From Desulfofustis sp. PB-SRB1 (GTDB lineage Bacteria; Desulfobacterota; Desulfobulbia; Desulfobulbales; Desulfocapsaceae), in the NCBI GenBank assembly GCA_016722945.1, contig JAEQMT010000023.1, positions 62,001-126,000 of the forward strand: a stretch of 64,000 bases of DNA, written 5' to 3'. The notes under the pieces were generated by a model. It did not search any database. It was given only the letters and a program-made list of their open reading frames with translations, and had not been told where the DNA came from. Numbering within the stretch: the stretch's first letter is position 1; the number at the start of each line of letters is the position of its first letter. Made by a program: the position numbers and the translations under genes. Below, in pieces: positions 1 through 64,000 of this stretch.

Positions 1-45
1 ATACAGGGAAACGATCTTGTTACAAAGCTCATGTTTGTCGTGCAT
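1..45 (-). CDS. 5' end of a small protein gene (partial)
   Basis: Only the first 15 codons are inside the window, reading MHDKHELCNKIVSLY from an ATG at 45 down to the left edge. A strong ribosome binding site (AGAGGAG, about 7 bases before the ATG, near 52-59) supports a real start. The product cannot be identified from so few residues. It is divergent from the DMT permease, so the roughly 130 bases between them should hold promoters for both. Confidence 0.55.
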   Translation of the reverse strand, partial: MHDKHELCNKIVSLY

Positions 46-185
46 GCTGATTTCTCCTCTTTTTATGGTAATGTTACACCTAGATGTATAATGCCGATCA
101 GGTGGAAAACAAGATGCTATCAGGTCATTGATGCCGTTCGGCAACTCCTCATACCAGTCACCAATACCAGTGAGGGGTGCCTGCA

Positions 186-1112
186 ATGGTTATCGACATA
201 GTAGATAGATCTTCCCAGCCGCACGCTTTTTCAAACAGGCAGATGGTTGGTTGGCTGGCGGTGTTTCTCTCAGCGTTCTGCTTCTATTTTGCCACCGTCA
301 TTATCCGCTGGTCGGAAGCGTATGTGGCCATCGATACCTCATTTTTCGTGTTTGCCCGGTTTTTCCTGGGTTTTGTGGTGGTGTGTACAACCCTTGCCAT
401 TACCGGCCGGCGGGTGCGACCGATGAACTACCACTATCTGCTGGGGCGAACCGTGGCAAACTCGGTGGCGGTATTTTTCTTCTATCGGGCGGTAGCGGTG
501 GGCTCCGTTGCTCAGGCCAATATCTTAAACATGACCTATCCGCTCTTTGTCGCTCTTTTTTCCTGGTTTCTCATCAAAGAGCAGCGTGATCCGGTTGCCT
601 TGCCCATTGTCGGGCTGGCCTGCGCGGGGGTCTATCTGGTGCTGGCGCCGGGGCTTGCCTCGGTAGAGTGGAATAACCTGTGGGGGCTGGGTTCAGGGAT
701 TATGGCGGCGGCGGCGATGATGTATCTCAACCTCAGCAGGCGGTTTCACGATTCACAGACAATTTTGTTTTACATGTTCGGGCTCGGCTCGCTCTTCATG
801 CTGCTTTTCTTTCACCGCTCGATTCACCTGCCGACTGCGATGGAGTGGTATTTTTTGCTGAGCTGTTCGGTGGCCGGGGTGATCGGGCAATATCTGCTGA
901 CCTATGGCTTTTTGTTCGTCACCGCATTGGAGGGCTCGATCATCTCATCGGGCCGGATCCTGCTGGCCGCTATGCTGGGAACGGTGCTGGTGGGTGAGCC
1001 GGCTCTGGGTGCAACGGGCTGGCTTGGCGCCTTGTTGATCTTTGTGGCCAATTCCGCCCTTGCCTGGCGCCGGTCGGTCGTGTCTTCAGTGGAGGTAAAA
1101 CCACATGATTAA
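186..1112 (+). CDS. EamA/DMT-superfamily permease
   Basis: About 308 residues, almost all hydrophobic, with roughly ten predicted membrane spans in two EamA-type halves (about residues 20-150 and 160-295), the usual size and layout for drug/metabolite transporters. The substrate cannot be read from the sequence. An upstream GTG at 177 is in frame, but the ATG at 186 is preferred because GAGGGG at 172-177 is well spaced to it. It is a single-gene unit, convergent with the HD-like gene to its right. Confidence 0.8.
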   Translation: MVIDIVDRSSQPHAFSNRQMVGWLAVFLSAFCFYFATVIIRWSEAYVAIDTSFFVFARFFLGFVVVCTTLAITGRRVRPMNYHYLLGRTVANSVAVFFFYRAVAVGSVAQANILNMTYPLFVALFSWFLIKEQRDPVALPIVGLACAGVYLVLAPGLASVEWNNLWGLGSGIMAAAAMMYLNLSRRFHDSQTILFYMFGLGSLFMLLFFHRSIHLPTAMEWYFLLSCSVAGVIGQYLLTYGFLFVTALEGSIISSGRILLAAMLGTVLVGEPALGATGWLGALLIFVANSALAWRRSVVSSVEVKPHD

Positions 1113-1276
1113 CCCTGCAATCAGGTGACTATGCGTGTTTATATGGCGGTGTAGATGTATCTTTTGGGCGCTATCATAGCATAAACGGCATGCCACATGT
1201 TTGTGTTCGCCCCGGAGGGCGACCCTTTCGATAGTGAGCTCACCCTCAGGAATTTTTGTACGAGTTAAAGTTGGCT

Positions 1277-1307
1277 GCGTGAGAGCGGCAAAGCCGTGCT
1301 ATCACGC
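1277..1307 (-). terminator. terminator-like hairpin at the 3' end of the HD-like gene
   Basis: GCGTGA (1277-1282) pairs with TCACGC (1302-1307), and inside it GCGGC (1285-1289) pairs with GCCGT (1293-1297) around an AAA loop. The outer arm covers the TGA stop of the leftward gene. No clear T-run follows on the minus strand, so intrinsic termination is only a possibility. Confidence 0.3.
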
Positions 1308-2036
1308 GTGCTGGTTGAGAATTTCCTTGATCAGGCGGCGGGCGGAACCGGTATGGAGATGTTCGACTCCGTTGGCAAGGAAAGGTTCCTTTTGGTTTTT
1401 TAGATGCTGCTCAATCATGGTAATACGCCGGGCATCCCGCAGGACGAGGAATTCCATGGATTTTTTGGACTTGTCCGGGGAGGCTTCGGTAAGTAGGTCG
1501 CATACCGCGGCGGCAAGCGGGGCAGGGGCGCCGAGCTCTTCCAATATGGCCCTGACCCGGTCGAGATTGTGGGGATCGTTTCTCTCAGCGGTTGCATCGG
1601 GATAGAGGTTGGAAAGGTTGGGATGGGCAATGACGTCGAGATACGCCGCGCACATCACGATACCGAGATCGGCCTGCTCTTCTGCCCCGATTTTCTCCGC
1701 GTGCGCCGCCAGCCTGGCGGCTCTGCCGATGCGGGCAAAATCGCCCTTGAGTTCTTTTTTCATCGCCACCGCCACCTTATCCTTGAACAGATCTGCCGTC
1801 AGGTGAGCGGCTTCCTCGGGCAGGGTGCCCACGCACTGGGCGGCGTACTTGCAATAGGCGGCACAGCCGAAGTCAAGCCGGGGGTTGACGAATCGATGAC
1901 CGCACGCCCCGCATGACCGGGTGGTATCATCCTTGTAGAACTCAACCTCGCTGGTGCACCGGGGACACGGCACCTCATAGATCGCGTCGTCCTTCCAATA
2001 CTGCATATCCCGGCCTGGACATTTCATGATATTCAC
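1302..2036 (-). CDS. zinc-ribbon protein with degenerate HD-type phosphohydrolase domain
   Basis: 244 residues. The N-terminus holds a zinc-ribbon (Cys24, Cys27, Cys42, Cys45), followed by a second Cys-rich patch (Cys58, 62, 68). Residues about 95-230 resemble the HD phosphohydrolase fold: a helix with a candidate first ligand (LAAHAEKIG) and then AAYLDVIAHP where family members usually read AAYLHDI. The His-Asp metal pair is thus not present in its normal form and catalysis is doubtful. The role is unknown; it could bind nucleotides or nucleic acid. It stands alone, convergent with the DMT permease. Confidence 0.6.
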   Translation of the reverse strand: MNIMKCPGRDMQYWKDDAIYEVPCPRCTSEVEFYKDDTTRSCGACGHRFVNPRLDFGCAAYCKYAAQCVGTLPEEAAHLTADLFKDKVAVAMKKELKGDFARIGRAARLAAHAEKIGAEEQADLGIVMCAAYLDVIAHPNLSNLYPDATAERNDPHNLDRVRAILEELGAPAPLAAAVCDLLTEASPDKSKKSMEFLVLRDARRITMIEQHLKNQKEPFLANGVEHLHTGSARRLIKEILNQHA

Positions 2037-2191
2037 CTCTGACGGCGTCGTAAGAACTTCGCTTTCTGGTGCAATGGGGCGACAATCATGAAAGTAGACA
2101 CGATTGCTGAAGATGCCTCTTTCCGCCGGCTAAGACGGATATCTGATTGACAAGGACAAGCTGGATCCGGTATCATGAGATTTACTTAATA

Positions 2192-2220
2192 TTGTCTCAA
2201 GTTATCCTGATACGTGTATT
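2192..2220 (+). promoter_or_regulatory. possible sigma70-like promoter of the met/hdr operon
   Basis: TTGTCT (2192-2197) and TGTATT (2215-2220) are separated by 17 bases and lie about 70 bases before the first ATG of the operon. Each box matches the consensus at four of six positions, so this is a weak candidate. Confidence 0.25.
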
Positions 2221-2289
2221 GTTAAACCTGTGTATTGTCCAGATTCGCCCGGTTTTTCCATCGGAAATGCATGAACCCAGGGAGGTCCC

Positions 2290-3165
2290 ATGGTAGGTGA
2301 AGCTCAACGTTCCGGCTCGCAAGCAGCCACTTTGATTGCCGAAGTCGATCCTCCGAAAGGGGTAAATCTTACCGGTTTTCTGGACAAAACCCTGCTGATG
2401 CGGGGCCGGGTGGATACCATCAGGGTCACCGACAACGAGCATGCCATCATGCGCATGGCGCCCATTGCCCCCTGTCTGGCGCTTCAGGAAAAAGGGGTTG
2501 CGCCGTCCATGATGATTGCCGGTCGCGACCGCAACCGCCTCTCATTTCAGGCCGATCTGTTGAGCGCCGCCGCCCTGGGCATCACCGACATCGTCATCAA
2601 GGAGGGGCACGATACCAGGGAGGGCGATCAGCCCGTTGCCCGGTCCAGCGGCGATCTCGATCTGCCCACCATGCTCGCCTGCGTGGCGGCGCTCAACAGC
2701 GGCACCGATCTGGCCGGGGAGACCCTTGATGGGGCAACCTCTTTTACTCTCGGAGTCTATCTGGAATTGTCCGATGATGTAAACCTGAACCGGGAACGGG
2801 CCGAGTATTTTTTTCGTTTGCGGGAATTCGGGGTGAGTTCGGTAACCCTGGGCCCCACCTATGATCTAAACATCATCGAGCAGTTTGTCTCCTTTGCCGA
2901 ACAGACCGATATCAAGCTCCATACCTCGCTGATGTATCTCAAATCCGTCACTATGATTCGCTATCTCAATAACCTTGCCGGGGTACCATCCATCCCCCAG
3001 GAGTTTTTGAGAAATATGATGAGTGTCCCGGATAAAAAGAACGCCGGTATTGCCGTGGCCGCCGATTTTTTCCGCGAGCTGGCCGCCATCAGCGACGGGG
3101 TCGTGCTGCTTTCCCTGGGCTGGAAAGATAAACTAAGCGAGTTTTTAGACCGCATCGAGCGCTAA
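2290..3165 (+). CDS. MetF-like (methylenetetrahydrofolate reductase family) paralog
   Basis: 291 residues with a TIM-barrel pattern of the MTHFR family: AEVDPP (Glu18 at the position of the conserved acid), RVTDNEHAIMRM and a central GRDRNRLSFQADLL block that closely matches the second MetF at 10883 (VRDRNRIALQSDLL). At residues 106-108 it reads GHD where the second copy has the usual GDH, so the conserved Asp is replaced by His. GGGAGG just before the ATG is a good ribosome site. It is first in the long operon and its stop abuts the kinase start. It may be an altered or regulatory MTHFR; family membership is firm, activity is not. Confidence 0.75.
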   Translation: MVGEAQRSGSQAATLIAEVDPPKGVNLTGFLDKTLLMRGRVDTIRVTDNEHAIMRMAPIAPCLALQEKGVAPSMMIAGRDRNRLSFQADLLSAAALGITDIVIKEGHDTREGDQPVARSSGDLDLPTMLACVAALNSGTDLAGETLDGATSFTLGVYLELSDDVNLNRERAEYFFRLREFGVSSVTLGPTYDLNIIEQFVSFAEQTDIKLHTSLMYLKSVTMIRYLNNLAGVPSIPQEFLRNMMSVPDKKNAGIAVAADFFRELAAISDGVVLLSLGWKDKLSEFLDRIER

Positions 3166-4746
3166 GTGTTAAACGGCGACGTGCATACATTACCACTGCA
3201 TAGGAGTTTGCCCGAGCTTTCCCGGGAACTGGGCTCACATCTCTTTCTCTATCATATTCTCGAGGGGACTCCCAACGGTGTGCTGGTGATCGGCCTGGAC
3301 CACCGGGTCATGTACGCAAATGATGCCGCGCATCGGCTGCTCGGCATCAAATCCCGCAATATCTCAGACCCCAGTCTGGCCGTTCTTCTGGGTGGAGAAA
3401 ATCACTGGTTCTTCTACCAGATCGGCCAGTTTTTCGACAATATCAACGAGATCTGGGAATCGCGTATCCGCCATGAGATCGAAATAGACGCAGGCGAAGA
3501 GGAGCCCAAGATCGTCGACGCGGTGCTGGTCTATCCTCCTTCGGCCCCGGACTATTACCTGCTCTATCTCAACGACATCACCACTATGAAGCGGCTGGAG
3601 GGGCAGTTGCGGCGGCGCAACGCCTTTTTCAACAAATTGATCACCGCCTCGGTTGATGGCATCATCGCCTCGGACATGGAGGGTAATCTCATCCTCTTCA
3701 ACGATGCCGCCCTCAATCTGCTTGGTTATACCGATCGCCAGGAGTTCAGTACCGTCCGCGTTACCGATCTATATAACGACAATTTCGCCTATACCATAAT
3801 CCGGCGGATGCGAAGTGATGATTTCGGCGGGGAAGGGAAACTGCTGCACCAGGAATTGAACGTTCGGCACAAGGAGGGCTACGATATTCCGGTGATGTTC
3901 TCCGGCGGCATTATCTACGATCACGACCAGGAATTCGCCACCTTCGGCATTTTTACCGATCTTCGCGCCATGCAGCAGATCGAGGAAGACCTTGAACAGA
4001 CCCACCGGATGCTCATGCAGTCGGAACAGATGGCCGGTCTCGGCAGGCTCGCGGCGGGGGTGGCGCATGAGATCAACAACCCCATGTCGGGTATCATGCT
4101 CTATGCCAACCTGATCCGTGAGGAGTTGGGTGCACACCATCCGGCCGGGGCGGATCTTGACACCATCGTCAGTGAGGCGGAGCGTTGTAAGGTGATCGTC
4201 GCCGATTTGCTCGATTTCTCCCATCAGTCAAGTTTTGACATGAGCCCGGTGGAGATCAACGAGGTAATCCGCAAGACCCTGGACCTGCTCACCAACCAGC
4301 CGATGTATCACAATATCACGGTTGATCTGCTCTTTCAGGAACCGTTGCCGCTGATCATGGGCAACTCCATGCGGCTCAACCAGGTCTTTATGAATCTGCT
4401 CGTCAATAGCGCCCAGGCCATGAACGGGGCTGGTACGCTGCGGATCGCAACCAGGTCGCGGGCCAACGGCGAGGTTAACGAGGTGATTGTCCAGGACGAT
4501 GGGCCGGGAATCCCCCCGCACCTGCTCGATAAGATATTTGATCCGTTTTTTACCACTAAATCAACCGGTGAGGGCACCGGGTTGGGGTTGTCGGTCTCCT
4601 ATGCGATCATCAAAGAGCACAAGGGCACCATCAAGGCCCAGCCGGCGCCTGGTGGCGGTGCTCTGTTCACCCTGAAATTTCCCACCGTATCCGAACGTCT
4701 CAAAGAGGAAGATTATGGAAGCATCTCCTATCTCACCGGCGCATAG
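3166..4746 (+). CDS. PAS-domain sensor histidine kinase
   Basis: 526 residues with no membrane span, so probably cytoplasmic. Two PAS domains (about residues 20-140 and 150-270) precede a short coiled coil, a HisKA domain with phosphoacceptor His301 in VAHEINNPMSG, and a HATPase_c domain with QDDGPGI (G1) and GTGLGLS (G2). The GTG start directly follows the stop of the MetF-like gene, implying translational coupling, and the 3' end overlaps hdrC by 32 bases. The PAS domains may sense redox state or a cofactor; no specific ligand residues can be named. Its partner could be the receiver protein at 11850 of the same run. Confidence 0.85.
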   Translation: MLNGDVHTLPLHRSLPELSRELGSHLFLYHILEGTPNGVLVIGLDHRVMYANDAAHRLLGIKSRNISDPSLAVLLGGENHWFFYQIGQFFDNINEIWESRIRHEIEIDAGEEEPKIVDAVLVYPPSAPDYYLLYLNDITTMKRLEGQLRRRNAFFNKLITASVDGIIASDMEGNLILFNDAALNLLGYTDRQEFSTVRVTDLYNDNFAYTIIRRMRSDDFGGEGKLLHQELNVRHKEGYDIPVMFSGGIIYDHDQEFATFGIFTDLRAMQQIEEDLEQTHRMLMQSEQMAGLGRLAAGVAHEINNPMSGIMLYANLIREELGAHHPAGADLDTIVSEAERCKVIVADLLDFSHQSSFDMSPVEINEVIRKTLDLLTNQPMYHNITVDLLFQEPLPLIMGNSMRLNQVFMNLLVNSAQAMNGAGTLRIATRSRANGEVNEVIVQDDGPGIPPHLLDKIFDPFFTTKSTGEGTGLGLSVSYAIIKEHKGTIKAQPAPGGGALFTLKFPTVSERLKEEDYGSISYLTGA

Positions 4747-5278
4747 CAACGAAAAGCTGCTGGCAAAGCTGGCCGATCGCGGCGTTGACGTGCACGCCTG
4801 CTATCAATGCGGACGCTGCTCGGCGGGCTGCCCGATAACCGAGTTTTTCGACATCACCACCATGGAGGTGGTGCGCCTGGCCGCCTACGGGGCGGAAGAG
4901 CAGCTGCTGAGCAGCAGCGCCATCTGGCTGTGCGCCGCCTGTGAAACCTGCGCCAGTCGATGCCCCAACGATATCGATATAGCCGTTTTAATGGACGTAC
5001 TGCGCGAGCTGGCCCGGCGTAAGGGAGTGGTCCCGGCGGAAAAGCGGGTGGCACTCTTTCACCGCTGTTTTCTCCAATCGATCAAGCATTGGGGACGGGC
5101 CTATGAGGTTGGCCTTATTGCCGGCTACAAAGTCCGCTCGGGTGATCTTCTGGGTGATATGAAGCTGGGTATGAAGATGTTTGCCAGGGGCAGGCTGAAA
5201 CTCACTCCCCACCCGATAGCCGGCAAGGCGGAGATCAAAAAGATGTTTGCCGGTCAGGGCAAGGAGTATGAGCGATGA
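4715..5278 (+). CDS. hdrC: heterodisulfide reductase subunit C (HdrC)-like ferredoxin
   Basis: 187 residues with two 4Fe-4S motifs: CxxCxxCxxxC at Cys29, 32, 35, 39 and at Cys73, 76, 79, 83. This is the HdrC pattern, the electron wire between HdrA and HdrB. The ATG at 4715 lies inside the kinase gene in another frame, and its end overlaps hdrB by four bases (ATGA). Together with hdrB and hdrA it forms the standard C-B-A order of bacterial Hdr complexes. Confidence 0.9.
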   Translation: MEASPISPAHSNEKLLAKLADRGVDVHACYQCGRCSAGCPITEFFDITTMEVVRLAAYGAEEQLLSSSAIWLCAACETCASRCPNDIDIAVLMDVLRELARRKGVVPAEKRVALFHRCFLQSIKHWGRAYEVGLIAGYKVRSGDLLGDMKLGMKMFARGRLKLTPHPIAGKAEIKKMFAGQGKEYER

Positions 5279-6141
5279 AATTATCCTACTACCCCGGCTG
5301 TTCATTGCGCGGTACCGCTCATGATTACGACGGCTCGGTCAAGGCGGTCTGCGCTGAGCTGGGTATCGAGCTGGTGGAACTGGCCGACTGGAATTGCTGT
5401 GGGGCCTCATCGGCTCACATGACCGAGCATGAGCTGGGGGTACGGTTGCCGCTGCGCAACCTGCTGATTGCCGGCGAGCTCGGCCTCGATGTGCTGGTGC
5501 CGTGCGCCGCCTGCTTTCAGCGGCTCAAGGCGGCCGACAAAGAGGTGCGTAAAGCCCCGAAGTTCTGGGATGTGGCCGGCTATGATCCAACTTTTAAGAT
5601 TGTCCATATCAGTACACTGCTGTCCAGTCCCGATATGATCCGGCGACTGCATGAGCGGGCGACCCACTCGCTCAGCGGTCTGCGAATCGGATGCTATTAC
5701 GGCTGTCTTTCCCTGCGTCACCCGAAAATTACCGATGCCGTCCATTTCGAGCAGCCCGACAGCCTGGAAACCATGATGGATGCCATCGGTGCCGAGCCGG
5801 TGCGCTGGTCGCACCGTACCGAATGCTGCTCCGGCTCGTTGACCATGGCGCGGCCCGATATTGCCGCCAGACTGGTGGGTGACATCGTCGGGGCGGCTCG
5901 CCGGGCCGGGGCCGAGGCCTTGGTTACCGATTGTCCGATGTGTCAGGCAAACGTTGAAAGCCGGCAACTTGAATTGCCGGAGGATGAACAGCTGCCGGTA
6001 TATTATGCCAGTGAGCTTCTGTATGCGGCGCTTACCGGTACCTATCGTGCCGAACAGCAGCGCGTCCACTTGGTATCCGCTACGATAGATGTGCAGGCCT
6101 GCCGGGAAGATGGGCGGATTGGACGGGAGGAACGGCCATGA
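5275..6141 (+). CDS. hdrB: heterodisulfide reductase subunit B (HdrB)-like, two CCG domains
   Basis: 288 residues with two cysteine-rich CCG domains. The first has Cys9, Cys41-Cys42 and CxxC at 77-80; the second has GCYYGC, ECCSGS and CPMC. In characterised HdrB each CCG domain binds a non-cubane 4Fe-4S cluster where the disulfide is reduced. The natural substrate in this organism is not known and need not be CoM-S-S-CoB; it may serve as an electron relay to MetF/MetV. The start overlaps hdrC (ATGA) and its end overlaps hdrA by four bases. Confidence 0.9.
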   Translation: MKLSYYPGCSLRGTAHDYDGSVKAVCAELGIELVELADWNCCGASSAHMTEHELGVRLPLRNLLIAGELGLDVLVPCAACFQRLKAADKEVRKAPKFWDVAGYDPTFKIVHISTLLSSPDMIRRLHERATHSLSGLRIGCYYGCLSLRHPKITDAVHFEQPDSLETMMDAIGAEPVRWSHRTECCSGSLTMARPDIAARLVGDIVGAARRAGAEALVTDCPMCQANVESRQLELPEDEQLPVYYASELLYAALTGTYRAEQQRVHLVSATIDVQACREDGRIGREERP

Positions 6142-9100
6142 CAGTGCATCCCGACAAGGTTTTCGCCCCCACTGGCGCGGTGTTAATCATCGGCGGCGGG
6201 ATCAGCGGTATGCAGTCCGCCCTCGATCTGGCCGGTTCCGGGTTCAAGGTGTATCTGGTTGAACAGTCGCCGGCCATCGGCGGGAAAATGGCCCAGCTTG
6301 ATAAAACCTTTCCCACCAACGACTGCTCCATGTGCATCGTCTCCCCCAAACTGGTGGAGGTGGGAAGACATCGTAACATTGAGCTGCTCACCTACACTGA
6401 TGTGCTCGGTGTCGATGGTGAGGCCGGCGCCTTTACCGCCCGTATCAAACGCAAGGCCCGTTACGTAGATGTGGATGCGTGCACCGGCTGCGGGTTGTGT
6501 GAACTGGTCTGTCCGGTCACCTGCGCCTCCTGGTTTCCGGAAAGCTGGCAGGATGGAGCGACCCCGAAGTTACGGGCACGCGACAAACACATAATCCGGG
6601 CAAAGGCGCCCATTGAACCGACCACCTGTGCGTCCTGGACATTTACCGTTGATGCGGAAAAGTGTGCGTCCTGCGGGCTCTGTTACCGGGCCTGTTTGCA
6701 GGGTGCCGTATCATGGCACAAAAAGGAGCCGGCGGTGATCGATCAGAACAGATGCACCGGCTGCGGTGCCTGTTTCGCGGTCTGTCCCGAAAAGTTTTCA
6801 GCCGTCACCGTCACTGCCGGCGAGGATCTGGACAAAAGCCTCGGCGCCGCTTTGTATGCCCGTTCCCGAACAATCATTAAGCAGCGTGGTGAGAGCGGGC
6901 GAAAGGATTGCATTCGCTGCGGTCTCTGCACCCTTATGTGTACCAAGGTGATGGGGATCGGGGCGCTCACCATGGTGGAAGAGGGGATCGAGGCGGGCCG
7001 TGACATCTGCCAGGTGTGCGGCGCCTGCGCTTCACTCTGCCCGGTTGGGTTTCTCGATATCGCCGAGCTGACCACAAAAACGGTGCGCCCCCTGCTGGAT
7101 GAGTTCAACGAGGGACTCAACCGGAAAAAACCGGTCAATATCTTATATCCGCAGGCGGTGCCGAGGGTACCGGTTATCGACGAGGCGAGCTGTGTCCATC
7201 TCAATACCGGTTTCTGCGGTACCTGCCGGACGGTATGCGGGGTTGGCGCCATCGATTATCGACAACAGGAAAAAGAAGAGTGTATCGAGATCGGATCAGT
7301 CATCTTTTCACCTGGAATTGAGGTGTTCAACCCGCGGTTGCGCGGGGAATTCGGCTACGGCATTCACCAGAACGTAGTGACCAGTATCGAATTTGAGCGG
7401 CTGCTGTCCGCCTCCGGGCCCACCAGCGGGGTAGTGCGGCGGCCGGGCGATAACCGCCATCCGAAAAAGATCGCCTGGATCCAGTGCGTGGGTTCGCGCG
7501 ACAGCTCCCGCGGCCGTGATTACTGCTCGTCGGTATGTTGCATGTATGCCGCCAAGGAGGCCTATATCGCCCGCGAGCATGACGCCGCCATCGAGCCGAC
7601 CATCTTTTTTATCGACATGCGGGCGCATGGCAAGAATTTCGACGCCTATATCGATCGCGCCGTCGATCACCAGATCCGTTTTGTCCGGGCAATGATCAGC
7701 CGGGTATATGAAGATCCCGTCAGCGGCGACCTGGAGCTGCGCTATATCGATGAACAGGGCGGCCGTCAGATCGAACGATTTGACATGGTGGTCCTTTCAG
7801 TGGGCATCCAGGTGCCCGAACACACCAAACAGCTGGCCGCCACCCTGGGCATCGAGCTGGATCGCTTCGGCTTTGCCAAGACCAATGGGTTCACGCCGCT
7901 GGCCGCCTCACGGCCGGGTATTTTCGTGAGCGGTGCGATAAACGGCCCCAAGGACATTCCGGAAACAGTGAGTGAGGCGTCCGGCGCCGCCCTGGCCGCG
8001 TCGGCACATCTGGCAACGGCGCGGGGCACCCTGCTCAGTGAAGAAATACTACCCCAGGAGAAAATCCTCGAACCTGATGAAGCCCTGCGTATCGGCGTCT
8101 TCGTCTGCCATTGTGGCTCCAACATCTCCTCGGTGGTGGACGTTGCCGAGGTAACCGAATATGCCCGAACCCTGCCTCACGTGGTCTACGCCGACCACCC
8201 GCTCTACACCTGTTCGCAGGATTCGCAGGAAACCATGAAGGAATTGATTGAAGAGCACAACCTCAACCGGGTAGTGGTGGCGGCCTGTTCGCCTTCCACC
8301 CATGAGCCGTTGTTCATGTCCACCCTGCGTCAGGCCGGTATGAACCAATACTTCTTCGATATGGCCAACATCCGCGATCAGTGCAGCTGGGTGCATCCCC
8401 AGGAGCCTGAGGAGGCGACGGCCAAGGCAAAGCGGCTGATGCGCATGGCGGTGGCCAACGCCGTGGAGGCCGAACCGCTGACCGAACTTGAGTTTGGCGT
8501 AGATGACAACCTGCTGGTCATCGGGGGCGGCGTGGCTGGCATGAATGCGGCGCTGGAAGCGGTCAAACAGGGTTTTGGCGTCTACCTGGTAGAAGAGCGT
8601 GAGCAGCTCGGCGGACAGACACGTAAGCTTAAAAAGAGCTGGGATGGCCAGGATTTTGCTCCTTATCTGAACGCCCTCGTTGAAGAAATTGAGGCGCATG
8701 ACAAAATCCGGGTGCTGACTCACTCGGTGGTTGTGGAGCAGAGCGGATTCGTCGGTTCGTTTGAAAGTGAAATCATGACCCCGTCGGGTGGTGGCCGCCG
8801 GATCAAGCATGGTGCGACCCTGGTGGCCACCGGCGCGCACGAGTATCGGCCCGGGCTCTATGGTCTGGACAGCCGCGACGAGGTGATGACCCAGACCGAT
8901 TTTGAAACCGCCATGGTTGAAAACCCCGAGCGATCAGCCTCCTGGCACCATATTGTCATGGTGCAGTGCGTCGGTTCCCGGTGCGAAGAACATCTTTCCT
9001 ATTGCTCGCGTATCTGCTGCAATCAGGCGGTTAAAAACAGTCTGCGGATGAGAGAGCTCAATCCCGGTACCCGTATCGATGTGCTCTACCGCGATATGCG

Positions 9101-9782
9101 CTGCTACGGTTTGAGCGAACTCGACTACCGCCGCGCCCGGATGGCCGGGGTCAACTTCATCCGTTTTGCAGTCGATGAGCGCCCGCCCCACATCGATACC
9201 GATTCAGCGCAGCTTTCGGTGCGGGTCTATGATCCGTCCATCAGGCGGGAGGTGGAACTGCGTCCTGATATTCTCGTGCTTTCCACCGGCATGGCGGTCA
9301 ATGAGGTGGATGATCTGGCCACCATGCTGCGGGTGCCGCGCAACGATAACGGCTTTTTCATCGAGGCCCACGCCAAGTTGCGGCCGGTGGATCTGCCCAG
9401 TGAAGGCATCTTTCTGGCCGGCACCGCCCATGGCCCGAAAAATGTCACCGAAACCATCGCTCAGGCCCAGGCCGCGGTGGGCAGGGCGGCCACCATCCTG
9501 GCCAACAAGAAGCTCAAGCTCTCCGGGGTCTTTTCGGTGGTGGATCCGGCCAACTGCGCGGTCTGTCTCACCTGTGTCCGGGCCTGTCCCTACGGGGTGC
9601 CGGTGATCAATCAGGAGCACACCGCCTATATAAACCCGGCCCTGTGCCAGGGATGTGGGATCTGCGTAGCTGAATGTCCGGCCAAGACCATCTCCCTGGG
9701 CCGCTTCAACGATAAAAATATCGGCGCAAAACTTGCGTCATATCAAGATCGACAACCCGTCAAGGAGGTCTTAGATGGCTGA
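6138..9782 (+). CDS. hdrA: giant HdrA-like flavin and polyferredoxin subunit
   Basis: 1214 residues, about twice the length of a methanogen HdrA. A first FAD-binding half starts with the dinucleotide fold at Gly19-Gly24 and the HdrA-type Cys pair in NDCSMCIV. Several 4Fe-4S motifs follow (CTGCGLC, CASCGLC, CTGCGAC, CIRCGLC, CQVCGAC). After a VCHCGSN motif near residue 655 comes a second HdrA module with its own GGGVAGM fold near residue 795, and the protein ends in a two-cluster ferredoxin (CAVCLTC, CQGCGIC). HdrA flavin is the site of electron bifurcation in characterised complexes. The tandem layout suggests two flavin centres. It overlaps mvhD by eight bases. Confidence 0.9.
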   Translation: MTVHPDKVFAPTGAVLIIGGGISGMQSALDLAGSGFKVYLVEQSPAIGGKMAQLDKTFPTNDCSMCIVSPKLVEVGRHRNIELLTYTDVLGVDGEAGAFTARIKRKARYVDVDACTGCGLCELVCPVTCASWFPESWQDGATPKLRARDKHIIRAKAPIEPTTCASWTFTVDAEKCASCGLCYRACLQGAVSWHKKEPAVIDQNRCTGCGACFAVCPEKFSAVTVTAGEDLDKSLGAALYARSRTIIKQRGESGRKDCIRCGLCTLMCTKVMGIGALTMVEEGIEAGRDICQVCGACASLCPVGFLDIAELTTKTVRPLLDEFNEGLNRKKPVNILYPQAVPRVPVIDEASCVHLNTGFCGTCRTVCGVGAIDYRQQEKEECIEIGSVIFSPGIEVFNPRLRGEFGYGIHQNVVTSIEFERLLSASGPTSGVVRRPGDNRHPKKIAWIQCVGSRDSSRGRDYCSSVCCMYAAKEAYIAREHDAAIEPTIFFIDMRAHGKNFDAYIDRAVDHQIRFVRAMISRVYEDPVSGDLELRYIDEQGGRQIERFDMVVLSVGIQVPEHTKQLAATLGIELDRFGFAKTNGFTPLAASRPGIFVSGAINGPKDIPETVSEASGAALAASAHLATARGTLLSEEILPQEKILEPDEALRIGVFVCHCGSNISSVVDVAEVTEYARTLPHVVYADHPLYTCSQDSQETMKELIEEHNLNRVVVAACSPSTHEPLFMSTLRQAGMNQYFFDMANIRDQCSWVHPQEPEEATAKAKRLMRMAVANAVEAEPLTELEFGVDDNLLVIGGGVAGMNAALEAVKQGFGVYLVEEREQLGGQTRKLKKSWDGQDFAPYLNALVEEIEAHDKIRVLTHSVVVEQSGFVGSFESEIMTPSGGGRRIKHGATLVATGAHEYRPGLYGLDSRDEVMTQTDFETAMVENPERSASWHHIVMVQCVGSRCEEHLSYCSRICCNQAVKNSLRMRELNPGTRIDVLYRDMRCYGLSELDYRRARMAGVNFIRFAVDERPPHIDTDSAQLSVRVYDPSIRREVELRPDILVLSTGMAVNEVDDLATMLRVPRNDNGFFIEAHAKLRPVDLPSEGIFLAGTAHGPKNVTETIAQAQAAVGRAATILANKKLKLSGVFSVVDPANCAVCLTCVRACPYGVPVINQEHTAYINPALCQGCGICVAECPAKTISLGRFNDKNIGAKLASYQDRQPVKEVLDG

Positions 9783-10221
9783 GTTCGCCCCCCAGATCAT
9801 CGTCTTTGCCTGCCGCCACTGAGCCTATACGGCCGCCGACCTGGCAGGTTCGGAAAGACGCTCCTATCCATCAACCACAAGCATCGTCATGCTGCCCTGC
9901 ACCGGCCGGATCGATGAATCGCTGCTGCTTAAATCGTTTGAGAACGGCGCCGACGGGGTTATGGTCGTTGGCTGCCTGGAGGGAGACTGCCACTACGTCA
10001 ACGGCAATATCCGCGCCCGTGCCCGGGTGCAGCGGGTCTATGAGATTCTCGGGCAGATCGCCATTGGCCCGGAGCGGGTGCGCATGTATAATCTCAGCGC
10101 CGGTGAAGGGGCTAAATTTGCCGCCTTTACCACTGAATTTTACCAGAAAATAAAGGAGCTTGGGCCCAGCCCGATCACCATTGCCCGGCAAAGCAAGCCG
10201 CGGGAGGTACCCGTTTCATGA
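9775..10221 (+). CDS. mvhD: MvhD/FlpD-like hydrogenase delta subunit, selenoprotein (Sec16)
   Basis: 148 residues, read through an in-frame TGA at 9820-9822 as selenocysteine 16. The start is the ATG at 9775 inside the end of hdrA, with AAGGAGG at 9761-9767. The N-terminus reads IIVFACRH-U-AYTAADLAG, so Sec occupies the position of the second Cys of the CxxC seen in MvhD homologs (CNWC). Downstream residues match the family: MLPCTGRID, GADGVMVVGCLEGDCHYVNGN. MvhD carries a 2Fe-2S cluster and passes electrons between a donor enzyme and HdrA. A hairpin with a GGC loop lies 13 bases after the TGA. A conventional gene caller would split or truncate this gene at 9889. Confidence 0.92.
9836..9853 (+). 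promoter_or_regulatory. bacterial SECIS-like hairpin of mvhD
   Basis: CCGACCT (9836-9842) pairs with AGG plus TCGG (9846-9848, 9850-9853) around a GGC loop, leaving one bulged T at 9849. It begins 13 bases after the TGA. Bacterial SECIS elements (for example E. coli fdhF) sit about 11 bases after UGA, have a short stem, a bulged U and a G-rich loop; the fit is good but the bulge is on the 3' side here. Confidence 0.7.
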
Positions 10222-10883
10222 TTACCGGAACGCCCAAACCAATCGATGAAGTCCTCAGCATGATTGAAGCGTATAACAAGATTATCGTGGCCGGCTGCTA
10301 CGGCTGTGTCACCGTGTGCCGGGTCGGCGGTGACAAGGAGGTGCAGGTTCTCTCATCCACCTTGCGGCTGGCCAGGGAGGCCGCCGGGCGTCCCGTCGAG
10401 ATTAAAGAGGTGTGTCTGGAGCGCCAGTGCGACCCCGAATATCTTGAGCCCATGCGCCCCTACATCGAGGATTATCAGGCGGTAGTGTCCATCGCCTGTG
10501 GCGCCGGCATCCAGTTCATGGCGGAAAAATTCGCCAAGACCCCGCTTTTACCCGGCATCAACACCGGGTTCTTAGGGGTCACCGAGCGGCAGGGGGAGTG
10601 GGCTGAGCGGTGCCAGGGCTGTGGTGACTGCGTGCTCCATCTGACCGGCGGCATCTGTCCGGTAACCCGCTGCGCCAAATCCATCTTTCATGGCCCATGC
10701 GGCGGTTCGGTGGGGGGAATCTGTGAAGTTGACAAAGAGATAAAATGCGGCTGGCAGATGATTATTGATCGGCTCAAGTCCCTTGATCAGATGGATAATT
10801 ACGGCAAGCTCAAGCCGTACAAGGGCTGGGATGCATCACGCGATGGCGGGCCGCGCCGTATTATCCGGGAGGATATGAAATAA
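10218..10883 (+). CDS. metV: MetV-like methylenetetrahydrofolate reductase C-terminal-domain protein
   Basis: 221 residues, Cys-rich: GCYGCVTVC near the start, a CxxxxC pair (VCLERQC), and a cluster-binding region ERCQGCGDCVLHLTGGICPVTRCAKS followed by GPCGG. This is the MetV pattern, the iron-sulfur/zinc partner of MetF in acetogens. It overlaps mvhD by four bases and its stop TAA shares a base with the ATG of metF, so mvhD-metV-metF are tightly coupled. It likely links MetF to the MvhD-Hdr electron path. Confidence 0.85.
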   Translation: MITGTPKPIDEVLSMIEAYNKIIVAGCYGCVTVCRVGGDKEVQVLSSTLRLAREAAGRPVEIKEVCLERQCDPEYLEPMRPYIEDYQAVVSIACGAGIQFMAEKFAKTPLLPGINTGFLGVTERQGEWAERCQGCGDCVLHLTGGICPVTRCAKSIFHGPCGGSVGGICEVDKEIKCGWQMIIDRLKSLDQMDNYGKLKPYKGWDASRDGGPRRIIREDMK

Positions 10884-11824
10884 TGAAATCAGGCAGCAAT
10901 CTGGAGCGGGTCATGGCCGCCGGTCACTTTGCGGTGACCGCTGAATGCGGACCGCCGCGCGGAGCCGACCCCGATCATGTCATCAAGAAGGCCGAACTGG
11001 TCAAGGGTAATGTCGATGCCTGCAACGTCACCGACAATCAGACCTCGGTGGTACGGATGAGTTCCATCGCCGGCTGCATGCTGGTCAAGCAAAGCGGTAT
11101 CGAGCCGTTGCTGCAGATGGTGGTGCGCGACCGCAACCGTATCGCTTTGCAGTCTGATCTGCTGGGCGCCTCAGCCCTGGGGGTGCGCAATCTGCTCTGT
11201 CTCTCCGGTGATCATCAGAAATTCGGCGACGATCCGCAGGCTAAAAACGTCTTTGACATCGACTCCATCCAGCTCATTCATCTGGTCAAGACCATGCGTG
11301 ACGAGGGCGTCTTTCCCTCCGGCGACAAGCTTGACGGCGCCCCCAAATTTCTTATCGGCTGTGCCGTCAACCCCTTTGCCGATCCTTATGAAATAAGGGT
11401 GCCGCGGTTTAAGCTGAAGGTGGATGCGGGAGCTGATTTTGTCCAGACCCAGTGCATTTACAATATGGATGTCTTCAAAAAGTATATGGAAGATGTCAAG
11501 CGGCAGGGGCTGCATGAGCGCTGTAAGATTCTGGCCGGAGTAACCCCGCTTAAATCGGCGGGTATGGGGAAATTTATGAACCGGATGGTGGCCGGTATCG
11601 ATATTCCGGACTCCTTTATCAAGCGCATTGCCGATGAGCCCAAGGAGAAGCAGGCCGCCAAAGGGATCGAGATGTGCATCGAACAGATCCACGAACTCAA
11701 AGAGATGGAGGGTATTGCCGGCGTCCATGTGATGGCGATTGAATGGGAAGAAAAGCTCAACGAGATTATCGGCGGCGCCGGGTTGCTGCCCCGGCCCGTC
11801 GTTGAGCATGAAACGGTTCATTAA
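10883..11824 (+). CDS. metF: methylenetetrahydrofolate reductase (MetF)
   Basis: 313 residues of the MTHFR TIM barrel. Key residues are present: Glu21 in TAECGPP and Asp110 in LSGDHQKFGDDP, corresponding to the catalytic or flavin-contacting acids of E. coli MetF. It interconverts methylene- and methyl-tetrahydrofolate, a step of the methyl branch of the Wood-Ljungdahl pathway. The neighbouring metV, mvhD and hdrABC imply an Hdr-linked complex like that of Moorella. It is one of two MetF homologs in this operon; this one keeps the canonical active site. Confidence 0.9.
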   Translation: MKSGSNLERVMAAGHFAVTAECGPPRGADPDHVIKKAELVKGNVDACNVTDNQTSVVRMSSIAGCMLVKQSGIEPLLQMVVRDRNRIALQSDLLGASALGVRNLLCLSGDHQKFGDDPQAKNVFDIDSIQLIHLVKTMRDEGVFPSGDKLDGAPKFLIGCAVNPFADPYEIRVPRFKLKVDAGADFVQTQCIYNMDVFKKYMEDVKRQGLHERCKILAGVTPLKSAGMGKFMNRMVAGIDIPDSFIKRIADEPKEKQAAKGIEMCIEQIHELKEMEGIAGVHVMAIEWEEKLNEIIGGAGLLPRPVVEHETVH

Positions 11825-11849
11825 CAGCAATAAACAGGGGAGCAGAACA

Positions 11850-12236
11850 ATGGCCGATAAAAAATCTATTTTGTTGATCGATGACGACCCCGATTTTGTC
11901 GAAGCGGTAAAGGTCATCCTGGAAAGCGGCGGCTACGATGTACGGGTGGCCTATGATGGGAAAGAGGGGGTGGAGGCGGTTGCCGCACAGCGCCCTGATC
12001 TGATTGTGCTCGATGTGATGATGCCGGTAATGAACGGCCACGAGGCGTGCGCGGCGCTCAAGGATGATGAGACAACCAGCGATATTCCCATTATCTTGTT
12101 GACCGCGGTGGCCGACCGGGTTGCTACTTCAACCTACACCCACCGCGATATGCTGGAGAGTGAGGCGGAGGATTACATGCCCAAGCCGGTGGAGCCGTCG
12201 GAGTTGCTGGAGCGTGTGAAGAGCTGGTTGAGCTAG
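11850..12236 (+). CDS. single-domain response regulator (CheY-like receiver)
   Basis: 128 residues consisting only of a receiver domain: acidic pocket Asp11-Asp13 (LLIDDDPDF), phosphoacceptor Asp55 in VLDVMMPVMNG, Thr in LLTAVAD and Lys in YMPKPVEP. The ATG at 11850, preceded by CAGGGG, is chosen over upstream in-frame starts that lie inside metF. With no output domain it probably relays phosphate between the PAS kinase at 3166 and the hybrid at 12298, or binds a target protein. It follows metF by 25 bases. Confidence 0.85.
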   Translation: MADKKSILLIDDDPDFVEAVKVILESGGYDVRVAYDGKEGVEAVAAQRPDLIVLDVMMPVMNGHEACAALKDDETTSDIPIILLTAVADRVATSTYTHRDMLESEAEDYMPKPVEPSELLERVKSWLS

Positions 12237-12297
12237 CGTGAGCCGGGATAGACCAGCCGATAGATCCGCGGATGAAACAGAGGTGAGCGAGCAGATC

Positions 12298-13764
12298 ATG
12301 GAAAAGGCACGCATCCTTATCATTGATGATGAGCGGGTCATCCGTGAGGGGGTGGCGCGGGCGCTGCGGGAACAGGCTGAGTATGTCGACAAAGCCGACA
12401 GCGGCGAAGCGGGAATTGAGCTGCTTGGTAAGCAGGAGTTTGATATCGTCCTGCTTGACCTGATGATGCCGGGGATCGACGGCTTTGGCGTACTGGCCTG
12501 GGTCAAGCAGCATCAACCGCGTCTCAAGGTGATTGTCATTACCGGGTTTGCCACCGTGTCAAAGGCGGTAACCGCCATGAAAGAGGGCGCCTTTGATTTT
12601 GTCGGCAAGCCCTTTACCCCCGACTATATCCGCGTAGTCGTTGACCGGGCCATCGAACAGATCAGTCTGGAACGGGAAACCGCTCAGTTGCGCGAAGAGA
12701 GGCTGCTGAGCATGCGCGCGATTCAAAAAGAGCAGAGCCTGCTGAAGACCGTTTTTGGCTGTATGGTCGAAGCGGTGCTGATTACCGACCCCGATTCAGT
12801 GGTGGTGCATCATAACCCGGCCGCCATCAAGATCCTCGAGATCCAGACCGACCCGGTGATCGGCAAACCGCTGTCCGCCTCGATCAGTGATCCCGAAGCA
12901 CTGGCGATGGTTACCGAGGCGATCGACAAGTCGCTGGTGGTGAACCGTGAATTTCCCCCTGGCACCATTTCCCGCCGGTACCTGCACGCCCACTGCGCCC
13001 CGGTAACCTCATCGACGGGTAAGGTGCTTGGTTCGGTGACGACCTTTGAGGATATCTCCACCAGTAAGCAGATCGATCGGATGAAGTCTGATTTCGTGGC
13101 CATGGTCGCCCATGAGTTGAAATCACCTTTGGCCTCCATTGAACAGATGATCTATGCGGTGAAAACCAATTGCAACGCGCAACCGGCTGCGAGCTGTCAT
13201 GGCCTGCATGAGCGAATGACGGTGCGCACCCGCGATCTGTTGCGACTTATTGAAAATCTGCTCAATCTCGCCAAGTTGGAAAGCGGCACGGTGGTGTTTA
13301 ATCTGGAGCGCACCAGTGGCCCCGATTTACTGGCAGATATCGTAGAAGTAGCGATGCCGCAGGCCAGCGCGAGGAATATCTCTGTCAGGATTGAACCATC
13401 GACCGCACCATGGTGGTTTAATGTGGATTACGATCATATGCGCACGGCCATCATGAATATCGTTTCCAACGCCATAAAATATACCCCTGATGGTGGTCAG
13501 GTCGATATTTCAACATCCCTTGCCGGCGGTTTTGTCAATATCTCCTGCAAGGATTCAGGTATCGGTATTCCGAAAAACCACCTTCCCCATATTTTTGATC
13601 GGTTTTATCGGGTCAAGGATAAAACCACCCGTCATATCACTGGCTCGGGGCTCGGCCTCTCTCTGGTTAAGCAGGTGGTCGAGGCCCATCAGGGCTACAT
13701 CGATGTACACTCCGATCCGACCCATGGAACAACCTTTATTCTCAGCTTTCCATTGGCCACCTGA
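12298..13764 (+). CDS. receiver-PAS-histidine kinase hybrid
   Basis: 488 residues from the ATG at 12298 (an in-frame GTG at 12238 would add 20 residues that lack domain character). Order: receiver domain (about 3-120, phosphoacceptor Asp54 in LLDLMMPGIDG), a connecting helix, a PAS domain (about 145-255), HisKA with His272 in VAHELKSPLAS, and HATPase_c with SNAIKYTPDGG, KDSGIGIP and GSGLGLSL. An N-terminal receiver in front of PAS-kinase marks a kinase that takes input from another kinase. It is last in the met/hdr run and is followed by a repeat-rich gap. Confidence 0.85.
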   Translation: MEKARILIIDDERVIREGVARALREQAEYVDKADSGEAGIELLGKQEFDIVLLDLMMPGIDGFGVLAWVKQHQPRLKVIVITGFATVSKAVTAMKEGAFDFVGKPFTPDYIRVVVDRAIEQISLERETAQLREERLLSMRAIQKEQSLLKTVFGCMVEAVLITDPDSVVVHHNPAAIKILEIQTDPVIGKPLSASISDPEALAMVTEAIDKSLVVNREFPPGTISRRYLHAHCAPVTSSTGKVLGSVTTFEDISTSKQIDRMKSDFVAMVAHELKSPLASIEQMIYAVKTNCNAQPAASCHGLHERMTVRTRDLLRLIENLLNLAKLESGTVVFNLERTSGPDLLADIVEVAMPQASARNISVRIEPSTAPWWFNVDYDHMRTAIMNIVSNAIKYTPDGGQVDISTSLAGGFVNISCKDSGIGIPKNHLPHIFDRFYRVKDKTTRHITGSGLGLSLVKQVVEAHQGYIDVHSDPTHGTTFILSFPLAT

Positions 13765-13864
13765 TTTTTGCCGATTTCGTATCGATAGGGGGTGATACCT
13801 ACGGGTTAGCCCGGGAAAAGAGAAAACAATGCACGCGGAGATGATTTGCCAAGAAAACAGATCT

Positions 13865-13970
13865 ACCAGTGCTGGTGGACGTTATGACCTCACAGGCAGA
13901 GCGGTAAGGTTCAGAAGTCAAAACGATTATTTGAGCCGTAACATTATGTTTTTTACGTTGCCACCACATG
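13865..13970 (+). repeat. dispersed repeat family A, copy 1
   Basis: Core shared with copies at 14104 and 42113: a TGACCTC(A/G)CAG motif on the left, AAGTCAAAA on the right, and outer arms of the GGTGG/CCACC type, giving nested inverted repeats that could fold into a long hairpin. This copy reads GCTGGTGGACGTTATGACCT at its left arm and GTTGCCACCACATG at its right. Confidence 0.65.
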
Positions 13971-14103
13971 CCGCCATATTGACAAAACAAGGGGGTAACG
14001 TTAGTAATTATCCGAATTAGTGACCATTTTTAACGGGTCTATTGGTTTTGATGAAGCCGTAAAAAGTTAAACTACACGCTGAGATGGCTAAGTAATAAGT
14101 ATA

Positions 14104-14207
14104 CCAGGAGTGTTGGTCGTTTTGACCTCACAGTCGCAGATGAGGCACGTCGAGAAGTCAAAATGATCCCTTGAGACCGTAGAGCGAAGTTTTTAGGACA
14201 CCACCAC
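14104..14207 (+). repeat. dispersed repeat family A, copy 2
   Basis: Left arm GTGTTGGTCGTTTTGACCTC, right arm GAGAAGTCAAAATGA, end ACACCACCAC. TTTTGAC and GTCAAAA form the inner inverted repeat. It sits just upstream of the cNMP/PilZ gene, so it could also lie in its 5' leader. Confidence 0.7.
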
Positions 14208-14252
14208 TTTTAGAACCAATTTAGAACTAAATCGAGAAATCAGGGTCATTGG

Positions 14253-15224
14253 ATGGAATCAAACAAGGACTTCGATACAAGGCAGGTTGTTCAATGCATC
14301 GGTATTCTCGCCGGTTTAGGCCGCTTTAAAGAGGCGGAGGTATTGCGAGACGCTATCCTTCAACTCCATCCGGGTTCTGTTCAGATATCCATTGATACTG
14401 AGAAAATCATTGAAGATCAGAAGACTAAACAACTAAACCCTGTTCATCTGAAGACATGGGCAAAGCTCTATAATGGTTTAAATAGCGAAGAACGCAATGG
14501 CCTGTTTTACAGTCTGAAATCGGCAAAAATACCTAAAGGAAAAGTACTGCTCATGAGGGGGCGGCCGAACAACCGACTGTTCTTCATAGAGAATGGTACC
14601 GTCCTGGTTTTTTATCGTAAAACCGGTGACAATATACCGATCATTGAATTAAAGCGTGGCGATATTCTTGGTGAGGACACGTTTTTCGAGAGTTCCCATT
14701 CCACGTTTTCGGCAACTACCACTTCCGAGGTTCATCTGCGCCATCTAAACCGCATTGACATGCAGCAATGGAAGCAGACCCTGCCGATGCTTGAAAATAA
14801 GCTGGTTCGCTATTGCGGCGAACACGGAAAGATCGAGGCAGCTTTGCACAAAAAGAAACTTGACCGCCGTGCCTATGCCCGCTATCAGGCGGCAGGTACG
14901 GTGGTTGGCCACGTGCTTGATGCAAGCGGCAACTATACCGCCAATTATTTTCGAGGGGAACTGCTCGATATTTCACGATCCGGCCTGAGTGTGCTGGTCA
15001 GGGCCCCAAGAAAAGAGCATGTCCTTTCTTTTGTAGACAAGAATATAGAGGTCAATATCGGTTTTGAAGGTCACGGGCTGGCTTCGTATCAGGGGAACGG
15101 TACGGTGGTGCGGGTAAAATACCGAATGTTCACCGACTATCAGGTCTTTATCAAGTTTCATGAGGTAATCGATGCCACCCGCTTCCGAGCCTTTCATTTT
15201 GACTGGAACTCCAGGGAACAATGA
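14253..15224 (+). CDS. cyclic-nucleotide-binding-fold and PilZ domain protein
   Basis: 323 residues. A helical N-terminal segment (about 1-85) is followed by a cNMP-binding/Crp-like beta barrel (about 90-200: KVLLMRGRPNNRLFFIENGTV, ELKRGDILGEDTFF) and a PilZ domain (about 205-320) with the c-di-GMP signature spread as DRRAYARYQ and LLDISRSGLSVLV. The DxSxxG motif is intact. It lacks a DNA-binding domain, so it likely acts as a signalling adaptor. It aligns along its whole length with the C-terminal third of the 1139-residue protein at 43144, making the two paralogs. Confidence 0.8.
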   Translation: MESNKDFDTRQVVQCIGILAGLGRFKEAEVLRDAILQLHPGSVQISIDTEKIIEDQKTKQLNPVHLKTWAKLYNGLNSEERNGLFYSLKSAKIPKGKVLLMRGRPNNRLFFIENGTVLVFYRKTGDNIPIIELKRGDILGEDTFFESSHSTFSATTTSEVHLRHLNRIDMQQWKQTLPMLENKLVRYCGEHGKIEAALHKKKLDRRAYARYQAAGTVVGHVLDASGNYTANYFRGELLDISRSGLSVLVRAPRKEHVLSFVDKNIEVNIGFEGHGLASYQGNGTVVRVKYRMFTDYQVFIKFHEVIDATRFRAFHFDWNSREQ

Positions 15225-15628
15225 GGCTGATTGTGCCGATTTAGACGGCAGGTGCGGAGCCACGCGGTGTGCCGGCGCTACAAGCAGTCGGGTATAACGC
15301 TTCTGTGCAACTATCCCCCGCCTTTGATTTTTCCCCACGCATCCAGATAGCGGACAGAGTATGTTACTTTGTACTGTAAGTATAGTGGAATATATAAAAA
15401 CCTAGTATTTGCTTGCTGACGTCATTCCCGCCCTCGATAACAACACTCAAGGGCATGCTACAGCGGGAATCCAGTAATTTCATTTGATAATGGATTTCGG
15501 TTCAACTCCACAATGACCGTAATTGGGTGTTTAAGGCGCCATCTTTATAGGCCGGACAAGAAACTTGAACAACAGGTGTCGCCGATTTAGCGAATTTATT
15601 GATATGATCTCGTTTACCTACATAGATA
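15225..15628. other. 404-base gap without a gene
   Basis: Contains one copy of repeat family C (15396-15532) and the upstream region of aspartate kinase. No further gene was seen. Confidence 0.6.
15396..15532 (-). repeat. dispersed repeat family C, copy 1 (inverted relative to copy at 56620)
   Basis: Reverse complement matches 56620-56730 over both flanks: CCAATTACGGTCATTGTGGA, GTTGAACCGAAATC, TTTACTGGATTCCCGC versus ATTACTGGATTCCCGC, and GGGAATGACGT with AGCAAGCAAAT. The central hairpin is longer here: ATTCCCGC and GCGGGAAT arms enclose an inner CCCT/AGGG stem, whereas the other copy has a four-base loop. Confidence 0.75.
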
Positions 15629-17017
15629 ATGAAACATAACAGACAACTGAGAGTTGAAAAAATCGGCGGAACGTCCATGTCCCGTTTCGCTGAGATCATC
15701 GACAACGTCATCTTGCGCCGGCCCGATGAGGTGTATGGTCGGGTCTATGTGGTATCGGCATACGCGGGCATAACTAACGAGCTGCTCGAGCATAAAAAAA
15801 CAAAAAAGCCGGGTATCTACGAGCTTTTTAAGGAGCAGGGCGACTATCCGCGCAAGATGCTGGCCCTGCGTGATCGGCTGTACGAAATAAACAGGGGGTT
15901 TGAACCAATCGGTCTGCACCGAAGTGAAGCGGACGGTTTTGTCGACGAGCGTATTGATCTGGCCATCAATATTTTGCGCAGCATGGAGAATGTGCTGGGC
16001 TCCGGTTACGTCAGCCGCCGCGAACTGCTCCTGGCGGCACGCGAACTGCTTGCCTCGCTGGGTGAAATGCACAGCGCCTTTAATTCCGCCAGTATTTTGC
16101 GGCAGCAGGGCTATGATGCCACCTTTGTCGATCTGAGCGGCTGGGAAGACGCCCGCCAGAAGACGATCGACCAACGGATACAGGAGTGTTTCGCCGCCAT
16201 CGATCCATTTTCCACCATCTGCTTTGCCACCGGCTATACCAAAGGGACGGAAGGGATTATGCGGGAATTCGACCGGGGTTATTCCGAGGTGACCTTTTCC
16301 AAGATTGCCGTGTTATTGGGGGCCTCCGAGGCGGTCATTCACAAGGAATATCATCTCTGCTCCGGCGATCCGCTGATCATCGGCGAGGATGCCGCCCATC
16401 CGGTCTGCAATACCAACTATGACGTGGCCGATCAACTGGCCGACGTGGGCATGGAGGCGATTCATCCCAAGGCGTCAAAACCTCTTGAAATCAGCGGTAT
16501 TCCAATCCGGGTGAAAAACGCGTTTGATCCCGATCATCCCGGCACCCTGATGACCACCGACTTTATCGCCCCGGAATCGAAGGTGGAGATCGTTACCGGT
16601 TCCAGCCAGGTGATCTGTCTTGAGATACACGACACGAGAATGGTCGGCGAGGTCGGCTTTGATTGCCGGCTCATGGAACTTTTTCGCCACCACGCTATTT
16701 CCTACATTGCCAAAATGACCAACGCCAATACCATCGATCTGATTCTTCTAGAGCGTGACGCAAAGGCTCATTTTTTGGAGGACTTGAGAAAAAACTTCGA
16801 GTCGGTGACCACTGCCCCGGTGGCCATCGTTTGTGCCATCGGTTCCAACATCGCCCAGCCTGGAATTATGGCCAGGGCGGCGCAGGCGCTGGCAATGGCC
16901 GGGATCAACATTATGGCGGTAGCACAAACAACCCGGCAGACCAACATGCAGTTTATCGTCGAGCGCGAACACTTCGCCGATGCCCAGCGGGCACTGCATG
17001 GCGCCTTGTGCATGTAG
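15629..17017 (+). CDS. lysC: aspartate kinase
   Basis: 462 residues. The kinase domain begins VEKIGGTSMSRF (the usual motif is KFGGTS) and carries TKGTEGIMREFDRGYSEVTFSKIAVLLGA; tandem ACT domains follow from about residue 320 (VEIVTGSSQVICLEIH, AIVCAIGSNIAQPGIMARAA). It phosphorylates aspartate for lysine, threonine and methionine synthesis. The KIGGTSM variant and general length resemble the aspartate kinases linked to ectoine operons, but no ectABC genes are present here, so that link is tentative. It is transcribed alone and converges on the M1 peptidase gene. Confidence 0.85.
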   Translation: MKHNRQLRVEKIGGTSMSRFAEIIDNVILRRPDEVYGRVYVVSAYAGITNELLEHKKTKKPGIYELFKEQGDYPRKMLALRDRLYEINRGFEPIGLHRSEADGFVDERIDLAINILRSMENVLGSGYVSRRELLLAARELLASLGEMHSAFNSASILRQQGYDATFVDLSGWEDARQKTIDQRIQECFAAIDPFSTICFATGYTKGTEGIMREFDRGYSEVTFSKIAVLLGASEAVIHKEYHLCSGDPLIIGEDAAHPVCNTNYDVADQLADVGMEAIHPKASKPLEISGIPIRVKNAFDPDHPGTLMTTDFIAPESKVEIVTGSSQVICLEIHDTRMVGEVGFDCRLMELFRHHAISYIAKMTNANTIDLILLERDAKAHFLEDLRKNFESVTTAPVAIVCAIGSNIAQPGIMARAAQALAMAGINIMAVAQTTRQTNMQFIVEREHFADAQRALHGALCM

Positions 17018-17051
17018 ACTACTCCGGGCGAGGTGCACCGATAGACATCGC

Positions 17052-20000
17052 TCAGTGGGCCGGACTTGGCGGAACCAACTCGATCTGAGTCGTTTTTGTT
17101 TCCATCGTACCATCTGCCGGGGTGGTATATTGCACCTCGATCACCTCGCCGACGAGCCGCCCGCGCATCGCGGCGCGAATATCTGAACGACTGGAAACAG
17201 CAGTTCCAGCCAGCCTCAGGACGATGTCGCCCTGCCGGAGCCCTGCTTCTTCGGCCTTGGAATTGTTGGTAATCTTATCGATTTTCACCCCTTGTGCACC
17301 CGCCTCATTGACCTCCGTCAGGATGATGCCGATTTTTCCCTCCGCCGGTAACGGCTCAGCATCCAGGAGCATGAAATAATCGACCGTCTCCGCAAGAGTC
17401 CGTCCGGACAGCGGACTTGTTGCCAGATTGGCGATTATCGCCTGGCTCACCTCCATGCGTTTGCTCAATCGTGGTGGAATGCCGGAGTCTTTGCGGGTAT
17501 GCTGGCTGCCGGCCAGCACCACCATCCGGATGTGCGGATTGTCCACCAGATAGCGGTGGATGGATTCGGCCATGCCGTCATCCCAGATCGATTGCGCCTG
17601 GATGAACCCCGCCAGTGACCCGGCCCCATGTGCATCACCCCCGTGCATCTCGTGGACGGCCCGCAGCCTGGCGTAATAGCCGGGCAGATCAAGATGACGA
17701 TCAGCCGGAATGTGGCGTTGCCGGTCGGCTTCGAGATCTTCGGGTTGTGCCGTAGTATAGACAAAATTCACGATCTCACGGTCAAGATTCAGGGCCACGA
17801 GCGGAATACCATGATTTCTGGCGAATGCAAAAATAGGTCTGAACAGGCGTACATCAAATCCCCATACCTCGTCATAGCGTGAGCGCTTCAGAAACTCGGC
17901 CTCGCTCACGCTCCTATCGAAAATGTATTCATCAAGGGCGGCCTGACTGGAGCGAGGAAACATCTCCATGCCGATGGCAAGGTTGCGGTTTTGCTTGTGT
18001 AGCGCCTCGATGACGAGCAGTTGCAGCAGATGATCGGCCCATGAGGTATGGGTCTCACCCACATATACTACCCGGGTGTCCCTTAATTGGCCGATGATTT
18101 CAGGCAGCCCCCGGAGCACCTCTACCGAAGCGCCGGTGGGGGGCTCCAGTATCTTTCTGCTGATGCCTTCAGGGGTCTGGGCAACGATACTCTGTTGCAA
18201 GGTACCATCAACAAAGTGAAGATAGGAGTAGGTGCCGTAATGGCGCAGCCTTTTGGTGGCCAGGCCGCTTTGCGCGGAGTCGGCCGTTGAGATTATGCCC
18301 ACCACTCTTTCCGGCGCCAGCGGGTGGGTGCGCACCTCCAGGGTGAAGCCGTTCGGGTCATGCTCGATAGTGCCGAACAAGCCGCGAACGGCGGGGTGAT
18401 GGGCGCCGCAGAACAGAAAATAGCCGGCCGCCGTGTCAGATGCACTCAGTCCGCCACCAGACTCAACCGACCATCCGTATTCCTGGGCAAACTCCACCAC
18501 CTCTGCGCAGCCGTCATCGTCTTCCGAATCATCGATGATGAGCGTAACTTCCCGCTGCCCCATAAGGTGCGCCCAGCTTGGTGGTCGCTCGCCCTCGCTG
18601 AATCGGCGCATAAGGTCGAATTCGGGATCGAGGGTTATGCTCAGTGGATATTCATCCAGCCTGAGGTTGAGAACACTCTTTTTTCCGTCGATGAGCGCGG
18701 AATAACGTGTAAGACCACTTCCCGTTTCCACCTCCAGGGGAAGCATGAACTCGTAGGTTGTTGGTGATGTCTGCTCGATGTTGATCGTCAGGACGATACC
18801 ATCCGGCTCGGCCCGGGTGCTGGCGGCGGTGATCGCAAGGGCGGGCAAGTCAACCTTGGTGAGTCGCTGTTCAAAAAAAGCAGCCAGTTCCAGTCCCGAT
18901 GCCTCTTGGGCCAGGAGCTCGATATCCTGCCAGGAAGCGATGTTCCCGGCAAATTGGCGGTACAACTCCTTAATTGTCTGGCGAAACGGTTCCTCCCCGA
19001 TGCGCATCTTCAATTCATGAAAAAGCATGGCGCCACGACCATATCCCACCGCACGCTGGGGCCTGGCGGCCCGCTGGTTATGACCGGCCGCTTTGAATTG
19101 AGCCAGCGGCGGAGTGTTATCCGTCACATAGCTGAGGTAGGTGTCGATGGTCTGTTTGCGCTCAGCCGTTTTCCGCGGGGGAGACAGAAAGGCATTCATA
19201 TCGGCGAGATAGGTGGTGAGCCCCTCACTCCAGTTGCCGCTCTGCCAGGCTGGCTCAACACTGTTGCCGAACCAGGAATGCAGTATTTCATGGCCAAGCG
19301 ATGTGGTTTTGATAAATGGCAGGCGCAGTACCTGTTGACCGAGCAGGGTGTAGGTGGGCATTCCCAGTCCGGTGGGCAGTCGGTTGGCAACAATGGCATA
19401 GTGGCGGTAGGGGAACGGACCGATGAGCTGTTCAAAATACTCGATATATCGTTCCGCATGGTCGAGATAGTCAGCGGCAAGTCCCTCATCTTCGGGAAAA
19501 AACAGGGTATACAGTGATAAATCCGGGCGAATCTCACGGCTTTGTACCTGATACGGCGCGGCCGCGAAGCTTACCGCGTGAACGGGCTGGGAAAAGCTGA
19601 AGGTGGCGATGGTATCCTCTGGGTTGGGGACAAAGCTGTCGGATTCTGAGATGGCGATAAAGCCTGGGGGAACCTGGGCTTGTAGAGAAAAAAGGGCCCG
19701 GCCGACAAGAACCGGATGCCATCCTCTGGTAAGGACGATGGCGTCATCCGCAATTCGATTTGATCTGGATTGAGAACAATCCTTCTCATAAGAGAGCAGC
19801 AGGGTTTGTGGATGTGACGATGGTTCAATGAACAGGGTATCGCCCTGGGAAACTGTAAGGGGGCTGTTTCCCTGGTTGTGCCTGCTTATGAGTGCGTCGG
19901 TTATAGTGAGTCCCGCTGCACTTAATTCAAGAGGTTGACCGGCGGGCTGGGTAATGCGAGCACTGCCGTGCAGCATCTGCCGTTCAATGGTAAAAGAGAT

Positions 20001-20111
20001 GGACAACTCGACCCGTGGTCTCTCAAGACAACGGGCCTCGCCGGTAATGCCAAGTATGATAAAACAATGAAAGGCTGCAATCAGTAACAAAAGCGAAGGT
20101 GATAAGGACAT
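17052..20111 (-). CDS. secreted M1-type peptidase fused to ChaN domain and PDZ domain
   Basis: 1019 residues with an N-terminal signal-like segment (hydrophobic residues about 5-22). Domain order: an M1 aminopeptidase-like part (about 30-480) with zinc motif GHEILHSWFGN and NWSEG 17 residues on; the GxMEN exopeptidase motif appears only as LGMPTYT. A linker region (480-650) follows, then a ChaN/DUF399 domain (about 655-890: VYVGETHTSW, GMEMFPRSSQ, AGSQHTRKDS) and a C-terminal PDZ domain (about 930-1010: ITNNSKAEEAGLRQGDIVLR). ChaN is a heme-binding lipoprotein family. The combination suggests an exported peptidase acting on heme- or metal-bearing proteins; that role is inference. Confidence 0.75.
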   Translation of the reverse strand: MSLSPSLLLLIAAFHCFIILGITGEARCLERPRVELSISFTIERQMLHGSARITQPAGQPLELSAAGLTITDALISRHNQGNSPLTVSQGDTLFIEPSSHPQTLLLSYEKDCSQSRSNRIADDAIVLTRGWHPVLVGRALFSLQAQVPPGFIAISESDSFVPNPEDTIATFSFSQPVHAVSFAAAPYQVQSREIRPDLSLYTLFFPEDEGLAADYLDHAERYIEYFEQLIGPFPYRHYAIVANRLPTGLGMPTYTLLGQQVLRLPFIKTTSLGHEILHSWFGNSVEPAWQSGNWSEGLTTYLADMNAFLSPPRKTAERKQTIDTYLSYVTDNTPPLAQFKAAGHNQRAARPQRAVGYGRGAMLFHELKMRIGEEPFRQTIKELYRQFAGNIASWQDIELLAQEASGLELAAFFEQRLTKVDLPALAITAASTRAEPDGIVLTINIEQTSPTTYEFMLPLEVETGSGLTRYSALIDGKKSVLNLRLDEYPLSITLDPEFDLMRRFSEGERPPSWAHLMGQREVTLIIDDSEDDDGCAEVVEFAQEYGWSVESGGGLSASDTAAGYFLFCGAHHPAVRGLFGTIEHDPNGFTLEVRTHPLAPERVVGIISTADSAQSGLATKRLRHYGTYSYLHFVDGTLQQSIVAQTPEGISRKILEPPTGASVEVLRGLPEIIGQLRDTRVVYVGETHTSWADHLLQLLVIEALHKQNRNLAIGMEMFPRSSQAALDEYIFDRSVSEAEFLKRSRYDEVWGFDVRLFRPIFAFARNHGIPLVALNLDREIVNFVYTTAQPEDLEADRQRHIPADRHLDLPGYYARLRAVHEMHGGDAHGAGSLAGFIQAQSIWDDGMAESIHRYLVDNPHIRMVVLAGSQHTRKDSGIPPRLSKRMEVSQAIIANLATSPLSGRTLAETVDYFMLLDAEPLPAEGKIGIILTEVNEAGAQGVKIDKITNNSKAEEAGLRQGDIVLRLAGTAVSSRSDIRAAMRGRLVGEVIEVQYTTPADGTMETKTTQIELVPPSPAH

Positions 20112-20137
20112 CTGAAACTCCGATACGAGTGGGGACC

Positions 20138-21916
20138 GTGCACAAAAACTATAGTAATCCTGTACCGATGGGCGATAATCACGTTGGCGCCGAACTCACC
20201 CAGTGCGGCCGGACGCGCATAGCTTCACTGGTAAGCATAAATGCTCGCTTCAGCCATTCCTGTCTGGCCCTGTTTTACCTGAGAAATTCCCTGCAGCGTC
20301 ATCTCGACGGTGTCCAGGTGGTGCTTAACCATTTCACCATAAACGATCCATACTATCAGATCGTCCAGGAGCTGAGCGAGCAGCGTGCCGATTTCTATTT
20401 TTTTTCGTCATTGATCTGGAACAGTGAACGCAGCCGCCAGGTAATCGAAGATCTGCTGCGTATCGACGATGACACCGTCATTGTCATCGGTGGCCCGCAG
20501 GCATCGGTGATTGCCCAACAGATTGCCGAACGGCAGAGGGTGAGCGTTTTTGCCGGAGATATCGAGCATGCTCCCAGCCAGTTCTACGACGATCTGCGGG
20601 CGGGGCAATTGCGCCCCTTCTATCATGCCGAATTACTGCGAAAGCCAGATGCCGGGTTTGTCTCGCCCTATCGCCATGAAGATTTTCGGCAAGAGTTGAA
20701 AAACCGATATGTCTACTACGAGTCTTCCCGGGGCTGCCCCTATTGCTGCACCTATTGCCTCTCTTCTTCAGAACAGGGGGTTGTCTGTAAATCGCCGGCA
20801 CAGGTGGAAGAGGAGATCGATCTGATCCTGGCGCACAATCCCCCGGTGGTTCGGTTTCTTGATCGCAGTTTCAATTTCGATGGGCCCCGCGCCCTTACCA
20901 TCTGGCGACGGCTGGCAACATACAATACCAGAACCCTGTTTCACTTCGAGATCGTGCCACGTGGGTTCGGCCCGGAGCATTATGAGATGCTGGCCGGGGT
21001 TGAGGCCAATCGGTTTCAGTTTGAGATCGGCCTGCAAACCACCCATCTTCCAACTCTGCGGGCTATCAATCGGGCCGACTATTACGCTGAGGGTCGGGAG
21101 ATCGTGAGGCGGCTGCGCGAGCTCGAGACGATTCACCTCCATGTCGATCTTATTCTCGGCCTGCCCTTTGAGACCTATGACTCTTTTCGCACATCAATAG
21201 GCGACGCTTTGGCTATGCGGCCTCATTACCTGCAAATGGGGTTGTTGAAGATGCTGCCCGATACGGTGCTGCGTGCGCAGGCCCGGCAATGGGGCTATCG
21301 ATTCAGTGCAACACCGCCATATAGCGTCTTTTCTTCACAATGGCTGAGTGTTGCACAGATGCGGGAGCTGTACTGGCTTGGTGAATGCATCGAGAAGTTT
21401 TACAACAACCGTTATTTCGTATCGGTGTGGGACTATCTGCGCGAAAGCGGTGAAGATATGGCGGCTTTTTTTGCCATGCTTGCCTATCAGATGAAAGATC
21501 GGGGGCTGCTCAGCATGGCAACCACCCAGCGTACCTTGAGCCGTGAACTGCGTGACGCCACTGCCAGCCGCGCCGACTCAGAACTGATTGCCGAACTGCT
21601 TCGCTTTGACTGGCTTCGGTGCGGCCACCGGACGCTACCCGATCATCTTGACCCCACTCAGGGATCCATTGATGCCATTCGCCGCCGTCTCATGACCTCT
21701 CTGCCGGCCAGCTTACCTGGAGCATATACCCATGCCGGTCGTGCCGCCTGGCTGAGAACGACGACTTTTTGCCACTTCTCAGCCCCGGCTTTACGAGAGC
21801 TTTTTCCCCACTCAGCGGCAGACGCCGCCATCGCGGCATTTACGCAGAGACGCGAACCGACGGTACACGGCCTCAACGAGGTGGTGTTGCTCGAAGATGT
21901 TTCGGCAAACAATTGA
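20138..21916 (+). CDS. B12-binding-type radical SAM protein (DUF4080-like)
   Basis: About 592 residues. The N-terminal part (about 25-150) has a cobalamin-binding-like Rossmann pattern (IASLVSINARFSHS, DDTVIVIGGPQASV). The radical SAM motif CxxxCxxC is intact in SSRGCPYCCTYCLSS, and the TIM-barrel continues with LDRSFNFD and HVDLILGLPFETYDSF. The C-terminal region matches the DUF4080 extension. The substrate is unknown. The start is uncertain: GTG at 20138 has a good ribosome site (GAGTGGGG), while GTG 20099 and ATG 20168 are alternatives. It is divergent from, and nearly abuts, the M1 peptidase gene. Confidence 0.8.
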   Translation: MHKNYSNPVPMGDNHVGAELTQCGRTRIASLVSINARFSHSCLALFYLRNSLQRHLDGVQVVLNHFTINDPYYQIVQELSEQRADFYFFSSLIWNSERSRQVIEDLLRIDDDTVIVIGGPQASVIAQQIAERQRVSVFAGDIEHAPSQFYDDLRAGQLRPFYHAELLRKPDAGFVSPYRHEDFRQELKNRYVYYESSRGCPYCCTYCLSSSEQGVVCKSPAQVEEEIDLILAHNPPVVRFLDRSFNFDGPRALTIWRRLATYNTRTLFHFEIVPRGFGPEHYEMLAGVEANRFQFEIGLQTTHLPTLRAINRADYYAEGREIVRRLRELETIHLHVDLILGLPFETYDSFRTSIGDALAMRPHYLQMGLLKMLPDTVLRAQARQWGYRFSATPPYSVFSSQWLSVAQMRELYWLGECIEKFYNNRYFVSVWDYLRESGEDMAAFFAMLAYQMKDRGLLSMATTQRTLSRELRDATASRADSELIAELLRFDWLRCGHRTLPDHLDPTQGSIDAIRRRLMTSLPASLPGAYTHAGRAAWLRTTTFCHFSAPALRELFPHSAADAAIAAFTQRREPTVHGLNEVVLLEDVSANN

Positions 21917-21925
21917 GGGAACCGT

Positions 21926-22056
21926 GCAAAATGGCCTTTTCGCCCAATCTCTTCGTTGCCCCAAAAATTTTATCCTGGCACTATCAGTTCGGGCTGCCGT
22001 ATAATTTTCCTTCGCACCTTGATCTTGAACGAAAATTCTCGTGTTTCAAGGCTCCC
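21926..22056 (-). repeat. dispersed repeat family B, copy 1
   Basis: The reverse complement matches 52266-52396 closely along about 130 bases, including GAATTTTCGTTCAAGATCAA, GAAAATT, CTGATA(G/T)TGCCAGGATAA and GAGATTGGGC(G/A)AAAAGG. Inner arms AATTTTC and GAAAATT are inverted repeats. It lies between the radical SAM gene and serA with no gene of its own. Confidence 0.8.
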
Positions 22057-22180
22057 TTGAGGCTCGCTTCAATCGTGCCCAAATCGTGGCGTTGATATTT
22101 CTATCTGTATAGCTATAGTTGATCGGCTTGTTTATCTAAAGGCAACGATTCTATCAGTCTTTTATTGTTAGGGAGTGGTC

Positions 22181-23365
22181 ATGTTCATCTATCGTTTGAA
22201 GAAGATTAATGCTATTGCCCGTGAGGGGCTTGCGTTGCTCGACGATAATTTTCGTGTCGGCGAGGATGAGCCTGACCCGCATGGTATTTTAGTGCGCAGC
22301 TCACGGGTGAACACCGATGATTTTGCAAATCTGCTGGCGGTGGCGCGGGCCGGAGCGGGGGTCAACAATATCAGCGTGGATCGGGCAACCGAGCGCGGCA
22401 TATGCGTGTTCAACACGCCCGGCGCCAACGCCAATGCGGTGGTGGATCTGGTGTTTCCGATGATCGGGGTCTGGCAGCGCAACATCTGGCAAGGCATTCA
22501 ATTTTGTCAGTCACTCAGTGAGACCGCCGGTGATCAGGTAGATGGTGAAGTGGAGCGCCAAAAGTCCGCATTTCGCGGCAATGAAATCGCCGGCAAGACT
22601 TTGGCGGTGATCGGACTCGGCCAGATCGGGGTACGACTGGCCAACGGTGGTATCCACCGAGCTATGAAGGTGATCGGGTTTGACCCCAACCCGGTGATGG
22701 GAAATATCCACATGTTGCTGCCCGAGGTGGAGCTTGCATCATCACTTAGCGAGGCTATTGGCCACGCCGATATCGTCAGTCTGCATGTGCCGCTCATTGA
22801 AAAGACCAGAAATCTGGTTAACCGTGAGTTTATCGTGCGTATGAAAAAAGGGGCATTGCTGGTCAATTATGCCCGCGGTCCGATCGTTGACGAACAGGCG
22901 GTGCTGAACAGCCTGGCCGATGGACACCTGAGCGGCTTTATTTCCGATTTTCCCTCTTCGGCTTTGATTGGTCATGAAAAGGTATTGCTGACTCCCCATC
23001 TTGGTGCATCCACTTCCGAATCGGAGGAAAATTGCGCGGTTATGGCGGTCAGAGAATTGACCAGATACCTGCGCTACGGAAATATTACCAACAGCGTCAA
23101 CTTTCCCAATATCGAGACGGTGCCCTCTGATTTCGTGCGAACCAGAATGATCGTGATAAACAAGGATGTCCCCGGCATGATCGCCTTTATCACTAACGTC
23201 CTGGGCTCAGAACATATCAATATCGCTTCGCTGAAAAATGAGTCAAACGGGGTGATCGGCTACAATATCATCGATATGGAGAGCAAGGTCAGCGAGCACA
23301 TCGCCCAGCGTGTTCTGGAAAACGAAAATGTAATCAGAACGAGACTCATTTCGTTTTCCCCATAG
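22181..23365 (+). CDS. serA: D-3-phosphoglycerate dehydrogenase with ACT domain
   Basis: 394 residues from the ATG at 22181, with TTAGGGAG just upstream (the in-frame GTG at 22175 is less well spaced). It has a catalytic/NAD domain of the 2-hydroxyacid dehydrogenase family: VIGLGQIGVRLA (NAD fold), NYARGPIVDEQAV (catalytic Arg), and LTPHLGAST (catalytic His). A C-terminal ACT domain (about 325-394) is typical of feedback-controlled SerA. It oxidises 3-phosphoglycerate in serine synthesis. It is followed after six bases by the DUF362 gene. Confidence 0.85.
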   Translation: MFIYRLKKINAIAREGLALLDDNFRVGEDEPDPHGILVRSSRVNTDDFANLLAVARAGAGVNNISVDRATERGICVFNTPGANANAVVDLVFPMIGVWQRNIWQGIQFCQSLSETAGDQVDGEVERQKSAFRGNEIAGKTLAVIGLGQIGVRLANGGIHRAMKVIGFDPNPVMGNIHMLLPEVELASSLSEAIGHADIVSLHVPLIEKTRNLVNREFIVRMKKGALLVNYARGPIVDEQAVLNSLADGHLSGFISDFPSSALIGHEKVLLTPHLGASTSESEENCAVMAVRELTRYLRYGNITNSVNFPNIETVPSDFVRTRMIVINKDVPGMIAFITNVLGSEHINIASLKNESNGVIGYNIIDMESKVSEHIAQRVLENENVIRTRLISFSP

Positions 23366-23371
23366 GCGTGC

Positions 23372-24307
23372 GTGAACCGTATGTCTCTCCCTGTCTTTCT
23401 TTCTCAGTGCCCGCGCTATCAGGCGGATACGCTGGCACAGTTCATCGACAATGCGGCGGGCCATCTGTCGTTGCCTGCTCACCTGCACGGCAGCACGGTG
23501 TTGCTGAAACCAAATCTGGTCACCCATATGGCGCCCAGCCTGGCCTGTACACATCGCAGTGTTCTGGTGGCCTTAGCGCACTGGTGTACGCAGAAGGGAG
23601 CGAAGGTTGTCATCGGTGATTCACCCGCTTTCGGCAGTGCCCGCGCGGTGCTGAAAAAACATGGCATCCTCGATAGTATCGTTCCCCTTGGGGTCGAGGT
23701 GGTGGAGTTTCGGACCCCGCGCAGGTTTGAGCTATCCAACGGTGTCGTGGTTGGGGTGGCTCAAGAGGCCCTTGCCTGTGATCTCTTCATCAATTGTGCT
23801 AAATTCAAGGCACATGGACAGATGTATGTAACCGGTGCGGTGAAGAATCTTTTCGGTATCGTGGTCGGCATGAGAAAGTTCAGTGCTCACATGAAAAACG
23901 GCCCCTCTCACACCCGTTTTGCCGACTTGATGCTTGATCTGGCTGCTTTGCTGCCGACATCTTTTTCCATGGTTGATGGTATTGAGGTGATGCATCGAAC
24001 CGGGCCGGTGGACGGGGAGCTTCTGCATCTCGGCTGTCTCGGTGCCAGTCGCGATCCGGTGGCGGTGGACACCGCCTTTCTCCACGCCCTGGAACTTGAC
24101 GCCCGGCGCAGCCCCATCTGGCGGGCCGCCGTGAACCGGAAGATGGCGGGAAGTGAAGTGCGGAACCTTCTTTTTGTTGGAGCCCATCCCGCCGATTTTC
24201 ACGGCTCCGGCTTTGTCGCGCCGCAAGAATTGGCGCCGGTTGTGTTCAATCCTCTGCGTGCCGTCAGCAGTTCACTGAAGCGGGCGATCAATTGGGCAAC
24301 CGGATAA
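23372..24307 (+). CDS. DUF362-domain protein
   Basis: 311 residues of the DUF362 family: LLKPNLVTHMAP near the start, GDSPAFGSARAVLKKHGI, the central NCAKFKAHGQMYVTGAVKNLFGIV motif and DPVAVDTAFLHAL. Some DUF362 proteins end in a ferredoxin domain; this one does not. The family has no settled function. The ATG at 23372 and an ATG three codons later are both possible. It probably shares a transcript with serA. Confidence 0.75.
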   Translation: MNRMSLPVFLSQCPRYQADTLAQFIDNAAGHLSLPAHLHGSTVLLKPNLVTHMAPSLACTHRSVLVALAHWCTQKGAKVVIGDSPAFGSARAVLKKHGILDSIVPLGVEVVEFRTPRRFELSNGVVVGVAQEALACDLFINCAKFKAHGQMYVTGAVKNLFGIVVGMRKFSAHMKNGPSHTRFADLMLDLAALLPTSFSMVDGIEVMHRTGPVDGELLHLGCLGASRDPVAVDTAFLHALELDARRSPIWRAAVNRKMAGSEVRNLLFVGAHPADFHGSGFVAPQELAPVVFNPLRAVSSSLKRAINWATG

Positions 24308-24439
24308 TGGATCGGGTATCATTGCAGCTCTTTTCACCGATGGCCAGGTGGCCGTTTACACGGGAGCGGGTAGAAGCCCGGTATCGTGGGATGATCTCGA
24401 GGGGCGAAGTTTTTACGAATTCATCAAAGGTGAGTAGGT

Positions 24440-25192
24440 ATGTTTACCGTTAGCGGTAAGGTAGCGCTGGTGACCGGCGGGTCGCGCGGCATCGGCAGGG
24501 CAATTGCAATTCGGCTGGCCGAGCACGGCATGCGGGTGGTGGTCAACTATGTTCGTCATCGCAGTGATGCCCAGCTCACCGCCAAGGCGGTCGAGGAGCG
24601 TGGCGGCAGCTGCCTGCTGGTACGGGCCAACGTCTCCAAGCAAGCCGATGTAGCGGCAATGTTCGAGCAGATTAAGTTACAGTGCGGTGAACTCGATGTG
24701 CTCATTTCAAACGCCGCTTCCGGGGTGCTCAAGCCGGCTACCGAGATTACTTCCCGTCACTGGCAGTGGGCCATGGATATCAATGCCCTGGCCCTGCTCA
24801 GCCTCGTTCAGCATGGTATGCCGCTTATGTCCGAGGGCGCCCGTGTGGTTGCGGTATCGAGCCTAGGTTCGGTGCGGGCAATACCCAATTATACCGCCGT
24901 AGGCGCGTCCAAGGCGGCTCTTGAATCCTTGGTTCGGCATCTGGCGGTTGAGCTTGGCCCGCAAGGTATCCGGGTAAATACGGTGAGTGCCGGCGCGGTT
25001 GATACCGATGCTTTGAAAAAATTTCCCAATCGACTTGAAATTCTCGATGCTGCCCGAAAAAAGACACCGCTCGGGCGCCTCACCACACCTGAAGATGTGG
25101 CTGACGTCTGTCTGTTTCTCTGCTCGAATCTGGCCCAGATGATTCAGGGCCAGGTGGTGACCGTGGACGGAGGATATGCCATCACCGGTTAA
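24440..25192 (+). CDS. short-chain dehydrogenase, FabL-like enoyl-ACP reductase
   Basis: 250 residues of the SDR family: cofactor motif TGGSRGIGRAIA, NAASGVL, active-site Ser in SSLGSVR, YTAVGASKAALE (Tyr and Lys separated by seven residues as in FabL-type YxxxxxxK rather than the classic YxxxK) and a C-terminal GQVVTVDGG. The residues NAASGVLKPATE, SLGS and DTDALKKFPNR closely recall Bacillus FabL, an NADPH enoyl-ACP reductase. A role in fatty-acid synthesis is therefore likely but not proven. The ribosome site AGGTGAG precedes the ATG. Confidence 0.7.
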   Translation: MFTVSGKVALVTGGSRGIGRAIAIRLAEHGMRVVVNYVRHRSDAQLTAKAVEERGGSCLLVRANVSKQADVAAMFEQIKLQCGELDVLISNAASGVLKPATEITSRHWQWAMDINALALLSLVQHGMPLMSEGARVVAVSSLGSVRAIPNYTAVGASKAALESLVRHLAVELGPQGIRVNTVSAGAVDTDALKKFPNRLEILDAARKKTPLGRLTTPEDVADVCLFLCSNLAQMIQGQVVTVDGGYAITG

Positions 25193-26821
25193 TCATTGAG
25201 GTTGCACTGTTTTAACGGCGCGTTTCCAGACCACCCTCGCCAGCAGCACTGAAATCAGCGATACCCCCGTCATCCACAGCAGCACCAGCAGTGCATCGAC
25301 GAGGGGTAGCCCCTGATGGGCAAACGAGGCGCGAACCATCCGATAGGTGGGGTTGATCCCCGACAGGAGTACCACCAGCATATAAGAAATCGAGGTAAAG
25401 AAGTAAGCGGTGGCGCCGACTCCCATGGCAGAGGCCCTGTTCTGTGCATGATAGTCGGCAAAAATGGTCCCGAAAGACAGGGCCAGGCTGACGATAGTGA
25501 GGCAGATCAGCAGAGCGGCGAACACCGATATCCACCAGATCGGTCCGGAAACCTGCAGCAGGTAATTGGAGACGATGATCAGCACTAGGGTAAGGGCGCT
25601 GAAGGGGACGACGTAGAACAGATATTTGTAGAAGAGAAATCTATGTAGCGGCAGGGGTGAATTTCGAATCAGATAGAAGGCTCCGCCCTCGCTGCCGATT
25701 GCAGGATAGACGAAACGTGCGGCGAGGGCAGCGGTTAAAAACGTTGCCAGACCGATGTTGCCGAAGGCGATAAGGTTCACGAGATAGACCCCACCGAAAC
25801 TGCGCTCCAGAGGCAGCACCTTGAAGTTGTACAGATAGACGACAATCAAGGCGGCTATCATGAAGAATTGCGACCACTCCCGGGAATCTCGCAGAAAATT
25901 GATAGCTTCCTTGCGTGCCAGCCAATAAAAGGCGCCGTGCTGAGCACGTGGCGCCGAAAATCTTCTGTTACCGCCAAAAGACTCCTGAGCCCTGGAAAAG
26001 CCGTTGAAGAAAAAGGCATTCATAATCAATTCGCCCACCAGCGCCACCGCCACCGGCGTGACCAGAACAAGGCAGAACAGCAGCACGTCGATAGTGCGGT
26101 CAAGCAGGTATCCGGTAAGCAGGGTGGCGGCCCAGGCAGCCGGCAGCCATGGCCCGGTGGTGGTGGAGACGGCACTGAGATAGTCGATGAATTGCCCGAA
26201 CTGTTCGGGGTTGACCAGCTCTTCCGGGCGCAGCAACCGAAACATCAGGTAGAGAAATATGGAAAAGCAGAGCGATAGGTACAAAACGATGTCTTTTGTT
26301 CGCTTGGCCGGAAACATATGCACCAGCAGGATGACGATACAAATGGCAATCGAGGTGGCGGTGAATGCGGTAGCGACAACACAGCTGAGCAGAAGCGGCC
26401 AGTACCATATCCCGCTCTGAAATATCATCCCGAACGCACCAAAGATCGGTAGAGAGAAGACGATCACCACCCAGGAGGTGTTGATGGAGGTGGTAATCAG
26501 CCGCATAGTATAGATTTCCGAGCTGCTGATCGGGGCGGCAATAATACACTCATTGTCATGGGAGAGATAAAAGGTTGAAATACCCGTTACCATTGTAGAA
26601 AAAATGAGCATGGCGAAGATCGTTATCCAGGCCATCTGGAAAAGCTTTATACTCAAAATGATGCCCAGTTCATCCTGGGCATGGAAATAGCTCAGCACCC
26701 GCCAGGTGCCGACATAAAGAACCGCTCCCACCATCAGCCCAATGAGGCCGAGAATAATAAGGTGCCGGTTTATTTTCCGCCGGTTGATCCGAAGGTAGGG
26801 GTAAAACAGGCGACGGTTCAT
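25193..26821 (-). CDS. ABC transporter permease (putative ABC exporter)
   Basis: 542 residues with about a dozen hydrophobic spans and no soluble domain of note. It lies three bases after the ATPase gene on the same strand, so the pair forms one exporter operon. The substrate is unknown. Its 3' end abuts the convergent FabL-like gene. Confidence 0.8.
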   Translation of the reverse strand: MNRRLFYPYLRINRRKINRHLIILGLIGLMVGAVLYVGTWRVLSYFHAQDELGIILSIKLFQMAWITIFAMLIFSTMVTGISTFYLSHDNECIIAAPISSSEIYTMRLITTSINTSWVVIVFSLPIFGAFGMIFQSGIWYWPLLLSCVVATAFTATSIAICIVILLVHMFPAKRTKDIVLYLSLCFSIFLYLMFRLLRPEELVNPEQFGQFIDYLSAVSTTTGPWLPAAWAATLLTGYLLDRTIDVLLFCLVLVTPVAVALVGELIMNAFFFNGFSRAQESFGGNRRFSAPRAQHGAFYWLARKEAINFLRDSREWSQFFMIAALIVVYLYNFKVLPLERSFGGVYLVNLIAFGNIGLATFLTAALAARFVYPAIGSEGGAFYLIRNSPLPLHRFLFYKYLFYVVPFSALTLVLIIVSNYLLQVSGPIWWISVFAALLICLTIVSLALSFGTIFADYHAQNRASAMGVGATAYFFTSISYMLVVLLSGINPTYRMVRASFAHQGLPLVDALLVLLWMTGVSLISVLLARVVWKRAVKTVQPQ

Positions 26822-26824
26822 GGA

Positions 26825-27610
26825 TCAGTCCCGCCCGTTTGATTGAAGCGCGGTGATCACCGAAAGCATTTCGCCGGCGCCGGTCAGGTGCAGAAATATA
26901 TCCTCAAGATGGGCGTCCTGGTGCCGGGCGGATTGCTTCAACTCCGCTATCGAACCCAAGGCAATAACGGCGCCGTCTACGATAATAGCGACCCGGTCAC
27001 AGAGCTGCTCGGCTATTTCCATGGAGTGGGTGGAGAGAAATATGGTGGTGCCCTGGGCCGCCTTTTGTCTGAATAGTTCCTTCACCACCCGGGCGCTTTT
27101 CGGATCAAGTCCCACCATCGGCTCATCGACGACAATCAGGGGCTGGCCAAGCATGAAAATAGAGCTCATGATTAATTTCTGGCGCATGCCGTGGGAATAG
27201 CTTTCGATAAGATTATCGCGCCACCGGGTGATATCGAACATGTCAAGATAGTTTTCGGCGGCACTCAGGTACCGGTTGCTGTCGTGCCGTGGGTAGAGGC
27301 TGCTGATAAAGTGCAGGTATTCGGCGCCGGTGAGTTTTTCATACAGGTAGGGCCGATCCGGAATGTAGCCGGTGAGCGCTCGGCACCGCGCACCTTCATT
27401 GGCCATGTCATGGTCTTCGATAACAATCGACCCCTCATCTGCCTTGAGCAGGCCGGCGATCATTTTTATGGTGGTGGTCTTGCCCGCCCCATTGGGGCCT
27501 AAAAACCCGAAAATCTCCCCTTCAGAGATCTCCAGGTTGATGCCGTTGACGGCAGTGAACCGGTCATAACGTTTGGTCAGACCGGTAAGACAAAGGCTGG
27601 CTGGTCTCAT
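26825..27610 (-). CDS. ABC transporter ATP-binding protein
   Basis: 261 residues with all nucleotide-binding motifs: Walker A GPNGAGKTTT, signature SYSHGMRQK (a variant of LSGGQ), Walker B PLIVVDEPMVGLD and the switch His in LSTHSMEIAEQ. It is of the CcmA/NatA type that powers exporters together with the adjoining permease. It is the first gene of the two-gene unit. Confidence 0.9.
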   Translation of the reverse strand: MRPASLCLTGLTKRYDRFTAVNGINLEISEGEIFGFLGPNGAGKTTTIKMIAGLLKADEGSIVIEDHDMANEGARCRALTGYIPDRPYLYEKLTGAEYLHFISSLYPRHDSNRYLSAAENYLDMFDITRWRDNLIESYSHGMRQKLIMSSIFMLGQPLIVVDEPMVGLDPKSARVVKELFRQKAAQGTTIFLSTHSMEIAEQLCDRVAIIVDGAVIALGSIAELKQSARHQDAHLEDIFLHLTGAGEMLSVITALQSNGRD

Positions 27611-27955
27611 GACAGCTCAGGTGAGATGCTCGCTAAAATGTTTCATAAAAATTCGAACCCTTGAAAAATCCTCTAAATTTGAGGTATCCAAGAAGGACGA
27701 AACATCTGCTTCACGGGACGTGACGTTACCATATTGCAAATCCGTTTCACAACCAGAGAGCGTTATCATATCCAACTGCTCTCACCGTGCCTGGCCGGAG
27801 GGCGGATTGTCTTTCGCGACGACCGCGGTTTGGCGGACTGCTTTTTCAAGGTCGATGGAGTATGGGGGCAGCAGGTGATTTCACTCTGTAGTCCCGATTT
27901 CTGCCGCAAGATCCGTTACTCGGACGAGGCTCGGACGAGGTAACATGTTCGAAGA
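27611..27955. other. 345-base gap with a possible 69-residue ORF
   Basis: A rightward frame at 27734-27943 encodes a 69-residue peptide (MQIRFTTRERYHIQLLSPC...) with three Cys and a plausible beta-rich pattern. No ribosome site or family could be recognised. It may be a remnant or a small real gene; otherwise the gap holds only the upstream region of the ABC operon. Confidence 0.3.
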
Positions 27956-28318
27956 TCAAAATGCTTTCTTCGGCCATGTTTTGATGCGCTGCATTATCGT
28001 TCTGATAAATCGGCACTCGCAGCGTTCGGGGCGGTCGCTGAGGTTGTCCTTATAGAAGCAGTGTTCAGGACAGGGATGCGCGCCGGTAAGATGCTTTTCT
28101 GGTTCCTCTCCGTTGTAGAGATCGGAAAATTCCCGCACCATGATGGCAAGCGTCGTTTGACACGGGTCAGTTGCATGGTTGATATAGAAGAAGCCGTGAT
28201 CGGGATCGATAGAGCTGCCCTGGTAACCGATGACCGCTGTTTCCGGATCGCTCAGAAAATCGTCACGACTGCGCCAGATCTTTCCGCAGGACGTGCAGGT
28301 CTTAAATGCTCGGTCCAT
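27956..28318 (-). CDS. small Cys-rich hypothetical protein
   Basis: 120 residues. The N-terminus has a CTSCGKIW knuckle and the C-terminal half has CPEHC and CEC, so a zinc-binding fold is likely. The middle (GYQGSSIDPDHGFFYINH) has the look of a globular domain. No family name is recognised. It stands alone between the ABC operon and the histidine kinase. Confidence 0.55.
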   Translation of the reverse strand: MDRAFKTCTSCGKIWRSRDDFLSDPETAVIGYQGSSIDPDHGFFYINHATDPCQTTLAIMVREFSDLYNGEEPEKHLTGAHPCPEHCFYKDNLSDRPERCECRFIRTIMQRIKTWPKKAF

Positions 28319-28667
28319 CAGTCAACCATTTAGTTGTTCTTCATTGGAGAGATGTTCGAACCGCTGTACGATAACGAGGGTCTGGCCGCCACCAGGCGTC
28401 GCCTTTGTCTCTTAAGTAGTGCTTTCCTCGCCGATCGGCAATCTATATCAAAAACATAGCGTACATCGGGGATACCCGGCCCGGCCGGCCCGAAGATAGC
28501 CTGCTCCCTTTATCCGGATGGACGGGAATTACTGTGGACGCTCACCGGCCGCCGTGGTATACCGTGGACGACGCCGAACCAACCCATCCGGCGACTGCTA
28601 GCCGCCTTGACCGGGCCGGCGGCGAGCGGCAGTTCTTCACTTCCCTTTCCGGCCCGAGTTTGCGAAA
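28319..28667. other. 349-base gap without a gene
   Basis: GC-rich spacer upstream of the histidine kinase. It contains a GGCCCGGCCGGCCCG palindromic tract but no convincing ORF or recognised promoter. Confidence 0.5.
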
Positions 28668-30107
28668 ATGAGTTTTTTGCGCCTCAACATCCGCCAGAAA
28701 ATCATTTTAGGCCTGATTATCATGTGCCTGGCCAACGGTGGTATTGCACTTATCTCCTACAACGCTCTCGTGACAATGCGGGAGAAGATCGGCGTGGTTG
28801 AATTTGCCGATGACTTGAGCAACACGATCCTTGAAATCAGGCGCTCGGAAAAAAACTACCTCCTTTTCAATTCGGAAGAAAACCTCGCCGATAATCGCAG
28901 CTATATCGATGCTGCTCTGAAGATGCTCGAACAGGCGCCGACATCGATCACCGACAATTCGGTAATCGGTATGCTCAACCAGATCAACATTTCATTGCGC
29001 AGCTACCGGGAACGCATCGAAGAGCTCGCAGCCCTCGGATACAACGGCAATGATGCCGATGAGGTCGTCACGCAGATCCGAACTATCGGCAAGTCGCTCA
29101 TCGAAGAGTCGAAACTGCTCGCCACTCTCGAACGACAGCAGATTATCTCAATAACAGACCAGCTGCGCAAGAATATTTTTTCCTCGGCGGTCTTTCTGAT
29201 TCTCCTCGCTGTCGGCCTGTTTCTGTTCGTGACCTTCAAAATTTTGTTGCCGCTCAATATGATAGAGCAGACCACTGCCCATATTGCCGAGGGTAATTTC
29301 GAACCGTTGCCGGTCTGGAACACGCGCGACGAGATACAAAGCCTGATGGAGGCCTTCAACCGCATGGTCAAGGAACTGGAAAGCCGCCAGGACCAGCTCG
29401 TCCAGGCCCAGAAGCTCTCCTCCATTGGCACTCTCGCGTCCGGGATCGCTCACCAGCTCAACAACCCGCTCAATAACATCTCCACCTCCTGCCAGATCGT
29501 CCTTGAGGAAAACGAGCAGATATTACCGTTCAGCAAGAAAATGCTGACCAATATCGAACAGGAGACGATCAGGGCGCGAGACATAGTCCGCGGCCTGCTC
29601 GAATTCTCGCGAAACCAGGAGTTTTTCCTGCAGCCGGTGCAGCTCCGGGAAGTGATCGACCGGGCTCTGAAACTCGTCTCCAGCCAGATCCCGGCGGGCA
29701 TCGAACTGGACGTCGACGTGCCGCTGGACATCACCCTCGATCTCGATATCCATCGCATGTCCGAGACCTTGATCAACCTGCTTATCAACGCCATCCAGGC
29801 GATGGACGGACAGGGCTCGATCAGGATCTATATCGGCCCACCGTCCTCCCCGACCTGTGTCTGTCTGATCGTTGAAGACACCGGCCCCGGCATCCCCGAG
29901 GAGAACCTCAGCCGCATCTTCGACCCCTTCTACACGACCAAGGGGGTCAGTGTCGGTACCGGCCTCGGCCTCTACATCGTTTACGGTATCGTCAAGAAGC
30001 ACCACGGCGACATCCGCGCCGAAAGCACGCCCGGAGAAGGCACCAGGTTCATCATCTCGCTGCCGCTCAGCGCCACCCACGTCTGCAAGAAGCAGCAGCG
30101 TTCGTGA
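28668..30107 (+). CDS. membrane sensor histidine kinase with HAMP domain
   Basis: 479 residues. Two membrane spans (about 13-33 and 170-190) enclose an all-helical periplasmic sensor domain; a HAMP segment (about 190-240), HisKA with His262 in GIAHQLNNPLNNI, and HATPase_c (VEDTGPGIP, GTGLGLYI) follow. HQLNNP is the NtrB-like variant of the H-box. It overlaps the sigma54-type regulator gene, which makes the pair an obvious two-component system. The signal is unknown. Confidence 0.88.
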   Translation: MSFLRLNIRQKIILGLIIMCLANGGIALISYNALVTMREKIGVVEFADDLSNTILEIRRSEKNYLLFNSEENLADNRSYIDAALKMLEQAPTSITDNSVIGMLNQINISLRSYRERIEELAALGYNGNDADEVVTQIRTIGKSLIEESKLLATLERQQIISITDQLRKNIFSSAVFLILLAVGLFLFVTFKILLPLNMIEQTTAHIAEGNFEPLPVWNTRDEIQSLMEAFNRMVKELESRQDQLVQAQKLSSIGTLASGIAHQLNNPLNNISTSCQIVLEENEQILPFSKKMLTNIEQETIRARDIVRGLLEFSRNQEFFLQPVQLREVIDRALKLVSSQIPAGIELDVDVPLDITLDLDIHRMSETLINLLINAIQAMDGQGSIRIYIGPPSSPTCVCLIVEDTGPGIPEENLSRIFDPFYTTKGVSVGTGLGLYIVYGIVKKHHGDIRAESTPGEGTRFIISLPLSATHVCKKQQRS

Positions 30108-30109
30108 CC

Positions 30110-31474
30110 ATGGAGCCATCCCGGCAAAGCCACATATTGATCGTCGAAGACGAGGAAATCGCCCGAGAAAACCTCGCTCACGTGATCAGCGGCCTGGGGC
30201 ACCAGGTGACCGCCGCCGAGGATGGCAGCGCTGCCTACCGGCTGCTGCAGGAATGCGAATTTGATCTTGTTCTCACCGACCTGAGTATGCCTGGCATGGA
30301 CGGACTTGAATTGCTCAGGGCGATCAAACTCGAACGCCCCGATGTGGAAGTGCTCGTGATCACCGGCCACGCCACCATCGACTCGGCCGTGGAGGCGATG
30401 CACCAGGGTGCCTATCACTATATCGCCAAACCGTACAAGCTCGAAGAGCTCCGACTACTGGTCGGTAAAGCCCTGGAAAAGCGGCTGTTGCGCCTCGAGG
30501 TCAATTCCCTACGCCGCCGGATTGAGGCTGGCAAGGCGCCCCAGATCATCGGCCAGAGCACCGCGATGATCGCCCTGCGCCACGCAATCGAGCAGGTCGC
30601 CCCGGTCGACTGCAACGTCCTCATTCTCGGCGAGACGGGTACCGGCAAGGAACTTGTGGCCCGCTCCATCCACGCCCTGAGTCCGCGTCACGGCAAGCGG
30701 TTTTTGGCCGTGAACTGTGCGGCATTCTCCGAGGAATTGCTCACCAATGAACTTTTCGGTCATGAATCCGGCGCCTTCACCGGGGCGGGCAATACCAAGA
30801 AGGGGCTCATGGAAAGCGCCGATCGGGGGACCTTCTTTCTCGATGAAATCGGCGACATGCCGCTCAACATGCAGGCCAAGATCCTGCGCGTTATAGAACA
30901 CAAGACCTTGCTTCGGGTGGGCGGGACCGAGGAGGTGCCGGTGGATATCCGACTGCTTGCCGCCACCAACCGGAACCTCAAGGCGGAGGTCGAAGAGGGC
31001 GCCTTCCGCCAGGATCTGTTCTACCGGCTCAACGTAATCGTCCTTCATGTTCCCTCGTTGAACGAGCGTCGTGAGGACATTCCGCTGCTCTGCAATTTCT
31101 TCCTTCAGCGCTTTGCCGCTCTCCTTGCCAAGCCAGTCCAGGGATTTTCCAAGGAGGCAATGACGGCTCTTTCGATCTATGCTTTCCCGGGCAACGTGAG
31201 AGAGCTCGAAAACATCGTCGAGCGAGCGGTGATCATGTGCAACGGGAAAATTATCCAGCCGGGTCATTTGCCCGATGAATTACGTGCCGCTGTGCCATTG
31301 CTCGTGCGTCCTCATGAACAGGCCGAACGACTCGTCACCCTGCAGGAACACGAGAAACGGTATATCGCCCGCGTTCTGAGGGAAACCGATGACAATCGGA
31401 CGAAGGCGGCGGATATCCTCGGCATCGACCGTGCCTCCCTGTGGCGCAAAATGAAGCGCTACCACATCGATTAA
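30110..31474 (+). CDS. sigma54-dependent response regulator (NtrC family)
   Basis: 454 residues from the ATG at 30110. Receiver domain with Asp57 (VLTDLSMPGMDG) and Lys in IAKPYKLEE; AAA+ domain with Walker A GETGTGKE, sigma54 contact loop GAFTGA, Walker B FFLDEIGD; C-terminal Fis-type helix-turn-helix (TKAADILGIDRASLWRKMKRY). It activates RpoN promoters on phosphorylation, most likely by the kinase just upstream. Its tail overlaps the end of the converging Lon-like gene by four bases. Candidate targets are the palindromes at 33570 and 33661. Confidence 0.92.
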   Translation: MEPSRQSHILIVEDEEIARENLAHVISGLGHQVTAAEDGSAAYRLLQECEFDLVLTDLSMPGMDGLELLRAIKLERPDVEVLVITGHATIDSAVEAMHQGAYHYIAKPYKLEELRLLVGKALEKRLLRLEVNSLRRRIEAGKAPQIIGQSTAMIALRHAIEQVAPVDCNVLILGETGTGKELVARSIHALSPRHGKRFLAVNCAAFSEELLTNELFGHESGAFTGAGNTKKGLMESADRGTFFLDEIGDMPLNMQAKILRVIEHKTLLRVGGTEEVPVDIRLLAATNRNLKAEVEEGAFRQDLFYRLNVIVLHVPSLNERREDIPLLCNFFLQRFAALLAKPVQGFSKEAMTALSIYAFPGNVRELENIVERAVIMCNGKIIQPGHLPDELRAAVPLLVRPHEQAERLVTLQEHEKRYIARVLRETDDNRTKAADILGIDRASLWRKMKRYHID

Positions 31475-33486
31475 TAAGGCGGTTCGAGAACCAGCTCAAG
31501 CGTCGGTTCGACGCTTTCGAAAAAACGTAGTTCCACCGCTTCCCGGACGTCAGTACCCAGCGAAGCCAGCGCTGGTTCGTTTTGTTTTGGGAAGATCGCC
31601 AGTCGCACTCCCGCCTCCTGGGCGGCGAGGATTTTCTCGCGCATGCCGCTGATCGGCAGGACTCGGCCACTCAGTGACAACTCGCCGCTCATGGCCACGT
31701 CCCGACGGGCCGGCCGGCCGGTGAGCAGAGAGATCAGGGCAAGGGCGATGGTCAGCCCGGCCGAGGGACCGTCTTTCTGAATGGAGCCGGCCGGAATGTG
31801 CACGTGGATGTCGGTCTGTTCGAAGAGCGCATCGTCCACCCCGAACACAGTGGCCCGGCTGCGCACGTAACTCAGGGCGGTCTGGGCCGACTCCTTGAGC
31901 ACGTCGCCTAGCGAACCTGTCAGGATGAGCTGGCCGGTGCCGCGCATTTTCGCCGTCTCGATAAACATGATCTGGCCGCCGCCTTCGGTCCAGGCAAGAC
32001 CGGTGGTCACGCCGACAAGGTTGTCCGCCTGGGCGGCCTCGCGCACGTAACGCGACGGCCCGAGCAGGGTTCGGATATCCGTTTCGTCGATGGGCAGGGG
32101 CGGGGTACGTTCACCTTTGAGTACTAGTCGGTTGACCTTGCGGCACAGGGCTCCGAGTTCACGCTCGAGTCCCCGCAGCCCGGCCCCGCGCGTGTAATCC
32201 CGGATGAGCCGAGTCATGGCCGCCTCGGTGATGGTGATTTCGTTTTCGCTCTGGCCATGCTGGCGCAGCTGCTTCGGGAACAGATGGGAAAGACCGATCC
32301 ACCGTTTCTCGGCTAACGAGTAACTCGGGAAAGGAATCATTTCCATGCGGTCGAGTAACGGCCGCGGCAAGCTTTCGGGAATGTTGGCGGTGGTAATGAA
32401 AAGCACGTCCGAGAGATCGAATGGGATATCGAGGTAATAGTCGAGAAAGCCGCGGTTCTGCTCAGGATCGAGTACTTCAAGGAGTACCGAGGCGGGGTCG
32501 CCGCGAAAATCCTGGCCGATCTTGTCAATTTCGTCGAGCATGAAAACCGGGTTGTTGACCCCGACCCGGCGTATCTCGTTGATGATTCGGCCGGGCATCG
32601 AGCCCACGTAGGTGCGCCGGTGACCGCGCAATTCGGCTTCATCCCGCAGGCCGGCCATGGACAGGCGGATGAACTTTCTGTTCATTGCTTCTGCGACACC
32701 GCGGCCAATCGAGGTTTTGCCGGTGCCCGGCGGACCGGTGAAGCAGAGGATCGGACCAGTCATGCGCACCTGATGATGGCGCTCTTTGACCTCCGCCACC
32801 GTCCGTCGCAACGTGTCGAGATTGAGCGGTTTGGGCAGATAGTTCGTTGCCCCTCCCTTGAAAGCGTCAACGGCGGTATCGACGGTGGCGTAACCGGTGA
32901 CGAGAATGATCTCAACCTCCGGATAGGCGTGTTTTACCTCGCCGAGCAGCTGCATACCGTCGAGCTTGTCCATCTTCAGATCGGTGATAATCAGCTGCAC
33001 CTCGTTTTCGGCCAGGAGGGCGAGCGCCTCCTGGCCGTTTGTGGCGGCAATCACCCGGTTGTTCTGTTTGCTCAAAGCGTGGACGATATTTTCCCGGGCG
33101 ATCTCCTCGTCGTCCACCACCAGGATCGTGAAGGATTTCGAGGTGAAGATGATCGTTGAGGCGAGGTATTCGAGAATCCGTTCCTTGACCTGGTTCAAGC
33201 CGTGATGTTCCCGGTCGAGCAGTGCCTCAGCGTGATGGATGTCGAGAGTGTTGGGTGAGCGTTTCAGCCAGGGCAGATCGATGATGAGTTCAAGATAGTT
33301 CATTCCAATGGTGAACTCGGCAAGCGACGGATCGGTTTTTGCGAGCCGCTCAAGTTCCTTGTCCGCCACCCGCCTCGCCGCCTCCGGCAGCTCAATTTCG
33401 GCAAGTGTCTGCCGTATGGAGTGCAATTCCGCGGGACCGGAATCGATCCGCTGGTCCTGTTCCGGTGTCTTTTTAAACAACGCCAT
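31471..33486 (-). CDS. Lon-type ATP-dependent protease with internal receiver domain
   Basis: 671 residues from the ATG at 33486 (GAAGAGG ribosome site; an upstream in-frame ATG at 33531 is less likely). A short N-terminal helical part ends in Lon-like LDREHHGLNQVKERILEYLA (about 90-109). A complete receiver domain (about 118-235) is then inserted: Asp125-Asp126, phosphoacceptor Asp169 (IITDLKMDKLDG), Thr197, Lys219. The Lon AAA+ module resumes with GPILCF and Walker A GPPGTGKT (251-258), and the S16 protease domain has the Ser575/Lys618 dyad (KDGPSAG, GMREKI), spaced 43 residues as in E. coli Lon. The usual LON substrate-binding domain is missing. It suggests proteolysis gated by phosphorylation. 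Confidence 0.9.
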   Translation of the reverse strand: MALFKKTPEQDQRIDSGPAELHSIRQTLAEIELPEAARRVADKELERLAKTDPSLAEFTIGMNYLELIIDLPWLKRSPNTLDIHHAEALLDREHHGLNQVKERILEYLASTIIFTSKSFTILVVDDEEIARENIVHALSKQNNRVIAATNGQEALALLAENEVQLIITDLKMDKLDGMQLLGEVKHAYPEVEIILVTGYATVDTAVDAFKGGATNYLPKPLNLDTLRRTVAEVKERHHQVRMTGPILCFTGPPGTGKTSIGRGVAEAMNRKFIRLSMAGLRDEAELRGHRRTYVGSMPGRIINEIRRVGVNNPVFMLDEIDKIGQDFRGDPASVLLEVLDPEQNRGFLDYYLDIPFDLSDVLFITTANIPESLPRPLLDRMEMIPFPSYSLAEKRWIGLSHLFPKQLRQHGQSENEITITEAAMTRLIRDYTRGAGLRGLERELGALCRKVNRLVLKGERTPPLPIDETDIRTLLGPSRYVREAAQADNLVGVTTGLAWTEGGGQIMFIETAKMRGTGQLILTGSLGDVLKESAQTALSYVRSRATVFGVDDALFEQTDIHVHIPAGSIQKDGPSAGLTIALALISLLTGRPARRDVAMSGELSLSGRVLPISGMREKILAAQEAGVRLAIFPKQNEPALASLGTDVREAVELRFFESVEPTLELVLEPPY

Positions 33487-33569
33487 TATTCTACCTCTTC
33501 GCCGATTCAGATCAGGGGTGTAGCTTAACACTGCAACACCGAGAAGGCGACCGTTTAATTTTCAAACGC

Positions 33570-33586
33570 TGTTGCATACTGCAACA
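33570..33586. promoter_or_regulatory. palindromic operator candidate 1
   Basis: TGTTGCATACTGCAACA: perfect seven-base arms around a three-base spacer. It lies 84 bases before the Lon-like start, within range of an enhancer or operator. Confidence 0.6.
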
Positions 33587-33660
33587 CCCGGCCGTCCCTC
33601 CGCAACATCATTTTTAACTTGTTGATATGGTTGCCAAATAATTTGTTTTCTGAACAACGC

Positions 33661-33675
33661 GTTGCATATTGCAAC
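33661..33675. promoter_or_regulatory. palindromic operator candidate 2
   Basis: GTTGCATATTGCAAC: six-base arms around a three-base spacer, the same sequence as site 1 with one spacer change. Centre-to-centre distance to site 1 is 90 bases. Confidence 0.6.
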
Positions 33676-33820
33676 ATCACAATTGCGCGAGACGCCGCTC
33701 TCCATCTCAAGAAAAATCATTTAAATTCAATTAATTAAAACTTTTTTGACGACAGGTACAGAACGTGAAAAAGATTCAGAAAAAGCACTTGTCTAACCCA
33801 AATCTAATTTTACACATCTC

Positions 33821-34321
33821 ATGCTCAGAACGATCAACAAGAAATTTACCGATCTGGCTTCAGCCGTTGCCTTCGCGGAGTGTGGTGAGTGGCACACCGC
33901 CCAGTGGTTTCTCGGTGATTTCGAGGCCGCAAACAAGAGCAGCAACCGAAAGTTCATCGTTTTGTGCGAGGATATCGACATCGACCAAGCCTTCATGAGT
34001 TATGCCGCAAACCTCTCGACGCGGCTCTGCTACGATATCATCGTTCTCCACGCTCAGCGCCGCAACCGTTCGAATAGCAAGAAATCCAGCTCATTTAACA
34101 AACTGCGCGCCTTTTTCAGACGGCAGTATCGAGGCTTCGCCGAAACGATCCAGACGGCGGGAGTTAACGTTCACTATTTTGTTGCAGCCGAAAAGGCGCA
34201 CGAGTCACTCAAACGGCTGTACCACAGGATCAATCACGTCGAATTCGCCATTGTTCAGGGTTCAACCAGCCTCGAGCAATGCACCGATCTCGGCCTACCG
34301 CTCTTTGTCTATCAGACATGA
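33821..34321 (+). CDS. USP-like hypothetical protein
   Basis: 166 residues. The N-terminal 30 residues (KKFTDLASAVAFAECGEWHTA) are homologous to the small protein encoded next. The remainder (about 40-166) has the alternating strand-helix pattern of universal stress proteins (KFIVLCEDIDIDQAFMSYAANLSTRL, DIIVLHAQ, VEFAIVQGS), but the ATP-binding glycine motif is not visible. It is first of a rightward operon with the 62-residue protein, the membrane protein and TauE/SafE. The role is unknown. Confidence 0.6.
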   Translation: MLRTINKKFTDLASAVAFAECGEWHTAQWFLGDFEAANKSSNRKFIVLCEDIDIDQAFMSYAANLSTRLCYDIIVLHAQRRNRSNSKKSSSFNKLRAFFRRQYRGFAETIQTAGVNVHYFVAAEKAHESLKRLYHRINHVEFAIVQGSTSLEQCTDLGLPLFVYQT

Positions 34322-34344
34322 GCCGTACCTCAGGAGGAACCACC

Positions 34345-34533
34345 ATGGGTAGAATCAGTCGGAAAATCGAAGCGATCTTTGCAGCAGTTGCCTTCGCCGA
34401 ACAGGGTGAATGGGACGAGGCAATCCGTATTGCCGATGGCTCCCTGCGCCATGAAAGAATCATGGAGCAGGCAGGTATCGACCGAACCCCTGCGTCTCAG
34501 GCCCATTATCGGCGACCGCGACCACGCCTGTAA
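34345..34533 (+). CDS. small protein sharing the AVAFAExGEW motif
   Basis: 62 residues from an ATG preceded by AGGAGG (34332-34337), an excellent ribosome site. The sequence RKIEAIFAAVAFAEQGEWDEA matches the N-terminus of the USP-like protein upstream; the rest is basic. It has no known function. Position in a stress/transport operon suggests a small accessory or regulatory protein. Confidence 0.65.
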   Translation: MGRISRKIEAIFAAVAFAEQGEWDEAIRIADGSLRHERIMEQAGIDRTPASQAHYRRPRPRL

Positions 34534-34641
34534 CGGTGATCTTCCGGAGGCCGGGCCGTGCCGGCCGGTCTCCGTCCATCCCGATGGTAACAGCCGGTCC
34601 CGGTATTTTATTTGGTTCACTACGAAAAAGGAGTTCACATC

Positions 34642-34977
34642 ATGAACGAAAACCACCAAGAGCGCTTATCGCTCAACCCCGTAACCCGGAAATCCACACC
34701 CGGCTCGCGTCCGAGAACCGCGCCGGCAATGGGCAAAACCACCCAAACTTCCCTGCGCAATCGGCGCATCGCCGCAAAGATGGCCCTGTTCGGCGCCATG
34801 TCGCTGACCTCGTATCTCGTGCTCTTCTCCAACGAGGCGCTCGTTACCCAGACCTTTACGAGGGGCGGCTGGTTCGCGGCCTTTCCGGTGCTGACGGCAT
34901 TTTTCTTTTCCTTCGTGCACGGGGCCTTTGCCAGCAACCTGATCAGCTTTCTCGGTATTGAACCGAAGCGTTCGTAA
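34642..34977 (+). CDS. small two-span membrane protein
   Basis: 111 residues from an ATG with AAGGAG just upstream. A basic, disordered N-terminal tail (about 1-45) precedes two hydrophobic segments (about 48-65 and 75-98). It directly precedes the TauE/SafE permease and may be its partner. No family is recognised. Confidence 0.65.
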   Translation: MNENHQERLSLNPVTRKSTPGSRPRTAPAMGKTTQTSLRNRRIAAKMALFGAMSLTSYLVLFSNEALVTQTFTRGGWFAAFPVLTAFFFSFVHGAFASNLISFLGIEPKRS

Positions 34978-35012
34978 CGTTTTATTCAGAAATTTTTTTC
35001 AAGAGGAGTTCG

Positions 35013-36356
35013 ATGAAACCGATTTTTGCCGTTTTATTCGCGGTTGTCCTTCTCGGTATGCCGTTGGCCCGTGCCCACGCCGGAGGCCCGCCGCCCAAAA
35101 ACGTTATGAAGGGCGTTTTCCTCAGCGTCGACGAAGCAGCCAACACTGCCGATATTAGGCTCGACGGTAATGACCAGGTCAAGACGCTGACGCTTGGCGA
35201 TGGCATGACCGCCGACGATGTCACCCTCAACAAGAAGGTCCTGGTGAGTCTGGACACCCATGCCGGGCCCAACGTCATCAATGACATCTCGATTATGTTC
35301 ATGAATATGACGGTTACAAAAATAATCGCATTTTTGCTCATCGGTTTTATCGGTGGCTTGCTCTCCGGCTTTATCGGTTCTGGCGGGGCGTTCGTGCTGA
35401 CGCCGGCCATGATGTCGCTGGGCGCCCCCGGCGCGGTGGCGGTGGCGAGCAACATGTGCCACAAGTTTCCCAAGGCAATGGTCGGCGCCTATAAGCGCTG
35501 GAAGTACGGGCAGGCTGACATCAAGCTCGGCTTGGTGATGGCGGTTACGGCGATCATCGGTGTCCAGATCGGCATCAAGATCCAGAAATTCATCCTCAAC
35601 CATTGGGGTAATGCCGGTTCGAACCTCTACGTCAGCGTGGTCTTCGTGATCGTCCTCGTCCTGGTTGGCGCCTACGTATTCTTCGATGCATTCAAGCTGG
35701 CAAAAGGTGGCGGCGAGGCAAAGGCTTCAAAGCTCGCCCTCGCCTTGCAGAAAATCGAACTCTGGCCGATGATGGAATTCAAGGTCGCCAAGGTGCGTAT
35801 CTCCGCCTGGGTCACCATTCCCGTCGGTCTGATGACCGGTATGCTTGCCGCCACCATCGCCGTGGGCGGCTTCATCGGCGTGCCCGGTATGATCTACGTG
35901 GTGGGTGCATCGGCCCTGGTGGCCAGTGCTACCGAGCTCATTATCGCCTTTATCATGGGTGCCTGGGGTTCGATCCAATGGGGCATTTCCGGACTCATCG
36001 ATATCCGTATGACCCTGCTGATCCTGGCCGGCTCCCTCGTCGGGGTGCAGCTCGGCGCCCTGGGTACGACCTATGTAAAGGATTACATGATCAAGATTGT
36101 CATGGCCTCGGTTATGCTGATCGTCGCCATTTCCAGAGGCGCGAAAATCCCCGGCTACCTGGCCGACCTCAATCTCATTCCGCAGCTTAAGGAAAGCGTA
36201 GCCTTCGGTCTCAACACCGTCAGCTTCTGGGCCCTGATGGCTGCTCTGGGGGTGGCAGGCATCATCATCACGGTGGCGATGGTCCGCGGTATGATCCAGG
36301 ACCGCAGTGAACGACACCGGAAATCCACCTCGGAATTGCAGCATCCGGTGACGTGA
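35013..36356 (+). CDS. TauE/SafE-family anion permease
   Basis: 447 residues. An N-terminal signal-like segment and a periplasmic beta-rich stretch (about 25-100) precede the membrane domain, which has the two TauE halves (GFIGGLLSGFIGSGGAFVLTP and GMLAATIAVGGFIGVPGM). Family members export sulfite, sulfoacetate or other organic anions; the substrate here is unknown. The N-terminal periplasmic extension is longer than in simple TauE proteins. Confidence 0.8.
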   Translation: MKPIFAVLFAVVLLGMPLARAHAGGPPPKNVMKGVFLSVDEAANTADIRLDGNDQVKTLTLGDGMTADDVTLNKKVLVSLDTHAGPNVINDISIMFMNMTVTKIIAFLLIGFIGGLLSGFIGSGGAFVLTPAMMSLGAPGAVAVASNMCHKFPKAMVGAYKRWKYGQADIKLGLVMAVTAIIGVQIGIKIQKFILNHWGNAGSNLYVSVVFVIVLVLVGAYVFFDAFKLAKGGGEAKASKLALALQKIELWPMMEFKVAKVRISAWVTIPVGLMTGMLAATIAVGGFIGVPGMIYVVGASALVASATELIIAFIMGAWGSIQWGISGLIDIRMTLLILAGSLVGVQLGALGTTYVKDYMIKIVMASVMLIVAISRGAKIPGYLADLNLIPQLKESVAFGLNTVSFWALMAALGVAGIIITVAMVRGMIQDRSERHRKSTSELQHPVT

Positions 36357-36419
36357 GCAATTGCCGTGATGCCGGTTCACCGGCCAAAAACCTGATCAGT
36401 ACACGGGTATGAAAAACAC

Positions 36420-36454
36420 CGTCGAGCCGCATGGCGTCCCGGACCGGCTCGACG
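36420..36454. repeat. inverted repeat after the TauE/SafE gene
   Basis: CGTCGAGCCG (36420-36429) and CGGCTCGACG (36445-36454) form a perfect ten-base stem with a 15-base loop. No T-run follows directly, so it could be a transcript-stabilising hairpin rather than an intrinsic terminator. Confidence 0.45.
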
Positions 36455-36514
36455 GACACCCGGCCGCCACGCCCGGTTGAATAATTTTTTACTTGCAGTC
36501 ATTATCAAGAGACT

Positions 36515-37369
36515 ATGTATACGCGTATCGCTGTTGGCGTCGACCACTCCGAGTGCTCGCCCTACGCGCTCGAACAGGCACTCTCGCTGGCCGCCTCGGA
36601 AGAGGCGGAACTGATCCTGATCAGCGTCATTCCCGGCTACGATGGGGATCTGCGGCTGATGGGCAACACCTCGATCCTCGAGACCATGCGCGAGCCCTAC
36701 GTCGCTGCCCTGGAGGATGCTTGCCAGCAGGCTGACCGGCGCCGCATCCCCTATACCAGGGTACTGTTGTCCGGCGAGCCGGCCGAAGAGCTGCTGAATA
36801 CCATTGAAGCGCAACGGGCCGATCTTGTCGTCATCGGCAAGAAAGCGTCACGAGTGATGCATTTGATCCCGATCGGCTCGGTATCGGCGAAGTTGCTCAA
36901 GCTGAGCCCGATCGACGTTCTTGTCGTCCCGTGTGGCAAACAACTGGATCTCAGCACCCTGCTCGTCGCCTTCGACGGCTCCAAACATGCCTCCGAGGCG
37001 GCTGCCAAGGCCTGCACGCTGGCCCTGCGCTACGGCTCGACCTATCTGTTGAGCACCATTTATGAGATGTCGCTCGAAGGCTACGTGCTCGCCCCGGAAA
37101 TCTCCACCCAGCTGCACAGCAAGGCCGCCAAGCTCCAGGAACCGATTGTCGCCATGCTTCGGGAACGCGGCGTTCGCCATTTCGAGCGCCTCGTCGAACA
37201 CGGCGATCCGGTCTTCCAGGGGTTGAGTGAACTGGCCCGCAAGAAGGACGCCGGCCTCGCCGTCCTCGGTTCGCGCGGGACCGGCAGCCTCGCCAGGGTG
37301 CTGCTCGGCAGCGTCGCCGCTCGTTTCATCAGTACCGGCGTGTGTCCGACGCTGGTGGTAAAAACGTAA
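36515..37369 (+). CDS. tandem universal stress protein
   Basis: 284 residues with two USP domains (about 1-143 and 150-284). The second has a canonical ATP-binding pattern, GSRGTGSLARVLLGSVAARF (Gly-x2-Gly-x9-Gly-Ser); in the first the glycines are partly changed (GKKASRVMHLIPIGSVS), so ATP binding may be confined to one half. It stands between TauE/SafE and the Trk genes. Confidence 0.85.
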   Translation: MYTRIAVGVDHSECSPYALEQALSLAASEEAELILISVIPGYDGDLRLMGNTSILETMREPYVAALEDACQQADRRRIPYTRVLLSGEPAEELLNTIEAQRADLVVIGKKASRVMHLIPIGSVSAKLLKLSPIDVLVVPCGKQLDLSTLLVAFDGSKHASEAAAKACTLALRYGSTYLLSTIYEMSLEGYVLAPEISTQLHSKAAKLQEPIVAMLRERGVRHFERLVEHGDPVFQGLSELARKKDAGLAVLGSRGTGSLARVLLGSVAARFISTGVCPTLVVKT

Positions 37370-37370
37370 A

Positions 37371-37393
37371 CCGGGCCGTCAGGCCGGCCTTTT
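37371..37393 (+). terminator. possible intrinsic terminator after the USP gene
   Basis: A GC-rich hairpin, CCGGGCC-GTCA-GGCCGG, is followed by CCTTTT. The T-run is short, so termination may be partial. Confidence 0.4.
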
Positions 37394-37483
37394 GCCACCT
37401 GCTGCCGCCTCCCGGTTCAGGCCAGTGTCGCCCCGGATCGGCACAGATACTTTCTCGGTCGATCGTCACACCGCACCCAGACC

Positions 37484-38821
37484 ATGAAAATCCTGATTTA
37501 CGGGACAACCGACGCCGGCTACATGGGGGCCCGCATACTCAGCGAGAAGCATGACGTCACCATCCTGACCGAAGCGGCGCAGCTGCCGGAGCGGTTTGTC
37601 AACCTCGATATCAGTTTCATCAGCGGCAGCGGTGCCGATATCGCCGCTCTCGAACAGGCCGAAGCAATCCATGCCGACATCTTCGTCGCCTGCTCGTCGC
37701 TCGACGAGGCGAATATCGTCGCCTGCTGGACGGTCAAACGGATTGCCGATATTGAGACGATCTGTTTCGTCCATCACATGCCCCTCTATCACAACCTGCT
37801 CCTTCCCGAGCAGAACCGCTATCGAACCGCCTACGATATCGACACCGTCATCTGGCCCGAGCAGCTACTGACCCAGGATATCTTTCGGATCATCTCGGTG
37901 CCCGAGGCGGTGGATGTGGAATTCTTCGCGCATGGCCGGATCAAGTTGTTCGAGTATCGCATCAGGGAGGATTCGGAAATCCGGGACCGGCGCATCATGG
38001 ACTGCACCTTTCCGAAGGACGTGCTGATCGTCGGCGTCACGCGGGAAAATAAGCTGTTCATCCCCACCGGGGCGACCGTTATCGAACTCAATGACAAGGT
38101 TGTCTTCATGGGTACCGATCCCGCCCTGAATCGCTTGACCGCCAGGTTTTTTCAGAACAACTCACCCCTGAGGAAAATTCTGATCATTGGCGGCGGCAGT
38201 GTCGGTTTCCTGCTCGCCCAACAGCTTGAAGAGACCGGTCTGCGGGTGACGATCATCGAGCATGAGCGCGAGCGCTGCGTCTTTTTAGCCGACAACCTGA
38301 AAAAAAGCCTCGTCCTGCACGGTGACGGCACCGATCTCGACCTGCTTGAAAACTCGGCGATCGAGGACATTGACGCAGCCATCTGCGTCACCGACAACGA
38401 CGAGAAAAACCTGCTCTGCTCCCTGCTTATCAAACAGATCAGCACCTGCCGGATCATTACCCGGGCGAGCAACGCCAACACCGCGGTGCTCTTCGACCGC
38501 GTCGGCATCGACGTCGTCGTCTCGCCCCAGGACGCCGCCCTCAAGGATTTGCTCAATCACGTCCAGGCCCGGGCCATCGACGTTCTCGCCCTGATCGAAG
38601 GCGGCCAGGGCGAAGTGGTGCGGCTGACGGTGCCGGCCGGCTTCGAGCGGCGCAAGGTCGCCGATCTCTGTTTCAAAGCCAGGGCCGTGATTGGGGTCAT
38701 CCAGCGCGGCCGGCAGTTCATCATTCCGAACGGGGAAACCATCGTACAACCGGGCGACCGCCTGAAGATCTTCACCATGTCGACCGATGTCGATGTCATC
38801 AGGGCAATGTTTAGCGCATGA
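37484..38821 (+). CDS. trkA: Trk potassium uptake NAD-binding regulator (TrkA)
   Basis: 445 residues with two RCK halves, each a Rossmann-fold TrkA_N plus TrkA_C domain. The second nucleotide motif is normal (IIGGGSVGFLLAQQ), while the first reads YGTTDAGYMGARIL, a departure from GxGxxG. It gates the Trk channel according to nucleotide state. Its stop overlaps the trkH start by four bases. Confidence 0.88.
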   Translation: MKILIYGTTDAGYMGARILSEKHDVTILTEAAQLPERFVNLDISFISGSGADIAALEQAEAIHADIFVACSSLDEANIVACWTVKRIADIETICFVHHMPLYHNLLLPEQNRYRTAYDIDTVIWPEQLLTQDIFRIISVPEAVDVEFFAHGRIKLFEYRIREDSEIRDRRIMDCTFPKDVLIVGVTRENKLFIPTGATVIELNDKVVFMGTDPALNRLTARFFQNNSPLRKILIIGGGSVGFLLAQQLEETGLRVTIIEHERERCVFLADNLKKSLVLHGDGTDLDLLENSAIEDIDAAICVTDNDEKNLLCSLLIKQISTCRIITRASNANTAVLFDRVGIDVVVSPQDAALKDLLNHVQARAIDVLALIEGGQGEVVRLTVPAGFERRKVADLCFKARAVIGVIQRGRQFIIPNGETIVQPGDRLKIFTMSTDVDVIRAMFSA

Positions 38822-40278
38822 AAGGCGGCCAGGTCATCGCCGCCCTCGGCTTTATCCTGATTGCGTTCGGGACCATCATCTTGAGCCCCATCACTGTGGC
38901 GCTCATTGAACACGAACCCGAAGCCATTGCACCATTCGTTTGGGCCTCGGCAATCGCCATTAGCCTCGGGTTTCTGTGCCGCAAGATGGGCGGGGGACGA
39001 ACCAATTTCGACCGGCTCAAGCGCAATGAGGGGATGCTCATCGTCTGCCTCGCCTGGTTGTCCGCCGCCGCGGTCACCGCCATTCCCTATCTTTTTTTCG
39101 GACTGTCACCGCTCGACGCCTACTTCGAGGCCATGTCGGGCATTACCACCACTGGGGCGACCATCCTGCTTGATTTCTCGGGTTACCCGAGGTGTTTCTT
39201 TTTCTGGCGCAGCCTCAGCCAGTGGCTCGGCGGTATGGGGATCATCGTGCTTTTTGTCGCCATCCTGCCGCAGTTCAAGGTTGCCGGGCGGCAACTGTTC
39301 TTCGCTGAGGCGCCGGGACCGACCGAGGAGCGGGTTACCCCCCGCATCACCCAGACCGCCAAGGCGCTCTGGTTCGTCTATGTCTCGCTCACCCTGCTTG
39401 AGATCGGCGCCCTTGTCTGGGCCGGCATGGGGCCGTTCGATGCCGTGTGCAATTCGTTGTCAACCATGGCAGCCGGCGGGTTCTCACCCAATCCGGCCTC
39501 GATCATGGGCTATGGCAGCGACCGTATCTGCTGGATCATCACCGTCTTCATGTTTTTGGCCGGGGCGAACTTCGCTTCACAATACTGGGCCTTTGTCAGG
39601 CGGCGGCCGCGGGTCCTGTTCGGCAGCGAAGAGTTTCGCGGTTATCTGGCAATCATCGTCGCCGCCGGTGGCGGCGTGAGCGCGGCCCTGCTGGCAACGA
39701 CCGACGCCTCTGGAGTCGTCGCCCTGCGTGACGGGTACTTCCAAATCGTCTCTCTTCTGACCACCACCGGTTTCGCCACTGCCGACTTCGCCCGCTGGGC
39801 GGTGCCCTGCCAGGTAATCCTATTCAGCGTCATGCTCGTTGGCGGTTGCGCCGGTTCGGCCGGCGGCGGGATCAAGGTTGTGCGGATTCTCTTTTGCGCA
39901 AAGTACATCCGCCGTGAGATCGTCAAGATCATTCATCCCCGCCTTGTCATGCCGATCAAGATCGACCGCAAAACGGTGCCGGAAGCAATCCAGCAGCAGA
40001 TCCTCGGCTTCCTGCTCTTCTACCTGCTCGTCCTTATCGCCTCCACCCTGGTCGTCACCGCCATCGAACACGATCTTGTCGTCGGCATCGTCGGCACCGC
40101 TGCAACCCTCGGCAATATCGGCCCGGGGTACGGCGAGATCGGGCCAATGGCGAGCTTCGGCACGCTGGTCTGGCCGACCAAGCTGATCTTCATCTTCAAT
40201 ATGGTGGTCGGCCGCCTTGAAATCATACCGTTTTTGGCCATGCTCCATCCCGACTTCTGGTACCTGAGCAAGCACTGA
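38818..40278 (+). CDS. trkH: Trk-type potassium uptake channel (TrkH)
   Basis: 486 residues, about ten membrane spans with four pore loops carrying the selectivity filter: GITTTGAT, STMAAGGFSP, LLTTTGFATA and LGNIGPGYG. It forms the K+ pathway with TrkA. Placement behind the two-component system, Lon and stress proteins suggests an osmotic or pH stress island. Confidence 0.9.
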   Translation: MKGGQVIAALGFILIAFGTIILSPITVALIEHEPEAIAPFVWASAIAISLGFLCRKMGGGRTNFDRLKRNEGMLIVCLAWLSAAAVTAIPYLFFGLSPLDAYFEAMSGITTTGATILLDFSGYPRCFFFWRSLSQWLGGMGIIVLFVAILPQFKVAGRQLFFAEAPGPTEERVTPRITQTAKALWFVYVSLTLLEIGALVWAGMGPFDAVCNSLSTMAAGGFSPNPASIMGYGSDRICWIITVFMFLAGANFASQYWAFVRRRPRVLFGSEEFRGYLAIIVAAGGGVSAALLATTDASGVVALRDGYFQIVSLLTTTGFATADFARWAVPCQVILFSVMLVGGCAGSAGGGIKVVRILFCAKYIRREIVKIIHPRLVMPIKIDRKTVPEAIQQQILGFLLFYLLVLIASTLVVTAIEHDLVVGIVGTAATLGNIGPGYGEIGPMASFGTLVWPTKLIFIFNMVVGRLEIIPFLAMLHPDFWYLSKH

Positions 40279-40552
40279 AGCACCACTAGACACCACTGGA
40301 AAGGATTGTTTACCTGACAATTTTTCGATAGGTGAATCAGCAATCATACCGGGAGGCAAGTTACGGTCTGGTGCGCCAATACGATTGGAGCAAATGGTAC
40401 GACTGATTCGCGCGGACGTGGTTTTCAGCGACCCCGGGCGATGGCCGGGGGCGGGCAGTGCGTCCTCAACCTTGAAAAAGTGTGGGACGGTGGTATATGG
40501 CGGCAATTCAGATCGATGTGACGGTTTTTGCAATGCTCATCAAGTATGCGGG

Positions 40553-42022
40553 TCAGGGATTTTCAGTCAGCGGTTCGATGGCCAGTTGATTGAGCAAGGC
40601 GCCAATCCGAATCTGTTCGTTGATGCCTCCTTCGACAAAACGGATATGGCTCAGATCGGCGGGCATCTGATTGGTGGTGGTGTCCAGAGTTATCCAGGTA
40701 TCGTCGATACACACCTCATTCCAGGCATGATAGTAAAAGCCGTCGCGCTGCCACACCACACCCGCCGCTATTTTGGTGGGGATAGCAGCGGCACGGGCGA
40801 GAGCCGCGAACAGGGCGCTGTGTTCGTTGCAGTCGCCTATCTTGCCGCGCAAGGTGGTTAACGCGTCGGGGATTCCCAGAACCGGTCGCTTTTCAAGATT
40901 GGTAAATACCCATAATTTCAGTGCGCTCACCTTGTCCAGGGTGGTCTCCATGCCCGCGGTAAGGGTCTGGGCCAGGTCGACAATATCGCCTTGATCAGCT
41001 TGAATATAGGGGGTGGCGGCCAGGTATTCTTCATCCCGGCCACAGGCTGCATTGCCGTGATCAGCCCGCCTGCCGATGGTCTCTTTGGTTATGGTCACGA
41101 TGCCATCGGCAAAGAGTTGACGGCCACCGCTCAGATCAAACGATGCTTCATCCGGCAGGGTGAGGCGATACCTCATGATTGAGCTGTTTTGAATATCACC
41201 CATCTCGCCAATGATTTTGACGGCAACGCCGGCAAGTATATCAGGACTATGGGCATCAACCGAGGTGGCGATAAATTGGGGTTCTCTGATAAAGACAAAA
41301 CCGGCCGGCGATTCTTCTTTGACCACGGCGCCGTCATCGTCAAGCCAGAAACTGATGCGGGTGCCGCCTACCGTCTGCAGGAATTCGTGCAGAGAGAAAA
41401 CCCGGTCGCGAATCAGGATGCGTTGTTTTCCCCGATATTCTATGGTTGATATGCTGTTGGTCAGAGAGATCGGGTCGAACTGGGGGTGCCGGTACTTTTT
41501 GCCCGGCTGCATATCCTGGGTAAGCAGGTAGGCTCTGCGAGAGGTTGCGATGAACGGCGGTTCGTCCAGAGTGATAATCTGCTCTTCTCTGGCTTCACCG
41601 CTATCAAAGACAATATGAACGTCGGAGTCGACTACCCTGCCCTGAGCGGCAAGGGTATAAAAGGTAGAAGTAAAAGAAAGAGAAAATGAGCGCAAAAGAT
41701 TATTTGAAGTCAGCTCAGCAGCAAGAGAAATCAACACGGGATAGCTTTCTCCAGATATATTAAGACGCATGTCCGCCTCCTGGGAAAGGATCGAACCACT
41801 ATCGGTTGGAGTAAATTCCTGCCTGACAAAGCCGATTTTCTCATCCTTGAAATATACTCCCTGGTAATCGATGCGCCCGGCTCGTTCCAGAACGGTTGAT
41901 TCCTCGATGATCAGCGGGGAGATCAGGTAATCTCTGACCAGTAAAAGGGTGAAAAGTCCCACCCAGATAGCTAAGATAGCAATCTTTACGGCGTGTGCGG
42001 GTGTTATGGAGCTTACTTTCAT
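40553..42022 (-). CDS. transglutaminase-like domain protein, membrane-anchored
   Basis: 489 residues with one N-terminal membrane span (about 12-32) and a large exported region. A transglutaminase-like core near the C-terminus has the catalytic triad: Cys in IGDCNEHSALF, His in YYHAWNEV and Asp in WITLDTTT. It might be a peptidase or a crosslinker at the cell surface. It is a single gene. Confidence 0.75.
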   Translation of the reverse strand: MKVSSITPAHAVKIAILAIWVGLFTLLLVRDYLISPLIIEESTVLERAGRIDYQGVYFKDEKIGFVRQEFTPTDSGSILSQEADMRLNISGESYPVLISLAAELTSNNLLRSFSLSFTSTFYTLAAQGRVVDSDVHIVFDSGEAREEQIITLDEPPFIATSRRAYLLTQDMQPGKKYRHPQFDPISLTNSISTIEYRGKQRILIRDRVFSLHEFLQTVGGTRISFWLDDDGAVVKEESPAGFVFIREPQFIATSVDAHSPDILAGVAVKIIGEMGDIQNSSIMRYRLTLPDEASFDLSGGRQLFADGIVTITKETIGRRADHGNAACGRDEEYLAATPYIQADQGDIVDLAQTLTAGMETTLDKVSALKLWVFTNLEKRPVLGIPDALTTLRGKIGDCNEHSALFAALARAAAIPTKIAAGVVWQRDGFYYHAWNEVCIDDTWITLDTTTNQMPADLSHIRFVEGGINEQIRIGALLNQLAIEPLTENP

Positions 42023-42112
42023 GTTCGACTTTTTACGAGAGTAACAAGATTGATGATGTCGTAGCAGCTCGGACTTGCAGGATAAGATGGCTAAATTAAA
42101 ACAAAACTCTCC

Positions 42113-42212
42113 TAGGGGTGGTGGTCATTTTGACCTCGCAGTCGTACATGAGGTGCGTCGACAAATTAAAATGAATCCACGACGACGTAGAGTGAAGTTT
42201 TGACGACGCCAT
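42113..42212 (+). repeat. dispersed repeat family A, copy 3
   Basis: Matches copy 2 through GGTCATTTTGACCTC(G/A)CAG, CGTAGAGTGAAGTTTT and the preceding GATGGCTAA. It ends 40 bases before the maf gene. ACGACGCCATCA at its end is shared with the 3' flank of family C copy 2 at 56730. Confidence 0.65.
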
Positions 42213-42251
42213 CAAAATTGACAAATTCAGATAACGCCCATTTAACGCACT

Positions 42252-42908
42252 ATGGCTAAAATCTTCAAGACAGTAGATACCATAATTCTTGCCTCCGCTT
42301 CACCGCGGCGGCGTATGTTGCTGGACGCCATCGGTGTTACATGTGTTGTCCAACCCGCCGACATCGACGAATCCCTCATGGCAGACGAGACTCCACAATC
42401 TTACACAAAGCGCATGGCCCGGCAAAAATCAGCAGCAGTCGGGGCGGTCAATCCTGAGCAATGGATTCTGGCGGCCGATACCTGTGTGGTTGCTGGTGGC
42501 GACATTTTAGGAAAGCCCGCCTCTTTTAGCCAGGCAGTCGCCATGCTTGGCAGGTTGAGCGGCCGCACCCACCAGGTCTATTCAGGGGTATCCCTGCTCC
42601 ATAAACAACGAGGCATCCAGGCCCTGCTCACCGTCCACAGTGAGGTGAGTTTTGCCGCGGTAAGCCAGGAGGTACTGAAGGCGTACGCCGCCACCGATGA
42701 GCCGTATGACAAGGCGGGGGCATACGGCATTCAGGGGATCGGGGCAATGCTGGTGGAGTCTGTCAATGGGTCGTATACCAATATCGTCGGCTTGCCATTG
42801 GCGGAGGTGGTTGCTCTTTTGCTGTCGCACTCGATAATCGCGGTGCGTTCAGTACCACCTCTCCATGCCGGAGATACGGCAATAAAGATACATAGGGATA
42901 CGGACTGA
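42252..42908 (+). CDS. maf: Maf-family nucleoside triphosphate pyrophosphatase
   Basis: 218 residues. Motifs: ILASASPRRRMLL (phosphate-binding loop), ADTCVVAGG, and YDKAGAYGIQGIGA, with the LSGRTHQVYSGV strand. The Maf/YhdE type hydrolyses dTTP, UTP and modified nucleotides for house-cleaning. The C-terminal 20 residues extend beyond the usual end. Confidence 0.88.
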   Translation: MAKIFKTVDTIILASASPRRRMLLDAIGVTCVVQPADIDESLMADETPQSYTKRMARQKSAAVGAVNPEQWILAADTCVVAGGDILGKPASFSQAVAMLGRLSGRTHQVYSGVSLLHKQRGIQALLTVHSEVSFAAVSQEVLKAYAATDEPYDKAGAYGIQGIGAMLVESVNGSYTNIVGLPLAEVVALLLSHSIIAVRSVPPLHAGDTAIKIHRDTD

Positions 42909-42974
42909 AGAATCCTTTTGGATAAGGATCGGAACCAAGGTGTTGGCCAACCTCATTGTTTCAAAAAAATAGTC

Positions 42975-43014
42975 GGCGCCTTGATTTTGGACGAAAATTC
43001 TCATGTTTCAAGGT
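42975..43014 (-). repeat. dispersed repeat family B, partial copy
   Basis: The reverse complement contains CCTTGAAACATGAGAATTTT and CGTCCAAAATCAAGGCGCC, matching the left third of the full copies at 21926 and 52266. Confidence 0.6.
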
Positions 43015-43143
43015 TCTCATATATTGTCTATGCTGAATGTGATATAATAGTAGGATTGACATATGGTAACAGCGCCTGCCATGTCGCCGCCAATCAACCC
43101 CTTTTGGTGATAGTGTGTTTGAATCCGGGTATTTTATATTCTC

Positions 43144-46100
43144 ATGAGCGTTGAGCAAAAACAACACGAAGCCTTGCATGTGCTGGCAGCCCTGAACAAC
43201 GCCGTCTCGACGTCTCGGATGTATCCGGCTATCTCACCCAAGGTGGTCACGGCCGTCGAGCGGGCCTATACCGTTTTGCAGACGTTTCTCGATACCTATG
43301 CTGAATTCTCATTTGGCAAAGGCGACAATGGGCCGGTGTTATGCGGCGTAGAGGCAGCTGGTGAAGTTCAGGAGGAGGTGGAGGATACGGTGGTATATCG
43401 CCACCTTGAAACCCTCAATCTTTATTTCGTTGCACTCACTGCTCCAGCCAACAGGAAGATATTTTCCGACGTGCTGGCGGTTTTTACGGCACGCAAGGAG
43501 AAGATCAATCGTGAAGGGGGCGGTCGCATGTTTGTCGATCGCCTTGGCTTACAATCGATTTTCTTCGAGACCCCTTCAGCAAAACGAGAGACGGCTGCTC
43601 ACCCGGTAAAAAAGGCCGGGGAGGCGGTAAAGCACGAATCGCTGACGGAGTTGCTCGGATTTCTCAGTGGTGATAACGAGAGCGAGCAGGCCCGGCAGGA
43701 TCTTCTCAAACTGGTCAATCACCCCGATCTCATGGCAGAGCTTATCGTCATGGGTATCAAAGAGAATTTCAGGCGGCTGAGCCAGCAGCTTTTTTCGGAT
43801 AAATTTGTCCTCTCAGCCGCTCACCTCCGCTTTTTCCAGGGCCTTTCAACGATCATTCCGCCCGCCATGAATAAAAAAACGGCGGAACGCACGGTTAACC
43901 TGCTGTTTGCCAATAACAGCGAAGATCTCATCGATATTCTGGTGGTGCAGATATACCCTGAAGGGTTTGGCCAAACCTTTTTCGAGGTGCTGATTGCCCG
44001 GACGGAAGATGAAACCTTTGCCCGTATCGTCACCCATCTGCGGGAAAAATCAGCCCAGTTAAAATGGCAGCAAAAAGATCACACCTCCACCGCCACCCAT
44101 ATAGCCCATTGTCTCGACAAATTGCTGGGCAGCGACAAGGGTAAGGAATTCCTCGCCTTTGAGGAAAAACGCGGCAGCACCAGCGGCACAGCAAAAGACT
44201 CCGCCGATGACGCCGTTCATTCTGGGGATTCAGCTCTACTTGACCAGCTGGAGAGTAAGCTGCACGACGAAGATCTCCTGCTGGCCCTGCCGTCACATAT
44301 TCAGGCGGTGATTGACAAGGGAGAGCTTGAGACGGCCAATACGATTGTCGAGAAAGTCTCCGCCGAAATGCTCAGTGGCGATGATTTTTCGCGCCGGCGG
44401 CTCAGCCAGAGTCTGGTTCTGATCGGTGAGACCCTGCTCGCTACCGAGCAGTGGCGCACTCTTGAGAAGATGACCGGCGCCCTGATATCGTGGATTCGTG
44501 AGTCTGACCAGGGCGACTACGTCTACGAAAAAAGCGTCGATCTGCTCCAGCAGATCATGAATAACGCCTGGCAGACCGGTAATGAGACGCGGGGCGATCA
44601 AATTCTCCAGATTTTCCATAAAATCCGCACCGGCCAGCTGCAAAAATCATCACCGGTCAGAGCGTTGATCGGGCGGATTCAGGACCGTGCTGGCAACCAA
44701 CAGGCCTTTGATACCTTCCTGGACCGCTTTTTGGCCGACAAAAGCGACGCCCGCTACCGGGATCGTCTGCAGATGCTCGGCAAACCGGCTGTGGATTTTC
44801 TGCTGGATCATCTTACCAGTGAGCAGGAATCGGCAAACTGGCAGGGGATCATTGAGCTGCTTGCCGACATGGGGCCGTCTATATTGTCCTCGGTGCGGGA
44901 ACGACTCTCACAGCATTCGCCATGGTACGGCAAGCGCAATCTCATCAAACTGGCCACCGAGATCGCTGGATCAGACGATATCGGAACCTTTATGCCATAT
45001 CTGAGACATGAAGATGTCAGGGTGCAGCGCGAAGCTTTTATCTGTATCTACACGATAAGCGGAGACAGGCGAAAACAGGCCCTGCTGGAAAGCCTGGAGC
45101 AGGCCAGTGAGGTCATGCAGGGCCAGATTGTCAAGGCCCTGCAACCCTTCAGCGATGAGGAGACGGCCGCCACGGTAGCCCAGTTGCTGCGCAAACAGGA
45201 GAACTATTCCGATCCACTGCGCGAGCCGCTGACCATGGAGATATTGCGAGTGCTGTCGCGCAGCGGATCGGTCGAGGCGGGAACGGCGATCCGTGAATTT
45301 CTGGACAACCAGGGGACTGACGCAAATCGTCAATTAACGGAAACGGTCTGGCAGGCGGCGCGTTCGGCACTCACTCAGGTGGAGGCTACGCTGCAGACCC
45401 AGGCCGTACGAACCGCTGATGAGGTGATGAGTGAAGTTGTCGACGACAGGCCACAAACACCGGGTCTTGGTGCCAAGAAGATAAATCTGCCTACTCTTGA
45501 GCCGGCCTCCACGACGGTAAAACAGGCTCATGACTATTCCTCGCTGCCCGGCGCCGACGCCATTATGAAGTTGCTCAAGAAGGGCGACACGCACCGCACA
45601 AAAGAGGCGGTTCTGCAGACCATTGAAGAGTTGGTCGAGAAGAAGCAATTCAACCATGCCGACTACTATCGAGAATGGCTGATGGATATCGACCCCATGG
45701 CGTTGGCTGAGGTTGTTCGGGCTGGGGAGATTATCGATGAGGCAAAAATTAAATCAGTTGATAACGATCATTTACAGGTATGGAAAAAGCTCTGCGAGAC
45801 ACTGACTGACGAGGAATTTGCCACCCTCTACCATGCTACCGAGCATCAGACATATCGGATAAATGATGTCATTGTGAGCCAGGGAGAGGTACAGCCGGGG
45901 CTGTTCTTCATAAACAGTGGGACGGTGAAGTTGTTTTTCTCCGAAGGCGGTGTTGAAATCCCGTTTAAAAATGCCAGTAGCGGCACTATTTTGGGGGCCG
46001 AGACGGTTTTTGACAATACCGTCTGGACCTTGAGCCTTTCGAGTCTGTCATATGTGGAGTTGATGTATATGGACGCCGACACCCTTATGCGTTGGCAGGA

Positions 46101-46563
46101 TGATTACCCCGCCCTGGAGACAAAACTCAACGACTTCTGTCGGAAGGCAGCGGGTTCGGAAAACTTCTTCAAGCAGACCAGGAAAGATCGGCGCGGTGCC
46201 AGGCGATATGATATTTCGGGCAGGGTTACCTCCAGCCTGGTGGATGAATCGGGAGAAGATAATAGTCTGGCCTCCAAGGGTGATCTGCTGGATGTCGCCG
46301 TGGGTGGCGTTGCCTTGCTTCTGAGAATCGCCCGCAAGGATATTGCCAGGAGTATGCTTGGAAAAAAAATCCGGGTGGAATTATCGCTGGAAAACACCCT
46401 GACCAAGCAGATATTTTTATCAGGCGATATCGTCGCGATTCGGCTGCGCCACGTCGTGGAGAATAAATACTCGGTGCATGTCAAATTTGACGAGCGGCTG
46501 TCACTGGACACCCTGCAGTCAATCGTGAGTGCCAATTCGGAAAAAGATGTCCGTGTATTTTGA
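43144..46563 (+). CDS. large HEAT-repeat, cNMP-binding-fold and PilZ protein
   Basis: 1139 residues. The N-terminal half is helical (an own domain at about 1-130, then mixed helices), with HEAT-like repeats at about 540-760. From about 790 it parallels the whole 323-residue protein at 14253: helical spacer, cNMP-binding barrel (about 895-1000: VIVSQGEVQPGLFFINSGTVKLFF) and PilZ domain (about 1014-1130: RKDRRGARRYD, DLLDVAVGGVALLL). In PilZ the DxSxxG motif is changed to DVAVGG, so c-di-GMP binding is uncertain. It lacks transmembrane segments. Likely a cytoplasmic signalling scaffold. Confidence 0.8.
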   Translation: MSVEQKQHEALHVLAALNNAVSTSRMYPAISPKVVTAVERAYTVLQTFLDTYAEFSFGKGDNGPVLCGVEAAGEVQEEVEDTVVYRHLETLNLYFVALTAPANRKIFSDVLAVFTARKEKINREGGGRMFVDRLGLQSIFFETPSAKRETAAHPVKKAGEAVKHESLTELLGFLSGDNESEQARQDLLKLVNHPDLMAELIVMGIKENFRRLSQQLFSDKFVLSAAHLRFFQGLSTIIPPAMNKKTAERTVNLLFANNSEDLIDILVVQIYPEGFGQTFFEVLIARTEDETFARIVTHLREKSAQLKWQQKDHTSTATHIAHCLDKLLGSDKGKEFLAFEEKRGSTSGTAKDSADDAVHSGDSALLDQLESKLHDEDLLLALPSHIQAVIDKGELETANTIVEKVSAEMLSGDDFSRRRLSQSLVLIGETLLATEQWRTLEKMTGALISWIRESDQGDYVYEKSVDLLQQIMNNAWQTGNETRGDQILQIFHKIRTGQLQKSSPVRALIGRIQDRAGNQQAFDTFLDRFLADKSDARYRDRLQMLGKPAVDFLLDHLTSEQESANWQGIIELLADMGPSILSSVRERLSQHSPWYGKRNLIKLATEIAGSDDIGTFMPYLRHEDVRVQREAFICIYTISGDRRKQALLESLEQASEVMQGQIVKALQPFSDEETAATVAQLLRKQENYSDPLREPLTMEILRVLSRSGSVEAGTAIREFLDNQGTDANRQLTETVWQAARSALTQVEATLQTQAVRTADEVMSEVVDDRPQTPGLGAKKINLPTLEPASTTVKQAHDYSSLPGADAIMKLLKKGDTHRTKEAVLQTIEELVEKKQFNHADYYREWLMDIDPMALAEVVRAGEIIDEAKIKSVDNDHLQVWKKLCETLTDEEFATLYHATEHQTYRINDVIVSQGEVQPGLFFINSGTVKLFFSEGGVEIPFKNASSGTILGAETVFDNTVWTLSLSSLSYVELMYMDADTLMRWQDDYPALETKLNDFCRKAAGSENFFKQTRKDRRGARRYDISGRVTSSLVDESGEDNSLASKGDLLDVAVGGVALLLRIARKDIARSMLGKKIRVELSLENTLTKQIFLSGDIVAIRLRHVVENKYSVHVKFDERLSLDTLQSIVSANSEKDVRVF

Positions 46564-46624
46564 TCTCCCTTCAGGCGGTTGGACAATTGTGCGGCCGGAG
46601 CCTACTCTAGTTCGGTCATAGAAA

Positions 46625-48418
46625 GTGAACAGTGATCCTTACGCTCAAGCGGTGGTTTCTTTTTACCGAAACCACCTGGTAAACACCAACGTGGCCCGTT
46701 CGGTGCTTACCGCCGACTGCCCGTTCTGTCCCGAAAAGGGGTTGGATGGCGGCTCTAAATTGATTGTGACGGTAAACCCGGAGGGGTTTTTCCATGGCTA
46801 TTTTCGCTGTTTGAACCGCTGTGTGCCAGGCGGTTTTCCCCTCTGGTTTGGGGCGCTGGCGCAGATTGAACCGGCCGAAGTGCCTGGTTTCGATCCGGAT
46901 CGAGAATACTTTCTGGCCCAGACCGACTATCCCGGCCAGGCTATCAACACTGAGGTTCGCCAATACCAGGACAATCTCACCAAAGAGATACGCGCCCATT
47001 TCGCCCGGGCCGGCGTTTCCGCCGGCGCCCTGCGTGAGTTGGGTATCGGCTATAACGGGCGCTATCTGGTCTACCCCTACATCCAGGAAGACGGCAATTG
47101 CTATACCGCACGCTGCGTTTTTCCGGGCCAGCCCGAGGATGAATTCTGGCATGGTGATGAACGCCTCGTTGCCGATGAATTTCAGCTTTTCAACGTTGAG
47201 GATATCAGACGATGTGAAAATGGAACCCTCATCCTCTGTGAAGGGGAAGATAACCTGCTTACCCTTAAGCAGATCGGTCTGCCGGGGGTGGCGCTGCCGT
47301 ACGGCAGGCTGTTCGATACCCTGGAGGCGGAGCGGTTTGCCTTTATAAAAACCCTTTTCATCGCTGCCTATCACAACGCCGAATCGGAAAGCCGGGTCCG
47401 TTCATTTGCTTCGCGGGTCGGCTTCAAAGTGCGCCTGCTCAGGTGGGCATCGAGTCAGGAGCGCAACTACAGCCTGTGGCAGCTGGCTTGTGACAGCGGC
47501 GCTGATTTTGGTTCCCGTGTTATCGGCATGGCACGCAAATCCAAACCGTTTTCCCCCTTTGCCAGCCCCATGCGGGAGCATGACCGGTTTCTTGAAGTCC
47601 TCGGCCAGCAGGCAAGCGCGGCGTACGATAACCTGAAAACGGGTTTTGCCTTGCTTGATGATGCCATTGATGGAATCCATGGTCTCAATGTCGTGGGTGG
47701 CGCCCCCAAAGTGGGTAAATCGTGTTTCATGATTCAGGTTGCCACTGAACTGGCACGTCGTTCGGTTCCGGTCATCTACTACGATTTTGAAAACGGCCGG
47801 CAAAAAATCTATCAGCGCACCATGGCCCGGCTCAGCCGGGTCACCATCGAGGCGCTGCGCCGGCAGTCATTTGATGAGCCTGGAAAAGTCCGGGTCGCCG
47901 CCGCCCAGGCGGAATTTAAAAAGATGCTGCACTGGTTTCGGGTGGTGAACGATCGTAAGGTGTCGCCTGAAATAATGCGTCGTCATGTGGATTTTATCCG
48001 TCACGAAACCGGGCGAGATTTCACCGTTATCGTCATTGACAGTCTGCACAAACTGCCATTCAAGGATTTTTCCGAGCGCAGAACCGGTATCGACGCCTGG
48101 TTACGCCATTTTGAGTCGATCAGAGATGAAATGCAGGTCTCGTTTCTGATTATCTCGGAACTTTCCCGTGGTGATCAGGGGTCTTACCAGGAAACCCCGC
48201 ACATGGGGGTGTTTAAAGGCTCCGGCGATATCGAATACAGTGCCGACAACGCCATGGTGATCTACCCGCAGTGGGATCATGAGGATGTGGAGAAATCGGC
48301 GCGGCGCAACAACCTCTGGCTGGTGGCAAGCCGCGAACACAGCCCCGGCCTGGTTGCCACCTACCGGCTAGACTACCCCTACTGGGGGTTTACCGAACTG
48401 GAACCGGCGAGCCAGTAA
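46625..48418 (+). CDS. primase-helicase-like ATPase (zinc finger, TOPRIM-like, RecA-like)
   Basis: 597 residues. A zinc-finger-like N-terminus (Cys32, Cys35, Cys62, Cys66, as CxxC and CxxxC) recalls primase zinc domains. A TOPRIM-like patch follows near 200 (GTLILCEGEDNLLTLKQIG). The C-terminal half is a DnaB/KaiC-type RecA domain with Walker A GGAPKVGKS (near 358) and Walker B TVIVIDSLHKL. The order resembles Twinkle or phage T7 gp4 primase-helicases. It could belong to a phage-derived or repair module; no phage genes surround it. GTG start at 46625. Confidence 0.65.
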   Translation: MNSDPYAQAVVSFYRNHLVNTNVARSVLTADCPFCPEKGLDGGSKLIVTVNPEGFFHGYFRCLNRCVPGGFPLWFGALAQIEPAEVPGFDPDREYFLAQTDYPGQAINTEVRQYQDNLTKEIRAHFARAGVSAGALRELGIGYNGRYLVYPYIQEDGNCYTARCVFPGQPEDEFWHGDERLVADEFQLFNVEDIRRCENGTLILCEGEDNLLTLKQIGLPGVALPYGRLFDTLEAERFAFIKTLFIAAYHNAESESRVRSFASRVGFKVRLLRWASSQERNYSLWQLACDSGADFGSRVIGMARKSKPFSPFASPMREHDRFLEVLGQQASAAYDNLKTGFALLDDAIDGIHGLNVVGGAPKVGKSCFMIQVATELARRSVPVIYYDFENGRQKIYQRTMARLSRVTIEALRRQSFDEPGKVRVAAAQAEFKKMLHWFRVVNDRKVSPEIMRRHVDFIRHETGRDFTVIVIDSLHKLPFKDFSERRTGIDAWLRHFESIRDEMQVSFLIISELSRGDQGSYQETPHMGVFKGSGDIEYSADNAMVIYPQWDHEDVEKSARRNNLWLVASREHSPGLVATYRLDYPYWGFTELEPASQ

Positions 48419-48493
48419 AACTATCCTCTGTAATAGTACCTATGAGTCGCCATTGGTCTGAGCGATGGGGAAATGGTGGGCCGTGGTCGGCAG

Positions 48494-50290
48494 TCAGCTC
48501 CGACTAAACCATTTCTTGATGTCAGATTCCTCGATCCGTTTTACCACCGGTCGGCCATGCGGACAGTGGGAAAATAAATCCGCTTTCGCCATCTGGTGCA
48601 GTAAGGCGCTGATTTCATCACCACTGAGATGATCACCCTTCTTGATCGCCGCCTTGCAGGCCATACTTGCCAGCATGTCGTCGAGTAGATGGGTGCCGTG
48701 ATGTTCGGTGTCGGAGCCGAACCGCTGCAAAACGTCAAAAAATAGTGATTGCGGCTCAATAGTTTTGGCCAGGGCCGGAACCCCCGCCAGAATCCAGGTG
48801 GTGTCGCCGAATTCGCGCACACTGAAGCCAAGATTGGCAAGCGTCGCCATATTGGCCTCAACCAATTGAGATTGCAATGGGGTGAGCTCGATCTGGATCG
48901 GGAAAAGAAGGGTCTGGCAGACAACCCTACCTGCTTCGAATTGCGCTTTTAATTTCTCGAAGATAAGCCGCTCTTGAGCAGCGTGCTGGTCGATGATGAT
49001 CAGGCTGTCTCCGGCCCGGCACATAATATAAAGATCCTTGAAACAGCCGATGATCAGCAGATCCGCCACCGTAAGGGGGGCGGCGGGCGTATCGTGGGCC
49101 AAGGGCGGGTGCTGCCCGGTTAGTGGATCATGGTCAAACCGGCGCTGGGCTAAGCCTGCTCGCGACCCCTGGTAGGAGGGGCCGGTTTCGGCGGTCATTT
49201 CGGTGGAACCGGTATATTCCGGCACCTGGGCGGGGTAGCCGAAACCCGTATCGGCTGGAACGGGCGATGAGTGGTGCGAGCTAAACAGATCAGCCCGCAG
49301 GTGTTGCTGGTGGCCAAGCATCGCTTCCTTCACTGCATATACCACCCGCTGGTGCACGGTTCGACTGTCGCGGAACCGTACCTCCAGCTTGGCCGGGTGG
49401 ACGTTGACATCAACCTGGTCGGCCGGCAGGGTTACTTCCAGCATACCGGCCAGAGACTGGTTTTTTTGCACGAAGGTGGCCATTCCCTCATACACCGCAT
49501 GGGTGAGCAACCGGTCTCTGACCGCCCGCCCGTTGACAAAGAGGCGTAACTTACCGGCACCGCCGAGGGTATGTTCCGGCGGCGCCAGCAGTCCGGTCAC
49601 GGCAATATCGGAACGGTTGTTGTCCACCGCGATAAAGGTATCCACCTGCCTGATGATGCGTTTCAGCCGTTCGGTGCGGTTCATGTCGTGCGCCATCTCC
49701 ACCGCGACCCGGTCGCCGACCCGCAGGGTAAACGCTACCTCCGGGTAGGCCAGGGCGTAGAGTTTTACGGTCTCATCGATGTGGGCCTGTTCGGTGCGAC
49801 TGCTGCGCAGGAATTTACGGCGGGCCGGGGTATTGCCGAACAGAGCTGCGACTTCCATGGTAGTGCCGACGGGCGCCCCGCACTCGTGCGCTGTTTTGAT
49901 TACCCCATATTCACAGTTAACGGTGGCCCCGGTGGGCTGGTCGGCCAGCCGAGAGGTGATGCGCAGCTTGGCAACCGAGGCGATGGAAGGCAGGGCCTCG
50001 CCGCGAAAGCCGAGGGAGTTGATGGCGGCAAGCGAGGAGGTTCCCTGTATCTTCGAGGTACCGTGCCGTTCCAGGCACAGCAGCAGGTCATCGGCGTCCA
50101 TGCCTTCACCGTCGTCAACCACCCGGATAAGGCTGGTGCCGCTGCCCGAAACCTCGATGGTGATGTGACGGGCGCCGGCATCGAGGCTGTTTTCAATCAG
50201 TTCCTTGACCACCGAGGCGGGACGTTCGACGACTTCGCCGGCGGCAATCTGATTGGCAAGCTGTTCGGGCAGGATGCGTATTTTTGACAT
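48494..50290 (-). CDS. mutL: DNA mismatch repair protein MutL
   Basis: 598 residues. The N-terminal GHKL ATPase has NQIAAGEVVERP, KELIENSLDAGA, DDGEGM and GFRGEAL. The C-terminal domain keeps the endonuclease metal motif DQHAAQERLIFE together with ACKAAIKKGD and CPHGRP, so this is an endonuclease-type MutL as expected in bacteria without MutH. A variable linker separates the halves. It is divergent from the penicillin-binding protein gene. Confidence 0.95.
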   Translation of the reverse strand: MSKIRILPEQLANQIAAGEVVERPASVVKELIENSLDAGARHITIEVSGSGTSLIRVVDDGEGMDADDLLLCLERHGTSKIQGTSSLAAINSLGFRGEALPSIASVAKLRITSRLADQPTGATVNCEYGVIKTAHECGAPVGTTMEVAALFGNTPARRKFLRSSRTEQAHIDETVKLYALAYPEVAFTLRVGDRVAVEMAHDMNRTERLKRIIRQVDTFIAVDNNRSDIAVTGLLAPPEHTLGGAGKLRLFVNGRAVRDRLLTHAVYEGMATFVQKNQSLAGMLEVTLPADQVDVNVHPAKLEVRFRDSRTVHQRVVYAVKEAMLGHQQHLRADLFSSHHSSPVPADTGFGYPAQVPEYTGSTEMTAETGPSYQGSRAGLAQRRFDHDPLTGQHPPLAHDTPAAPLTVADLLIIGCFKDLYIMCRAGDSLIIIDQHAAQERLIFEKLKAQFEAGRVVCQTLLFPIQIELTPLQSQLVEANMATLANLGFSVREFGDTTWILAGVPALAKTIEPQSLFFDVLQRFGSDTEHHGTHLLDDMLASMACKAAIKKGDHLSGDEISALLHQMAKADLFSHCPHGRPVVKRIEESDIKKWFSRS

Positions 50291-50398
50291 GGCCGCGTTG
50301 GGATAACCTTTGCCGGTTTATGGGTAAGCGGATACACTAAGAAAGCTCTAAGGTATAGCAGGATAGATCAAAGAACAACCGACTGACGGAGGAAGCAG

Positions 50399-52243
50399 GT
50401 GCGGCAACAGGGGAAAGCGGGGGGTAGCAGGCCAAAAAGAGCAAGGCCGCGTAACGAGAAGCACATCATCGGCTTTCTCTTTGCCATCTGTGCCGGACTC
50501 AGCGTAGTCCTTGGCGGTCTTCTTGGCTTTCAGGAGCTGCTGGGTATGCCCGATGTGCGCACCGTTGCCTCCTATCGGCCACCGCAGGCAACCCTGTTCT
50601 ATGATCGTGATGGCGTCGTCGTCCATCGTCTTTACTCGGAAAATCGGGTTGTCGTACCCCTGAACCGTATGCATCCGATGGTGGCCAAGGCCTTCGTCGC
50701 CGCCGAAGACAGCCGGTTCTACGAGCATCCCGGACTTGACGGCTGGTCGGTGCTGCGTGCTCTGGTCAACAACATCCGCTCGGGCCGCAAGAGCCAGGGC
50801 GGCTCCACCATAACCCAACAGGTCGCCAAGGGGCTGTTGCTCACCCCGGAGAAAACCTATATCCGTAAATTCAAGGAGGCGATCCTTGCCTGGCGAATCG
50901 ATACCCTGCTCAGCAAGGATGAAATCGTCTATATCTATCTCAATCATATCTATCTGGGCTCTGGCGCATACGGGGTCGAGGCCGCTGCTCAGACCTATTT
51001 CGGGCGTTCCGCCGCTGACCTGAATCTTGCCCAGATCGCCATGCTCGCCGGTTTGCCCCAGGCGCCAAGCCGCTATTCACCCCATACCAACTTCGACAAG
51101 GCGCGTGAGCGTCAGCGTTATGTGCTGAACCGTATGGTGGAAGACGGCTATATCACCGATGAGCAGGCCCGCGCCGCCTATGGCAATCCGCCCACCCTCA
51201 AAAGCAAGGATGAAAGCCGGGTAAACGGCTATTATATCAGTGAGGCGGTGAAACGGGCCCAGGAGATGATCAGACAACCCTTTACCAGAGCCGGGCTACG
51301 CATCTATCTCAATCTTGACCAAACCCAGCAGGAACGTGCCGGCAGCGCCTTGACCCATGGGATCGCGGCGCTTTCTTCCCGGCATACAAACAGTGGGGAC
51401 CCGGCCCAGGGGGCGGTGATCAGTATCGAAACCTGCTCGGGACGGGTGCGGGCCCTGGTGGGTGGTCTGGATTATGGCAAGAGTCCGTTTAACCGGGCGG
51501 TGCAGGCGCGTCGTCCGGTGGGTTCGGTGATTAAACCGCTGCTCTACAGTGCCGCCCTGGAGCGAGGCTGGCGCACGGATTCAATGATTGAAGACAAACC
51601 GTTTGGGGTGGCCGGCGGCAACGGCACCACCTGGCGCCCCAAAAACTACGATAACCGGTATCATGGCCGGGTCACTCTGGCCGATGCCCTGGTCTATTCG
51701 TATAATGTGCCCGCCGTACGAACCCTTCAGAGCATAGGGATCGCACCGTTGCTTTCTCTGTTGCGGGAGTGTTCGATCCAGGCTGAGCTGCCACATAATC
51801 TCACCATAGCACTGGGCTCGGCGGATCTGAGCCTGCTTGAAATAAGCGGGGCGTATCTGCCGTTTTCATGTGAGGGCGAGTTTGTCCAGCCCACCCTTAT
51901 CGATCGGATTACCACCGCTTCCGGAGAAGAGCTCTATCGCCGCACCCCGCGACCACGCAGGGTGATGAGTGCGGCCAGTGCCCAAACAATGCAGGAACTG
52001 CTGGCCCAGGTGATCGAGCGCGGCACCGGTAAAAAGGCGGCCGGACTGCCGGGGACAACCGGCGGCAAGACCGGCACCACCAACGCCAATCGCGATGCCT
52101 GGTTCATCGGTTTCGGCGGTTCTCACCTGGCCGGGGTGTGGATCGGCCATGATCAAAACCAGAGTCTGGGGCCGGGCGAGAACGGCGGCACCACCGCCGC
52201 CCCCATCTGGCGCGAATTCATGAGCGAGATACCTGGTGAGTGA
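50399..52243 (+). CDS. bifunctional penicillin-binding protein (class A, PBP1)
   Basis: 614 residues. One N-terminal membrane anchor (about 22-45). The GT51 transglycosylase domain has AAEDSRFYEHPG, QGGSTITQQVAKG and IYLNHIYLGSGAYGVEAAAQ. The transpeptidase domain has the SxxK motif in PVGSVIKPLLY, SYN in VYSYNVPA and KTG in GGKTGTT. It polymerises and crosslinks peptidoglycan. GTG start at 50399. Confidence 0.92.
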   Translation: MRQQGKAGGSRPKRARPRNEKHIIGFLFAICAGLSVVLGGLLGFQELLGMPDVRTVASYRPPQATLFYDRDGVVVHRLYSENRVVVPLNRMHPMVAKAFVAAEDSRFYEHPGLDGWSVLRALVNNIRSGRKSQGGSTITQQVAKGLLLTPEKTYIRKFKEAILAWRIDTLLSKDEIVYIYLNHIYLGSGAYGVEAAAQTYFGRSAADLNLAQIAMLAGLPQAPSRYSPHTNFDKARERQRYVLNRMVEDGYITDEQARAAYGNPPTLKSKDESRVNGYYISEAVKRAQEMIRQPFTRAGLRIYLNLDQTQQERAGSALTHGIAALSSRHTNSGDPAQGAVISIETCSGRVRALVGGLDYGKSPFNRAVQARRPVGSVIKPLLYSAALERGWRTDSMIEDKPFGVAGGNGTTWRPKNYDNRYHGRVTLADALVYSYNVPAVRTLQSIGIAPLLSLLRECSIQAELPHNLTIALGSADLSLLEISGAYLPFSCEGEFVQPTLIDRITTASGEELYRRTPRPRRVMSAASAQTMQELLAQVIERGTGKKAAGLPGTTGGKTGTTNANRDAWFIGFGGSHLAGVWIGHDQNQSLGPGENGGTTAAPIWREFMSEIPGE

Positions 52244-52265
52244 CAGCTTCTTGTCAAGCATTATT

Positions 52266-52396
52266 GGAGCCTCGAGAAATGAGAATTTTCGTTCAAGATC
52301 AAGGCGCGAGGAAAATTTTACCGCGGGCCTGACTGATATTGCCAGGATAACATTTTTTGAGCAACGCGGAGATTGGGCAAAAAGGCTATTTTTCAC
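52266..52396 (+). repeat. dispersed repeat family B, copy 2
   Basis: About 130 bases: GAATTTTCGTTCAAGATCAA, GAAAATTTTACCGC, CTGATATTGCCAGGATAACA and GAGATTGGGCAAAAAGG. It touches the 3' end of the alpha/beta-hydrolase gene, whose last codons lie within it. Confidence 0.8.
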
Positions 52397-53030
52397 GATT
52401 CCCCGCAGACCCCGCATGATCGTAGATAAACCGAGCAACCTGATCAGCGTGTGTCATGGATATCAGGTGCCCGCCACCTTCAATAATATGTACTTTCTGT
52501 GTGGGACGAAAAATCATCCTATCATTTGAACCGTGGATGCGAAACACACTGCCTGGGTAATCAGCGATTCCCTGCCAATTGAAGAGTGCGGTAGACATGG
52601 TGCGGATAAATTTTGGGTCCGCGCTCTCAAACATGGAAAAGATCAGGTTTTTCTCTCGGGTATTGGCTTTTCCAGCGAGCATCTGGATAAGATGAATCGG
52701 CGTGATTTTGGCAAAAAAACGTAATTTTTTGAGAACAGGATTGACGGAAGATGGGTGGGTCGCGCTGCTGATCAAGATTACCTTTGGTAAACCGACAATC
52801 TTTGCAATTTCCACGGCGATCATACCCCCCAGAGATGTACCGCCGATAACACTGTTTTGATCAATTTTGTTTGCCCTTATGACCGACTCGGCAACTGCTT
52901 TCAATGAGTCTTCTCCGCGGTACCGCGGCCAGGGAGCAAAGGTAACATCCTTGAGTTTTTCATAGTAAGGGGCTGAGTACATTCTCGGATCCGCGCCCAT
53001 GCCGGGCAGAATGATGGCGTTCTTGCTCAT
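52386..53030 (-). CDS. alpha/beta-hydrolase fold protein
   Basis: 214 residues of a small alpha/beta hydrolase: nucleophile elbow GGTSLGGM (Ser), an acidic residue in RIHGSNDRM and His in EGGGHLI, giving a plausible triad. The substrate is unknown. The C-terminal residues run into repeat family B. Confidence 0.75.
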   Translation of the reverse strand: MSKNAIILPGMGADPRMYSAPYYEKLKDVTFAPWPRYRGEDSLKAVAESVIRANKIDQNSVIGGTSLGGMIAVEIAKIVGLPKVILISSATHPSSVNPVLKKLRFFAKITPIHLIQMLAGKANTREKNLIFSMFESADPKFIRTMSTALFNWQGIADYPGSVFRIHGSNDRMIFRPTQKVHIIEGGGHLISMTHADQVARFIYDHAGSAGNREK

Positions 53031-53050
53031 CGTTAAAACTGCGGTGCTTC

Positions 53051-53689
53051 CTAAGTCTTTTCGTGGATGGAATCTACCAGCCCATAGGCTCGTTGGGTAG
53101 CAGGGCGCTCCCGGATGGTGTCAAACCACCGTTTGATGTTGGGAAAATCATCAAGATTCTGGCTTTGCCGCTTGTGCGGAACGATCCACGGGTAACAGGC
53201 CATGTCGGCAATGGAGTAGTCATCGACGATGAATTCACGCCCCTGCAGCTGTTTATCCAGCACCCCGTATAGCCGAGCCGTCTCGGTAACGTAGCGCTCA
53301 ATGGCATAGTCAATCTTATCTGTGGCAAAGAAGCTGAAGTGGTGGTTCTGTCCGGCCATCGGACCCAGCCCCGCCATCTGCCAGAACAGCCACTGCAGGG
53401 TGGCAAGCCGCCTGCGCGGCTCGGTCGGCATGAATTGGCCGGTTTTCTCGGCAAGGTAGAGCAAAATAGCACCCGATTCGAACAGGGGCACCGGTTCACC
53501 GCCATCGGCGGGGGCACGATCGACAATGGCCGGAATCTTGTTGTTGGGGGCAATTGCCAGAAAATCATCGGTGAATTGTTCGCCGGCGCCGATATTGATG
53601 GGGTGTAGCCGGTAGGGGAGCCCCGTTTCCTCAAGAAACATGGTGATTTTGTGGCCGTTTGGGGTGGTCCAGTAGTAGAGCTCAATCAT
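53051..53689 (-). CDS. glutathione S-transferase family protein (YfcG-like)
   Basis: 212 residues with a thioredoxin-fold N-terminal domain (YYWTTPNGHKITMFLEE, NNKIPAIVD, ESGAILLYLAEK) and an all-helical C-terminal domain (DDYSIADMACYPW). The TxPNGxK start is typical of YfcG/YghU-type disulfide-bond oxidoreductases. It precedes the hydrolase gene by about 20 bases. Confidence 0.85.
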   Translation of the reverse strand: MIELYYWTTPNGHKITMFLEETGLPYRLHPINIGAGEQFTDDFLAIAPNNKIPAIVDRAPADGGEPVPLFESGAILLYLAEKTGQFMPTEPRRRLATLQWLFWQMAGLGPMAGQNHHFSFFATDKIDYAIERYVTETARLYGVLDKQLQGREFIVDDYSIADMACYPWIVPHKRQSQNLDDFPNIKRWFDTIRERPATQRAYGLVDSIHEKT

Positions 53690-53815
53690 GGCTGCCTCAT
53701 GTGGTCGGTAATTTTAATGGTTCATTATGCTTCACTTGCACAACCAGTAAATCTTTTCCCTGCGCCAGCAAAAGCTGTGTCTGCTGTCGCGCCGCACCCC
53801 GGGGTGATTGGCAGA

Positions 53816-54352
53816 TTAAAATCGTGATCCCGGCTGCTGCAAAAATGTTTCCTCGGCGGCAGTACTCACTCTGCCAAGCAATTGATTGCGATGGGGATAA
53901 CGGCCGAATTCTTCGATAATGCGCTGGTGCTTGATTTCCCATTTCAGGTTTTCCTCCAACCCTTCCTGGCTGTAGAGCCGTCGTGCCTCTTCGTGAATAA
54001 CGAGTGATTCACTGTGCATGTACGGCAAATAGAAAAAGCTTTTCATCTCCGGTGCCAACTCGTGGTCAGCGCCCCGTGCCACCCCCTCCTGGGCCAGTGC
54101 CAGGGCGAGGGGATCAGTGGCAAAAGCCTCAGCCGAATCCCTGAACATGTTGCGGGGAAACTGATCGAGAATGATGATTTCGGCCAGCCTGCCTTGAGCG
54201 GTGGTACGCCAGTCAAAGAGCTCGCATCGGCGTGCCCGCAGGTATCGGTTCATGAACCGCCGGCGGATGATCTCATCAAAGGCTACATCTTTTGTAAAGC
54301 GCTGGGCGGGGGTTGTTTCGCTAAACCAGAAGTCGATGATTTCAGTATGCAT
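53816..54352 (-). CDS. DUF924 family protein
   Basis: 178 residues from the ATG at 54352. Family hallmarks are EIIDFWFSE at the start, then IILDQFPRNMFR and FFYLPYMHSE and HQRIIEEFGRYPHRN. DUF924 proteins are TPR-like; their function is not established. An upstream in-frame ATG at 54448 would add residues with no family match. Confidence 0.85.
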   Translation of the reverse strand: MHTEIIDFWFSETTPAQRFTKDVAFDEIIRRRFMNRYLRARRCELFDWRTTAQGRLAEIIILDQFPRNMFRDSAEAFATDPLALALAQEGVARGADHELAPEMKSFFYLPYMHSESLVIHEEARRLYSQEGLEENLKWEIKHQRIIEEFGRYPHRNQLLGRVSTAAEETFLQQPGSRF

Positions 54353-54430
54353 GATGTTATTTTCACCGTGATGAGGTACTCTTTGATAAATCTTATTCTT
54401 CCATCTCAGACAATTAACTGATCGTAGAAC

Positions 54431-54919
54431 ATGCAAGAAGATAAACACTGCACCGTGGTTGTACCGACAATGCTTGGTCGAATTATGTGCGTGGGTGACA
54501 GCCGGGCGATTTATTCTATCTCACTCAGGCCCAGGGCAGCGCAATTGGCGGAGGCGAACGATGAAGCAATACTGCCGCCCCTAATGCAAGAGGCCAGGCG
54601 TCAGTTGGAGGCCTATTTTGCCGGTAAGCTGACCAGTTTCGATCTGCCGTACAGGCTGACCGGTACCCCATTTCAGAAGCAGGCCTGGAAAGAGATGGCA
54701 GCCATTGGGTTTGGCCGGGTGCGCAGCTACGGAGAGATTGCCAAAATACTGGGTAACCCGGGTCTGGCCCGGGCGGTGGGCGGGGCCGCCAACCGCAATC
54801 CACTTCCCCTGGTGGTGCCGTGACACCGGGTGGTGGGCGCCGGCGGCGCCCTTGGCGGCTTTGCCTCAGGCAGCACCATGAAACGGGCATTGCTCAAACA
54901 CGAAGGGGTGGAGTTATAA
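54431..54919 (+). CDS. ogt: methylated-DNA-[protein]-cysteine methyltransferase with Sec at the active site
   Basis: 162 residues when the in-frame TGA at 54821-54823 is read as selenocysteine 131. The sequence before it has the alkyltransferase motifs (GTPFQKQAWKEM, VRSYGEIA, ARAVGGAANRNPLPLVVP); after it comes HRVVGAGGALGGFASG and KRALLKHEGVEL. The TGA therefore sits exactly where family members have Cys in PCHRV, the residue that accepts the alkyl group. Reading stops at TAA 54917-54919. A perfect hairpin begins 11 bases after the TGA. The start at 54431 has a weak ribosome site. The gene is divergent from the DUF924 gene. Confidence 0.88.
54835..54851 (+). promoter_or_regulatory. bacterial SECIS-like hairpin of the alkyltransferase
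   Basis: GGGCGCC (54835-54841), loop GGC, GGCGCCC (54845-54851): a perfect seven-base stem of 17 nucleotides in total, beginning 11 bases after the TGA. The 11-base spacing and 17-base size equal those of E. coli fdhF, and the loop is the same as in the mvhD hairpin. Confidence 0.75.
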
Positions 54920-54998
54920 CCGTAATGGATACTATTGCTGAAATTGGTGGCCATAAACACCAGAAAACGACCGGGTACTGTCAACTGGTAAGGTAAGT

Positions 54999-55027
54999 GT
55001 TGCGCGCTGCGCAACGTTAAGTATAAT
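54999..55027 (+). promoter_or_regulatory. higBA promoter with palindromic operator
   Basis: GTTGCGC-GCT-GCGCAAC (54999-55015) overlaps a -35-like TTGCGC at 55000, and a perfect TATAAT lies at 55022-55027, 16 bases on. Placement over the promoter fits autorepression by HigA. Confidence 0.6.
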
Positions 55028-55033
55028 ATTGCT

Positions 55034-55312
55034 GTGATAAAATCGTTTAAGCATAAAGGGCTACGTAACCTTTTTGAGAAGGGAAGCGTATCTGGAATTC
55101 AACCAAGTCACAAGCAGAAGCTCAGAATGCGCCTCATCGCACTCGATACAGCAACATGTATTGATGATATGAATGTTCCGGGCTGGCGGCTCCATAGTTT
55201 GAAGGGAGACCGTCAAGGATTGTGGTCGATAGATGTCAACCGAAATTGGCGTATTGTGTTCGAATTCAAGGACGGCAACGCCTACCTTGTGGACTATGAG
55301 GATTACCACTAA
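55034..55312 (+). CDS. higB: HigB-family toxin
   Basis: 92 residues of the RelE/HigB fold: IKSFKHKGLRNLFEKG, HKQKLRMRLIALDTATCIDDMNVPGWRLHSLKGDR and NWRIVFEFKDGNAYLVDYEDYH. The family cleaves mRNA in the ribosome. Toxin before antitoxin is the Hig order. The start codon is GTG or an early ATG. Confidence 0.88.
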   Translation: MIKSFKHKGLRNLFEKGSVSGIQPSHKQKLRMRLIALDTATCIDDMNVPGWRLHSLKGDRQGLWSIDVNRNWRIVFEFKDGNAYLVDYEDYH

Positions 55313-55602
55313 TGACTATGTATAACCCTCCCCATCCAGGGGAATTTATTCAAGAAGTATATTTGAAACCGCTGGGGATGTCGGCACGAAGTGTTGCGCT
55401 GCAACTAAAGGTCTCCCCTTCAACATTTGTAAGAATATTGAAAGGGCAAAGCTCAATCAGTCCAGCGATGGCTCTTCGTTTATCCAGATGCTTAGGTCGT
55501 AGCCCGGAAAGCTGGCTCCATATGCAAGATAGTTATAACCTTTGGCATGCAAAGAAAAGTTTAGATCTTTCCGAGATAAACCCGATCCAGGTACCTGCTT
55601 AA
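55312..55602 (+). CDS. higA: HigA-family antitoxin
   Basis: 96 residues with a HigA-type helix-turn-helix: NPPHPGEFIQEVYLKPLGMSARSVALQLKVSPSTFVRILKG and LSRCLGRSPESWLHMQDSYNLW. Its ATG overlaps the higB stop (TAATG), so the two are co-translated. It neutralises HigB and represses the operon. Confidence 0.9.
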   Translation: MTMYNPPHPGEFIQEVYLKPLGMSARSVALQLKVSPSTFVRILKGQSSISPAMALRLSRCLGRSPESWLHMQDSYNLWHAKKSLDLSEINPIQVPA

Positions 55603-55914
55603 AAACAGTAAACTCCATCATAAAAACCGGATGAATTTTGCCGTTTCTAACAATAAATGAGATACATTAAAGGGATTTTGGGAAGTGTGATTTTTTGTTT
55701 AAGATCAAGGCGCGAGGCAAATTTTACCGCAGGTATATGACTGATATCTCGATGGAAACATTTTTTACACAACGCTGAGATTGGGCGAAAAGATCATTTT
55801 GCAAGGTCCTTATTAATTGTAGCCAATGGCTGACTGTTTGCTCCGCGAATCAATGTCGTCTATGTTTTCTGCTGTGCGAACCCGTTGCACCCTTCGTAAA
55901 TAAGGAGAAAAATC
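55603..55914. other. 312-base gap without a gene
   Basis: Holds a family B repeat at 55690-55809 and the upstream region of the flavoprotein gene (AAGGAG close to its ATG). No other gene was seen. Confidence 0.6.
55690..55809 (+). repeat. dispersed repeat family B, copy 3
   Basis: Shares AAGATCAAGGCGCGAGG, AATTTTACCGC, CTGATAT and GAGATTGGGCGAAAAG with the copy at 52266 but lacks the leftmost 15 bases. Confidence 0.75.
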
Positions 55915-56550
55915 GTGAAAGTTATTGGATTTAATGGTAGCCCCAGAAAGAGAGGAAACACCGCATCTTCTTTGCATATCGTTTTGGCTGAATTTGAAAA
56001 GGCGGGTATTGCAACGGAAATGGTTCATGTGGGGAAAGAAAAAATCAGGGGCTGCATAGCCTGTATGGGCTGTCGGAAAAATCAGGATGAAGCCTGCACC
56101 ATTACCGACGATCCGGTAAATGACTGGATTCAGCTGATCAAAGAAGCAGACGGGGTTTTGTTCGGCTCACCGGTATATTTTTCCGGAGTTGCCGGGACCA
56201 TGAAGTCGTTTCTTGACCGGGCTTTTTTTGTTTCATCGGTTAACGGGGGGCTGTTTCGACATAAGGTCGGAGCGGCTGTCGCCGCGGTAAGGCGCTCTGG
56301 GGGGCTTCCTACGGTTGACACCCTGAATCACTACATCAACTACTCCGAGATGATCATGCCTTCCGCCAACTACTGGAACGTGGCACATGGTCTTGCTCCC
56401 GGTGAAATGGAAAAGGATTATGAAGGCACCCAGATCATGGAGGTTTTAGGCAAAAACATGGCGTGGATCATGAAAATTATTGAACATGGTAAAAAAGAGA
56501 TCCCCGCTCCCGCCAAGGTTGATAAAATTGCCACCAACTTTATCCGCTGA
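55915..56550 (+). CDS. iron-sulfur flavoprotein / NADPH-dependent FMN reductase family
   Basis: 211 residues. Flavodoxin-like FMN site GFNGSPRKRGNT, a cysteine cluster GCIACMGC with a further Cys in DEACTI (an iron-sulfur flavoprotein motif), and FGSPVYFSGVAGTMKSFLDR. Such proteins reduce small electrophiles or oxygen species in anaerobes. AAGGAG lies just before the ATG. Confidence 0.85.
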   Translation: MKVIGFNGSPRKRGNTASSLHIVLAEFEKAGIATEMVHVGKEKIRGCIACMGCRKNQDEACTITDDPVNDWIQLIKEADGVLFGSPVYFSGVAGTMKSFLDRAFFVSSVNGGLFRHKVGAAVAAVRRSGGLPTVDTLNHYINYSEMIMPSANYWNVAHGLAPGEMEKDYEGTQIMEVLGKNMAWIMKIIEHGKKEIPAPAKVDKIATNFIR

Positions 56551-56619
56551 TCCCCGCGACGATTTTCCTGCAGACCCGATTTTCGATTTTCCGGGGACAG
56601 TATATTTGATTGCTTCGCA

Positions 56620-56730
56620 AAAACCCCAATTACGGTCATTGTGGAGTTGAACCGAAATCTATCATACATTGAATTTACTGGATTCCCGCTTTCGCGGGAA
56701 TGACGTAAGCAAGCAAATGTGAGGTTTTTA
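56620..56730 (+). repeat. dispersed repeat family C, copy 2
   Basis: AACCCCAATTACGGTCATTG, GGATTCCCGCTTTCGCGGGA (arms ATTCCCGC and GCGGGAAT, loop TTTC) and AAGCAAGCAAATGTGAGG. The ATTCCC-N8-GGGAAT hairpin resembles the dRS3 repeat known in Neisseria, a resemblance only. Confidence 0.75.
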
Positions 56731-56805
56731 CGACGCCATCATATTTGTTACCCATAAAACCTGTCAGAAAAGTGGCGGTTTCGTCGCGACCTCCAATGTT
56801 GACGC

Positions 56806-59190
56806 TCACATCGGGGTCATCTGCCAGATGCCGCAGGGGCAGGTGTCGGCGCAGAAGCCGCAACCGATGCATTTGTCGTCATTGGAGATGTACTCAAACG
56901 GTCTGGTAGCGGCGGCGTCGGTGTAGTCGGCCCGGGTGATGGCGCCGGTGGGGCAGATGGTTTCGCACAGATGACAGTCGCGACAGGTGGCGCAGGAAAG
57001 GCAGCGATCCGCCTGCTGCGCCTCGGTGGTGCCTTTTGCATCCGGGTGATAATGGGCAATGGTGAGTGATGAAATCGGAATAAGCGGCCGGTCAAAGGGA
57101 TGCCACTGCTCACCTTTGATCTGGGCCAGAATAAACTCCGCCGCGTTTTTACCGGCCCCCAGGGCATCGGTGGCAAGACCCGGTTTTTCCACATCGCCCA
57201 CCGCTAATACCTTTCTATCAGAGGTCGTATGACCCGGTTCCGTTTTGATCCAGTTGGCCCCGCCGACGGTCATGGTCTCCACCGATTCGGGGAGAAAGGG
57301 CAGGGACGGCACATCGCCGATGGAAATAAAGACATTGTTGGCGGGAATCAGTTCACCCTCGCTGGTGATGAGGCCCTCACCATTTACCTCTTTGGTCACT
57401 ACCGGCCAGCGGAAGCGGGCGCCCAAAGCCTCGGCGGCCTCTTTTTCGGCGCCGAAGGCAAGGGGTTTCTGGATATCGATCAAGGTAACGTGTTTCGCGC
57501 CCAGCCGATATGCCTCGCAGGCTACATCGCAGCCCACGTTACCGGCGCCGATAACCACCACCTCATCGCCGATATCCATGGAGTCCGCACCTTTTGCCTC
57601 TTTCAAGAAATCAAGAGCGGGGATCACCCGTTCATGGCCGGGAAAGGTAAGGCGACGCGGCTGATGGGTGCCCACCGCGATGACCACATAGTCAAAATCG
57701 TCACGCAACTGAGCAAAGCGTGCCCCATCCATTTCCGCCCCGAGATGCACATGAATATTGGACATGGAGGTGAAGCGCTTGATTTCTTCATCCCAGATGG
57801 CTTGGGGCAGCCGCTCCCAGGGAATGACCTGGGCAAGCTTACCCCCCAGCCTGGTGTCTTTTTCAAAGATATGGGTTTCAACCCCGCCGATGGCCAGCTG
57901 CCAGGCCACGTTCATCCCACCCGGTCCGCCGCCGATTACCGCCACTTTGACGCCCAGTGATTCACCTTCTTCGGGAGGGGGAAAATTGGCCACGGCACGG
58001 CCCAGCACCTGCATTTCAATAGAGCCGTCAATGCCCACCCGGGTGCAGTTTTCCATACAGAGGTTGGGGCAGATTGCCCCGCAGACCGAAGCCGGCAACG
58101 GGGTGTAACCCAGTACCAATTGATAGGCCTCATCTATCTTACCCTCGCGGATGAGGCGCAGCCGCTCCACCGTGGGAATGTGGATAGGACAATGATAGGT
58201 GCATGGCGCCACCGCCTCGTCGTTCGCCCACCACGGTGTGCGACGTCGCAGATCACCGGTGACGATAGCGCCGATAACGGAGCGGTCGAGGCCGGGGGAG
58301 AGATCACGCAGGGGATCGCCGCCGCCAAACGCGTTGTTCCAGAACTCTTCCCGAAAGCGTGCCATGGGCATGGGCCCGGCAAACATCAGGGCCCGTTCCT
58401 GCGGGGTTATGGCGTTGAGTACCTGCCATTGATCACGTACGGTGAGCACATCGAGCAGCTCCGGGCGGCCGATTTTTTCAAGATAGGTCGGCATCTGCTC
58501 AACCAGCCATTGCCATTGGTCATCATCGGGCGGGGCCAGGCGGGAGTTTGTTCGGGAATAGGAGTCGTCGATGGGCCCACGAAAATAAATGGTGCCGCCA
58601 ACCATGCCGACGCAGGGGCGATAGCCCAGGACGTTGTCCGGGTTTTTCGGTTCGATCCCGCAGACGACGGCAACACCGCCGCAATTGAACTCGGCGAACG
58701 AATCACCGGTGGAGCCAAGCACCCACAGCTCCGGGCGTTCATAGTCAGGGTTCCATTTCGTCATGGTGAGGCCGCGGGCGCCGATGGAGCCGCCGATAAA
58801 GACCTTGCCCGCCGCCATGGCGTTGCACACCCCGTTGGTGGCGTCCCCTAAAATGGTGATTTCCGCACCGATATTGAGATAGCCCACATCATCTGATACC
58901 GCGTTGTGACAGATGATACTGGTGCCGGGCATGCCCATGCAGCCGAGACGCTGACCACAGGGGCCGGAGATTTCCAGATGCAGCCCTTCCGGCCGCTGCA
59001 ACCGGATGCCGATATTATGTTGGCCGTAGGTGCGCAGCACAACTTCGGATGACTCGGCGGCGGCCAGCCGCACAAGCCGCTCAAAATCCATGGAACTGAG
59101 CCGCAGGCCGTTTTCGTCAAGTCCGGAAACCATGGTCATGGCCGGGTTAGCCGGGTTTTCGGCGGATTGGTCAACAGGAAGATCGTTCAT
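56806..59190 (-). CDS. glutamate synthase GXGXG domain fused to NADPH oxidoreductase and ferredoxin domains
   Basis: 794 residues, three parts. The N-terminal 250 residues are a GltB3-like glutamate synthase C-terminal (GXGXG) domain (YLNIGAEITILGDATNGVCNAMAAGKVFIGGSIGARGL). Next comes a GltA/beta-subunit oxidoreductase (about 340-700) with CGAICPNLCMENC cysteines, VIGGGPGGMN (FAD) and VIGAGNVGCDVA (NAD(P)). It ends in a two-cluster ferredoxin (CRDCHLCETICPTG, CIGCGFCADTCPCG). It supplies electrons for glutamate synthesis. It is the last gene of the glutamate synthase operon. Confidence 0.88.
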   Translation of the reverse strand: MNDLPVDQSAENPANPAMTMVSGLDENGLRLSSMDFERLVRLAAAESSEVVLRTYGQHNIGIRLQRPEGLHLEISGPCGQRLGCMGMPGTSIICHNAVSDDVGYLNIGAEITILGDATNGVCNAMAAGKVFIGGSIGARGLTMTKWNPDYERPELWVLGSTGDSFAEFNCGGVAVVCGIEPKNPDNVLGYRPCVGMVGGTIYFRGPIDDSYSRTNSRLAPPDDDQWQWLVEQMPTYLEKIGRPELLDVLTVRDQWQVLNAITPQERALMFAGPMPMARFREEFWNNAFGGGDPLRDLSPGLDRSVIGAIVTGDLRRRTPWWANDEAVAPCTYHCPIHIPTVERLRLIREGKIDEAYQLVLGYTPLPASVCGAICPNLCMENCTRVGIDGSIEMQVLGRAVANFPPPEEGESLGVKVAVIGGGPGGMNVAWQLAIGGVETHIFEKDTRLGGKLAQVIPWERLPQAIWDEEIKRFTSMSNIHVHLGAEMDGARFAQLRDDFDYVVIAVGTHQPRRLTFPGHERVIPALDFLKEAKGADSMDIGDEVVVIGAGNVGCDVACEAYRLGAKHVTLIDIQKPLAFGAEKEAAEALGARFRWPVVTKEVNGEGLITSEGELIPANNVFISIGDVPSLPFLPESVETMTVGGANWIKTEPGHTTSDRKVLAVGDVEKPGLATDALGAGKNAAEFILAQIKGEQWHPFDRPLIPISSLTIAHYHPDAKGTTEAQQADRCLSCATCRDCHLCETICPTGAITRADYTDAAATRPFEYISNDDKCIGCGFCADTCPCGIWQMTPM

Positions 59191-59196
59191 GATGCT

Positions 59197-60837
59197 CTAA
59201 CACACATATTTAATTTGCAGCCGCTCAGCGGCGTCCTTGTCGTTGATGCCGATGGCGTCCGACATGCCGATGGGCAGGCTCTGCGAGCGGCCCAGCGGCG
59301 CCATGATTTTTTTGACTTCGGTCTGAATAGCCATGTAGGTGTGGGCCACCCGCTCGGCTACCTGATCGGGATCGAGGCGGCGATAGAGCTTGGGGTTCTG
59401 GCTGGTGATACCCTTCGGGCAGATCCCGACATTACACACGTTGCACCGGTTCTGCTCGCTGCCCAGGCAACCGGAGGCCGACTGCATGATGTATTTGCCG
59501 ATGTGTACGGCGCTTGCTCCCAGCATGATCAGGGCCATGCCGTTTTGCGCGACGTTGCCGTTCTTGCCGACACCACCTGCGGCATACAGGGGAATTTCGT
59601 TCTGCTTGCCCTGGGCGGCGAGATCGAGATAGCACTCGCGCAGGTTGGAGGCCACCGGATGACCGGTGGCATCGAGCGATACATCATAGGCGGCGCCGGT
59701 GCCGCCGTCGATCCCGTCGATGAGCAGGCCGCCCGCATAGGGATTGCGCACCAGGTTGTTGAGTACCGCTTTGGCGGACGTGGATGCCGATATCTTGGGG
59801 TAGACCGGCACCTTGTGGTCAAAGGCCATGGAAAGGGTCTGAATCATCTTCATGACGCTTTCCTCGATGGAGTACAGGGTCTGATGCACCGGTGGCGAGG
59901 GCAGATCGACACCTTCGGGTACACCGCGCAGCCGGGCGATCAGCTTGGAGACCTTGTACCACATGAGCAGTCCGCCGTCGCCCGGCTTGGCGCCCTGACC
60001 ATACTTGATTTCGATGGCGGCGGGATAACACTGCATGTCGTCGATGGCGCGGATGATCTCGTCCCAGCCGAAATAGCCGGAGGCAATCTGCAGGATGATG
60101 TATTTGAGATAGGGGCTTTTCAGCACCCAGGGCGGGCAGCCGCCCTCGCCGGTGCACATGACTACCGGAATTCCCAGCACCTCGTTACAATAGGCCACCC
60201 CCTGGAGCAGCCCCAGCCACATATTGGGTGACAGGGCGCCAAACGACATGGAGCCGATAATAAACGGGAAAACTTCTCGAGTCGGCGGGATCCAGCCATC
60301 GTTGAGGCGCCGCTCAAGGTACTGTTCGGGCGACAGGATGCGGCCGATCGTGGTAGTCAGGCTGAATTCGTGGCGGCCCGCGTCCAGAGCCGGGTCGGTG
60401 AGCATGGAAATGCGGTCGAACATGATCCGGTCGAGCAGGGTGGGGCCGGTGACGTTGCGCCTGCCGCCGCGCTTGCCCGCTTCACCGTTTTGATTATGAA
60501 GGAACACACTGCGGTTTTCCACCGTGTTGGGCACCGGCGCTATCGCCTCATTGGGGCAGACCATGGCGCACATGCCGCAGCCGATGCAGCTATGTTTCAT
60601 ATCGGTGCGCTGGCGTACCCCGACAAAAGTGCGGTAGTCGTTGCCCCGTTTGTTGGTCAACACCTCCAGTTGCGGAATACGCTGCCGGCGGTAGCCCAGG
60701 TAGAGGCACTCCTTGGGACATACCGCGGCGCATTGGCCGCACAGGGTGCACCGGTCCTCCCGGTGCTGGATGATCCAGGGGCAGTCGAGATATGTCAGGC
60801 TGCCAGGGGTAACGGGAACTGATCGTATTGAGACCAT
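59197..60837 (-). CDS. glutamate synthase FMN-binding domain (GltB2) with ferredoxin
   Basis: 546 residues. The N-terminal ferredoxin has CTLCGQCAAVCPKEC and CIGCGMCAMVCPNE; the main body is the FMN-binding synthase domain (FPFIIGSMSFGALSP, EIKYGQGAKPGDGG, LIDGIDGGTGAAYD) and CNVCNVGICPKGI carries the 3Fe-4S Cys group. It combines 2-oxoglutarate and ammonia. The start lies inside the upstream gene with a strong ribosome site (GAAAGGAG), giving a 43-base overlap. Confidence 0.9.
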   Translation of the reverse strand: MVSIRSVPVTPGSLTYLDCPWIIQHREDRCTLCGQCAAVCPKECLYLGYRRQRIPQLEVLTNKRGNDYRTFVGVRQRTDMKHSCIGCGMCAMVCPNEAIAPVPNTVENRSVFLHNQNGEAGKRGGRRNVTGPTLLDRIMFDRISMLTDPALDAGRHEFSLTTTIGRILSPEQYLERRLNDGWIPPTREVFPFIIGSMSFGALSPNMWLGLLQGVAYCNEVLGIPVVMCTGEGGCPPWVLKSPYLKYIILQIASGYFGWDEIIRAIDDMQCYPAAIEIKYGQGAKPGDGGLLMWYKVSKLIARLRGVPEGVDLPSPPVHQTLYSIEESVMKMIQTLSMAFDHKVPVYPKISASTSAKAVLNNLVRNPYAGGLLIDGIDGGTGAAYDVSLDATGHPVASNLRECYLDLAAQGKQNEIPLYAAGGVGKNGNVAQNGMALIMLGASAVHIGKYIMQSASGCLGSEQNRCNVCNVGICPKGITSQNPKLYRRLDPDQVAERVAHTYMAIQTEVKKIMAPLGRSQSLPIGMSDAIGINDKDAAERLQIKYVC

Positions 60838-61937
60838 ATATGCAACTCCTTTCTATCCGGGGGAATAACCACCGTGTGTTCGCGCATGGGTTGAAAATCA
60901 AGACGTGTGTCGCGATCGGGCACCAGTGCATCGACCCCGCACATTTCCGAGGCCATCGCCCAGACGCCGGGCCTGCCGCCAACCGTGGCCGGCCGCAGCT
61001 TTTTGTGATCCATCACCAGTAGGCAGGACTCATCAGGCAGGGTGCCGATCACCGCGTTGGGGCCGTCGATGATGAGCCGCCGGCAGACGTTGCGTAGCTC
61101 GCGCAGAAAATCGGCCTGCGGGTGGACGTCGATTTCAGCCGGGCTGAGCGGGGTGATGATATGTTTGTAGGCGGCAAGCGGCAGCTTGAGATGGTTGAGG
61201 GTGTAGTGAAGAATATGGGTGAAGACCTCCGAGTCGCTCTGGTAGCCCATGTAGCCGGGAAACCCGCGACCCAGCAGCCAGTCGCGGATCGGCACGAACG
61301 CGGTATTTTCACCATTGGTCATGGTAGCCACACCCTGGATGAAAAAGGGGTGACAGGCGTAGAGGTTGATGCCGTAGTTGGTGTTCTGGCGACCCTGCGC
61401 CATACAGACCCGTGACTTGATCTGGCCGTCGTGCAGGCTCAACATGTTGCCCACCTGCAAGGGCCAGCCCACCTCCTTGATCATCACCACATCGGGCCAG
61501 AAGGAAAACACCGACAGATCGCCGCCATGCTCCTCGCCGTCTTTGCGCAGGGCAAGGCGTGTTTTCATCATCTCCATGCCGCGCACCTCCGGTGATGACT
61601 CACGAAATCGCTCCGGCATCCGGTAGGCGCGGATAAAATAGCGGTGCCGGTCGGCCCCTTCCATATGGTGGCGCTGCATATCGAATTTGTGATCGTATTT
61701 GAGTTCGAATCCGCGTTTTTCCATGAAGTTTTCAAGTCTGCGCCACGCTTTTTCACTCTCGGCGATACCGGAGAGGATGGGAAAGCGGGGGTTGTACCTG
61801 AAATCTTCAAACTCCATGCCGCGCATCAGCAGCCCAAGCCCGGAGCCGTCGTAGCCCTCCTGCATGGCCTCCATGGCCTGGAGCATCTCGTATGGAGAGA
61901 ACGGGACGTCGGCTGATTTCAAGGCGAGTCGACACAT
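60795..61937 (-). CDS. glutamate synthase glutaminase domain (class II amidotransferase, GltB1)
   Basis: 380 residues starting MCRLALK, where Cys2 becomes the N-terminal nucleophile after Met removal. The Ntn-hydrolase features include GYDGSGLGLLM, AHGR-type region at MAQGRQNTNYGINLYACHPF and TNGENTAFVPIRDWL. It frees ammonia from glutamine. The archaeal-type split into B1, B2 and B3-A genes is clear from the layout. Confidence 0.85.
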   Translation of the reverse strand: MCRLALKSADVPFSPYEMLQAMEAMQEGYDGSGLGLLMRGMEFEDFRYNPRFPILSGIAESEKAWRRLENFMEKRGFELKYDHKFDMQRHHMEGADRHRYFIRAYRMPERFRESSPEVRGMEMMKTRLALRKDGEEHGGDLSVFSFWPDVVMIKEVGWPLQVGNMLSLHDGQIKSRVCMAQGRQNTNYGINLYACHPFFIQGVATMTNGENTAFVPIRDWLLGRGFPGYMGYQSDSEVFTHILHYTLNHLKLPLAAYKHIITPLSPAEIDVHPQADFLRELRNVCRRLIIDGPNAVIGTLPDESCLLVMDHKKLRPATVGGRPGVWAMASEMCGVDALVPDRDTRLDFQPMREHTVVIPPDRKELHIWSQYDQFPLPLAA

Positions 61938-62146
61938 CGCAACTACTCCTATCTAGGGTTTTTTACCGCGGTGTATGGCGATCGGGGTGGAACGTGAACC
62001 AGAAGAGGACTGACTACATCCAGCCAGATACTACTCACGGACGGTATTCGGATGAAACCGATTACCTGAATTGAACCAATAAGTCAAGCAACGGACGCAA
62101 TACTGTGCGAAACCTCTGATTTGCACAGTGCTGAATGCGGAGAGCT

Positions 62147-62392
62147 TTACTTCAGAACCTTGCCGATATCCTTAACCTTGTGTACCTGCTCTTTGACCTC
62201 GGCAATTTCCTTAACACCGGGAATATCGTTTACCACATTCTTGCCTTCCTCCTCCACTTCGTTGAGCCCGTTTTTGAAAGAGGAAATGGCCTTGCCCAGG
62301 CCGGAGCCGATCTCAGGCAGCTTCTTGCCGCCGAAAATCAGAAACGCGATACCGAGAATGACGATCAACTCGGGGGTACCTAAACCAAACAT
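62147..62392 (-). CDS. tatA: twin-arginine translocase subunit TatA/E
   Basis: 81 residues: an N-terminal membrane helix with [32 protein letters not shown], the TatA signature, then a long amphipathic, charged tail. It exports folded proteins. It lies 49 bases after a second tatA gene on the same strand. Confidence 0.88.
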   Translation of the reverse strand: MFGLGTPELIVILGIAFLIFGGKKLPEIGSGLGKAISSFKNGLNEVEEEGKNVVNDIPGVKEIAEVKEQVHKVKDIGKVLK

Positions 62393-62441
62393 CGGAGAAC
62401 CTCACTATGACGGCAGTGTCTGCCGATTGACGACCAATATG

Positions 62442-62636
62442 TTACGCTTTGTCAGAGTCGCCCTTATCCGTCGACTCTTCATCAAGTTTTTTTGCTTCTT
62501 CGGCCTTGGTGGCTTCTTTGAAATTTTTTATCCCTTTGCCGATACCGGAGCCGATTTCAGGCAGTTTGCCCGCTCCGAAAATGATCACGATGATCACTAG
62601 AATGACGATAAGCTCCGGCATTCCCAATCCGAACAT
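62442..62636 (-). CDS. tatA: twin-arginine translocase subunit TatA/E (second copy)
   Basis: 64 residues with the same [44 protein letters not shown] start and a shorter acidic tail. Tandem duplication of tatA is seen in several deltaproteobacteria; tatC is not in the window. It is the first of the pair to be transcribed. Confidence 0.88.
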
Positions 62637-62708
62637 GTTACACCTCGCATGAATACCATGGAAAATTCAGCAGTCCCGCTCCGGTATGCCGAACCCTACT
62701 AATACCGC

Positions 62709-62737
62709 ACTGTAGAGTAGTTGACCGCCAAAGTCAA
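62709..62737 (-). promoter_or_regulatory. sigma70-like promoter of the tatA genes
   Basis: On the minus strand TTGACT (62732-62737) and TACAGT (62709-62714) are 17 bases apart, about 70 bases upstream of the first tatA start. Confidence 0.45.
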
Positions 62738-62886
62738 GAAGCAGCCACGGCCACCGCCGCGAACAAACAGGGTACCCCTGTATTGCCGGAGCCATGAAAG
62801 TCAGCAGAGGATTGACAACCAACGAGCAAAGCTTCTGCCGGTGCGATAGTACCTGGTGTTGATTCTCACATTAAATACACAGCATT

Positions 62887-62925
62887 TGTCTGAATATCTT
62901 ACCAGTGATGTCAGAATATCTTGCC
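62887..62925. repeat. pair of 17-base direct repeats (candidate transposase binding sites)
   Basis: TGTCTGAATATCTTACC (62887-62903) and TGTCAGAATATCTTGCC (62909-62925) differ at two positions and are 22 bases apart, about two helical turns. Confidence 0.7.
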
Positions 62926-62931
62926 GGCGTC

Positions 62932-62968
62932 CCCCCCGGGCGTGCGTCGCGTAGCGCCGCCCGGGGGG
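62932..62968. repeat. GC-rich perfect inverted repeat
   Basis: CCCCCCGGGCG (62932-62942) and CGCCCGGGGGG (62958-62968) form an 11-base stem around a 15-base loop that can pair further. It could be a transcription terminator of the leftward small gene or part of the element's end. Confidence 0.7.
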
Positions 62969-63000
62969 AGCATCTCGGCACGACTAGAGTACAGATGTGC

Positions 63001-63162
63001 TCAGAACAATGCATCATATTCTGAGTCCTTCTTCTCTGCGTAGTGTCCGTGTCCGGATTGATCAGTGGTTACGAGTCGGCAATACTGTTTGACGATACGG
63101 TTTAGTTCTTCAGCCAGTTCAAGCAGTTCGGCAAGAAACTGGATGGTCTGTTCAGGTTTCAT
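63001..63162 (-). CDS. small hypothetical protein next to the ExeA-like gene
   Basis: 53 residues from the ATG at 63162 with AAGGAG just upstream. The N-terminal half is a leucine- and glutamate-rich helix (QFLAELLELAEELNRIV), the tail is polar. No family is recognised. It follows the ExeA-like gene by 28 bases and is probably the last gene of the element. Confidence 0.55.
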   Translation of the reverse strand: MKPEQTIQFLAELLELAEELNRIVKQYCRLVTTDQSGHGHYAEKKDSEYDALF

Positions 63163-63190
63163 GATGTGCTCCTTGTGTTTGATGGTTGAA

Positions 63191-63994
63191 TTACAGCAGC
63201 TCCGAGTCGGCACACCGAACATGCTCCGGTGTTATCTCTTGTGTTTTTTCGGCGGCAGCGGCGATCATGGCGCCGCGGGCAAGATGGTTGGCTTTGCGAA
63301 AGAGCCCGCCGGAGCCCTGATGAATGGTGGTTACCGCCTGATCGGTAAAGGGTGAGTTTTTTATCCCGGCAATCGCCAGATGATGGTCAAGATATTCACC
63401 CATCGCCTGTCGGGTGACCGCCGGCAGATGACTTCTGGCAACGATGCGAGAAGCCAGCGGTATGGCGGTGCGGTAGAGCAGGTTTTCGGCCAGGTTATTC
63501 TGGCCGGCCAGCACCATGGGCAGCCACGGTTTGGAGTCGGCTTCGAACTGGGTGATGGTATGCAGTTCGGCAAAGACATCGAGGCGCAGCAGTGAGGCCT
63601 CATCGATAATCAGCAGGGGTTGCTGCTTTTTGCCGGCGACCAGGCTGTCGATCTGTGCTCTGATCAACCGGGTCAATACGGCCCGTGAGGACGATGCGGT
63701 GGCGATATCAAGCTCGGCCAGGAGCTGGCGGTAGAGTTCGAGAATAGAACCGGCTGAAGCGGTGACCCACAGGGTCTTGTACCGAGAGCGATGAAGCGTT
63801 CCACAGCTGTAGCGCAAGGCGGTTGATGTGCCGGCGCCGACTTCGCCGGTGACGAGCATGATGGCGCCAAGGCGCAGAACATAGTCGAGGCGCTGCTGGA
63901 CGCCGAGCAATTCCGGGGTGGTGAGCACCTGCTCAAGGGCGAGATCAGCCCTGAAGGGCTCCGCACTGAGACCGAAGAAACTTCGATAGCTCAT
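63191..63994 (-). CDS. ExeA/TniB-like AAA ATPase of a transposon
   Basis: 267 residues. MSYRSFFGLSAEPF is the typical start of ExeA-family proteins that accompany DDE transposases. Walker B is present (LLIIDEASLL) and so is the arginine-containing sensor region. Walker A reads GEVGAGTSTALR, with Thr where Lys is expected (codon ACA), so ATP binding may be weakened. A transposase gene would be expected beyond 64000. The gene appears complete, ending at 63191. Confidence 0.75.
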   Translation of the reverse strand: MSYRSFFGLSAEPFRADLALEQVLTTPELLGVQQRLDYVLRLGAIMLVTGEVGAGTSTALRYSCGTLHRSRYKTLWVTASAGSILELYRQLLAELDIATASSSRAVLTRLIRAQIDSLVAGKKQQPLLIIDEASLLRLDVFAELHTITQFEADSKPWLPMVLAGQNNLAENLLYRTAIPLASRIVARSHLPAVTRQAMGEYLDHHLAIAGIKNSPFTDQAVTTIHQGSGGLFRKANHLARGAMIAAAAEKTQEITPEHVRCADSELL

Positions 63995-64000
63995 GATCCA

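Follow-up and report, generated by a model that had tools for sequence, protein, structure and literature searches.

The gene and its protein family

The forward strand of the window (the whole 64,000-nucleotide stretch analysed here) carries at positions 54431–54919 a single continuous frame of 130 codons, a TGA, 31 sense codons and a TAA (54917–54919), that is, 162 codons from the ATG with one in-frame TGA. With the TGA taken as a residue, the translation matches PF01035 over all 81 profile positions (3e-31, 107.5 bits, cut-off 27), the N-terminal domain PF02870 (1.9e-6, 28.8 bits, cut-off 21) and TIGR00589 (101.3 bits, cut-off 46.4). These matches agree with the initial annotation, in which the PCHRV motif of this DNA-repair family was read as P-TGA-HRV, in one frame with family-type sequence on both sides.

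The TGA (54821–54823, residue 131), a predicted selenocysteine (Sec) codon, occupies the position of the alkyl-accepting cysteine (C145 in the human enzyme), and is aligned with the acceptor cysteine of four Cys relatives. In an alignment of 33 sequences, Y100, R114, N123, P130, H132, R133 and E158 are invariant. Tyr100 is encoded at 54728–54730, Asn123 (human N137) at 54797–54799 and Arg114 at 54770–54772, the last corresponding to the arginine finger, a role taken from those parts of the literature that were available. The 31 codons that follow the TGA (HRVVGAGGALGGF...LLKHEGVEL, 54824–54916) contain H132 and E158 of the catalytic network. The Tyr, Arg finger, Asn hinge, P-x-HRV and Glu of the Ogt/MGMT family are thus all present, and the nucleophilic cysteine is not, since TGA replaces TGY at the acceptor position. 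By analogy with an engineered human enzyme that works with Sec (see below), function may persist in the absence of the cysteine. An in-frame TGA aligned with the cysteine of homologues, with both flanks intact, is also what characterizes a bacterial selenoprotein. This confirms the original observation, namely Sec, as read from the TGA, at the sacrificial cysteine of an otherwise complete Ogt/MGMT protein.

A structure was predicted with the TGA supplied to the program as Cys (pLDDT 94.6). Solved MGMT structures take ranks 1–37 among its matches (TM 0.74–0.83), with values of 0.81 for 4wxd, 0.80 for 1qnt (human) and 0.79 for 1sfe, and the protein is therefore predicted to adopt the MGMT fold. 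In fold and sequence it resembles the Cys-type Ogt of M. tuberculosis, human AGT and the C-terminal domain of E. coli Ada, all of which carry Cys where the window protein has a predicted Sec.

The gene is flanked upstream by a divergent gene for a DUF924 protein (53816–54352; PF06041, 6.8e-61), and downstream by a HigB-type toxin (PF05015) and HigA antitoxin (TIGR02607) pair (55034–55602).

Further loci and evolutionary history

A scan of 84,980 named species genomes for the P-TGA-HRV motif identified 85 further loci. The pattern required the Asn, P-TGA-H-R-V and hydrophobic spacers; the 85 loci are a lower bound, and conservation of the scanned residues among them is partly by construction. 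The chance expectation for this pattern is ∼0.5 (a hand estimate). By record title the loci span eight phyla, with titles including Thermodesulfobacteriota, Desulfobacterales or ‘Deltaproteobacteria’, Nitrospirae/Nitrospirota, Nitrospinota, Tectomicrobia, Planctomycetota, Bacillota or relatives, Fusobacteria and Chloroflexi, and some reading only ‘bacterium’. One named strain, Propionigenium maris DSM 9537 (locus L040; genome G224), carries a Sec locus. No record titled Carboxydothermus, from which the protein ABB14497.1 presumably comes, was among the matches in the 84,980 genomes, and a search for phage-borne Sec copies gave no match in viral contigs.

In all 85 loci the frame is open past the TGA, for at least 27 codons and with a common tail (in L092, for 23 codons to the contig end). 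Pairwise comparison of Sec relatives (20 pairs) gives pN/pS values of 0.21 upstream and 0.19 downstream of the TGA, similar purifying selection on the two sides; one retained pair (L016–L062) has a one-codon difference that puts its alignment out of step past the TGA (pN 0.54). The initial annotation had suggested searching for homologues with TGA or Cys at this site, and both were found; the decay past the TGA in relatives, which it held would count against its reading, is not seen.

Among 395 genomes of the phylum, a shorter version of the motif with TGA occurs in five, at seven places; these genomes are that of the window and those of four Sec-MGMTs already counted above (L049, L057, L064 and L076). 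The same motif with TAA or TAG occurs in 0/395, and reversed-pattern controls matched in two genomes (TGA motif) and six genomes (TAA/TAG motif). The TGA motif is therefore found in Ogt/MGMT genes more often than expected by chance (5/395 versus 0/395). The window's assembly also holds two identical matches to the TGA motif in repeated sequence (G000, C6:27658–27682 and C7:5183–5207; L197 and L198), which were rejected as alkyltransferases, with only six codons open upstream and an unrelated repeat around them.

For 50 of the 85 loci (L009–L058), the genomes were searched for SelB and for other PF01035 genes. SelB scores above the cut-off in 43/50; one further genome (G206) has a fragment below the cut-off, and six have nothing convincing. 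For 32 of the 50, PF01035 matches nothing but the Sec gene; nearly all are metagenome assemblies, where second PF01035 genes may be missing. Two Sec-Ogt genomes (L190 in G211, L191 in G225) also possess PF01035 paralogues with Thr (PTHR) or Trp (PWHR), which are ATL-like.

Besides the window gene, PF01035 matches one gene in the window's own genome, a full-length, Cys-type Ada with the motif PCHRA. The best-scoring relatives of the window gene in 257 genomes of its order are Cys proteins, 53–54% identical over most of their length, and no close Sec relative was found there; among the matches listed, G079 has the only other TGA. This G079 gene (L186), which groups with the Meg22 MAGs L010 and L066 and has a Gln in place of the Arg finger, belongs to another Sec-Ogt lineage within the window's family.

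Two trees were used to place these sequences. In the more careful one (53 of 153 rows, hand-picked after the first tree was seen), the window protein falls together with four Cys proteins from its family, with support 98/87. Six changes of the Sec/Cys label are required on this tree, at least four of them forced by well-supported branches, and one change is sufficient in 0/200 bootstrap trees; for the same rows, the AU test rejects the constraint that puts all Sec sequences together (p-AU 0.0004). The quick tree (87 Sec and 66 Cys rows, six with long branches) needs seven changes, of which well-supported branches force only one. The tree rows leave out 18 duplicate loci and further rows of identical sequence, as well as the Ada-type PCHRA proteins (the window genome's own Ada included) and the Thr and Trp paralogues, because the pattern allowed only C or U as the nucleophile and only V, I or L following HR. 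Most Cys rows are from the window's order, and the thin sampling elsewhere, together with the hand-chosen rows, makes the number of gains uncertain. On these trees, the window gene probably represents a separate Cys-to-Sec switch, and bacteria seem to have made the swap on more than one occasion. Change counts do not show direction, but a lone Sec row within Cys rows would most simply be a gain.

Reading of the TGA codon

The window's assembly (4.69 Mb, 97.6% complete) encodes SelA (611.5 bits), SelB (371.6 bits) and SelD (361.8 bits), the last with an in-frame TGA itself, and a tRNA-Sec (71.4 bits) with the anticodon tca as assigned by ARAGORN. All four components that the initial annotation proposed looking for are thus in the genome. 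SelB is common in the phylum (85/99 genomes), and its presence is therefore necessary but not diagnostic and proves little; against this background, the co-occurrence of SelB was not kept as evidence that discriminates. The long non-overlapping frames of the window end most often in TGA (18/35; stop-to-stop frames of at least 200 codons, some possibly spurious), which hence is not a general sense codon.

A putative bacterial SECIS hairpin lies at 54835–54851, with a perfect 7-bp stem (54835–54841 paired with 54845–54851) and the loop GGC (54842–54844). As first annotated, it begins 11 bases past the TGA, and the distance from TGA to loop is 18 nt. The published rules for bacterial SECIS elements, in the excerpts available, specify a loop of 3–9 nt, a stem of 4–16 bp, a spacing of 16–37 nt, a G in the first two loop bases and an energy of at most −7.5. 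The window hairpin satisfies all of these (energy of the local hairpin −12.9, spacing 18), and none of the six listed Cys relatives of the window gene does. Taken alone, it is not significant against synonymous shuffles (z −1.24, p 0.14).

The same analysis was applied to 87 Sec genes (the window gene, the 85 loci and the G079 gene) and 66 Cys genes, scoring the best local hairpin with a loop start 15–26 nt after the codon against 300 shuffles each, which keep the protein and the codons of the gene. The scoring window was chosen with SECIS spacing in mind, and is identical for both groups. The Sec genes average −11.7 kcal/mol versus −6.1 for their shuffles, and 85/87 fall below their own shuffle mean; for the Cys genes the averages are −5.0 and −4.2 kcal/mol, with 34/66 below the shuffle mean. 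Individual hairpins reach p < 0.05 in 41% of Sec and 8% of Cys genes, a G is within the first two loop bases in 85/87 versus 29/66, and the full bacterial SECIS model is satisfied by 76/87 versus 4/66. The 11 Sec genes that fail it, mostly through weak energy, include all four from Fusobacteria. In a set of 29 hand-picked representatives of the Sec lineages, all 29 are below the shuffle mean. An earlier test that folded the whole 51 bases gave a weaker difference (median z −1.05 for Sec, −0.38 for Cys).

Covariation was assessed in 16 of the 17 sequences that share the window's register (L064, a near copy of L015, was left out); the register was itself derived from these sequences, a bias towards pairing. 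Paired stem cells amount to 92.9% versus 76.1% after shuffling, stem cells changed on both sides to 14 versus 4.6, and the covariation score is 0.492 versus 0.217; each of these values is reached by 0/500 shuffles, and the signal is lost when the partner strand is slid. Two of the five measures fall within the shuffles, namely the number of pairs with two-sided changes (4, reached by 80/500) and of further pair types (8, reached by 116/500), in these 16 sequences. Hairpin columns 17–29 are GC in ten sequences and CG in six, columns 18–28 are CG, GC, UG or AU, and the outermost stem pair fails in 5/16. The covariation that the initial annotation suggested looking for is thus borne out as compensatory changes by three measures, and not by the other two. 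A second alignment (A2, comprising 25 of 26 sequences in its register, all but L072) was not counted, as the aligner placed gaps inside the stem.

Prior reports, proposed mechanism and alternatives

A Sec form of this enzyme is known as a predicted family, the swap having been predicted before but little noted. The part of the 2008 GOS survey available to me lists a predicted Sec-containing methylated-DNA-protein-cysteine methyltransferase, for which the GOS set contributes a single Sec sequence (PMC2398784), so that the initial annotation was right in recalling such predictions from metagenome surveys. Reviews from 2022 and 2026 (PMC9312934, PMC13188914), again in the parts available, include it among the predicted selenoprotein families of prokaryotes, the example being ABB14497.1. 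Like the window protein, these are PF01035 members with Sec for Cys; the listings offer one Sec sequence and one example accession, whereas here there are 85 loci, several apparent switches, hairpin statistics and, in the window, a lineage that lies near the Cys forms in its family. Two other papers (PMC1794560 and PMC12013277) contain no mention of the enzyme terms. A literature search, with most subscription papers outside its reach, turned up no experiments on a natural Sec-MGMT and no study of how it is distributed. The new elements here are the breadth, the apparently repeated origin, the hairpin statistics and the 32/50 genomes in which the Sec form is the only alkyltransferase detected; judging from the sequences, Sec-MGMT would appear to be more widely spread, and the switches more numerous, than in the texts consulted.

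SECIS type and Sec synthesis differ between the algal MDP protein and the bacterial system. From the portion of its report that was available (PMC7539508), the algal MDP belongs to the same enzyme family and is also a selenoprotein, but is eukaryotic, while the window protein is bacterial. A functional parallel is an engineered one: in the accessible part of that study (PMC4150793), E. coli making human AGT with Sec145 (as a mixture of Sec and Ser forms) is protected from MNNG and grows about as well as with the Cys form, while the Ser145 form is not protective. There, N137A inactivates the Cys form and not the Sec form, and the authors cite a pKa of 5.5 for Sec versus 8.6 for Cys. The position is identical to that in the window protein, but the human C145U variant was made via UAG and EF-Tu and is not natural, whereas the window gene uses TGA. 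The natural Sec forms keep the Asn equivalent to N137, mostly by construction of the scan. When the Asn was not demanded, in the 395 genomes of the phylum, its loss was not seen, as the four other real matches keep it; all four were already among the 85 loci.

Building on the frame, family, TGA, hairpin, machinery, relatives and tree described above, I consider with high confidence that the best explanation of the gene is a Sec-inserting, single-use alkyltransferase of the Ogt type. The product would be a stand-alone O6-alkylguanine-DNA alkyltransferase in which SelB, the Sec-tRNA (anticodon TCA) and the hairpin past the UGA place selenocysteine at residue 131. The likeliest course is the ordinary alkyltransferase mechanism with a selenolate nucleophile: the enzyme would bind DNA and turn the alkylated base out into its pocket, where a single-step transfer of the alkyl group to the selenolate would yield Se-alkyl-selenocysteine and exhaust the protein. 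The Sec form most likely descends from a Cys Ogt of the kind found in its bacterial family, and a separate Cys-type Ada is also present. This is essentially the reading of the initial annotation, supported by the machinery in the genome and the undecayed relatives; as it suggested, Sec would raise nucleophilicity at a cost of one Sec per repair event. Against the explanation stand the p of 0.14 for the window hairpin alone, the absence of a close Sec relative in the 257 genomes of the order, the two covariation measures that do not exceed shuffling, and the SelB counts, 85/99 in the phylum and only 43/50 among the Sec genomes.

Since the genome has an intact Cys-type Ada and the window gene is without a close Sec relative, the TGA might be a nonsense mutation in a decaying, truncated Ogt pseudogene, with Ada performing the repair. 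I find this very unlikely, since frame, catalytic residues and tail are intact, the TGA falls exactly on the active-site codon as in 85 other loci, and the SECIS-type hairpin is present here and absent from the six listed Cys relatives. An assembly or sequencing error over a true TGC or TGT is conceivable from a single assembly of the species, but such an error would not supply a SECIS-compliant hairpin too and would hardly strike the one codon where relatives have TGA, making this a most improbable origin. Decoding of the TGA as another residue such as Trp would yield a non-repairing alkyltransferase-like (ATL) protein, for ATLs, in the published passages available, carry Trp at the acceptor position. 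With TGA as the commonest end of long frames in the window, a tRNA-Sec with anticodon TCA present and SECIS-type hairpins in the Sec genes, the probability of this is close to nil. The codon here is TGA, not one for Trp, and PF02870 is present, while ATL proteins are not known to have the N-terminal domain. Finally, it follows from UGA recoding that low selenium could cause a stop at the UGA, and with a Cys Ada also in the cell the 130-residue product, or its absence, might be what matters. Such a selenium-gated switch is highly improbable, given that the tail past the TGA is constrained in relatives and that there is no sign of a functional truncated form.

In the parts of the survey available, most selenoproteins of known function are oxidoreductases (PMC2398784). 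These reuse their Sec, whereas in the preferred single-use reading it would be consumed stoichiometrically in DNA repair. That the switch apparently recurred, in many cases with no Cys backup detected, raises the question of what Sec buys, the candidate gains being faster transfer, oxidation resistance or turnover, and the collection strain Propionigenium maris DSM 9537 makes this question testable. Turnover would imply a multi-turnover enzyme, with a thiol or another enzyme cleaving the Se-alkyl bond and regenerating Sec, and would account for the repeated adoption of a costly residue. Its probability is nonetheless very low, as the catalytic residues match the single-turnover family, no second Cys is common to more than 10/87 Sec proteins, and 34/87 are without any other Cys in the compared region. 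The neighbourhoods point the same way: in 584 mechanically called and clustered ORFs around 86 Sec genes (window included), no recurrent neighbour suggesting recycling or resembling a regenerating enzyme was seen among the 30 most frequent clusters, which were judged by eye from their sequences, one being scanned against families. The broader idea that Sec makes the suicide enzyme renewable, a thiol or some unnamed partner reopening the Se-alkyl bond so that each molecule repairs many lesions, is a long shot; if correct, it would explain both the repeated conversion to costly Sec and the frequent status as sole alkyltransferase.

The commonest neighbour cluster, upstream of the Sec gene in deltaproteobacterial loci, corresponds to TIGR01212, the tRNA-modification radical SAM protein MnmL/YtqA. 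It was rejected as a repair partner, as the family gives no reason for such a role and the gene is absent from the window. By tblastn, neither the window nor the Cys loci examined (∼1.5 kb flanks) has a match, while the gene is upstream in 27/85 Sec loci, among them L012, L013, L016, L033, L055 and L072, with that of L043 only 25% identical. In 16 of the 20 loci measured, this gene has its stop 43 bases past the earliest possible start of the Sec-Ogt.
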